Below, piece after piece: positions 1-32,654 of a stretch of 32,654 bases of DNA; within the stretch, counting starts at the first letter, position 1, and each line of letters opens with the position of its first letter. The translations under genes were made by a program, and so were the position numbers. The DNA comes from Streptomyces sp. NRRL B-1347. GTDB lineage: Bacteria; Actinomycetota; Actinomycetes; Streptomycetales; Streptomycetaceae. The notes below the pieces were generated by a model. It was given only the letters and a program-made list of their open reading frames with translations, made no database searches and had not been told where the DNA came from. Location of the stretch: assembly GCF_000720325.1 (NCBI RefSeq), contig NZ_JOJM01000080.1:1-32654 (forward strand). Direction: 5' to 3'.

Positions 1-41
1 CTCTCTATTCGTCGGCAGCGTCAGATGTGTATAAGAGACAG
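1..41 (+). other. Illumina Nextera adapter and index (non-genomic)
   Basis: Bases 1-8 (CTCTCTAT) match the Nextera i5 index N502/S502. Bases 9-22 (TCGTCGGCAGCGTC) are the Nextera read-1 primer portion, and bases 23-41 (AGATGTGTATAAGAGACAG) are the Tn5 mosaic end. The order index, primer, mosaic end is exactly that of a Nextera library molecule. This is untrimmed library sequence at a contig end, not a transposon in the organism. Genomic sequence starts at about base 42. Confidence 0.97.
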
Positions 42-73
42 GGGCCACGCCGTTGTCAGAGGCTCGTGGTGCT

Positions 74-550
74 ATGGAGCGCATGACTCAGAAGCTGGTG
101 TTGCGGGTGGTGGGGCGGGAGCTGCCGGGGGCGGAGTGCGGCGGGTTCCGGGACGTGCACGTGGGGGTGCAGCGGGGCAGGGAGCCCGAAGGCCTGGTCC
201 GCGCGGACGCGCCCGAGGCCGTGTGGGAGTTCGAGGTGGCGGTGGCCGCCGCGCCCGACGGCACGCCGGACTTCAAGGGCCCGTACGCACAGGGCAAGCG
301 GGGCGAGCGGTTCTTCTATCTGACGTGGGGCGAGCTGCCGCCCGGCGGCGGCTTCGCGATGTTCCGCCGCGCCAAGCTGTTCTTCGCGGACCTCCCCGGC
401 GAGGTGCTCGCGGCCGGGTCGGGCGTCGCGGAGCTGGGGCTCACGGACCCGGCGGGGCTGCCGCTGTGCGCGGCGGTGCGCCCGCCGCGCGTGACGTGGC
501 GGGCTACGGCTTCGCGCCCCGCGCCTTCAGCAGGTCCGCCATCAGCTTGA
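74..550 (+). CDS. DUF5990 family protein
   Basis: The product is about 158 residues of unknown function. It has the features I associate with DUF5990: an N-terminal LVLRVVGRELPG strand, a DVHVGVQRG segment, FKGPYAQGKRGERFFYLTWG in the middle, and LGLTDPAGLPLCAAVRPPRV near the end. There is no signal peptide or membrane segment, so it is probably cytosolic. ATG at 74 was chosen (GAGG lies about 11 bases upstream); ATG at 83 is equally possible. Extending the frame further upstream would run into the sequencing adapter. The last 47 bases overlap the 3' end of the convergent DUF305 gene, so the final 15 or so low-complexity residues may not be conserved. The gene is complete but its promoter is cut off by the contig end. 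Confidence 0.8.
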   Translation: MERMTQKLVLRVVGRELPGAECGGFRDVHVGVQRGREPEGLVRADAPEAVWEFEVAVAAAPDGTPDFKGPYAQGKRGERFFYLTWGELPPGGGFAMFRRAKLFFADLPGEVLAAGSGVAELGLTDPAGLPLCAAVRPPRVTWRATASRPAPSAGPPSA

Positions 551-1139
551 CCTCCGACTCCTGGGACTCGACCATCCCCTGCGCGAGCCGCCGCTCGACG
601 GGCACCTCGCAGCGCTCCACGCACCCCTGCGCCATGTGGATGCCGCCGTTGTGATGGGCGGTCATGAGGCGCAGGTAGTAGATCTCCGCCTTGCGGCCGT
701 TCAGCTCGCCGAGCCGCTTCATCTGCGCGTTCGTCGCCATGCCCGGCATCAGCGCGCCGTCCTCGCCGGCCGGCGCGTCGCCCATGTCCATCCACTTCAT
801 GGGCGGGTCCTCGGACACCTTCGGCATGTCCCACAGGTCGAGCCAGCCGAGCATCATGCCGCGCTGGTTGGCCTGGGTCTGCGCGATGTCGTAGGCGAGC
901 CTGCGGATCTCTTCGTTCTTGGTGCGGTCGCGGACGATGTACGACATCTCCACGGCCTGCTGGTGGTGCACGGACATGTCGCGCGCGAACCCCGCGTCGG
1001 CGGAGTGGCTCGACGGCACGCCGTCGGCATCGGAGCCCGAACCGGAGGGCCGGTCGTCGGCGGCCACGGCGGCCGTGATGCCGCCCGCCGCGAGCACCGC
1101 GCCCAGGACGGCGCCGGTCAGCCAGTCGGTGCGCTTCAT
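504..1139 (-). CDS. DUF305 family exported protein
   Basis: This is a 211-residue protein with an N-terminal hydrophobic signal or anchor (about residues 7-27, ending AAVAADD), so it acts outside the membrane. The rest is a DUF305 (CopM-like) four-helix fold with two diagnostic His/Met-rich repeats: DMSVHHQQAVEMS near residue 55 and LMTAHHNGGIHMAQ near residue 158, the second followed by a CVERCEV cysteine pair. Met/His richness in this family suggests binding of soft metals such as copper; that is known for CopM and only inferred here. ATG at 1139 has GAGG upstream; the adjacent GTG at 1142 would add one residue. The gene lies 30 bases downstream of the DUF3105 gene on the same strand, so the two are probably co-transcribed. 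Confidence 0.9.
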   Translation of the reverse strand: MKRTDWLTGAVLGAVLAAGGITAAVAADDRPSGSGSDADGVPSSHSADAGFARDMSVHHQQAVEMSYIVRDRTKNEEIRRLAYDIAQTQANQRGMMLGWLDLWDMPKVSEDPPMKWMDMGDAPAGEDGALMPGMATNAQMKRLGELNGRKAEIYYLRLMTAHHNGGIHMAQGCVERCEVPVERRLAQGMVESQESEVKLMADLLKARGAKP

Positions 1140-1169
1140 CACTGCCTCATCCCCGTCCTCACGGACGTG

Positions 1170-1841
1170 TCACTGCCCCTTGCCGTTGGTGCAGGCGGCA
1201 CCCGGCTCGGGGGTCTGCTTGCCCTGCACGAACGTGGAGAAGAACGAGTTGACCTTCGCGTCGTCGGCCCCCGTCACCGCCCGCTGGTGGCCCCAGGCCG
1301 TGAGCAGCAGCGGTTCCTTCTGCTTCTTGACCGGGCTCATCAGCGAGTACGGCGTCTTCTTCACCTTCGCCTCGAGCTTCTTCAGGTCGGCGGGCTTCGC
1401 CTGGTCGTTGTACGTCACCCACACCGAGCCGTGTTCGAGGGAGTGCACGGCGTTCTCGTTCGGGATCTCGTTCTGGTAGACGTCGCCGTTGCAGTTCATC
1501 CACACCTGGTTGTGGTTGCCGCCCACCGGCGGCGTCACCGGGTACTTCACCTTGCCCTCGACGTGGGTGCGGCCCAGCTTCTTGGAGTCCCAGACCTTCT
1601 CGCCGTCCTTGGTCCTGGAGAACTCCGCCACGGCCGCCGCGTCGCCCGACTTGCCCGACTCATCGTCGTCGTCGGCCTGTGAGACCAGGAAGTAGCCACC
1701 GACGCCGAGTGCCGCGACGATGACCGCGCTCAAGGTGATGGTGAGCGCGCGGGCGCGGCGCTCGCGGGCGGCTTCGGCGCGCCGCATGTCCGCTATTCGG
1801 GCCTTGCGTTCGGCACTGCTCGTCTTCTTGGCGGAACCCAT
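1170..1841 (-). CDS. DUF3105 domain membrane protein
   Basis: The product has 223 residues: a basic cytoplasmic N-terminus (residues 1-33), one transmembrane helix (about 33-53, ALTITLSAVIVAALGVGGYF), an acidic Asp/Glu/Gly linker, then an extracytoplasmic DUF3105 domain. The domain shows the typical PPVGGNHNQVWMNCNGDVY and HSLEHGSVWVTY segments. Conserved His and Cys residues suggest metal binding, but no activity is established for the family. ATG at 1841 is preceded by AAGGA at a good distance; an in-frame extension to 1958 has no such support. It is the first gene of the pair with the DUF305 gene, and the pairing suggests a shared envelope role. Confidence 0.88.
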   Translation of the reverse strand: MGSAKKTSSAERKARIADMRRAEAARERRARALTITLSAVIVAALGVGGYFLVSQADDDDESGKSGDAAAVAEFSRTKDGEKVWDSKKLGRTHVEGKVKYPVTPPVGGNHNQVWMNCNGDVYQNEIPNENAVHSLEHGSVWVTYNDQAKPADLKKLEAKVKKTPYSLMSPVKKQKEPLLLTAWGHQRAVTGADDAKVNSFFSTFVQGKQTPEPGAACTNGKGQ

Positions 1842-2073
1842 TGGTGTGTCCTTCTGCGGAAAGGGACGGATCGGATGGGTCGAACAGGGGGCGTTGCGAG
1901 TGCGTTGATCGTAGCCCGCGCGCCGCCGAGCGGAAGGGGCGCTCTTCCAATCTCCCAAATCCAGGACGCGCGGCCGCCCTTGACCGTCGCCATCCGGCCG
2001 CCCGGCGCCCGCGGGCGGGGCCGGACGGCCTCAGCCGTGCCCGGGGGCCGGGCCGCGCCGAGCACACCCGGAG

Positions 2074-2151
2074 GCCGGGCCGGGACCTGCCGTCGGCCTG
2101 CCGTCGATCCCCAGCCCGGGCCGGGACCCGCCTCGGCCTGCCGTCGATCCC
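2074..2151. repeat. Two-copy ~40-bp direct repeat
   Basis: Copies at 2074-2111 and 2114-2151 share GGGCCGGGAC and the 18-base CGGCCTGCCGTCGATCCC, with a few mismatches and a one-base length difference. The repeat lies in non-coding sequence between divergent genes. It may be a simple duplication; there is no evidence of function. Confidence 0.7.
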
Positions 2152-2233
2152 GCCGTCGGCTCCGCGGCTCCGCGGCTCTACGGCCCCACACGTCCCCCGA
2201 CACCCGCGCCGCCCGCCCACCCGCCTCGAAAAT

Positions 2234-2262
2234 TTGAACCCGCCATACGCATTCCCTACGCT
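2234..2262 (+). promoter_or_regulatory. nsrR promoter, leaderless transcript likely
   Basis: A -35 box TTGAAC (2234-2239) and a -10 box TACGCT (2257-2262) are separated by 17 bases. The -10 box ends 7 bases before the nsrR ATG at 2270, so transcription would begin at or next to the start codon. No ribosome-binding site is present, which agrees with leaderless translation. The surrounding sequence is AT-richer than its neighbours. Autoregulation by NsrR is plausible, but I see no strong NsrR site here. Confidence 0.6.
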
Positions 2263-2269
2263 GCGCGGC

Positions 2270-2758
2270 ATGCGGCTCCTGCACTCCACCGACCTGGCGC
2301 TGCGCATGCTCATGCGCCTCGCCGTCGCGGACGCGTCGGGCCGCGGCCACGGCGACGCGCCCGCGACCGGCTCCGCCCCCACCACCCGCCAGGTGGCCGA
2401 GGACATGGCCGTCCCCTACACGCACGCCGCGAAGGTCGCGGCGCGTCTGACGCACCTCGGTCTCGTCGAGGCCCGCCGCGGCCGGGGCGGCGGACTCGTG
2501 CTCACCGGGGCGGGGCGCACCGCGTCCGTCGGCGCGCTGGTGCGCGAGTTCGAGGGCGAGGGGGACGTCGTGGAGTGCGAGGGCGCGACGCCCTGCCCGC
2601 TGAACTCGGGGTGCCGGCTGCGGGGCGCGCTGCGCCGCGCGCAGGAGGCGTTCTACGCCGCCCTCGACCCCGTGACCGTCGAGGACATCGTGGCCTCGCC
2701 GACCGGGCCGCTGCTGCTCGGGCTCGCGAGCCACAGGTCGGGGCCGAAGACCTCGTAG
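2270..2758 (+). CDS. nsrR: NsrR, Rrf2-family nitric oxide sensor
   Basis: This 162-residue Rrf2-family repressor has an N-terminal winged helix-turn-helix (about residues 36-80) and a cluster loop with Cys103, Cys109 and Cys115 in C-x5-C-x5-C spacing. That is the arrangement I know for Streptomyces NsrR, where a [4Fe-4S] cluster is held by three Cys and an Asp near residue 8; Asp8 is present here in HSTDLALR. NO destroys the cluster and releases the DNA. The loop at about residues 22-38 (Gly/Ala/Pro/Thr-rich) seems about ten residues longer than in S. coelicolor. The ATG lies directly after a -10 box, so the mRNA is probably leaderless. Its last 106 bases overlap the convergent hmp gene, the expected target. 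Confidence 0.9.
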   Translation: MRLLHSTDLALRMLMRLAVADASGRGHGDAPATGSAPTTRQVAEDMAVPYTHAAKVAARLTHLGLVEARRGRGGGLVLTGAGRTASVGALVREFEGEGDVVECEGATPCPLNSGCRLRGALRRAQEAFYAALDPVTVEDIVASPTGPLLLGLASHRSGPKTS

Positions 2759-3951
2759 TGGACGGCGGCGGGCGCGACCCCCTTGGCGAGGAGCTGGGAG
2801 CGTACGGCCTTCATGAAGGGCAGCGGCCCGCACAGGTACGCGTGCGTGCCGGGCGCCACCGGCAGCGCGGCCAGGTCCACACGGCCCGTGCGGTCGGCGG
2901 GGTGGCCCGGCTCCGGGTGCTCGTACCAGAAGTGGACGGCGGCGTCCGGGAGCGCGTCGGCGTACGCGCGGTGGGCGGCGCGCAGCGCGTGGTCGGCGGG
3001 GGAGCGGTCGGCGTGCACGACGGTGACCGGGCCCCGGTGCCCGGCGGCCGCGAGCTGGTCGAGCATCGCGACCATGGGCGTGACGCCGATGCCCGCCGAC
3101 GCGAGCAGGAGCGGCGCGGGCGTCCGGCCGCCTCGGCCGCCCAGGCCGCCGAGGACGGTCTCGTCGAGGACGAGGTCGCCGTACGGGGCGGAGAGCCGCA
3201 GCCGGTCGCCCACGCGCGCGTGGGCGTGCAGGTGGGCGGAGACCTCGCCGTCGGGCCCGGCGCCGCCGCGTACCCGCTTCACGCTGATCTGCCGCACGTC
3301 CGCGCCCGGCAGCCCTGACAGGCTGTACTGGCGTATCTGCCGTGCTCCGTCCGCGAGCTCGACCTGCACGGACACGTACTGGCCCGCGCGGAAGGCGGGC
3401 GGGGGCGTCCCGTCGGCAGGGCGCAGCCGGAACGTGGCGACGTCCGGCGTCTCCTCGATCCGCTCCACCACCTCCCAGGCGCGCAGGGCGTCCGCGCCCG
3501 TGGCGATGCCCCGCTCGGCGTAAAGGCGCGCCTCGATCGCGATCAGGGCGTTCGCCATCAGCCAGTACACCTCGTCCCAGGCGGCCGCCACGGCGGGCGT
3601 GACGGCGTCGCCGAGCACCTCGGCGATGGCGGCGAAGAGGTGCCGGTGGACCGTTTCGTACTGGGCGGGCGCGACGCCCAGGGACGCGTGCTTGTGCGCG
3701 ATGCGGGCGAGCATCACGTCGGGCCGCTCGTCCGGGCGGTCCACGAGGTGCGCGGCGAAGGCGGCGATGGACCCGGCGAGGGCCCGGCGCTGGGTCCCCG
3801 CGGCCTGGTTGCCGCGGTTGAAGAGGTCCCGGAGCAGCTCCGGGTGGGCGGCGAAGAGCCCGTCGTAGAAGCGGGCGGTGATGTCCTCGACGGCGGCCCC
3901 GACGGCGGGCAGCGTGGCGCGGACGGTGGTGGCGGACCGGTCGGACAGCAA
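2653..3951 (-). CDS. hmp: Flavohemoprotein, nitric oxide dioxygenase
   Basis: The 432-residue product converts NO and O2 to nitrate using NAD(P)H. The globin domain (about 1-140) has the distal Tyr29, a distal Gln at about 54 (AGTQRR) and the proximal His in AHKHASLG (about His88). The FAD domain follows with the RQYSLSG motif (about 210), then the NAD domain with ASAGIGVTPM and YLCGPLPFM. The usual family C-terminus (YEVFGPDLW, ending about 407) is followed by 25 extra Ser/Gly/Ala-rich residues encoded opposite the nsrR 3' end. The start is TTG at 3951, backed by AGGAGG four bases upstream. The NsrR-like site at 4058-4080 lies in the upstream region, so NO-responsive repression is expected. 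Confidence 0.95.
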   Translation of the reverse strand: MLSDRSATTVRATLPAVGAAVEDITARFYDGLFAAHPELLRDLFNRGNQAAGTQRRALAGSIAAFAAHLVDRPDERPDVMLARIAHKHASLGVAPAQYETVHRHLFAAIAEVLGDAVTPAVAAAWDEVYWLMANALIAIEARLYAERGIATGADALRAWEVVERIEETPDVATFRLRPADGTPPPAFRAGQYVSVQVELADGARQIRQYSLSGLPGADVRQISVKRVRGGAGPDGEVSAHLHAHARVGDRLRLSAPYGDLVLDETVLGGLGGRGGRTPAPLLLASAGIGVTPMVAMLDQLAAAGHRGPVTVVHADRSPADHALRAAHRAYADALPDAAVHFWYEHPEPGHPADRTGRVDLAALPVAPGTHAYLCGPLPFMKAVRSQLLAKGVAPAAVHYEVFGPDLWLASPSSSGPVGEATMSSTVTGSRAA

Positions 3952-4057
3952 GGTGCCTCCTCACGCGGGACGGGCGTCCCGGCTCGCGCGGTGCGAGGCC
4001 CCGCCGTCCGCGGAACCCGGGCACGGCTCCGCGGGGGCTCGGAGCTCGCCCGCGTAA

Positions 4058-4080
4058 AACTTGCATCTGAGATACCACTT
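4058..4080. promoter_or_regulatory. Probable NsrR operator upstream of hmp
   Basis: AACTTGCATCT-G-AGATACCACTT is an imperfect 11-1-11 inverted repeat: 8 of 11 arm positions pair, including the inner ATCT/AGAT. This is the geometry known for Streptomyces NsrR sites. It lies about 107 bases upstream of the hmp TTG, in an AT-richer patch of the 299-base gap between hmp and glnA2. The leader between site and hmp holds a small perfect hairpin at 3966-3981 (CGGGAC-GGGC-GTCCCG). The assignment rests on sequence pattern and gene context only. Confidence 0.7.
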
Positions 4081-4147
4081 TAAGCCGATGGTCCGACGCG
4101 GCTGTCACCGCCTCCGGAGAACCGTGCAGTATGGGCGATGAGCGGCC

Positions 4148-4163
4148 GCAACGCGCGTGAAAC
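4148..4163 (+). promoter_or_regulatory. Possible GlnR half-box upstream of glnA2
   Basis: GCAAC-N6-GAAAC fits the half-box pattern gTnAC-N6-GAAAC described for the actinobacterial nitrogen regulator GlnR, with one mismatch (C for T). It starts 103 bases before the glnA2 ATG. A second half-box, needed for a typical full site, is not clear, so this is tentative. Confidence 0.3.
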
Positions 4164-4250
4164 CGTGTGGTGGGATGCTCATGTGCCGGGGCGACGTCCC
4201 ATGGCTTGGGAGCAGCCGGTTCCGACCAGCAAGGATGGGTGGAAGTCGAG

Positions 4251-5612
4251 ATGGACAAGCAGCAGGAGTTCGTGCTCCGCACTCTGGAGGAGCGCGACAT
4301 CCGGTTCGTGCGCCTGTGGTTCACGGACGTACTCGGCTTCCTGAAGTCGGTCGCGGTCGCCCCCGCCGAGCTGGAGCAGGCCTTCGACGAGGGCATCGGC
4401 TTCGACGGCTCGGCCATCGAGGGCTTCGCCCGCGTCTACGAGTCCGACATGATCGCCAAGCCGGACCCGTCCACCTTCCAGGTGCTGCCCTGGCGCGCGG
4501 AGGCACCCGGCACGGCCCGCATGTTCTGCGACATCCTGATGCCGGACGGCTCCCCGTCCTTCGCGGACCCGCGCTATGTCCTCAAGCGCGCCCTCGCCAA
4601 GACCTCCGACCTCGGCTTCACCTTCTACACGCACCCCGAGATCGAGTTCTTCCTGCTGAAGGACCGGCCCCTGGACGGCTCGCGCCCCACGCCCGCCGAC
4701 ACCAGCGGCTACTTCGACCACACCCCGCAGAACGTGGGCATGGACTTCCGCCGCCAGGCCATCACGATGCTCGAATCCATGGGCATCTCGGTCGAGTTCA
4801 GCCACCACGAGGGCGGCCCCGGGCAGCAGGAGATCGACCTGCGCTACGCGGACGCGCTCTCCACGGCGGACAACATCATGACGTTCCGCCTGGTCATGAA
4901 GCAGGTCGCCCTGGAGCAGGGCGTCCAGGCGACGTTCATGCCGAAGCCGTTCTCGGAGCACCCCGGCTCCGGCATGCACACCCACTTGTCGCTGTTCGAA
5001 GGCGACAGGAACGCGTTCTACGAGTCCGGCGCCGAGTACCAGCTCTCCAAGGTCGGCCGCTCCTTCATCGCGGGCCTGCTGCGGCACGCCGCCGAGATCT
5101 CCGCGGTCACCAACCAGTGGGTGAACTCCTACAAGCGCATCTGGGGCGGCTCCGAGCGCACCGCGGGCGCGGGCGGCGAGGCCCCCTCGTACATCTGCTG
5201 GGGCCACAACAACCGCTCGGCCCTCATCCGCGTGCCCATGTACAAGCCCGGCAAGACCGGCTCGGCCCGCGTCGAGGTCCGCTCCCTCGACTCCGGCGCC
5301 AACCCCTACCTCGCCTACGCGGTCCTGCTCGCCGCGGGCCTCAAGGGCATCGAGGAGGGCTACGAACTCCCGCCGGGCGCCGACGACGACGTCTGGGCCC
5401 TCCGCGACGCCGAGCGCCGCGCCCTCGGCATCGAGCCCCTGCCCCAGAACCTGGGCGAGGCGATCCACCTCATGGAGCGCTCCGAACTGGTCGCGGAGAC
5501 CCTCGGCGAGCACGTCTACGACTTCTTCCTGCGCAACAAGAAGCAGGAGTGGGAGGAGTACCGCTCCGAGGTGACCGCGTTCGAGCTGCGGAAGAATCTG
5601 CCGGTGCTGTAG
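4251..5612 (+). CDS. glnA2: Glutamine synthetase-like ligase GlnA2
   Basis: This is a 453-residue type I glutamine synthetase-fold protein, the size I remember for Streptomyces GlnA2. Visible motifs are a beta-grasp N-terminus with GFDGSAIEGFARVYESD, metal-binding EIEFF, GQQEIDLRYADAL, the loop GSGMHTHLSLF, ATP-binding NRSALIRVP, and EVRSLDSGANPYLAYA. Work on S. coelicolor homologues indicates that GlnA2 and GlnA3 gamma-glutamylate polyamines rather than ammonia, so polyamine use is the likely role, though sequence alone does not fix the substrate. A YELPP sequence occurs where the adenylylated Tyr of GlnA lies. ATG at 4251 follows a GGAAG and gives the family length. A terminator follows at 5619, so it is probably monocistronic. 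Confidence 0.88.
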   Translation: MDKQQEFVLRTLEERDIRFVRLWFTDVLGFLKSVAVAPAELEQAFDEGIGFDGSAIEGFARVYESDMIAKPDPSTFQVLPWRAEAPGTARMFCDILMPDGSPSFADPRYVLKRALAKTSDLGFTFYTHPEIEFFLLKDRPLDGSRPTPADTSGYFDHTPQNVGMDFRRQAITMLESMGISVEFSHHEGGPGQQEIDLRYADALSTADNIMTFRLVMKQVALEQGVQATFMPKPFSEHPGSGMHTHLSLFEGDRNAFYESGAEYQLSKVGRSFIAGLLRHAAEISAVTNQWVNSYKRIWGGSERTAGAGGEAPSYICWGHNNRSALIRVPMYKPGKTGSARVEVRSLDSGANPYLAYAVLLAAGLKGIEEGYELPPGADDDVWALRDAERRALGIEPLPQNLGEAIHLMERSELVAETLGEHVYDFFLRNKKQEWEEYRSEVTAFELRKNLPVL

Positions 5613-5618
5613 GGCCGC

Positions 5619-5633
5619 GAACCCTCAGGGTTC
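5619..5633 (+). terminator. Terminator of glnA2
   Basis: GAACCC-TCA-GGGTTC is a perfect 6-bp stem with a 3-base loop, starting 7 bases after the stop codon and followed by a T/G-rich stretch (TTGGGGTTGTTG). Confidence 0.6.
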
Positions 5634-5762
5634 TTGGGGTTGTTGGGGGAGCTGGAAGGTCCCGGCGGGGAGCGCGGGGCCGTCCCGGGTGGGCGGGATT
5701 TCGGTCGAGGGTTTGGTCGAAAGCGCGTTCGTTCCGTGTCGGATGTGGGTAGATCGTCCAGC

Positions 5763-6236
5763 ATGGACGTCCTCGCGCTCGACCTCGGTCCCCTCAAGCC
5801 GCGCGTCGCCGATCTGCTCCTCGGCGGCGTGCTGTTCGCCGCTGTCTTCTGGACCTTCGCCGGGGTGCTGGTGCCCCGGCTCACGCGGACGCTCGCCGAG
5901 CGGGAGCGGCTGACGGCGGGGCGGGCCCGCGAGGCCGACGAGACCCTCGCCGAGGCGGCCAGGACGCGCGAGGTCCGCGCGGGCATCCTGGCCGACGCGC
6001 GGCACGAGGCCGCCCTGACCCGGCAGCGCGCCATGGAGGAGGGCACCGAGGCGATACGGGCCGCCCGGGCGGCCGGGCTGCGCGAGCGGGACGAGGTCGT
6101 GGCCGCGGGGACGGCCCGCGTCGCCGCGGAGCGCGCCGCCGCGCGGGCCGAACTGGAGCGGGACGCCCAGCGTTTGGCGGTCCGCCTCGCCGAGCGGATA
6201 GTCGGCGAGCCCCTGGGCGCCGCGACCGACCGCTGA
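5763..6236 (+). CDS. Orphan ATP synthase b-subunit-like protein
   Basis: The 157-residue product has one N-terminal transmembrane helix (about 18-37, LLLGGVLFAAVFWTFAGVLV) followed by a long Ala/Glu/Arg-rich helix predicted to form a coiled coil (about 40-145) and a short tail, RLAERIVGEPLG. This is the architecture of the F-type ATP synthase b subunit: membrane anchor, dimeric stalk, delta-binding end. No other atp gene is nearby, so it is not the operon copy. It may be a b-like paralogue or an unrelated anchored coiled coil. ATG at 5763 was chosen because the helix then begins at the expected distance; the upstream in-frame extension is low-complexity. Confidence 0.75.
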   Translation: MDVLALDLGPLKPRVADLLLGGVLFAAVFWTFAGVLVPRLTRTLAERERLTAGRAREADETLAEAARTREVRAGILADARHEAALTRQRAMEEGTEAIRAARAAGLRERDEVVAAGTARVAAERAAARAELERDAQRLAVRLAERIVGEPLGAATDR

Positions 6237-6284
6237 GCCGCACGGCGGCCGTCGCGTTCCGGACTCCCCGCGCCGGTAAATGAG

Positions 6285-6315
6285 TTGCTCGCGGACCGTG
6301 GTGCGCGGATAGCGT
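6285..6315 (+). promoter_or_regulatory. Likely promoter of the AAC(3) gene
   Basis: A TAGCGT -10 box (6310-6315) ends 7 bases before the ATG at 6323, pointing to a leaderless transcript; there is no Shine-Dalgarno sequence. TTGCTC at 6285-6290 is a possible -35 box but the 19-base spacing is long. Confidence 0.45.
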
Positions 6316-6322
6316 CGCGGGC

Positions 6323-7171
6323 ATGGACGAAGCGGAACTGCTGAAGCGCTCCGGTGGACCCGTGACCCGGGGACGCCTTGCCCGGGAGCTGCGGGCGCTC
6401 GGGCTCGGTGCCGGCGATGTCGTCATGTTCCACACCCAGATGTCGGCCATCGGGTACGTGGCGGGCGGCCCGCAGACGCTCATCGGGGCGCTCGGCGACG
6501 TCGTGGGGGAGCACGGCACGCTGATGGTGACGTGCGGGTGGAACGACGCGCCGCCGTACGAGTGGACCACCGACTGGCCCGAGGAGTGGCAGGACGCCCT
6601 GCGCGCCGAGCACCCGGCGTACGACCCGGACCTGAGCGAGGCCGACCACAACAACGGCCGGCTGCCCGAGGCGCTGCGCCGGTGGCCCGGCGCCGTGCGC
6701 AGCCGCCACCCCGACGCCAGCTTCGCCGCGCTCGGCGCCGCCGCGGAGGCGCTGATGGCCGACCACCCGTGGGACGACCCGCACGGCCCGGACAGCCCCC
6801 TCGCGCGGCTCGTGGCGCAGGACGGCCGGGTGCTGCTGCTCGGCGCCCCGCTCGACTCGCTCACGCTGCTGCACCACGCCGAGGCGCTCGCCGACGCCCC
6901 CGGCAAGCGCTTCGTGGACTACGAACAGCCCGTCCTGGAGGGCGGCGAGCGCGTCTGGCGGCGCTTCCACGACATCGACTCCTCGGACGGGGCCTTCGAC
7001 TACTCCTCGGTCGTGCCGGACGGCGTCTGGCCGTTCGAGGTCATCGCCCGCGACCTGCTCGCCACCGGAAAGGGAGTGCGAGGGCTCGTCGGCGCCGCCG
7101 AGAGCCACCTCTTCGAGGCCCGGGACGTCGTGGAGTTCGGCGTGGCCTGGATGGAGGAGAAGCTCAGATGA
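6323..7171 (+). CDS. AAC(3)-family N-acetyltransferase
   Basis: This 282-residue protein belongs to the Antibiotic_NAT family, which transfers acetyl from acetyl-CoA to the 3-amino group of 2-deoxystreptamine aminoglycosides. Motifs seen are HTQMSAIGYVAGG (37-49), VGEHGTLMV (about 61-69), the HNNGRLPEALRRWPGAVRS stretch leading to the conserved His129 in SRHPDAS, HPWDDPHGPDSPLARLV (148-164) and VLLLGAPLDSLTLLHHAE (170-187). Length fits AAC(3) enzymes (about 260-285). No antibiotic cluster or mobile element flanks it, so it looks like a housekeeping chromosomal copy; its substrate may not be an antibiotic. It overlaps the convergent VOC gene by 8 bases. Confidence 0.9.
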   Translation: MDEAELLKRSGGPVTRGRLARELRALGLGAGDVVMFHTQMSAIGYVAGGPQTLIGALGDVVGEHGTLMVTCGWNDAPPYEWTTDWPEEWQDALRAEHPAYDPDLSEADHNNGRLPEALRRWPGAVRSRHPDASFAALGAAAEALMADHPWDDPHGPDSPLARLVAQDGRVLLLGAPLDSLTLLHHAEALADAPGKRFVDYEQPVLEGGERVWRRFHDIDSSDGAFDYSSVVPDGVWPFEVIARDLLATGKGVRGLVGAAESHLFEARDVVEFGVAWMEEKLR

Positions 7172-7586
7172 CCTCCCGCAGCGGCCGGGTGGCGCGGACC
7201 TTGTACTCCTGAATGGACCAGCCGTTGCCGTCGGGGTCCGAGAAGTACATGAACGAGGCGCCGTCCGCGTCCGAGTACGAGACCGTCTCGGACAGTTCGA
7301 GGCCGCGGGCGGTCAGCTCCTCGCGGGCCTGCTGGAGATCGGGCACGCACAGCTGGAGGCCCTGGTACGAGCCGGGCTCGGGCGTCGGGCCGGGCGTCGA
7401 CTCCCAGACGGTGTCGCCGAGCACGAGGGAGCAGCCGGAGCCGGGCGGCGTCAGCTGGACCAGGCGGATGCCGGGCACGACCTCCTGGTCGATGTCGACG
7501 TGGAAGCCGCATCTGTTCTCGTAGAAGTCCTTGGCCCGGTCGATGTCGCTGACGGGCAGCGGGATCACTTCGAGCGTGTAGTCCAT
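7164..7586 (-). CDS. VOC (glyoxalase-fold) family protein
   Basis: The 140-residue protein has two beta-alpha-beta-beta-beta units of the vicinal oxygen chelate fold: TLEVIPLPVSDIDRAKDFY at the N-terminus and LQLCVPDLQQAREELTARG in the middle, ending with MYFSDPDGNGWSIQEYK. Candidate metal ligands are Gln/His-type residues at strand ends and Glu in IQEY; no lyase or dioxygenase activity can be assigned. ATG at 7586 has GAGGAGA upstream. It is closely similar to the next gene upstream (7645-8079) and probably in one operon with it (58-base gap), which indicates a tandem duplication. Confidence 0.9.
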   Translation of the reverse strand: MDYTLEVIPLPVSDIDRAKDFYENRCGFHVDIDQEVVPGIRLVQLTPPGSGCSLVLGDTVWESTPGPTPEPGSYQGLQLCVPDLQQAREELTARGLELSETVSYSDADGASFMYFSDPDGNGWSIQEYKVRATRPLREVI

Positions 7587-7644
7587 CGTCGTCTCCTCGC
7601 GGTCGGGGCGCCCTCCTGACCGGAACGCCCTCGCGGTCGGGACG

Positions 7645-8079
7645 TCAGCGGTCCGCGAGCGGTGCCGGGGCCTCCTGCACCGTCCAGCCGTTGCCGTCCG
7701 GGTCCTTGAAGAAGCAGAAGGAGCTCCACTCGGCGTCGCCCTTGCCGTCCTCCCAGCCCCGCGCGCCGAGGGTCCGCACCGGCGTGACGTCCACGCCGCG
7801 CCCCGCGAGCTCCGCGCGGGCCGCCTCGATGTCGGTCACGCACAGCTGGAGGCCTTGCAGCGAGCCGGGCGCCATCGTGTCCTGGCCGGGGGCCGGCGGC
7901 AGACCGGTCATCATCGCGAAGGAACAGCGCGAGCCGGGCGGCGTGATCTGGATGACGCGCACGCCCGGCGCGACCTCGCTGTCCAGGTCCGCCTTGAAGC
8001 CGCACTTGCCCTCGTAGAACTCCTTGGCCCGGTCGAGGTCCGACACCGGCAGCGTCACGACTTCGAGCGTCCACTCCAT
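7645..8079 (-). CDS. VOC (glyoxalase-fold) family protein, paralogue
   Basis: The 144-residue paralogue of the downstream VOC gene shares the start (M-TLEV--LPVSD-DRAK-FYE--CGF), the ITPPGS/LTPPGS segment, LQGLQLCV and KDPDGNGWTVQEA near the end. It differs in the middle, with a Met/Pro-rich insert (MMTGLPPAPGQD) and a Trp/Phe-rich stretch SSFCFFKDPDG. Divergence suggests different ligands. ATG at 8079 is preceded by AAGGGA about 9 bases upstream. Longer frames extending to 9624 on this strand are artefacts of the glnE coding sequence. It is the first gene of the VOC pair. Confidence 0.9.
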   Translation of the reverse strand: MEWTLEVVTLPVSDLDRAKEFYEGKCGFKADLDSEVAPGVRVIQITPPGSRCSFAMMTGLPPAPGQDTMAPGSLQGLQLCVTDIEAARAELAGRGVDVTPVRTLGARGWEDGKGDAEWSSFCFFKDPDGNGWTVQEAPAPLADR

Positions 8080-8484
8080 GGCTTGATCCCTTCCATCGGG
8101 GCGTGCGCCGCGACGGCGGCGCACCTCGGCCCGCTCATCGTACGGATACTTGTTCGATTGTGGAGGGGGTTCGACGGTCCCGGAACGCACTCGGTCATGC
8201 GAACCGCCGCCGGGCCCGGCCGGACGGCCAGAAGCCGCCGTGCCTGGCTCGCCATGACAGTCCTCCTGTCCGTTCCATGCTCGCGTCCCGGGGCGGACCG
8301 CGCACGCGCGGCGGACTCGGGCCCGCGCACGCGCGGCGAACTCGGGACCGCGCACGCGCGGCGAACTCGGGGCCGCGCATGCTCGGGAACTCGACGGACC
8401 GCGCACGCGCGGGAAACTCGGCGGACCGCGCTCCGTCACCGCTCGGTAGGCTCTGGCCAGGACAGGCGAGCGAAAGGCGTGCAC
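8080..8484. other. Divergent intergenic region before glnE
   Basis: These 405 bases between the VOC pair and glnE contain no credible gene. They hold the leader of the VOC operon, an AT-richer patch around 8138-8165 that may contain its promoter, the 25-bp tandem hairpin array (8295-8432) and a TAGGCT -10-like box at 8447-8452 for glnE. Confidence 0.6.
8295..8432. repeat. Tandem array of 25-bp hairpin repeats
   Basis: The motif CCGCGCACGCGCGG recurs with periods of 25, 25, 25, 26 and 26 bases, starting at 8298, 8323, 8348, 8373 (degenerate: CCGCGCATGCTCGG), 8399 and a truncated 8425. Between motifs lies a conserved GAACTCGG-type linker. The motif is a perfect 6-bp inverted repeat with a 2-base centre (CCGCGC-AC-GCGCGG), so each unit can form a hairpin or bind a dimeric protein. 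The array ends about 50 bases before the glnE start. Confidence 0.85.
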
Positions 8485-11478
8485 ATGACGCTGCCGCAAG
8501 GGCGCAGGAGCAGCACGTTCACGCGGCTGCTGCGGCACGGATTCACCGACCCGTCGGCCGCCGAGCGGCTGCTCGCCGCGCCCGGCCTCGACGCCGTCCG
8601 CGCCGACCCGGTGCTCCTGGACGCGCTCGGCGGCACCGCCGACCCCGACCTGGCGCTGCTCGGCCTGGTCCGCCTCGTGGAGGCGCAGCCCAAGGAGTCG
8701 GCGGAGACCGGTCGGCGCGAACTCCTCGACACCCTCGTCAGCTCCAAGCCGCTGCGCGACCGGCTGCTCGGCGTCCTCGGCGCGTCCGAGGCGCTCGCCG
8801 ACCACCTCGCCCGGCATCCGCACGACTGGCGCGCCCTGGTCACGTACGAGGCCGCCGATCTGCATCCGGGCGTCGAGGAGTTCGAGCGCGGCCTCGCCGG
8901 GGCCACAGAGCCGGTGTCGCTGCGCGTCGCCTACCGCCGCTGTCTGCTCGCCATCGCCGCCCGCGACGTGTGCGGCACCACGGACGTCGCCCAGACCGCC
9001 GCCGAACTCGCCGACCTCGCCACCGCGACGCTGCGCGCCGCGCTCGCCATGGCCCGCGCGGCCGCGCCCGCCGACGCCGCGCAGTGCCGCCTCGCGGTGA
9101 TCGCCATGGGCAAGTGCGGCGGCCACGAGCTGAACTACGTCTCCGACGTCGACGTCATCTTCGTGGGCGAGGCCGCGGGCGGCGCCGACGAGGACAAGGC
9201 GCTGCGGGCCGCGACCCGGCTCGCCTCGCACCTGATGCGGATCTGCTCCGACACGACGGTCGAGGGCACCATCTGGCCCGTCGACGCCAATCTGCGCCCC
9301 GAGGGCCGCAACGGCCCGCTGGTGCGCACCCTGTCCTCGCACCTCGCCTACTACCAGCGCTGGGCCAAGACCTGGGAGTTCCAGGCGCTGCTCAAGGCCA
9401 GGCCCGTCGCCGGTGACGCCGAACTCGGCGAGGAGTACGCCGCCGCCGTCGCGCCCCTGGTCTGGCAGGCCGCCGAGCGCGAGAACTTCGTCGCCGACGT
9501 GCAGAAGATGCGCCGCCGCGTGGTGGCGAACATCCCGGCGGGCGAGGTCGACCGCGAGCTGAAGCTCGGCCCCGGCGGCCTGCGCGACGTCGAATTCGCC
9601 GTACAGCTCCTGCAGTTGGTGCACGGCCGCGCGGACGCCTCACTGCGCAGCGGCACGACGCTCGACGCCCTGGCCGCGCTCGCCGCCGGGGGGTACGTCG
9701 GCCGCGTCGACGCCACCCAGCTCGACGACGCGTACCGCTTCCTGCGCTCCCTCGAACACCGCATCCAGCTGTACCGCCTTCGCCGCACCCACCTCGTGCC
9801 CGAGGACGACGCCGACCTGCGCCGCATCGGCCGCTCCCTCGGCATGCGCACCGAGCCCCTCACCGACCTCGCCCGCGCCTGGAAGAGGCACACGACCGTC
9901 GTGCGCCGCCTGCACGAGAAGCTCTTCTACCGCCCGCTGCTCGACGCCGTCGCCCAACTGGCCCCCGGCGAGAGCCGGCTGAGCACCGAGGCGGCCCGCG
10001 AGCGGCTCGTCGCCCTCGGGTACGCCGACCCGGCCGCCGCCCTGCGCCACCTGGAGGCCCTCGCCTCCGGCGTGACCCGCAAGGCCGCCATCCAGCGCAC
10101 GCTCCTGCCGGTCCTTCTCGGCTGGTTCGCGGACTCCGCCGATCCCGACGCGGGCCTGCTCGGCTTCCGCAAGGTGTCCGACGCGCTCGGCAAGACGCCC
10201 TGGTACCTGCGCCTGCTGCGCGACGAGGGCGCGGCCGCGGAGAACCTCGCCCGGGTGCTCTCCGCCGGGCGGCTCGCCCCCGACCTGCTGCTTCGCGCTC
10301 CCGAGGCGGTCGCCCTGCTCGGCGACGAACGCGGTCTGGAGCCGCGCGGCCGCGCCCTGCTCGAACAGGAGGTCCTGGCCGCGGTGCGCCGCGCCGACGG
10401 GCCCGAGCAGGCGGTGACCGCCGCCCGCGGGGTACGGCGGCGCGAGCTGTTCCGCACCACCGCGGCCGACCTCATCGCCTCGTACGGCAGCGCGGACGGC
10501 ACCGACGCGGGCACCCTCGTGGACCGCGTGGGGACCGCCGTGTCCGACCTGACCGCCGCCACCGTCGCGGGCGCCCTGCGCGCCGTGGTCCGCGACGGCT
10601 GGGGCGACGAGCTGCCCACCCGCTTCGCCGTCATCGGCATGGGCCGCTTCGGCGGGCGCGAGCTCGGCTACGGCTCCGACGCCGACGTCCTCTTCGTGCA
10701 CGAGCCCCGCGAGGGCGTCGACGACCAGGAGGCGGCCAAGGCCGCGAACCAGGTCGTCGCCGAGATGCGGCGGCTGCTCCAGCTGCCCTCCGCCGACCCG
10801 CCGCTCCTCATCGACGCCGACCTGCGCCCCGAGGGCAAGAGCGGCCCGCTGGTGCGCACCCTGAAGTCGTACGCCGCCTACTACCGCCGCTGGTCCCTCG
10901 TCTGGGAGTCCCAGGCGCTCCTTCGCGCCGAGCCCGTCGCGGGCGACGCGGACCTCGGCCGGGCCTTCATCGAGCTGGTCGATCCGCTGCGCTACCCCGC
11001 CGAGGGGCTCGGTGACGAGGCGGTCCGTGAGATCCGTCGCCTCAAGGCCCGCATGGAGGCCGAGCGGCTGCCGCGCGGCGCCGACCCCACGCTCCACACC
11101 AAGCTGGGCCGCGGCGGCCTCTCCGACGTCGAGTGGACCGTCCAGCTCCTCCAGCTCGGCCACGGCTGGGCCGAGCCGGGCCTGCGCACCACCCGCACCC
11201 GGGAGGCCCTCGCCGCGGCCTGCGCGGCCGGGCTCATCCCCGGGGAGGACGCGGAGATCCTGGACGAGGCGTGGGTGCTCGCCACGCGGGTGCGGAACGC
11301 GGTGATGCTGGTGCGGGGCCGGGCCGGCGACACCTTCCCGTCCGACGGGCGCGAGCTGGCGGCCGTCGCCCGTTACCTCGGGTACGAGACCGGGCACGTC
11401 GGGGACATGCTGGACGACTACCGCCGCACGACCCGCCGGGCGCGGGCCGTCATGGAGAGCCGCTTCTACGGGGCCTAG
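8485..11478 (+). CDS. glnE: GlnE, glutamine synthetase adenylyltransferase/removase
   Basis: The 997-residue bifunctional enzyme adds AMP to, or removes it from, the regulatory tyrosine of glutamine synthetase I in response to nitrogen status. Two nucleotidyltransferase domains are visible, each with the G-[G]-E-L-x-Y-x-SD-x-D signature: GKCGGHELNYVSDVDVIFV at about 209-227 (N-terminal, adenylyl removal) and GRFGGRELGYGSDADVLFV at about 720-738 (C-terminal, adenylyl transfer). Each is followed by an RPEG-(R/K)-GPLVRT motif and a LGPGGLRDVEF/LGRGGLSDVEW motif. Length matches the family (about 950-1000). ATG at 8485 has AAAGG upstream; GTG at 8479 would add two residues. It lies downstream of the 25-bp hairpin array. 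Confidence 0.96.
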   Translation: MTLPQGRRSSTFTRLLRHGFTDPSAAERLLAAPGLDAVRADPVLLDALGGTADPDLALLGLVRLVEAQPKESAETGRRELLDTLVSSKPLRDRLLGVLGASEALADHLARHPHDWRALVTYEAADLHPGVEEFERGLAGATEPVSLRVAYRRCLLAIAARDVCGTTDVAQTAAELADLATATLRAALAMARAAAPADAAQCRLAVIAMGKCGGHELNYVSDVDVIFVGEAAGGADEDKALRAATRLASHLMRICSDTTVEGTIWPVDANLRPEGRNGPLVRTLSSHLAYYQRWAKTWEFQALLKARPVAGDAELGEEYAAAVAPLVWQAAERENFVADVQKMRRRVVANIPAGEVDRELKLGPGGLRDVEFAVQLLQLVHGRADASLRSGTTLDALAALAAGGYVGRVDATQLDDAYRFLRSLEHRIQLYRLRRTHLVPEDDADLRRIGRSLGMRTEPLTDLARAWKRHTTVVRRLHEKLFYRPLLDAVAQLAPGESRLSTEAARERLVALGYADPAAALRHLEALASGVTRKAAIQRTLLPVLLGWFADSADPDAGLLGFRKVSDALGKTPWYLRLLRDEGAAAENLARVLSAGRLAPDLLLRAPEAVALLGDERGLEPRGRALLEQEVLAAVRRADGPEQAVTAARGVRRRELFRTTAADLIASYGSADGTDAGTLVDRVGTAVSDLTAATVAGALRAVVRDGWGDELPTRFAVIGMGRFGGRELGYGSDADVLFVHEPREGVDDQEAAKAANQVVAEMRRLLQLPSADPPLLIDADLRPEGKSGPLVRTLKSYAAYYRRWSLVWESQALLRAEPVAGDADLGRAFIELVDPLRYPAEGLGDEAVREIRRLKARMEAERLPRGADPTLHTKLGRGGLSDVEWTVQLLQLGHGWAEPGLRTTRTREALAAACAAGLIPGEDAEILDEAWVLATRVRNAVMLVRGRAGDTFPSDGRELAAVARYLGYETGHVGDMLDDYRRTTRRARAVMESRFYGA

Positions 11479-11510
11479 CCCGGGCGGCTCATCGGCGCTC
11501 CGCGCCCCGT

Positions 11511-11541
11511 CCTCAAGCGCCGGACGGGCTGGTTCTCCCAG
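11511..11541. repeat. Streptomyces intergenic element, probable terminator
   Basis: CCTCAAGCGCCGGACGGGCTG (arm at 11511-11531) is the same element as the arms of the inverted repeat at 22757-22807. A small hairpin GGCTG-N7-CAGCC follows. It lies between convergent glnE and PAP2 genes and overlaps the PAP2 stop codon. Such elements are common between genes in Streptomyces and probably terminate transcription. Confidence 0.5.
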
Positions 11542-12400
11542 CCTTGCGGGAATCGTCCTCCGGCAGCGGTGGGATCTGCTGGGGCAGTGCGTGGGGGAGG
11601 GCTCCGTACCAGAGGCGGGTGACCGCGTAGCCGAAGGCCAGGCAGATCATGCCGCCGACCGCGTCCAGCCAGAAGTGGTTGGCGGTGGCGACGATGACCA
11701 CCAGCGTCGCCACGGGGTACAGCAGGCCGAGGACCTTCGCCCAGGGCACCGAGGCGAGGGCGAAGATGGTCAGACCGCACCACAGCGACCAGCCGATGTG
11801 CATGGACGGCATCGCGGCGTACTGGTTCGACATGTTCTTGAGGTCGCCGGACGCCATCGAGCCCCACGTGTTGTGCACGATGACGGTGTCGATGAAGTCG
11901 CCGCCGGGCACCAGCCGGGGCGGCGCCAGCGGATACAGGTAGTAACCGAGCAGGGCCACCGCGGTCGTCGCGAAGAGGACGAGGCGCGTGGCCGCGTACC
12001 GGCCGGGATGCCAGCGGTACAGCCACACGAGAACACTGAGCGTGACGATGAAGTGCAGCGTCGCGTAGTAGTAGTTCATGCCGACGACGAGCCATGTCAC
12101 GGAATCCACGGCGTGGTTGACGGAGCGCTCCACGGCGATGCCGAGGCTGCTCTCCACGTCCCAGATCCAGTCGGCGTTGCGCAGCGCTTCCGCCTTCTGC
12201 TCCGGCACCGCGTTGCGGATCAGCGAGTACGTCCAGTAACTCACCGCGATCAGCAGGATCTCGAACCACAGCCGTGGTCGCCGGGGCGTACGCAAACGGC
12301 GCAGGACTTTCCGCCCAAAGCGGTCATTCTGCTCGCCCGCCATGGGTGATGTGGTGGGCCGCTGGCGGCCTTCCAGTGTCGTCACAGTCATCTCACCCAT
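11513..12400 (-). CDS. PAP2/AUR1-type membrane phosphatase
   Basis: The 295-residue polytopic membrane protein has about six hydrophobic helices and the AUR1-like form of the PAP2 active site: YPLAPPRL (C1), MPSMHIGWSLW (C2, catalytic His) and ANHFWLDAVGG (C3, His and Asp). It probably removes or transfers a phosphate or phospho-inositol headgroup on a lipid at the outer membrane face; the exact lipid cannot be told. A soluble N-terminal tail (about 1-45) precedes helix 1. ATG at 12400 was chosen; GTG at 12406 and ATG at 12391 are alternatives and none has a clear ribosome site. The last residues (SRKAGRTSPSGA) are encoded by the repeated intergenic element and are unlikely to be functional. 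Confidence 0.9.
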   Translation of the reverse strand: MGEMTVTTLEGRQRPTTSPMAGEQNDRFGRKVLRRLRTPRRPRLWFEILLIAVSYWTYSLIRNAVPEQKAEALRNADWIWDVESSLGIAVERSVNHAVDSVTWLVVGMNYYYATLHFIVTLSVLVWLYRWHPGRYAATRLVLFATTAVALLGYYLYPLAPPRLVPGGDFIDTVIVHNTWGSMASGDLKNMSNQYAAMPSMHIGWSLWCGLTIFALASVPWAKVLGLLYPVATLVVIVATANHFWLDAVGGMICLAFGYAVTRLWYGALPHALPQQIPPLPEDDSRKAGRTSPSGA

Positions 12401-12471
12401 AGGCACAGAGTCTGCCAGATACCCACCTCACCTCAGATCATCCCCCCGATGGGTTCCGGGCGCACTCCCTA

Positions 12472-12489
12472 CACCTCAGGTACGAGGTG
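12472..12489 (-). terminator. Hairpin downstream of malR
   Basis: CACCTC-AGGTAC-GAGGTG is a perfect 6-bp inverted repeat 16 bases past the malR stop codon. It could terminate malR transcripts or act as an operator for the PAP2 gene, which starts 72 bases further on the same strand. Confidence 0.4.
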
Positions 12490-12504
12490 CTTCAGGCCGA
12501 CTTC

Positions 12505-13551
12505 CTAGGGGACGTTTCCGGTGCCGGGGCGGCCCCGCGGGCACATCGCGGTGGAGCCGCGCACGACCAGTTCCGGCATGAAGACGAACTCGCTGTGCGG
12601 CGCGGGAGTGCCCGCGATCTCCTCCAGGAGGGTGCGCACCGCGGCCTGGCCCATCGCCGGGACGGGCTTGCGGATCGTCGTCAGGGGCGGATCCGTGAAG
12701 GCGATGAGCACCGAGTCGTCGAAGCCGACGACGGAGACGTCGTCCGGCACCTCCAGGCCCCGGTCCCGCACGGCCCGCACCGCGCCGAGCGCCATCATGT
12801 CGCTGGCGCAGACGACGGCCGTGCAGCCGCGGTCGAGCAGCGCGGAGGTCGCCGCCTGACCGCCTTCGAGCGTGTACAGGGAGTGCTCGACGAGGTCCGC
12901 CTCGACGGCGTCGGGCGACAGCTGGAAGCGCTCCCGCATGATGCGCGTGAAGCCCTCCGTCTTGCGCTGCACCGGGACGAAGCGGCGCGGGCCGAGGGCG
13001 AGGCCGATGCGGCTGTGGCCGAGCGACGACAGGTGCGTGACCGCGAGGCGCATGGCCGCGCGGTCGTCGGGCGAGATGAACGGCGCCCGCACCGCGGGCG
13101 AGAAGCCGTCGACGAGCACGAACGGGACGCCCTGCGCCCGCAGCCGCTCGTAGCGCTCCGTGTCCGCGGTGGTGTCCGCGTGCAGGCCCGAGACGAAGAT
13201 GATGCCCGCGACGCCCCGGTCCACCAGCATCTCGGTGAGCTCGTCCTCGGTGGAGCCGCCGGGGGTCTGGGTCGCGAGGACCGGCGTGTACCCCTGCCGG
13301 GTGAGGGCCTGCCCGATCACCTGGGCGAGCGCGGGGAATATCGGGTTCTCCAGCTCGGGCGTGATCAGGCCGACGAGGCCCGCGCTGCGCCTGCGCAGCC
13401 GTACGGGCCTCTCGTAGCCGAGGACGTCGAGCGCGGCGAGCACGGACTGGCGGGTGGCCGCAGCGACGCCCGGCCTGCCGTTCAGGACCCGGCTCACGGT
13501 CGCCTCGCTGACCCCCGCCTGGGCTGCGATGTCGGCCAGTCGCGCGGTCAC
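12505..13551 (-). CDS. malR: LacI-family repressor, MalR type
   Basis: The 348-residue regulator has a LacI helix-turn-helix at residues 3-25 (RLADIAAQAGVSEATVSRVL) followed by the hinge helix NGRPGVAAATR, and a periplasmic-binding-protein fold for the sugar effector (VGLITPELENPIFPALAQ to about 340, with CASDMMALGAVRA and VVGFDDS). Overall sequence closely resembles S. coelicolor/S. lividans MalR (Reg1), the repressor of maltodextrin uptake and alpha-amylase genes. The start is GTG at 13551, directly before the helix-turn-helix as in MalR; the ribosome site is weak. It lies 25 bases downstream of the alpha-glucosidase gene in the same direction, so the repressor is probably co-transcribed with its target. 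Confidence 0.88.
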   Translation of the reverse strand: MTARLADIAAQAGVSEATVSRVLNGRPGVAAATRQSVLAALDVLGYERPVRLRRRSAGLVGLITPELENPIFPALAQVIGQALTRQGYTPVLATQTPGGSTEDELTEMLVDRGVAGIIFVSGLHADTTADTERYERLRAQGVPFVLVDGFSPAVRAPFISPDDRAAMRLAVTHLSSLGHSRIGLALGPRRFVPVQRKTEGFTRIMRERFQLSPDAVEADLVEHSLYTLEGGQAATSALLDRGCTAVVCASDMMALGAVRAVRDRGLEVPDDVSVVGFDDSVLIAFTDPPLTTIRKPVPAMGQAAVRTLLEEIAGTPAPHSEFVFMPELVVRGSTAMCPRGRPGTGNVP

Positions 13552-13576
13552 AGGATTGGACTGTACCGGGCGAGTC

Positions 13577-15283
13577 TCACGCTGCCCACCAGACCGTCGT
13601 GTCGGGCGGTACGACGGCGCCCGCGGCGGACCCGGTCAACTCGGCTCCCGCCGGGTCCGAGTTGGCGCTGCTCAGGAGCAACCGGCCCGGAACGGGGAGC
13701 GTCACCGGACGGTCCATGAGGTTCACGGCGACGGTGACGCGGGCGTCGGCACCGCCGGGGCCGTCCACGGCGTGCCTGCGGAACAGGAGCACGCCGTCCG
13801 GGGATTCGAGCCACTCGACGGCCTCGCCCGCCCCGAGCGCCGGATGCGCGCGGCGCGCGGCGAGCGCGGCGCGGTACAGGGCAAGCGTCGAGCCCGGGTC
13901 GGCCTCCTGCGCCTCGACGGTGAGGTCCTTCCAGGCGGCGGGCTGCGGCAGCCAGCTCGGTCCGCCCTCGACGGGCCCGAAGCCGAACGGCGGCCTGCTC
14001 CCCGACCACGGCAGCGGCACCCGGCAGCCGTCGCGGGTGCCTTCCTGCCCCGCGCCGTCCCGGCCGGAGCCGCGGAAGAACGCCGGGTCCTGGCGCACCT
14101 CGTCGGGCAGGTCCGTGACCTCGGGCAGGCCGAGCTCCTCGCCCTGGTAGAGGTACGCCGAGCCGGGCAGCGCCAGCATGAGCAGCGTCGCGGCGCGCGC
14201 CCTGCGAAGGCCGCGTGCCGGGTCGTCGGCGGCCAGGCGCGTGGCGTGCCGGACCACGTCGTGGTTGGAGAGCACCCAGGTCGCGGGGGCGCCGACGGCG
14301 TTCATGGCGGCCAGTGAGCGGTCGATCACGGAACGCAGTGCCGCCGCGTCCCACTCCGTCGTCAGATAGGCGAAGTTGAAGGCCTGGTGCAGCTCGCCGG
14401 GGCGCAGGTACAGGGCGCTGCGCTCCACCGTCGGCGTCCAGGCCTCGGCGACGGCGACGCGCTCGCCGTCGTACGCGTCCAGGACGGCGCGCCAGTCGCG
14501 GTAGACCTCGTGCACGCCGTCCTGGTCGAAGTACGGCGTGGGCCGCACGCCGAGCAGCTTGACCTGTTCGCCGTGGCCGACGTCCGGCAGGCCCGGCGCC
14601 TTGACCAGGCCGTGCGCCACGTCGACGCGGAAGCCGTCGACGCCGAGGTCGAGCCAGAACCGGAGGACCGAGCGGAACTCCTCGCGCACCGCCGGGTGCT
14701 CCCAGTTGAAGTCGGGCTGCTCGGACGCGAAGAGGTGCAGGTACCACGCGCCGTCCGCGGTCCGGGTCCAGGCGGGCCCGCCGAACACCGACTCCCAGTC
14801 GTTCGGCGGCAGTTCGCCGTCCGCGCCCTTGCCGGGGCGGAAGTGGAACCGCTCCCGCAGCGGCGATCCGGGGCCGTCGGCGAGCGCCTGCCGGAACCAC
14901 TCGTGCCGGTCCGAGCAGTGGTTGGGCACGATGTCGACGATCACGCGCAGGCCGAGTCCGTGGGCCGCGCGCACCAGGTCGTCGGCGTCGGCGAGGGTCC
15001 CGAACACCGGGTCGACCGCGCGGTAGTCCGCGACGTCGTACCCGGCGTCGGCCTGCGGCGACGCGTAGAACGGCGAGAGCCACACGGCGTCGACGCCGAG
15101 CCGTCTCAGATGGGGGAGCCGGGCGGTGACGCCCGGCAGGTCGCCCATGCCGTCGCCGTTGGAGTCGGCGAAGCTGCGCGGGTACACCTGGTAGATGACC
15201 GCGTCGCGCCACCAGCCGGTGGGCGCGGCCGCGGTGGTGCGATCGGCGTCGTCGGCCGGTGCGTCGGTGAGGTGCTGGGTCAT
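13577..15283 (-). CDS. aglA: GH13 alpha-glucosidase
   Basis: The 568-residue cytosolic enzyme (no signal peptide) hydrolyses alpha-glucosidic bonds of maltose or maltodextrins. GH13 signatures in order: YQVYPRSFADSNGDGMGDL (31-49), region I DIVPNH (117-122), region II GFRVDVAHG with nucleophile Asp221, region III AEAW with acid/base Glu280, and region IV SNHDV with Asp342. A QGEELG motif lies further on and an all-beta domain C closes the protein. ATG at 15283 is backed by AAGGGA six bases upstream. It is the first gene of an apparent operon with malR. In S. coelicolor the related enzyme lies next to malEFG transport genes; none is present here. Confidence 0.9.
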   Translation of the reverse strand: MTQHLTDAPADDADRTTAAAPTGWWRDAVIYQVYPRSFADSNGDGMGDLPGVTARLPHLRRLGVDAVWLSPFYASPQADAGYDVADYRAVDPVFGTLADADDLVRAAHGLGLRVIVDIVPNHCSDRHEWFRQALADGPGSPLRERFHFRPGKGADGELPPNDWESVFGGPAWTRTADGAWYLHLFASEQPDFNWEHPAVREEFRSVLRFWLDLGVDGFRVDVAHGLVKAPGLPDVGHGEQVKLLGVRPTPYFDQDGVHEVYRDWRAVLDAYDGERVAVAEAWTPTVERSALYLRPGELHQAFNFAYLTTEWDAAALRSVIDRSLAAMNAVGAPATWVLSNHDVVRHATRLAADDPARGLRRARAATLLMLALPGSAYLYQGEELGLPEVTDLPDEVRQDPAFFRGSGRDGAGQEGTRDGCRVPLPWSGSRPPFGFGPVEGGPSWLPQPAAWKDLTVEAQEADPGSTLALYRAALAARRAHPALGAGEAVEWLESPDGVLLFRRHAVDGPGGADARVTVAVNLMDRPVTLPVPGRLLLSSANSDPAGAELTGSAAGAVVPPDTTVWWAA

Positions 15284-15544
15284 GAAGTCCCTTGCCGGTA
15301 CGGGGATCGACTGCGGTGCCCCGTTCCGCTCCGGAGGCACCGGACGCCTTGGTGAACGTCCGGCGGGAGGCGAAGGTCACGAGCGCGCGGGCGTGGCGCG
15401 GGCCGTGCGAGCGTCACCGATAAGGGGCGCACAGATGCCATGCGCTCCCCAGGAACGTGCGGGAGCGCTAGCGTGGACGGGCGATCCGAGCGTGCCGTGG
15501 GGCCGCCGCCGTCATCGCTCCGGGGGGCCGTCCACTTGAGCGTC

Positions 15545-17269
15545 ATGGAGAACGTCAGGGGCCACGAAGAAGCGACCAGACCGGGTGTCACCACGGTCCT
15601 GGTCGTCGACGACGTGCCCGCGAGCCGGTACGCCCTCGGTGCGGTCCTGCGCCGGGCCGGGCACCGCGTGCTGCTCGCCGGGAGCGCGGCCGAGGCCCTC
15701 CTCGCGCTCGACGCCCGGCTGCGCGCGGGCGAACTGCCCGACGTGGCGCTCGTCGACGTCGGCCTGCCCGACATGAGCGGCTACGACCTGTGCCGCCGCA
15801 TGAAGGAGTCGCCGACGACCGCGGCCCTGCCCGTCGTGCACTTCTCCGCCGTCGCGCACGGCTCCCTCGACCGCTGCCGGGGCCTCGACGCGGGCGCCGA
15901 GGCCTATCTGACCGTGCCCGCCGAGCCGGAGGAGATCCAGGCGGTGGTGCGCGCCGCCACCCGCGGCGCCCGGCGCCGCAGCGCGGCCACGACCCGGGCG
16001 GGCCGCCTCACGCTGCTCGCCGAGGCCGTCCTCGACATCCAGTCCGCGGGCTGCCCCGGCGAGCTCGCGGACACCGCCGCCACCCAGGCGGCCCGGCTCA
16101 GCGGCACGCCCGCCGCGGCCTTCGTGCTCGACGACGAGGGCGAGATGCACCGCGGCCTCTCCCGCCGCCGGGCCGTCACGGCCCTTCCCGACCGGGGCGC
16201 GCACGACGCCGTGGCCCGGCTGATGCGCAGCCTGATGTCCGGCAGGACCGGCGCCCACAGCACGGTCATCCCCGCCCCCGTCTGGCCCTCCGGGTTCTTC
16301 GGAGCGGGCCCCTTCGAGCCGGCCCCGGACGTCCTGGAGCCGTACCCGGACACCCGCGCGGGCAACGGCCACGGCGGCGACCACGCCTACGACGACCCCC
16401 TCGGCGCCCCGCCCGACGGCGCGCTGCTCGCCCTCGCGCGCACGCGCGACGACCACGCCCCGGTGTGTCTTGCGGCCCCCGCCCACGCGCGTGACCACGC
16501 CACCGAGCTCACCCGCCTCGCCCACGCCACCGCACGCGTCGCGGAGCAGCTGTTCATGTACGAGAAGGAACGCCACGTCGCCCTCACCCTCCAGCGCAGC
16601 TTCCTGCCGGCTCGGCTGCCGCGCACACCGGGCGCGGAGGTCGAGGTCCGCTACGAACCGGCCTCGCGGCAGGCGGAGATCGGCGGCGACTTCTACGCGG
16701 CGCTCTCCACGCCCCGGGGCGTGCTCACCGTCATCGGCGACGTCGCGGGCCACTCCCTGGACGCGGCCACGGTGATGGTCGAGCTGCGCCACGCGCTGCG
16801 CGCCTACTGCGTGGAGGACCCGGACCCCGGCGGGCTCACCGAGCGCCTCGACCGCATGCTCCAGCGCTACTACCCGGACATCACGGCCACCCTGTGCCTG
16901 GCGCTCGTCGACCCGGCGACGGGCCGCGCCCGGGTGGCCAACGCCGGGCACATCCCGCCCCTCGTCGTCCACGACACCGGTACGGCCGACTACGTCAGGG
17001 CGCGGGGCCCGCTGCTCGGCCTCGGCCTGCCGCGGCCGGAGCCCGCCGAGGTGCGCCTCACGCCCGCGGACCGCCTCCTGATGGTCACCGACGGCCTGAT
17101 CGAGACGCGCGGCACGGACCTCGCCGTGTCCATGGAGCACCTGCGCGTCGCCGCAGCGGGCGCCCCGCACGGCGTGACGGCCCTGTGCGACACGCTCATC
17201 GAGTGCTTCGACCGCGAACGGGACGACGACATCGCGCTGTTGGCGCTGCGCCTCACCGGCGAGGACTGA
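15545..17269 (+). CDS. Receiver-PP2C (RsbU-like) serine phosphatase
   Basis: The 574-residue protein has an N-terminal response-regulator receiver domain (about 16-140), a middle region that may be a degenerate GAF sensor (about 160-355), a short coiled-coil linker (ERHVALTLQRSFLPARLP) and a C-terminal PP2C phosphatase (about 385-570) with IGGDFYAAL, GDVAGHSLDAA, NAGHIPPLVV, MVTDGLIETRG and DDDIALLAL. RsbU-type phosphatases dephosphorylate anti-sigma antagonists, so a role in sigma-factor partner switching is likely. The receiver has acidic pair Asp22/Asp23 and phospho-acceptor Asp71, but the conserved Lys is Val124. No kinase gene is adjacent. ATG at 15545 was chosen; a TTG at 15536 is an alternative. 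Confidence 0.88.
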   Translation: MENVRGHEEATRPGVTTVLVVDDVPASRYALGAVLRRAGHRVLLAGSAAEALLALDARLRAGELPDVALVDVGLPDMSGYDLCRRMKESPTTAALPVVHFSAVAHGSLDRCRGLDAGAEAYLTVPAEPEEIQAVVRAATRGARRRSAATTRAGRLTLLAEAVLDIQSAGCPGELADTAATQAARLSGTPAAAFVLDDEGEMHRGLSRRRAVTALPDRGAHDAVARLMRSLMSGRTGAHSTVIPAPVWPSGFFGAGPFEPAPDVLEPYPDTRAGNGHGGDHAYDDPLGAPPDGALLALARTRDDHAPVCLAAPAHARDHATELTRLAHATARVAEQLFMYEKERHVALTLQRSFLPARLPRTPGAEVEVRYEPASRQAEIGGDFYAALSTPRGVLTVIGDVAGHSLDAATVMVELRHALRAYCVEDPDPGGLTERLDRMLQRYYPDITATLCLALVDPATGRARVANAGHIPPLVVHDTGTADYVRARGPLLGLGLPRPEPAEVRLTPADRLLMVTDGLIETRGTDLAVSMEHLRVAAAGAPHGVTALCDTLIECFDRERDDDIALLALRLTGED

Positions 17270-17290
17270 CCCGCCGACGGGGCCGGGGCG

Positions 17291-17998
17291 CTAGGACGGC
17301 AGCACGGCGGGCGGCGCGAGCGCGGCGAGGCGGGACAGCAGGTCCGCGAACGGGCCGTCGGCCGGCTCCTCGGCGAGGACCTGCCCCAGCAGCTCGGCCA
17401 TCTCCGGGTCGTACGCGGCGCTGACCGCGGCCAACGCCGCGAAGTCGTGCACGAGTTGCAGCTCCAGCTCGGCCCGCGGAATGCGGCGGCCGTCCAGCCA
17501 GATCAGGGCGGTGGACTCGGCGAGCGAGATCCAGGAGCGCACCACGAGCTCCAGGCGCGCGGGCGGCGCGGCGATGCCCAGATGCGCGACGATCTGGTCG
17601 TACGCGGCCTGCCGCACCGAGTCGATGAGGGCGTTCGTCGTGGAGGAGCCGACGGCCGGGCCGCCGCGCATCAGCGCGTAGAAGCCCGGCCCGTGCTCGT
17701 CGACGAAGCCGAAGAACCGGCCCGTCACCCGCAGCAGGCGGGCGCCGAGCGGCCCCTCGCGCGGCTCCACGAACCGCTCGGCCAGCTCGTCGGCGGCGCG
17801 CTTCAGGGCGGCCTCGTACAGGCTGAGCTTGCCGGGGAAGTAGTGGTACACGAGCGGGCGCGAGATGCCCGCGGCCGAGGCTATCTCGTCGATGGAGACG
17901 TCCTCGGGCGAGCGATGGCTGAACAGTTCGAGCGCGACCCCGATCAGCTGCTCCCGCCGCTCCTCCACACCCATCCTGCGCCGCGTCCCCGTAGTCAT
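17291..17998 (-). CDS. TetR/AcrR-family regulator
   Basis: The 235-residue regulator has an N-terminal TetR helix-turn-helix (about residues 14-60, with LIGVALELFSHRSPEDVSID and AAGISRPLVYHYFPGKLSLY) and a helical ligand-binding domain. It is the last gene of a same-strand set with the flavin reductase and the PF10118 protein; the 74-base gap before it contains its own TAGAGT -10 box (18005-18010) six bases from the ATG, so it may also be transcribed separately as a leaderless mRNA. It probably represses its upstream neighbours and itself; the ligand is unknown, though hydrophobic ligands are common in this subfamily. Confidence 0.92.
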   Translation of the reverse strand: MTTGTRRRMGVEERREQLIGVALELFSHRSPEDVSIDEIASAAGISRPLVYHYFPGKLSLYEAALKRAADELAERFVEPREGPLGARLLRVTGRFFGFVDEHGPGFYALMRGGPAVGSSTTNALIDSVRQAAYDQIVAHLGIAAPPARLELVVRSWISLAESTALIWLDGRRIPRAELELQLVHDFAALAAVSAAYDPEMAELLGQVLAEEPADGPFADLLSRLAALAPPAVLPS

Positions 17999-18004
17999 GC
18001 GAAC

Positions 18005-18010
18005 ACTCTA
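18005..18010 (-). promoter_or_regulatory. -10 box of the tetR gene
   Basis: TAGAGT (minus strand) ends six bases before the tetR ATG at 17998, suggesting a leaderless transcript. A good -35 box is not seen. Confidence 0.4.
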
Positions 18011-18072
18011 CCGATCCGGCCGGGGCATGAACGGAGGCCCCCGCTCCGCCCGTTCGCCGCCGGGGCGCGCGG

Positions 18073-19158
18073 TCACAGGTCGAGGACGATCCGCTCGCCG
18101 CGCGCCCGGGACACGCAGATCAGCATCGAGTCGCCCCGCTCGCCGTCGGTGAGGAGCTCGTCCCGGTGGTCGATCTCGCCCTCCAGGACCCGCTGTTGGC
18201 AGGTGCCGCAGAAGCCCTGCTCGCAGGAGTACGGCGTGCTCGGCAGCTCCGCGCGGACGGCGGCGAGCACCGTGGTGTCCGCGCCGACGGCCACCGTGCG
18301 GCCGCTGCGGCGCAGTTCGACCTCGAAGGCGCCGCTCCCGCCCGCGGGGGCGCGGGGCGCGAACCGCTCCAGGTGCGGCGGCCTTTCCTCGGGCAGCGCG
18401 GCCGTGACGGCGGCCATGAGCCCTTCGGGCCCGCACACGTACACGGCGGCGCCCCGGTCCGCGGCACCGGCGAGGAACGCGGTGACGTCCGGCCGCCCGG
18501 CCTCGTCCTCGGCGACGACGGTGACCCGCTCGCCGCCGGCCTCCTCCACCTCGTCGAGGAAGGGCAGGGAGGCCCGGCTCCGCCCGCAGTACAGCAGCCG
18601 CCAGTCGGCGCCCGCGGCCTCGACGGCCCGGATCATGGGCAGCACCGGGGTGATCCCGATGCCGCCCGCGACGAACACGTACGCGGGGGCGTCCGCGACC
18701 AGCGGGAAGCGGTTGCGCGGCCCGCGCACCTCGACCTCCGCGCCCTCGCGCAGCTCGTCGTGCACCTCGCGCGACCCGCCCCTGCCGCCCTCGTCCGCGC
18801 CGATCCTGCGGGTGGCGATCGTGTACGCGGACGGGTCGCCGGGGTCGCCGCACAGCGAGTACTGCCGTACGAGGCCCGACGGCAGGACGAGGTCCACATG
18901 GGCGCCCGGCTCCCAGGCGGGCAACGCCCGCCCCTCCAGGCGCAGTCGGACGACGCCGTCGGCGACCGGCTCGTGGCGGGCGACGCGAAGGCGCAGCGCC
19001 CGCGAGCGCGGCTGCCCCGAGACGGGCGTCTCAAGGGCGGGCAGCGGCCACAGCGGCGAGCCGTCGATGCGGCGGCGCAGGGCGCGCCTGGTCCGCCCGG
19101 CGAGCAGGGCGGCGCCGGTGACGAGCAGGGCGGCGCGGGCGGTGCGGGGCAGCGGCAT
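18073..19158 (-). CDS. Flavin reductase with C-terminal [2Fe-2S] ferredoxin domain
   Basis: The 361-residue electron-transfer protein starts with a short hydrophobic segment (residues 7-21) and a basic stretch, so it may be membrane-associated. A flavin domain follows with RQYS (98-101), then an NAD domain with GGIGITP (165-171) and CGPEG (242-246), then a plant-type ferredoxin domain with Cys312, Cys317, Cys320 and Cys348 (C-x4-C-x2-C-x27-C). This is the design of reductases that feed electrons to oxygenases. ATG at 19158 gives no overlap; GTG at 19164 would give a GTGA overlap with the stop of the upstream gene. Either way it is translationally close to the PF10118 gene, whose product is its likely electron acceptor. 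Confidence 0.92.
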   Translation of the reverse strand: MPLPRTARAALLVTGAALLAGRTRRALRRRIDGSPLWPLPALETPVSGQPRSRALRLRVARHEPVADGVVRLRLEGRALPAWEPGAHVDLVLPSGLVRQYSLCGDPGDPSAYTIATRRIGADEGGRGGSREVHDELREGAEVEVRGPRNRFPLVADAPAYVFVAGGIGITPVLPMIRAVEAAGADWRLLYCGRSRASLPFLDEVEEAGGERVTVVAEDEAGRPDVTAFLAGAADRGAAVYVCGPEGLMAAVTAALPEERPPHLERFAPRAPAGGSGAFEVELRRSGRTVAVGADTTVLAAVRAELPSTPYSCEQGFCGTCQQRVLEGEIDHRDELLTDGERGDSMLICVSRARGERIVLDL

Positions 19159-19160
19159 GG

Positions 19161-20081
19161 TCACGCGGCTCCGTTCGCGCGGGCCTCGGCGGCGGTGGCG
19201 GCGGGGGACGAGGCGAGGTAGGCCACGGCCTGTGCGGTACTGCCCTCCTGGGAGGGGTGGTAGGAGCGGCTCAGATACCGGGGGATGGAGCGGACCATGG
19301 CCCCGGTGGTGGGCAGCGTGCCCGCGCGTCCGCTCCGGTGGAAGTCCTTGAAGGTCGCCCTGGCCGCCCCGGGGCCGAGCGTCGGGTCGTTCTCCATGAA
19401 GAAGCGGGCCCCGCGCTGCCACAGGAACACGAGCGCGGTGAACGCGGTGGCCCAGGTGCGCACCCGGCGCCGGTAGCAGCCGTCGACGTGCATGAACAGG
19501 TCGAAGGCGACGGAGCGGTGCTCGACCTCCTCGGCGCCGTGCCAGCGCAGCAGGTCCAGCATCGTGGGGTCGGCGCCCCGCCGGTCCAGCTCCCGCGCGT
19601 TCAGGACCCAGTCGCCGAGGAAGGCGGTGTAGTGCTCGATGGCCGCGATGATCGCGACCCGCTCCAGGAGCCACCAGCGGCGGGCCCGGCCCGGCGGCAG
19701 GGTGCGGTCGCCGAGCAGCTTCTCGAAGAGCCAGTCGACCTGCGCGGTGTACGGGGTGGGGTCGAGCCCCTGCTCCCGCAGGTGCGGCAGGACCTCGTCG
19801 TGGGCCTGGGAGTGCATGGCCTCCTGGCCGATGAACCCGATGACGTCCGCGCGCAGTCGCTCGTCGCGGATGAGGGGGAGCACCTGCTTGTACACGTGCA
19901 CGAACCAGCGCTCTCCCGCGGGCAGCAGGAGGTGCAGGACGTTGATCGTGTGGGTGCTGAAGGGGTCGCCCGGGAGCCAGTGGAGGGGCGTCTCCGCCCA
20001 GGAGAAGGAGACGTTGCGGGCCTTGAGCGGTATGTGCTCGGAGGCGACGGGCTGGGGGAGCCGGGCCTTCGTATTAGACAT
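19161..20081 (-). CDS. PF10118 'metal-dependent hydrolase', probable diiron oxygenase
   Basis: The 306-residue helical protein matches the family annotated as metal-dependent hydrolase (PF10118/COG3687). The sequence carries a complete carboxylate-diiron residue set: Glu57, Glu87-x2-His90 (with His94), Glu149 (followed by His150) and Glu185-x2-His188 (with His181), spaced like the four helices of a ferritin-like diiron oxygenase. The next gene, only 2 bases away, encodes a [2Fe-2S] flavin reductase, the usual electron donor to such enzymes. I therefore infer an O2-dependent hydroxylase, desaturase or N-oxygenase rather than a hydrolase; the substrate is unknown. ATG at 20081 was chosen; no strong ribosome site is seen, and the in-frame extension to 20141 is unsupported. 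Confidence 0.85.
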   Translation of the reverse strand: MSNTKARLPQPVASEHIPLKARNVSFSWAETPLHWLPGDPFSTHTINVLHLLLPAGERWFVHVYKQVLPLIRDERLRADVIGFIGQEAMHSQAHDEVLPHLREQGLDPTPYTAQVDWLFEKLLGDRTLPPGRARRWWLLERVAIIAAIEHYTAFLGDWVLNARELDRRGADPTMLDLLRWHGAEEVEHRSVAFDLFMHVDGCYRRRVRTWATAFTALVFLWQRGARFFMENDPTLGPGAARATFKDFHRSGRAGTLPTTGAMVRSIPRYLSRSYHPSQEGSTAQAVAYLASSPAATAAEARANGAA

Positions 20082-20098
20082 GGCGTCAATGTACGGCC

Positions 20099-20120
20099 GG
20101 GTAACCCCGTGGGTACACCC
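20099..20120. promoter_or_regulatory. Possible TetR operator
   Basis: Two adjacent palindromic units, GGGT-A-ACCC and GGGT-AC-ACCC, lie 18-39 bases upstream of the PF10118 start. Their position in the promoter of the operon that encodes a TetR regulator makes an operator plausible; nothing else supports it. Confidence 0.3.
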
Positions 20121-20136
20121 CTCGGCGGGGGCTTTT

Positions 20137-20164
20137 CCCACCCGCCCCGAAGCGGGCGGGTGGG
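20137..20164 (-). terminator. Hairpin terminator after the sigma-like gene
   Basis: A perfect 11-bp inverted repeat (20137-20147 and 20154-20164; arm CCCACCCGCCC) with a 6-base loop lies 14 bases beyond the stop codon of the minus-strand gene at 20179. There is no clear U-tract on that strand, as is common in Streptomyces. It separates that gene from the PF10118 operon. Confidence 0.7.
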
Positions 20165-20178
20165 GTGCGCGCCGTCGG

Positions 20179-22131
20179 CTAGTGGAGGACGGTCAGCTCG
20201 GTGTCGTCGGCGAGACGCGCGGTCAGTTGGAGACGTTCGCCCTGCTTCGCAGGCAGTGCGGCCACGTGGCCGGTCACCGGCTCGCGGCCCGAGACCCGCA
20301 CCGATGCCACGTCCTCGCTGCCCGCGGCAAGGACGTACCAACTCCCCGTACGGGCCTTCCACAACACGCCCGCGAGCACGCGCGGCTCCCGCTCGCCGCA
20401 GGCGGGCGAGTTCTCCGCCTTGGCTGCGACGGCGCCCGCCGCGGCGCCGGGCGTCACGACCTGGGCGAGGGCCTGGCTCCCGGCGCCCCGCCACGTCTCC
20501 GCGCGGGTGCACAGCCACCGCGCCCGGCCGCTGCCGTCGGGCAGGTCCTGGCGGGCGTACTGCCAGGCGTTGACGGACCGGACGCCGTGCGACCGCGCGG
20601 CGGCGAGGGAGCACGCGGTCCGCTCCCAGTCGGCGGCGCGGGCGTCGCGGGGCGCGGTGGGCCGGCCCGCGGTGAGGCGGGCGGGGGTGAGCTCGCCGAG
20701 GTCGGTGGAGAGCCGCGTGGCGCCGTCCGCCTCGCGCAGCTGGAGCGCGTTCCAGGACCGGCAGTCGCCCGCGAGCGCCGGGCTCGCGAAGGGCGCGGTG
20801 ACGCCGTCGGCGCCGCGCCGCAGCCGGGTGGCGGCGGCGCTCGGCTTGAGCAGGTCGAGGACGGCGGCGGAGCGCACCCAAGGGGCCGTCAGATAGCGGA
20901 CGTTGCCGTCGGAGCGGCCGAGCACGACCGCGCCGGAGTCGGCGGCGGTGGCGCCGTCGACCCGTGCGAAGTCGAGCGCGGCGCCGCTGGTGCCGTCCTT
21001 GGGCTCGGCGTACCGCACCACGCGCAGGCCGTCGTGGAGGAGGACCACGCGCGCGGCGTCGACCTCGCCCGCGAAGAGGAGCTGCGCGGGCCCGGGCGGC
21101 GCCCCGGCCGCCGTGCCGGGCGTCGCCGACACCCGTACGGACTTGCCGGGCCGCGCCCACACCGCGAGGGCGCGGCGCAACAGGGCGGTGTCGCCGACGA
21201 GTTCGCCGCGCGCGGGCCACACGGTGAAGTCGGTGCGCGGGGACCGCTGCCAGGCGGTGGGCGTGGCCTTCGTCAGCTTGGCGGGGTCGAGCGCGGCCTC
21301 GGCGGCCGGGTTCTTCGCGTACGGGGGCGCGGCGGCGCCGTCCGGGCCCCAGCCGTCGCCCGGCATGCCGAGCAGCGCCCCGCAGACCAGGGCGGCCGCG
21401 GCGGCGACGGCCGCGGCCCGCAGGTGCTGCCTGCGCCGCATCAGGTCGGTGGGCCTGGCCTGGAGCGAGCACGGGTCGAACTCGGGCGACTCCAGGAGCG
21501 CGTACAGGGCCTCGACGCCGTCGGCCTCGGTGAGCGCGGTGTCCGCGTCGGCGACCCCGGCGGCGTCGAGGGCGCGGCGCACCTCGTCGTCCCCGAGCCG
21601 TTCGAGGCCGCGCAGCACGTAGGCCGCGCGTGCCGGTCCTGACAGGGCAGAGAGCCGCTGGTCCAGGGCGAGTTCGTCGGCGCCGCCGGAGCGCGGGAAC
21701 AGCCGCAGGCCCCACACCTGTGGCAGCAGCGGCGGCAGCTGGGACCGCTTGGGCCACGCCCGGCGCCGGAGCGGCAGGCCCGCTTCGAGGGCGGCGCGCA
21801 GCACTTGGCGGCGTACGTAGGCGTAGCCGGGGTCGGCGCCCCGGCCGGGGCCGCGCTGGTCCGGCACCACCGCCGTCTGCGTGCGGCCGCGGGGCAGCGC
21901 CCGCTGGACGAGCGCGTGCGCGGTCAGGACCCGGCGGTTGCGGCCGAGGCCGGGCGGCAGGACCAGGTAGGCGAGGCGGACCAGACGGGGGTAGTGCTCG
22001 ACGAGGGCGGCTTCGGCCTGCTCGACGTCGACGACGGACCTGCCGGGGCCGGTGTCCCCGGCCCCTCCGGTCGGCGCTGCGGCTTTCGTGGACTGCGATG
22101 ACGACACGTTCAGCAGAACGAGCGAGCGCAC
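20179..22131 (-). CDS. Membrane protein with degenerate ECF-sigma-like N-terminus
   Basis: I do not recognise the whole 650-residue product. Residues 37-115 (EAALVEHYPRLVRLAYLVLP, then a basic helix around YAYVRRQVLRAAL) resemble region 2 of an ECF sigma factor, and residues 152-200 (LDQRLSALSGPARAAYVLRG, DDEVRRALDAAG) resemble region 4, but both are divergent. A single transmembrane helix follows (about 237-256). The rest (about 257-650) would be extracytoplasmic: it has scattered Trp, four or so Cys (as in GDCRSWN, ERTACSL, ARWLCTR, SPACGER) and ends in a beta-rich stretch. GTG at 22131 is taken as the start; GTG at 22107 is an alternative. It follows the TPR gene by 11 bases, so the two form an operon. 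Confidence 0.65.
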   Translation of the reverse strand: MRSLVLLNVSSSQSTKAAAPTGGAGDTGPGRSVVDVEQAEAALVEHYPRLVRLAYLVLPPGLGRNRRVLTAHALVQRALPRGRTQTAVVPDQRGPGRGADPGYAYVRRQVLRAALEAGLPLRRRAWPKRSQLPPLLPQVWGLRLFPRSGGADELALDQRLSALSGPARAAYVLRGLERLGDDEVRRALDAAGVADADTALTEADGVEALYALLESPEFDPCSLQARPTDLMRRRQHLRAAAVAAAAALVCGALLGMPGDGWGPDGAAAPPYAKNPAAEAALDPAKLTKATPTAWQRSPRTDFTVWPARGELVGDTALLRRALAVWARPGKSVRVSATPGTAAGAPPGPAQLLFAGEVDAARVVLLHDGLRVVRYAEPKDGTSGAALDFARVDGATAADSGAVVLGRSDGNVRYLTAPWVRSAAVLDLLKPSAAATRLRRGADGVTAPFASPALAGDCRSWNALQLREADGATRLSTDLGELTPARLTAGRPTAPRDARAADWERTACSLAAARSHGVRSVNAWQYARQDLPDGSGRARWLCTRAETWRGAGSQALAQVVTPGAAAGAVAAKAENSPACGEREPRVLAGVLWKARTGSWYVLAAGSEDVASVRVSGREPVTGHVAALPAKQGERLQLTARLADDTELTVLH

Positions 22132-22142
22132 CGACGGTCACT

Positions 22143-22667
22143 TCACGCTGGTGAAGGCCCGGGTCCCGTGGGTCGGTCCTCGACGAGGAGGCGCGCGTAG
22201 TTCGCCAGCGAGCGCTGGTAGCGCGGCAGATGCGGGGCGAGGGCGCCGACGGCGAGCGACACGGCCTCGTGCGCGCGGCCCACGTCGACCAGGCACAGCG
22301 CGAGGGTCGCGCGCACCGCGTCGTCCAACTCGTCGTGCTCGGCGTCGAGTTCGGGGGTGATCAGGGCGATGGCCTCGTCGACGCGGCCGGTGTTCCGCAG
22401 GGAGCTGGAGAGTTGGATGACCGTACGGCGGCGGAGGTAGCCGGTGATGCCGCGGGCGAGGGCCTCCTGGTAGAGGGGGACGGCTCGGTCGGACTGGCCG
22501 GTGGAGTCGTGGGCGCAGGCGCGTTCGAAGGGGGCGCGGGGGGTGTCCGGCGGGAGCTCGGCCGCCAGCTTGTCGATGCGCTCCCGGAACTCCTCGGCCC
22601 CGTCCTCGCCGTACCCGTCGAACTCGCCCCACGCGGCGGCGACGCGCCGCTCCCAGTCGTCGTTCAT
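22143..22667 (-). CDS. TPR-repeat protein
   Basis: The 174-residue cytosolic protein consists of helical pairs typical of tetratricopeptide repeats (TPR_5-like): FERACAHDSTGQSDRAVPLY, IQLSSSLRNTGRVDEAIALI and LALCLVDVGRAHEAVSLAVG, after an N-terminal helix DDWERRVAAAWGEFD. Such proteins bind partner proteins; no enzyme activity is expected. ATG at 22667 starts the conserved part; upstream codons to 22763 are low-complexity. It is the first gene of an operon with the sigma-like membrane protein, so it may bind the cytoplasmic part of that protein. Confidence 0.85.
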   Translation of the reverse strand: MNDDWERRVAAAWGEFDGYGEDGAEEFRERIDKLAAELPPDTPRAPFERACAHDSTGQSDRAVPLYQEALARGITGYLRRRTVIQLSSSLRNTGRVDEAIALITPELDAEHDELDDAVRATLALCLVDVGRAHEAVSLAVGALAPHLPRYQRSLANYARLLVEDRPTGPGPSPA

Positions 22668-22756
22668 GGCGCCACTCTCGCACACGCGTACGGCCCTCAC
22701 GGGGCGCCCCAGGCCCGCCCCTTCCCGATCCTGGGGGCTCCGCCCCAGACCCCCGC

Positions 22757-22807
22757 TCCTCAAACGCCGGAGGGGCTGAAAGATCCAGCCCGTCCGGCGT
22801 TTGAGGA
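22757..22807 (-). terminator. Long inverted repeat after the GH89 gene
   Basis: Arms at 22757-22778 and 22786-22807 pair over 22 bp with one mismatch and a 7-base loop. It lies 30 bases after the GH89 stop codon. The arm sequence (CCTCAAACGCCGGAGGGG-type) is the same element found at 11511-11531. A second GC hairpin, GGGGGCT-CCG-CCCCAG, lies just beyond (about 22733-22748). Likely a strong terminator. Confidence 0.75.
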
Positions 22808-22836
22808 CGAGGCGCGAAGCGCCGAAAAACGAGGGA

Positions 22837-25800
22837 TCAGGACAGGTGCCAGGCGCTGAAATGGGCGGTGCCTCGGGTCTCCGTACCGGCGTTGGCGGCG
22901 GTCATGAAGAGGCCCACGTCCTGCGCGGCCGCTGCTCCGGGTACGGGCACCGTGGTCACGGGACGCCAGGACGCCCCGTCGTCCGTGGACAGTTCGCCGG
23001 TGAAGGAGCCCGCCGCCCGGGAGAGCCGCAGCAGCACCGGCGCCTTCACCCCGGTGATCCGCCGGTAGGTGTCCAGGGTCCCGTCGCCGTTCGTGTCGTA
23101 GGAGAGGACGACTCCGTTGGCGGGCGTGACGGCGAGGTTCAGGAAGCCGGGGGAGCCGGGCGTGGCCAGGGAGTTGCGGGCGACGAGGCCGGCCCGGGCC
23201 CAGGGCCCCGTGGCGGCCTGGGAGTCGACGCGCACGGTCACGGAGACCCCGTCCCGCAGGGCCCCCGGCCGGTAGAGCGTGCCGAACTCCGCGGTGCCGC
23301 GCCACAGGTCCGCCCCGCCCCCGTCGATGGCGTAGCGCCCGTCCAGCTCGCCGAAGACGGCGGCGTTGTTGGTGTGGGTCCGCCAGCCGGGGCCGAGCGG
23401 CCCGGCCTCGAAGAGGGTGCCTTCGTGGACGGCCCGCACGCGCTGCTCGCCCTGCGGCCCGTACTCCACGGCGAGCGTGTAGGGGAGGGGCCTCAGCGGC
23501 GCGTCGAGGGGCGTGCCGGGGGCGTGCGCGCGCCAGGCGACGGTGCCGGAGCCCCCGGCGGGCACGCGGGGCAGCGACGTCGGCCCGGCGGGCTCGGCGT
23601 CGATGCCGGTGAGGGCGAAGTCGACGCGGCCGGTGGCGCGCAGCCCGTTGACGTTGCGGAAGCGGGCCTCGACGCGGGCGCTGCCGCCGGGCGGGAACGC
23701 GGGCGGCTCGGCGGTGACCTCCAGGGAGCCCTGGTAGGGCGCGCGGGCGAGCGTGTCCCGTACCAGCGATGCCGTGCGGTGCGCGTCCGTGACCGGCCGC
23801 AGCGGGTGGTCGTCGCGGCGGCGCGTCCACGGCTCCTCGAAGGTGCCGAACCAGTCGACCGCCCGGGGCGCGCGGCCCGCCGCGAGCGCGTCGGCCAGCT
23901 CGTCCAGCCACCGCTGCCAGCGCGGCGTGTAGAAGTCGCGCAGCAGGCCGTGCCACTCGCGGTTGCCGTACTCGTGCAGATTGCCGGGGTCGGAGGTGGC
24001 GCGGTCGCCCCACACGGTGATGAGGACCCGCGCGGTGCGCTCGAACTCGGCGCGCTCGGTGTCGTTCGTGGCGAGCCGCCGCGCGTCGTCGAGCCACGGC
24101 CCGAGCAGGAACGCCTCGTGCGCGCCGGTCACGTCGTCCGCGAGGCGCATCAGCCGCAGCCACAGCGTGGAAAGGGCGCGGAAGGCGTCCTGGTCCTTGC
24201 GCAGGTACGCCGTTCTGAGCTGGGGCAGGAGCTGTCGGCTGCGGTGGGCGAGCGCCTGCCGTGCCACGTCCACCAGGTCGTACTTGTACGCGGCGCTGCC
24301 GCGCAGGCGCGGCGCGACGCCGAGCAGGCCCGCGAGCGCCGCGTCGAAGCGGGCGGGGTCGTAGGTGAGGGCGCGCGGCGCGTACTCGGCGGCGCGGTTC
24401 GCGGCGAGGTCGGGGCGGGCCGCGAACAGCGAGTCGTGCGGATCGCTGCGCTCCACCGCCGTGTGCTGGTACGCCGTGTCGTGCAGGGCGCGCCAGGCGG
24501 ACCGCGCGGCCCGGTCGTGCCCGCCGTAGCGGAAGTCGGCGTAGCCGGAGAACCACGCGGCGCGGTCCACCTCGTCGTCGCGCCAGGCCAGTTCGGAGAA
24601 CAGCTCGAAGGCGGCCGGGTCGCGGTCGGTGGCCTCCGGCAGATAGGCGGTGCCGGCGAGCGCGCTGCCGGGCTTGTCGCGCCAGGCGAAGAACTTCTCC
24701 TGCCACAGGTGGGCACGGGCGCCGATGGTGGTGCGCCCGCCGAAGTTCGGGATGGTGCCGAAGCAGTAGGGCGTGCCGCCCCAGTCCTTCTCGCGGTCGG
24801 TGACGCCGCGGTAGCGGTCGGAGACGCCGTCGACGATGAGCATCTTCTTCTTGTCGACGGCGTCGAGCAGCTCGGGCAGCGGGTTCTCCTGCCAGCCCAG
24901 GATCACCCAGGTCGCGCCCGGGTGCGCGGCGCGCAGGGCCTTCTCCACGCCGCGCGCGGCGTCCGGTACCGGTACGTCGCCCGCGGTGCCGCCCTCGTGC
25001 AGCAGGTCCATCTTGAAGTGCCCGGCCGCGCCGAACAGGTCGCGCTGGTGGCGGTAGAAGGACGCGGCGACCCGCGCGAACGCGTCGGTGCGCGGGTCGA
25101 GCCAGTCGGGGCGCGCGAAGCCGTGCCAGGTGCCCTGCGGGACGACGCGGGCGTCGCCGCCGTTGCGGGCGACGAAGCCGTCGGGGACGTGCCCGTAGTA
25201 GCCGGGCAGGACCGGCGCCATGCCGAGCTCGCGCAGCCGGTCCACGATCCGAAGCCCGAGTTCCGCGCGGCGCGCGATGAGTTCGGGCGAGAGGGGGCCG
25301 CCGTAGCCGGACAGGTTCTGCAGGAGCCACCAGGGCTGGTGCGAGGGCGCGGGCAGCCAGGCGCGGGACTCGGCGTCGGTGTACTGGAAGTCGCGCAGGA
25401 CCCGGTGGTAGACGGCCTCGGTGCCCGCGATGACGAAGACCTCGTTGCAGCCGTGCAGGGCGAGGAGGTCGATCATGCGCTCCCAGTACGGCCAGTCGGC
25501 GTACGGGGCGGTGTAGCCGTCGTTGGTGTCGTTGAGCGCGAACCGGTGGGGGAGCGCGGTGGACCGGGTGAGCGGGCGCGCGGGCGCGGGCAGCCGGCGC
25601 GGCAGGTTCAGCTGGCCGCCGTTCCAGGCGAGGTGCGCGCCGCACACGTACTTCAGGTACCAGTGGACTCCGGCGAGCAGTACGGCGGGAGTGGTGCCGG
25701 ACACCTCGACGCGCCCCGTGGCCCCGGTCACGCGGAAGCGGTCCCTGCCGCTTCGCGCCGGGACGAGTCTGAGGCGGAACTGGTCCGCGTGGTGCGGGAG

Positions 25801-25965
25801 TCGACGATTGAGCACGGCGCGCGCCGCGTCCGTATCGAAGGCGGGGCCCTTCGCGGGCCCGTCGGCCGCGCGGGCCGGGAGGGCGGTGCCGAAGGCGGTG
25901 CCCAGGCCGGTGAGGCCGAGGGCGCCCGCGGTGCCGAGGACCGAGCGTCGCGATGGTTCGTACAT
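22837..25965 (-). CDS. Secreted GH89 alpha-N-acetylglucosaminidase
   Basis: The 1042-residue enzyme has a Tat signal (SRRSVLGTAGALGLTGLG, cleavage after ARA near residue 33), so it is exported folded. A short N-terminal domain is followed by the GH89 (NAGLU) catalytic region: FALNDTNDGYTAPYADWPYW (142-161), acid/base candidate Glu324 in LLHEGG, and nucleophile candidate Glu444 in LPEATDRDP; the 120-residue spacing matches known GH89 enzymes. C-terminal parts are an NPCBM-associated (NEW3-like) beta domain (about 750-820) and a LamG/DUF1349-like beta-sandwich (about 860-1042), probably carbohydrate-binding. It should release terminal alpha-linked GlcNAc from glycans. ATG at 25965 has AGGGGG upstream. 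It appears to be monocistronic. Confidence 0.93.
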   Translation of the reverse strand: MYEPSRRSVLGTAGALGLTGLGTAFGTALPARAADGPAKGPAFDTDAARAVLNRRLPHHADQFRLRLVPARSGRDRFRVTGATGRVEVSGTTPAVLLAGVHWYLKYVCGAHLAWNGGQLNLPRRLPAPARPLTRSTALPHRFALNDTNDGYTAPYADWPYWERMIDLLALHGCNEVFVIAGTEAVYHRVLRDFQYTDAESRAWLPAPSHQPWWLLQNLSGYGGPLSPELIARRAELGLRIVDRLRELGMAPVLPGYYGHVPDGFVARNGGDARVVPQGTWHGFARPDWLDPRTDAFARVAASFYRHQRDLFGAAGHFKMDLLHEGGTAGDVPVPDAARGVEKALRAAHPGATWVILGWQENPLPELLDAVDKKKMLIVDGVSDRYRGVTDREKDWGGTPYCFGTIPNFGGRTTIGARAHLWQEKFFAWRDKPGSALAGTAYLPEATDRDPAAFELFSELAWRDDEVDRAAWFSGYADFRYGGHDRAARSAWRALHDTAYQHTAVERSDPHDSLFAARPDLAANRAAEYAPRALTYDPARFDAALAGLLGVAPRLRGSAAYKYDLVDVARQALAHRSRQLLPQLRTAYLRKDQDAFRALSTLWLRLMRLADDVTGAHEAFLLGPWLDDARRLATNDTERAEFERTARVLITVWGDRATSDPGNLHEYGNREWHGLLRDFYTPRWQRWLDELADALAAGRAPRAVDWFGTFEEPWTRRRDDHPLRPVTDAHRTASLVRDTLARAPYQGSLEVTAEPPAFPPGGSARVEARFRNVNGLRATGRVDFALTGIDAEPAGPTSLPRVPAGGSGTVAWRAHAPGTPLDAPLRPLPYTLAVEYGPQGEQRVRAVHEGTLFEAGPLGPGWRTHTNNAAVFGELDGRYAIDGGGADLWRGTAEFGTLYRPGALRDGVSVTVRVDSQAATGPWARAGLVARNSLATPGSPGFLNLAVTPANGVVLSYDTNGDGTLDTYRRITGVKAPVLLRLSRAAGSFTGELSTDDGASWRPVTTVPVPGAAAAQDVGLFMTAANAGTETRGTAHFSAWHLS

Positions 25966-26077
25966 GTGTACCCCCTGCGTCGATGGCTGCGGCGCACGGT
26001 ATCCGGGCGGCCTGCGGGGCGCGACGGAACGCACGGACACGGCGCGTTCACATCACCTGATGAGACGGGAGCGACGG

Positions 26078-26503
26078 ATGAGGAGCATGGTGTGGGCGGC
26101 CGGGGCCGTTTCGGCCACCACGATCGGCCTGGTGCTCGCGGCCGGGCTCGCGGGCGACGGCGGCGGTGACGGCGGCGGCTCCGGGGCGGAGCGGGCGCGG
26201 CCCGCGGCCACCGGCACCCTGGAGCAGCTCGCGGCGAAGGCCGAGTGCGCGCCGGACATCCAGACGGACGCGGCGGAGCTGCGCCAGGCGAACTGCCAGA
26301 ACGGGGCAGGCCGCTTCGTGCTCGCGACCTTCGCCACCGACCGCGGCGAGCGCGAGTGGCTCAACCAGGCCAAGGACTACGGCGGCAGCTACCTCGTGGG
26401 CCGCAAGTGGGTGGCGGTGGGCGAGCCCGGCGTGCTCAGGGCGCTGCGCGGCCACCTCGGCGGGACGGTGGAGGAGTCCTCGCACCACACATCGACGGGC
26501 TGA
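26078..26503 (+). CDS. Small exported protein of unknown function
   Basis: I do not recognise a family. The 141-residue product has an N-terminal hydrophobic helix (about 4-24, VWAAGAVSATTIGLVLAAGL), a Gly/Asp spacer with no lipobox Cys, and a small domain (about 45-130) with two Cys in AECAPDI and ANCQNG that could form a disulfide, plus the motif FATDRGEREWLNQAKDYGGSYLVGRKWVAVG. It is probably anchored in the membrane with the domain outside. ATG at 26078 was chosen because GGGAG lies about 5 bases upstream; ATG at 26060 would add six basic residues. It is convergent with the DUF1996 gene. Confidence 0.75.
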   Translation: MRSMVWAAGAVSATTIGLVLAAGLAGDGGGDGGGSGAERARPAATGTLEQLAAKAECAPDIQTDAAELRQANCQNGAGRFVLATFATDRGEREWLNQAKDYGGSYLVGRKWVAVGEPGVLRALRGHLGGTVEESSHHTSTG

Positions 26504-26525
26504 CCGCGCGGAGCGCCCGAAGGGG

Positions 26526-26560
26526 CGCGGGGCGGAGCCGATATGCGGCTCCGCCCCGCG
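26526..26560. terminator. Bidirectional terminator
   Basis: A perfect 15-bp stem (26526-26540 and 26546-26560) with a 5-base loop ATATG lies between two convergent genes and can serve both. Confidence 0.85.
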
Positions 26561-26590
26561 GGCGCGATCAGCCGTCGACGGCCCGCAGCG

Positions 26591-28051
26591 TCAAGAACAG
26601 CGACGGCCCTCGTTCAGGCACGTGGCGACACGTCGCATCAGCCGCTGGTCGAACACGTTGATGAAGTCACCGTGGTCGGTGACGGGCTTGTGGAGCTGCT
26701 CGGGGAAGGAGTCCACGGCGAAGCCGGGGCCCGGCGGCACGTCGTACACGATGCGCTGCACCAGCTGCGGAACCGCGCGGAAGCCCCGGGGGCAGCGGCC
26801 GCTGCGCGGGTCGGCGAACGCGACGTGCGTGCGGTGGTTGGCGCTGTCGGTGTTCCGGCCGTCCCAGCAGCTCTGGAAATTGAAGGTGCGGACCACTTTG
26901 CTGCCCTCGGGGCAGATCGGGTATTTGTCCTTCAGCTGCCGGTTCTCGAATCCGGTGCAGCTCCAAGAGGCGTTGGCATTCGCGTCACCATTGGTGAACG
27001 CCTTGGCGTCGCCGGTGATGATGCGCAGGAACCGCGGCATCGCGGTGACCTTGCCCACGGGACTTCCGGCGAATGTCAGCGTGACCTGGTCCGGCGTCTG
27101 GATCTCGCCGACGTTCTTGTCCCGGCCGCCGCCGTCCGCGCCCGCGTCGTCCTCGTCGTTTCCGTTCTGCAGCCGGAGTACGGGCCAGTAATAGGTCGAC
27201 TTGTCGCCCTGATTGCGGCAGCTGGTGCGGCCCTTCGCGAGTTCCTGGTCGCTGGAGAAGGCGTCGGTCTCCTGGTTTCCGACGTAGTCGTGCATGTGGT
27301 GCGCGCCGTTGCTCACGCCGGGCGCCACGATGACGTTGTCCGGGTTGAACTTCCCGTTCTTGTTCGTGCCGCAGCGCGTGGTGAAGGTGCCGCGTGAGGC
27401 GCCGCGCTGGTTGCGGGGCTTTTGGACGTTGGGCCGTACGGAGGTGATGTCGACGAAGTCCCCGGCCTCGGGGCCGTTGCCCGCCTGGCCCTGGCCCTGG
27501 CCCTGGTCCTCGCCCGGTTCCTGGCCCTGGCCCGGCTCCTCGTCCTGGCCGGGTTCCTGGCCCTGGCCTTGACCCGTGTCGCCCGGTGGCGGCCCGTCGT
27601 CGTCGGCGCGCATGGTGCACGCCACCATGCTGTCGAGGTTCTCGGGCGCCCGGCCGCTCCGGTCGATCGCGGTCCGGATGGCGTCGATCGTCGGCCGCCG
27701 CTGCTCCTGGAGCGGGTCGAGGACGGCTTCCTGGTCCTCGGGGTTCCCGGCCTCGGCGAACCGCGTGTACGCCTCGGTGATCTGGCTGTCCAGGGCGGCG
27801 AGTTCGCGGTCGACGTCGGCGCGCGCGTCGTCGGGGACCTCCGGCAGCTGGTTGCCCACGTCGGGGCAGCTGATGGTGGTGGCCGTGAGTCCGCCGTCCC
27901 GGGCCTGGGGCGGCGGACTCTCCTCGGCGTTCGCGTACACATTCACCGCGACGAGTCCGCCGCCGCCCAGGATCAACGCGGCCGACGCGGCGATCGCCCG
28001 CCGGGCCAGCTTCGGTCGTTTTCGTGACGTGCGTCGTGTGGTGCGTCCCAT
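26591..28051 (-). CDS. DUF1996 exported protein
   Basis: The 486-residue protein has a basic N-terminus and a hydrophobic export signal (about 18-40), an Asp/Glu-rich helical region (about 60-150), a low-complexity Gly/Gln/Glu/Pro linker (152-195), and a DUF1996 domain (about 200-486) with GAHHMHDYVGNQ, STYYWPVL, FNFQSCWDGRN, NHRTHVAF and GDFINVF. DUF1996 is known mainly from secreted fungal and bacterial proteins with no proven activity; clustered His and Asp could bind metal. Six or more Cys in the domain suggest disulfides. ATG at 28051 begins the basic signal. A 20-bp palindrome lies 46-65 bases upstream of the start. Confidence 0.9.
   Translation of the reverse strand: MGRTTRRTSRKRPKLARRAIAASAALILGGGGLVAVNVYANAEESPPPQARDGGLTATTISCPDVGNQLPEVPDDARADVDRELAALDSQITEAYTRFAEAGNPEDQEAVLDPLQEQRRPTIDAIRTAIDRSGRAPENLDSMVACTMRADDDGPPPGDTGQGQGQEPGQDEEPGQGQEPGEDQGQGQGQAGNGPEAGDFVDITSVRPNVQKPRNQRGASRGTFTTRCGTNKNGKFNPDNVIVAPGVSNGAHHMHDYVGNQETDAFSSDQELAKGRTSCRNQGDKSTYYWPVLRLQNGNDEDDAGADGGGRDKNVGEIQTPDQVTLTFAGSPVGKVTAMPRFLRIITGDAKAFTNGDANANASWSCTGFENRQLKDKYPICPEGSKVVRTFNFQSCWDGRNTDSANHRTHVAFADPRSGRCPRGFRAVPQLVQRIVYDVPPGPGFAVDSFPEQLHKPVTDHGDFINVFDQRLMRRVATCLNEGRRCS
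27467..27598 (-). repeat. Coding low-complexity repeat (Gly-Gln/Glu-Pro linker)
   Basis: Repeats of CCTGGC and related hexamers (plus strand) encode residues 152-195 of the DUF1996 protein: GQGQ, EPGQ and DEEPG units. It probably forms a flexible extracytoplasmic spacer, and such runs are prone to slippage and length change. Confidence 0.85.
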
Positions 28052-28096
28052 GGGGCTACGTACGCATCACGGGGCCGCGGCGTTCAAAGCCGTTCC

Positions 28097-28116
28097 GGAT
28101 TTCCCCGGGGAAATCC
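28097..28116. promoter_or_regulatory. Perfect 20-bp palindrome
   Basis: GGATTTCCCCGGGGAAATCC is perfectly palindromic with no spacer. It lies 21 bases beyond the response-regulator stop codon and 46 bases before the DUF1996 start (both genes on the minus strand). It could be the operator of the DUF1996 gene or, with a CCGG loop, a terminator of the two-component operon. Confidence 0.6.
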
Positions 28117-28137
28117 CGTGCGGGAAAGGGCAGTTGA

Positions 28138-28788
28138 TCAGCGGCCCTGGTCGAGAAAGGCGAGAACGGCGAGGACGCGGCGGTTGTCGTCGTCGGAGAC
28201 CGGGAGATCGAGTTTCGCGAAGATGTTGGAGGTGTGTTTGGCGATGGCCCGCTCCGTCACCACGAGCTGCGCGGCGATCGCGGCGTTGGACCTGCCCTGC
28301 GCCATCAGTTCGAGGACTTCCCGCTCGCGCGGGGTCAGCGCGCCGAGCGGCTCGTTCGCGGACCGCCGCGACAGGAGCTGCTGGATGACCGTGGGGTCCA
28401 TCGCGGTGCCGCCCGCCGCGACCCGGCGCACCGCGTCGATGAACTGCTCGGCGTCGAACACCCGGTCCTTCAGGAGGTATCCGACGCCGCCGGTGCCGTC
28501 GGCGAGCAGCTCGCGCGCGTACAGCTGCTCCACGTGCTGGGAGAGGACGAGCACCGGCAGGCCCGGGCGCGCGCGGCGCGCGGCGAGGGCGCACTGGAGC
28601 CCTTCGTCGGTGTGCGACGGCGGCAGCCGGACGTCGACGACGGCGACGTCCGGCTGGAGCTCGGCGAGGGCCTTGGTCAGTTCGGGGCCGGTCTCCACGG
28701 CAGCCGCGATCTCGAAGTCGAACGCCTCCAGCATCCGCACCAGGCCGTCGCGCAGCAGGAAGAGATCTTCGGCTAGGACAACTCGCAA
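28138..28788 (-). CDS. NarL/LuxR-family response regulator
   Basis: The 216-residue regulator has a receiver domain (1-118) with AED at 6-8, phospho-acceptor Asp52 (VVDVRLPP), Ser83 (VLSQH) and Lys107 (YLLKD), and a C-terminal LuxR helix-turn-helix (about 148-205; LTPREREVLELMAQGRSNAA, AKHTSNIFAKLDL). No ATG or GTG is available at the right place: TTG at 28788 is the start, with GGAG five bases upstream. The first 16 bases overlap the end of the kinase gene, indicating translational coupling. It should be activated by the upstream kinase and bind near the divergent MMPL gene. Confidence 0.93.
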   Translation of the reverse strand: MRVVLAEDLFLLRDGLVRMLEAFDFEIAAAVETGPELTKALAELQPDVAVVDVRLPPSHTDEGLQCALAARRARPGLPVLVLSQHVEQLYARELLADGTGGVGYLLKDRVFDAEQFIDAVRRVAAGGTAMDPTVIQQLLSRRSANEPLGALTPREREVLELMAQGRSNAAIAAQLVVTERAIAKHTSNIFAKLDLPVSDDDNRRVLAVLAFLDQGR

Positions 28789-30050
28789 GGGATCTCCATG
28801 GTCACCATGGTCGGGCCGCCAACGGGACTGCTGACGGCGAGTATGCCGTCGAATGTACCGAGCCGCCGTTCGAGCCCGCTCAGGCCGGACCCCGAGCCGA
28901 TGCTCGCCCCGCCCTTGCCGTTGTCGGTGACCGCGACGCGGAGCATGCCGTCCGCGTGGTGGACGTCCACCCAGATCCGGTCCGCCTGCGCGTACTTGAC
29001 CGCGTTCGTCAGGACCTCGCTCACCGCGAAGTACGCCGCCGACTCCACCGGGGCCTCCGCCCGGCCCGGCAGGTCCACGTCCACGTCCGTCGCCACCGGC
29101 AGGCGCAGCGCGAGCGCCCGCACCGCGTCGCCGAGGCCGCGCTCGGCCAGGACCGGCGGGTGGATGCCGCGCACCAGGTCGCGCAGCTCGGTGAGCGCCT
29201 CGCCGGAGTTCTGCCGCGCCCTGGCGATCATCTCCTTGGCCTTGGCCGGGTCCCGCTCCACGATCGCCTCGATGGTGCCGAGGTCCATGCCCATGGCGAC
29301 GAGGCGGGCCTGCGCGCCGTCGTGCAGATCGCGCTCGATGCGGCGCAGCTCGGCCGCGGAGCTGTCGACGGCGTCGTGCCGGGTCTCCTCCAGGCGGTCG
29401 ACGCGCAGCGCCAGCTCCCGCTCCCGCATGGTGGCCGTCGGGGCGAGCAGGGTGCGCGACAGCTGGAAGTGCGCGCGGAGCAGCGGCCGGTTCACGAACA
29501 GGCCGAGGACGAAGAAGGCGGTGCCGAGCGCGGCGGCGGCGAACGCGGTGGCCTGCGAGGTGACGTGGATGAAAGCGAACCACTCGCCGCCGCCCGCGTC
29601 GTAGATCGGCTTCCAGACGCCGCAGGCGAGGACCCAGCCGTAGGCCAGGTACAGGATCAGGGCGGGCGGGAGGACCGCGAGGACCACGCCGAAGGTCATG
29701 TTCACCAGGAGCCACTCCAGGTCCCGCCAGGTCGCCGGGTCCTTGAGCATCCGGGTGCAGCGCTCCACCTGCCCGGCCACGCCGCGCGCCGACCGCGCGG
29801 GCTCCTGCCGGTACGGGACCGGAATGCGCACGTCCGCCCACTCCCCGGCGTGCAGCCGGTGCAGCGTCGCGTACTTGCGTACGGCGGTCAGGACCACCGG
29901 GGTCGTGAACACGCCGATCCCGAGCGGGATGAGCGCGATCGACACGACCGAGAGCACGAAGAGCGTGATCGACCCGGCCAGCGAGATGACCGTCAGATAC
30001 AGGCCGCGTGCTCCCGCGAGCAGGCTCTCGCGCACCCTCGACGTCTTCAT
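28773..30050 (-). CDS. Sensor histidine kinase (HisKA_3 family)
   Basis: The 425-residue membrane kinase has two hydrophobic hairpins (about 14-55 and 113-187; PF13796-like sensor region), a short coiled coil, the dimerisation/phosphorylation helix RRIERDLHDGAQARLVAMG with His243, and an ATPase domain with N-box SEVLTNAVKYA and G-box DNGKGG...GSGLSGLERRL. The sensor region has little outside the membrane, so it may sense envelope or membrane stress directly. ATG at 30050 has GAGGAG upstream. It is the first gene of the kinase-regulator operon and divergent from the MMPL transporter. Confidence 0.93.
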   Translation of the reverse strand: MKTSRVRESLLAGARGLYLTVISLAGSITLFVLSVVSIALIPLGIGVFTTPVVLTAVRKYATLHRLHAGEWADVRIPVPYRQEPARSARGVAGQVERCTRMLKDPATWRDLEWLLVNMTFGVVLAVLPPALILYLAYGWVLACGVWKPIYDAGGGEWFAFIHVTSQATAFAAAALGTAFFVLGLFVNRPLLRAHFQLSRTLLAPTATMRERELALRVDRLEETRHDAVDSSAAELRRIERDLHDGAQARLVAMGMDLGTIEAIVERDPAKAKEMIARARQNSGEALTELRDLVRGIHPPVLAERGLGDAVRALALRLPVATDVDVDLPGRAEAPVESAAYFAVSEVLTNAVKYAQADRIWVDVHHADGMLRVAVTDNGKGGASIGSGSGLSGLERRLGTFDGILAVSSPVGGPTMVTMEIPCELS

Positions 30051-30287
30051 GGTGTCCCTCTCCTCAGCTGGCCGTGCCCGGCCGTGCCCGGACGTCTCCG
30101 CCCGTGACCGGCTGTGTCCACTCGTGCTCGGAACCGCCGGGCACAAGGACAGTTTCGCTGGTCGGGGCGGTCCGGGTCATTCCGTCCCGCCCCCAGAACG
30201 GGGGTGTACCTGACGACACCCCCCGGCCTCGCCCTGTGCTTCACCGAGAGGGGTGCTCGGCGGCTGGGGCCGCGCGCCGCCGATTCC

Positions 30288-30322
30288 TAGCGTGATCCAC
30301 GTCAACTCGCTTAACTCACGCT
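30288..30322 (+). promoter_or_regulatory. MMPL promoter with inverted and direct repeats
   Basis: A TAGCGT -10-like box (30288-30293) lies 49 bases before the chosen MMPL start. Overlapping it is an inverted repeat AGCGTGA (30289-30295) - N20 - TCACGCT (30316-30322). Between and over the right arm is a direct repeat AACTCGCTTA/AACTCACGCTTA. These are candidates for binding by the divergent response regulator. The rest of the 292-base gap between kinase and transporter shows no gene. Confidence 0.4.
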
Positions 30323-30342
30323 TACCAATGGGGGCGAAGGTC

Positions 30343-32526
30343 ATGAGCGCCAAGAGGCTGAACCTCGCGGCACGACTCGGGGTGTGGAGCGCGCACCACC
30401 GCAAGAAGGCGATCCTCGGCTGGCTGCTGTTCGTGGTCCTCGCCACCGTCGTCGGCGGCGCCACCGGCACCGTCACCGCGGACGACGACGAGATGGGCAC
30501 CGGCGACTCGGCGCGGGCCGCGAAGATCCTCAAGGACGCCGACATCGACGAGCCGGCCTCCGAACTCGTCATGGTCAGCGCGCGCACCGCCGACGGCTGG
30601 CGGGAGGCGGCCGCCGACCTCGCCGCGGCGATCGAGAAGACCGGCGAGACGACGGAGATGCAGTCGCCGCTGCCCTCCGAGGACGGCAAGGACGCGCTGC
30701 TCCGCTTCCAGGTCAAGGGCGAGTCCGACAAGGCCGCCGACCGCGTCGACCCGGTGCTCGCGGCCGTCGACGAGGCCAGGGACGCGGGGAAGGCACACGG
30801 GATCGCCGTCCACCAGTTCGGCGACGCCAGCTCCGAGAAGTTCCTCAAGGACCTGCTCGCCGACGACCTGAAGAAGGCCGAGTTCATGGCCGTGCCGCTG
30901 GCGCTCGCCATCCTCCTGGTCGCCTTCGGCGCGGTCGTCGCCGCGCTGCTCCCGGTCGGACTCGCGCTGACCGCCTGCGTCGCCGCCTTCGGCCTGCTCG
31001 GCCTCGCCAGCCACGCGGTGAACATGGCCGAGACGACGTACTCCGTGATGTTCCTGATGGGCCTCGCCGTCGGCGTCGACTACTGCCTGTTCTACCTGCG
31101 GCGCGAGCGCGACGAGCGGGCCGCGGGCCACGACGCCGAGACCGCCCTGCGGATCGCCGCCGCCACCAGCGGCCGCGCCGTCCTGGTCTCCGGCCTCACC
31201 GTGATGGTGGCCATGGCGGGCATGTTCCTGTCCGGCCTGCTCCTCTTCAAGGGCTTCGCCGTTGCCACGATCCTGGTGGTGTGCGTGGCGATGCTCGGCT
31301 CCGTGACCGTCCTGCCCGCGCTGCTCGCCTGGCTCGGCGACCGCATCGACGCCGGCCGCATCCCGTTCCTCAACCGCCGCTCCAAGAAGGGCGCCCACGC
31401 CAGCGGCACCCTCGCCGGAACCCTGGTGAAGCCGGTGCTCGCCAAGCCCAAGTTCTTCGCCGTCGCCTCCGCGGGGCTGCTGCTCGCCCTGGCCGCGCCC
31501 GCGCTCGGCATGAAGACCGAACAGCTCGGCCTGGAGAAGCAGTTCGGCTCGGACGCGCGCCTCTCCGTCGCGTACGAGGAGATCACCGACGAGTTCCCCG
31601 GCGGCCCCGCGCCCGCCCGCGTCGTCGTGCACGCCGACGACATCGGGGCCGCGCCGGTCCGGGACGGCCTCCGCTCGCTCACCGCGCGGGCGGGCAAGGG
31701 CGCCGAGCTGACGCTGCACGAGGCCGCGAACGTGGCCGAGATCGAGGTGCCGCTGCCCGGCACCGGCAGCGACGCCGCCGCCAAGAAGGCCCTGGACGAC
31801 CTCAAGTCGGACGTACGGGACTTCCGCGCCGACACCCGCGCCGACGGCCTGGAGGCCTACGTCGGCGGGGAGCTCGCCGGGTCGCAGGACTTCACCGACC
31901 AGCTCGGCAAGGGCATCGTGCCGGTCTTCCTCTTCATCGCCGCCGTCACCTTCCTGCTGATGCTCCTCAGCTTCCGCTCGGTGGTCATCGCGGTGACCTC
32001 GATCGCCCTGAACCTGCTCTCCGTCGGCGCCGCGTACGGCGTCATGACGGCCGTCTTCCAGCACGGCTGGGGCGCGTCCCTCATCGGCTCCGAGAAGGTC
32101 GGCGCCATCGAGAGCTGGATGCCGCTGTTCGTCCTCGTCGTCCTCTTCGGCCTGTCGATGGACTACCACGTGTTCGTGGTCTCCCGGATCCGTGAGGCGC
32201 GCGACCAGGGGCTCGACAACCGGGCCGCGATCCGTGAGGGCATCTCGCGGACCGCGGGTGCGGTGACCGGGGCCGCGGTGATCATGGTGGCCGTGTTCGC
32301 GGTGTTCGGCATGCTGTCCATGCAGGACATGCAGCAGATGGGCGTCGGCCTCGGGGTCGCGGTCCTCCTCGACGCCACGGTGGTCCGCATGATCCTGCTG
32401 CCGTCCCTCATGACGCTGCTCGGTGAGCGGAACTGGCGTACGCCTCGGGGGCTGGGGTGGCTGCCCCAGGTCTCCCACGGCGAGGCCCCGACGGAGGCCC
32501 CGGCCCGCGCCCGGGTCCCGGCCTAG
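30343..32526 (+). CDS. MMPL/RND-family transporter
   Basis: The 727-residue inner-membrane transporter has the two-fold MMPL layout: helix 1 (about 23-42), an extracytoplasmic domain, a five-helix bundle (about 185-350), a cytoplasmic linker, helix 7 (about 370-390), a second extracytoplasmic domain and a second bundle (about 525-700). Both halves carry the proton-relay DY pair: GVDYCLFYLRRERDE and GLSMDYHVFVVSRIREARD. MMPL proteins export lipids, siderophores or hydrophobic drugs by proton motive force; the substrate is unknown. ATG at 30343 lies 8 bases after a GGGGG; ATG at 30328 lacks a ribosome site. It is probably controlled by the divergent two-component system, and a terminator follows. 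Confidence 0.93.
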   Translation: MSAKRLNLAARLGVWSAHHRKKAILGWLLFVVLATVVGGATGTVTADDDEMGTGDSARAAKILKDADIDEPASELVMVSARTADGWREAAADLAAAIEKTGETTEMQSPLPSEDGKDALLRFQVKGESDKAADRVDPVLAAVDEARDAGKAHGIAVHQFGDASSEKFLKDLLADDLKKAEFMAVPLALAILLVAFGAVVAALLPVGLALTACVAAFGLLGLASHAVNMAETTYSVMFLMGLAVGVDYCLFYLRRERDERAAGHDAETALRIAAATSGRAVLVSGLTVMVAMAGMFLSGLLLFKGFAVATILVVCVAMLGSVTVLPALLAWLGDRIDAGRIPFLNRRSKKGAHASGTLAGTLVKPVLAKPKFFAVASAGLLLALAAPALGMKTEQLGLEKQFGSDARLSVAYEEITDEFPGGPAPARVVVHADDIGAAPVRDGLRSLTARAGKGAELTLHEAANVAEIEVPLPGTGSDAAAKKALDDLKSDVRDFRADTRADGLEAYVGGELAGSQDFTDQLGKGIVPVFLFIAAVTFLLMLLSFRSVVIAVTSIALNLLSVGAAYGVMTAVFQHGWGASLIGSEKVGAIESWMPLFVLVVLFGLSMDYHVFVVSRIREARDQGLDNRAAIREGISRTAGAVTGAAVIMVAVFAVFGMLSMQDMQQMGVGLGVAVLLDATVVRMILLPSLMTLLGERNWRTPRGLGWLPQVSHGEAPTEAPARARVPA

Positions 32527-32536
32527 CGCCCCCCTC

Positions 32537-32573
32537 GGGCCGGGGCGGGAGGCACCCACCTCCACCCCGGCCC
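32537..32573 (+). terminator. Terminator of the MMPL gene
   Basis: A GC-rich hairpin with arms GGCCGGGGCGGGAGG and CCTCCACCCCGGCC (one bulge, one mismatch) and a short loop begins 11 bases after the stop codon. The remaining sequence to 32654 is GC-rich with no gene seen. Confidence 0.65.
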
Positions 32574-32654
32574 CCGGGTGGGCCCCTCCCACCCGCCCAC
32601 CCGAATCTCCCCGGCCTTGCGGGGTCGGGCCCTGGCGCGTGGCGCTGCGGGTGG

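Follow-up and report, generated by a model that had tools for sequence, protein, structure and literature searches.

Several families of dimetal-carboxylate enzymes share features with the PF10118 proteins analysed here. In RNR R2 the radical Tyr (or the Phe of class Ic) lies four residues after ExxH, and R2-like ligand-binding oxidases (R2lox) are marked by a Tyr-Val ether cross-link. Bacterial multicomponent monooxygenases (MMOH, toluene monooxygenase) have a diiron fold in the hydroxylase and keep the reductase as a separate component. The N-oxygenases AurF, CmlI, AzoC and DnfA (PF11583) use four long helices and the residue pattern E / ExxH / E / HxxxExxH, and DnfA, like the protein described below, has an FNR/[2Fe-2S] partner gene. 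An AurF-type motif is given as E-X28-37-DExxH (PMC6783550), and the accessible part of the work on an alkane-oxidising R2lox (PMC10867098) offers a precedent for the fold only. PF10118 itself is counted among lanthipeptide proteases in the portion available of a network study (PMC8960859). Among the open-access papers searched, none describing PF10118 as diiron was found. A ‘metal-dependent hydrolase' encoded downstream of prmABCD could not be tied to PF10118 from the accessible part of its report (PMC4428276).

The window, the whole stretch of 32,654 nucleotides analysed from Streptomyces sp. NRRL B-1347 (contig NZ_JOJM01000080.1), encodes a PF10118 protein, a reductase and a TetR-family regulator (Table 1). 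The preliminary description of this locus assigned the system to positions 17291–20120; the interval does hold the three genes, but it extends past the PF10118 start codon and its end runs into the promoter region. The protein scores 260.5 bits against PF10118 (curated cut-off 33.2), and a Pfam search at E 0.001 returned that family only, with neither PF11583 nor PF00268.

Table 1. Features of the PF10118 locus (window positions).
Feature	Position	Strand	Remarks
TetR-family regulator (TetR_N, TetR_C_46)	17291-17998	minus	best NCBIfam match FasR, below cut-off
FAD/NAD(P)/[2Fe-2S] reductase, PDR/VanB type, C-terminal Fer2	18073-19158	minus	361 aa; predicted electron donor
PF10118 ‘Metal_hydrol' protein	19161-20081	minus	ATG at 20081; 306 aa; predicted diiron (or Mn/Fe) oxygenase component
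His181xxxGlu185xxHis188	19518-19541	minus	helix 172-199; AurF-type HxxxExxH; invariant; aligned with AurF-family H198/E202/H205
Glu149 codon	19635-19637	minus	helix 132-160; invariant; aligned with AurF-family E171 and R2 E163
Glu87xxHis90xxxHis94	19800-19823	minus	helix 74-95; ligand pair plus extra His94; invariant; E87/H90 aligned with invariant E/H of AurF family and R2
Glu57 codon	19911-19913	minus	first carboxylate; helix 40-70; invariant; aligned with AurF-family E88
Conserved leader	20082-20103	minus	directly before PF10118 ATG; consensus TACCCGTCAGTACATTGACGCC
Quasi-palindrome in leader	20084-20099		
-10-like TACATT (TANNNT) in leader	20088-20093		

It had been proposed from Glu57, Glu87xxHis90, Glu149 and Glu185xxHis188, together with extra histidines at 94, 150 and 181, that the protein is a diiron oxygenase and not a hydrolase. 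All of these residues are present in the window protein. E57, E87, H90, H94, E149, H181, E184, E185, E187 and H188 are identical in every one of 26 diverse family members (set A1) and in 80/80 of a second set (A2); both sets include the window protein, and A1 adds 25 of the 29 other family matches, omitting the near-copies L005, L006 and L009 and the fragment L030. The diiron set is thus invariant in the members aligned, as are His94 and His181, whereas position 150 is His in only 21 of the 26 A1 members and is not a family-wide feature. Shuffling the window protein 100,000 times reproduced E / ExxH / E / ExxH with the spacing of ferritin-like proteins in 2,092 cases, and in 78 of the 100,000 the final ExxH was also preceded by a His at a distance of four residues. 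The single sequence therefore makes only a moderate case, and it is because of the conservation that the evidence for a diiron-type pattern beyond chance is considered strong.

An AlphaFold2 model of the protein (pLDDT 93.6) places the candidate ligand residues on four long helices, a placement which, taken with the fold matches, suggests that the acidic and histidine positions may converge. All 50 PDB matches listed for this confident model are dimetal-carboxylate proteins (RNR R2, R2lox, MMOH, CmlI and AurF). For a relative of 28% identity, all 50 matches listed are likewise RNR R2, R2lox, AurF, CmlI or MMOH, headed by CmlI and AurF with CmlI at the top, and in a further search 47 of the 50 listed are dimetal-carboxylate proteins, the exceptions being a protein with a TENA/THI-4 domain and an uncharacterised ferritin-like protein represented by two chains. 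The Foldseek E-values are weak (best 0.016). Apart from these three entries, the matches listed are redox proteins, although absence from the listing does not exclude a hydrolase fold or metal site. By sequence, a search of solved structures with PF10118 recovered no relative up to E 1; other such searches gave chance-level matches only (E 0.19–0.47; glucose-6-phosphate isomerase, a designed protein and 4-chloro-allylglycine synthase), and an AurF-family query was likewise without a relative. The fifth helix is hydrophobic, but a membrane-bound oxygenase was dropped as a reading because the hydrophobicity of PF10118 does not exceed that of AurF (KD ≥ 1.6 is reached by 14 of 26 PF10118 versus 11 of 16 AurF proteins).

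In make-up PF10118 is closest to AurF/CmlI and RNR R2/R2lox. R2 gave the best profile score of five families compared (hhalign E 0.0019), with E87, H90, E149, E185 and H188 aligned and E184 on the invariant Asp of R2. In contrast to R2, however, PF10118 lacks a PF00268 match, has H181 in a column that is Ile/Val in R2, and carries H94 at the radical-tyrosine column (Y 12, F 4 of 16), so that the Tyr or Phe of R2 is replaced by His throughout both PF10118 sets. The profile alignment with the AurF family is weak and its register depends on the settings: all seven AurF-family ligand positions are in register by default, six without realignment and none in global mode. None of 120 decoys brought all seven into register. 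At default settings the alignment recovers the 3-His/4-carboxylate set of AurF with HxxxExxH, which is invariant within PF10118, and H181 is predicted to be an AurF/CmlI-type extra ligand. The motif of PMC6783550 fits PF10118 twice with its D replaced (E57-X28-Q86-ExxH and E149-X34-E184-ExxH). The earlier likening of the extra histidines to those of N-oxygenases is consequently apt for His181 but not for His94, whose column in the AurF family is Phe/Tyr. Three other candidates for closest kin fit less well than R2 and AurF: PaaA/PaaC (hhalign E 0.35, 4/7 positions), the haem-oxygenase-like diiron oxidases (PF14518, the single HDO family compared; E 0.33, 0/7 named positions) and acyl-ACP desaturase (E 0.83, 2/7). 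The profile sets left out 4 of 25 for PaaA, 1 of 25 for HDO and 9 of 25 loci for AurF (L130 and L135–L142), and took in 16 of 18 loci for R2 and 19 of 20 for the desaturase.

The reductase begins, if its ATG is the start, 2 bases past the PF10118 stop codon, as first described. It matches Fer2 (49.0 bits, cut-off 21) and NAD_binding_1 (33.2 bits, cut-off 22). FAD_binding_6 gave no match at E 0.001 in the window protein, and was matched in two relatives beside PF10118, above the cut-off in one and near it in the other. The motifs Cx4Cx2C and RxYS are visible by eye in the sequence. A reductase adjoins PF10118 in 80/80 close homologous loci (the best 80 of 586; its start is missing in 2 of the 80), but is present in only 11 of 26 other PF10118 loci. 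The expected co-occurrence therefore holds for close relatives and not for the whole family. Related reductases elsewhere neighbour Rieske oxygenases, among them three in other genomes that adjoin VanA_C and Rieske genes, or form fusions with P450. The locus thus shares a homologous reductase with VanAB and phthalate dioxygenase-type Rieske systems, but here a helical protein with a predicted diiron site takes the place of the Rieske oxygenase. Unlike in MMOH-type systems, the reductase carries its [2Fe-2S] domain C-terminally, and the window ORFs next to PF10118 include nothing recognised as a beta subunit or coupling protein. The PF10118 protein also falls short of the listed MMOH chains by ∼200 aa.

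Of 80 homologous loci (again the best 80 of 586), 77 also contain the TetR gene, described earlier as belonging to the same gene group. The leader is near-invariant in these 80 loci (best 80 of 586) and the window, one of the 81 rows (L078) being mis-anchored; in the window its left half-site has diverged. It looks like a leaderless promoter overlapped by a putative operator. A scan for sigma-70 and terminator consensus sequences found nothing, and an initial operator candidate did not hold up across loci. Searching the whole genome with the leader motif at up to three mismatches gave 16 sites, the window's own with two mismatches and the other 15 with three, while a reversed-pattern control yielded 6; no second TetR target is therefore claimed. 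Only gene conservation and the conserved operator-like promoter point to the system being inducible.

PF10118 is widespread, at least 4,172 database clusters matching the window protein among 8,000 candidates scored, and the source names among the 240 matches listed are hydrolase, hypothetical or uncharacterised. Neighbourhoods were taken from all 29 other family matches (the tree was built without the fragment L203), with Pfam run on 20 chosen neighbour genes. Genomes hold several copies, up to nine places in one Acinetobacter record, adjoining SDR, CoA ligase and acyltransferase genes. One relative adjoins a limonene-1,2-epoxide hydrolase gene, and others SDR and FMO genes.

These data confirm the observations of the preliminary description and support its diiron-oxygenase interpretation. 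PF10118 is probably an unrecognised ferritin-like dimetal-carboxylate branch, serving here as the oxygenase half of a TetR-controlled two-component monooxygenase. NAD(P)H would reduce the flavin of the reductase, whose [2Fe-2S] cluster would pass electrons to a diiron site; its ligands would be Glu57, Glu87, His90, Glu149, Glu185 and His188 and, in the manner of AurF, His181 as the seventh. Once reduced, the site would activate O2 and put an oxygen atom into a substrate that may well be hydrophobic or lipid-like. TetR probably keeps the promoter ahead of the operon repressed as long as no inducer is bound.

A same-fold oxidase or desaturase, fed by the reductase but catalysing two-electron oxidation, dehydrogenation or decarbonylation with no oxygen insertion, is rather unlikely. 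It shares the core of the two-component monooxygenase and differs in outcome. Desaturases, an aldehyde-deformylating oxygenase and R2lox do occur among the fold matches listed, but the epoxide hydrolase, SDR and FMO neighbours suit a hydroxylated or epoxidised product, and relatives of the reductase serve oxygenases. An N-oxygenase acting on an amine like AurF, CmlI or AzoC, a sub-case of the monooxygenase, would explain the alignment of all seven ligand positions and the top rank of CmlI for one member; we consider it improbable, as PF10118 has no Pfam-level similarity to PF11583, has Glu187 for the invariant Arg (R204) and invariant His94 for Phe/Tyr, and has no amine-biosynthesis gene recognised among the neighbours scanned. 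Still more improbable is a rubrerythrin-like protein for iron storage, peroxide scavenging or O2 sensing that has no organic substrate: the bundle is of ferritin-like type and the reductase could supply electrons to reduce peroxide, but the matches listed are of R2/AurF/MMOH type, and multiple copies beside SDR, CoA ligase and acyltransferase genes suggest diverse organic substrates. The annotated metal-dependent hydrolase, favoured by the family name and by the use of the family as a candidate protease group (Prot_241) that correlates and is co-expressed with precursors of class III lanthipeptides, is scarcely credible given that the support in the accessible part of PMC8960859 is correlation, that the fold matches listed are dimetal redox proteins save the TENA/THI-4-domain and uncharacterised ferritin-like proteins, and that a redox reductase adjoins PF10118 in all close loci (best 80 of 586).

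We infer that the protein is an oxygenase and not a hydrolase. As PF10118 resembles a two-iron, oxygen-using enzyme with its own electron-supplying partner, the common database label ‘metal-dependent hydrolase' is probably wrong for this large bacterial family. A bolder extension of the monooxygenase reading, which we advance tentatively, is that PF10118 forms a family in its own right, as yet without a name, of dimetal oxygenases that are driven by a reductase and have a site of four His and four Glu (the seven AurF-type ligands plus His94). Its members would have diversified widely in oxidising lipids and further hydrophobic compounds, concealed by the hydrolase label; His94, at the place of the R2 radical tyrosine, would then be an eighth ligand or a proton/electron relay.

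The hydrolase label already steers research, as the available part of the lanthipeptide protease network (PMC8960859) illustrates. If PF10118 proteins are diiron oxygenases, a testable chemistry would become available for thousands of genes, including some whose neighbourhoods concern the oxidation of lipids or hydrocarbons, and one large subgroup would gain a ready-made electron partner. The family would further contribute a dimetal site in which His occupies the radical-tyrosine position, and the His94 site would help in asking how a shared scaffold picks radical storage, N-oxygenation or C-H oxidation.

The 306-residue PF10118 ('Metal_hydrol') protein, annotated as a metal-dependent hydrolase, is a clear member of its Pfam family (260.5 bits against a cut-off of 33.2). 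It contains exactly two ExxH motifs. When the protein was shuffled 100,000 times, an E/ExxH/E/ExxH pattern at ferritin-like spacing arose in 2,092 cases, or in 78 with His181 included; the residue pattern of the single sequence is therefore suggestive only, and it is conservation that decides what these residues would mean. In a set of 26 members, all from one phylum and with identities down to 22%, 17 columns are invariant: R22, E57, D73, F83, Q86, E87, H90, H94, E149, W180, H181, E184, E185, E187, H188, P257 and P276. Twelve of these are proposed metal-site residues (His94 included) or their direct neighbours, and a second set, of 80 sequences, again shows no variation at the Glu and His positions. 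The conservation expected from the preliminary description, which viewed the protein as a diiron oxygenase rather than a hydrolase, was thus observed for every Glu and His it named except His150; among its additional histidines, His94 and His181 are invariant but His150 is not family-wide (His in 21 of 26).

The profile of the 26 proteins was aligned to five families gathered from genomes, a comparison that is independent of structure. Against 16 AurF-family (PF11583) N-oxygenases the score was weak (probability 3.7%, E 0.012). With default settings the pairs E57/E88, E87/E119, H90/H122, E149/E171, H181/H198, E185/E202 and H188/H205 (PF10118/AurF family) were in register, the AurF-family residues being conserved in 16, 16, 16, 13, 12, 16 and 16 of the 16 sequences, respectively. 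By motif and approximate spacing, these positions are the seven diiron residues reported for DnfA, AurF and CmlI in PMC9478400, and for AzoC in PMC6783550; a phmmer search with an AurF-family sequence found no solved structure. Without realignment Glu57 was lost from the matched positions, and in global mode the score collapsed to E 0.79 with none of the seven positions mapped. Of 120 decoys, 60 shuffled by column and 60 by block, none attained the real score or seven matches; six matches was the most for any block shuffle, and the reversed profile gave four. The score was better against 16 ribonucleotide reductase R2 proteins (PF00268; probability 14%, E 0.0019), where E87, H90, E149, E185 and H188 were in register and helix A was out of register; none of 120 decoys attained this score, the nearest having an E of 0.008. 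Comparisons within the same superfamily gave 0.0081 (AurF-PaaA), 0.0053 (R2-desaturase), 0.071 (R2-PaaA) and 8e-07 (AurF-R2), so that the distance of PF10118 from R2 and AurF is similar to that between some members of the superfamily. Pfam did not assign the window protein to PF11583 or PF00268.

His94 lies four residues beyond the first ExxH. The equivalent column in R2, the position of the radical tyrosine, is occupied by Tyr in 12 of the 16 sequences and by Phe in the other four, and in the AurF family by Phe (14) or Tyr (2). The presence of an invariant histidine in this column argues against storage of a radical there in the manner of R2, and His94 becomes a candidate eighth ligand or relay. 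In addition, the AurF family displays an invariant Arg204 where PF10118 has Glu187. Because of these two differences, the predicted PF10118 site is AurF-like yet not that of AurF.

Coordinates of the PF10118 operon, its surroundings and related loci in other records
Feature	Location	Strand	Remark
PF10118 protein	window 20081-19161	minus	first in transcription order
Reductase, 361 aa	window 19158-18073	minus	second in transcription order; NAD_binding_1 and C-terminal Fer2
TetR regulator	window 17998-17291	minus	third in transcription order
Conserved leader before PF10118 ATG	window 20082-20103	minus	
650-aa protein	window 20179-22131		no Pfam match
PF10118 paralogue in the window's genome	L199 5941-6810		56% identical to the window protein
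Fragmentary PF10118 copy	L203 5989-6279		profile positions 2-93 only; three longer copies in the same genome
PF10118-reductase pair	L210 5845-7952		between replication genes (DNA polymerase III beta and gyrase B)
Natural cytochrome P450-reductase fusion	L260 2495-4972		reductase of the window type
Natural cytochrome P450-reductase fusion	L262 2495-4846		reductase of the window type

The best NCBIfam match of the reductase is PaaE, far under the cut-off of that model. In the best 80 of 586 homologous loci (tblastn; 79 from Streptomyces and one from Microtetraspora), the reductase is immediately downstream of PF10118 on the same strand in every case, and TetR is downstream in 77; the stretches of two exceptions (L090 and L094) end soon after the reductase, while that of the third (L051) does not. 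Measured in 78 loci, the distance from the PF10118 stop to the first possible reductase start spans -11 to +3, the commonest values being -4 (27 loci), -1 (21) and +1 (15). A wider set comprised 29 neighbourhoods, representing every PF10118 match in a 296-genome sample of the phylum, the window excepted. Here 14 have the reductase downstream in the same orientation, or 11 of 26 when three Streptomyces orthologues are removed, so the co-occurrence anticipated in the preliminary description is complete among close loci but not beyond them. In two of the linked neighbourhoods a single gene intervenes, encoding an alpha/beta hydrolase or its homologue. PF10118 matches occur in 75 plasmid records; of the eight that were examined, three contain an adjacent PDR/VanB oxidoreductase. 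On a 37-protein tree the linkage requires three changes, compared with 12.5 in shuffles, indicating that it mostly characterises one large subgroup and is missing outside it; PF10118 is therefore not always accompanied by a reductase.

Conversely, the 17 genomes of that sample with PF10118, a biased choice, contain 22 close matches to the window reductase (identity at least 47%), of which 15 adjoin PF10118. Among the other seven, five of which were covered by the Pfam scan of neighbours, three are neighbours of VanA_C/Rieske oxygenases and two form fusions with cytochrome P450. Reductases of this type serve oxygenases. The N terminus of the window reductase, like that of its orthologues, starts with a short hydrophobic segment and continues with an Arg-rich one; the hydrophobic segment passes a KD threshold of 1.6 in 26 of 78 orthologues, the window reductase not being among them, and is a possible membrane tether.

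The leader consensus TACCCGTCAGTACATTGACGCC abuts the PF10118 ATG and is near-invariant, as are the first codons, across the window and 80 homologous loci (L031-L110; one row of the comparison is mis-anchored). Because this leader directly precedes the ATG, the predicted start codon is well supported. A TACATT hexamer ends six bases ahead of the ATG, pointing to a possible leaderless transcript. The hexamer is overlapped by a quasi-palindrome whose left half-site has diverged in the window itself, and from the leader we infer a promoter and an overlapping operator. The 650-residue protein is encoded in 72 of the 80 loci, where its gene is mostly the next one upstream and has the same orientation.

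PF10118 is common in the genus without being universal, 80 of 121 Streptomyces genomes having one or more genes of the family. The paralogue at L199 adjoins, by eye, an SDR-type protein and a MerR-like gene, and there is no reductase of the window type within about 6 kb. Nine PF10118-like places were found in NZ_CP104448.1 (4.09 Mb, Acinetobacter), a chromosome-sized record labelled as a plasmid. Genes near PF10118 relatives encode SDRs, SDR-alpha/beta-hydrolase fusions, FMO-type flavoproteins, WS/DGAT and another acyltransferase, an acyl-CoA ligase, an aldehyde dehydrogenase and, near one relative, a limonene-1,2-epoxide hydrolase. Such neighbours fit the hydroxylation or epoxidation of hydrophobic compounds. 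The Streptomyces operon itself contains no genes of these kinds; other scanned neighbours (kinase, MFS transporter, DNA polymerase III beta and gyrase B) have no bearing on the role.

The main points of the oxygenase-reductase proposal are upheld. PF10118 is very probably a redox enzyme of the dimetal-carboxylate type, supplied in this operon by the adjacent reductase; our confidence is no higher because the global-mode alignment fails and some fold-match comparisons are less specific. That it is specifically a monooxygenase is somewhat more likely than not. In one open-access library, which covers few subscription journals and no clan lists of Pfam, no description of PF10118 as diiron was found, and a single paper, PMC8960859, was found to name the family. 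On the basis of correlation and co-expression, that study counts PF10118 (Prot_241) among the candidate protease groups of class III lanthipeptides, and its available portion contains no test of a PF10118 protein itself. If PF10118 is an oxygenase, the link to lanthipeptide precursors proposed there would need another explanation.
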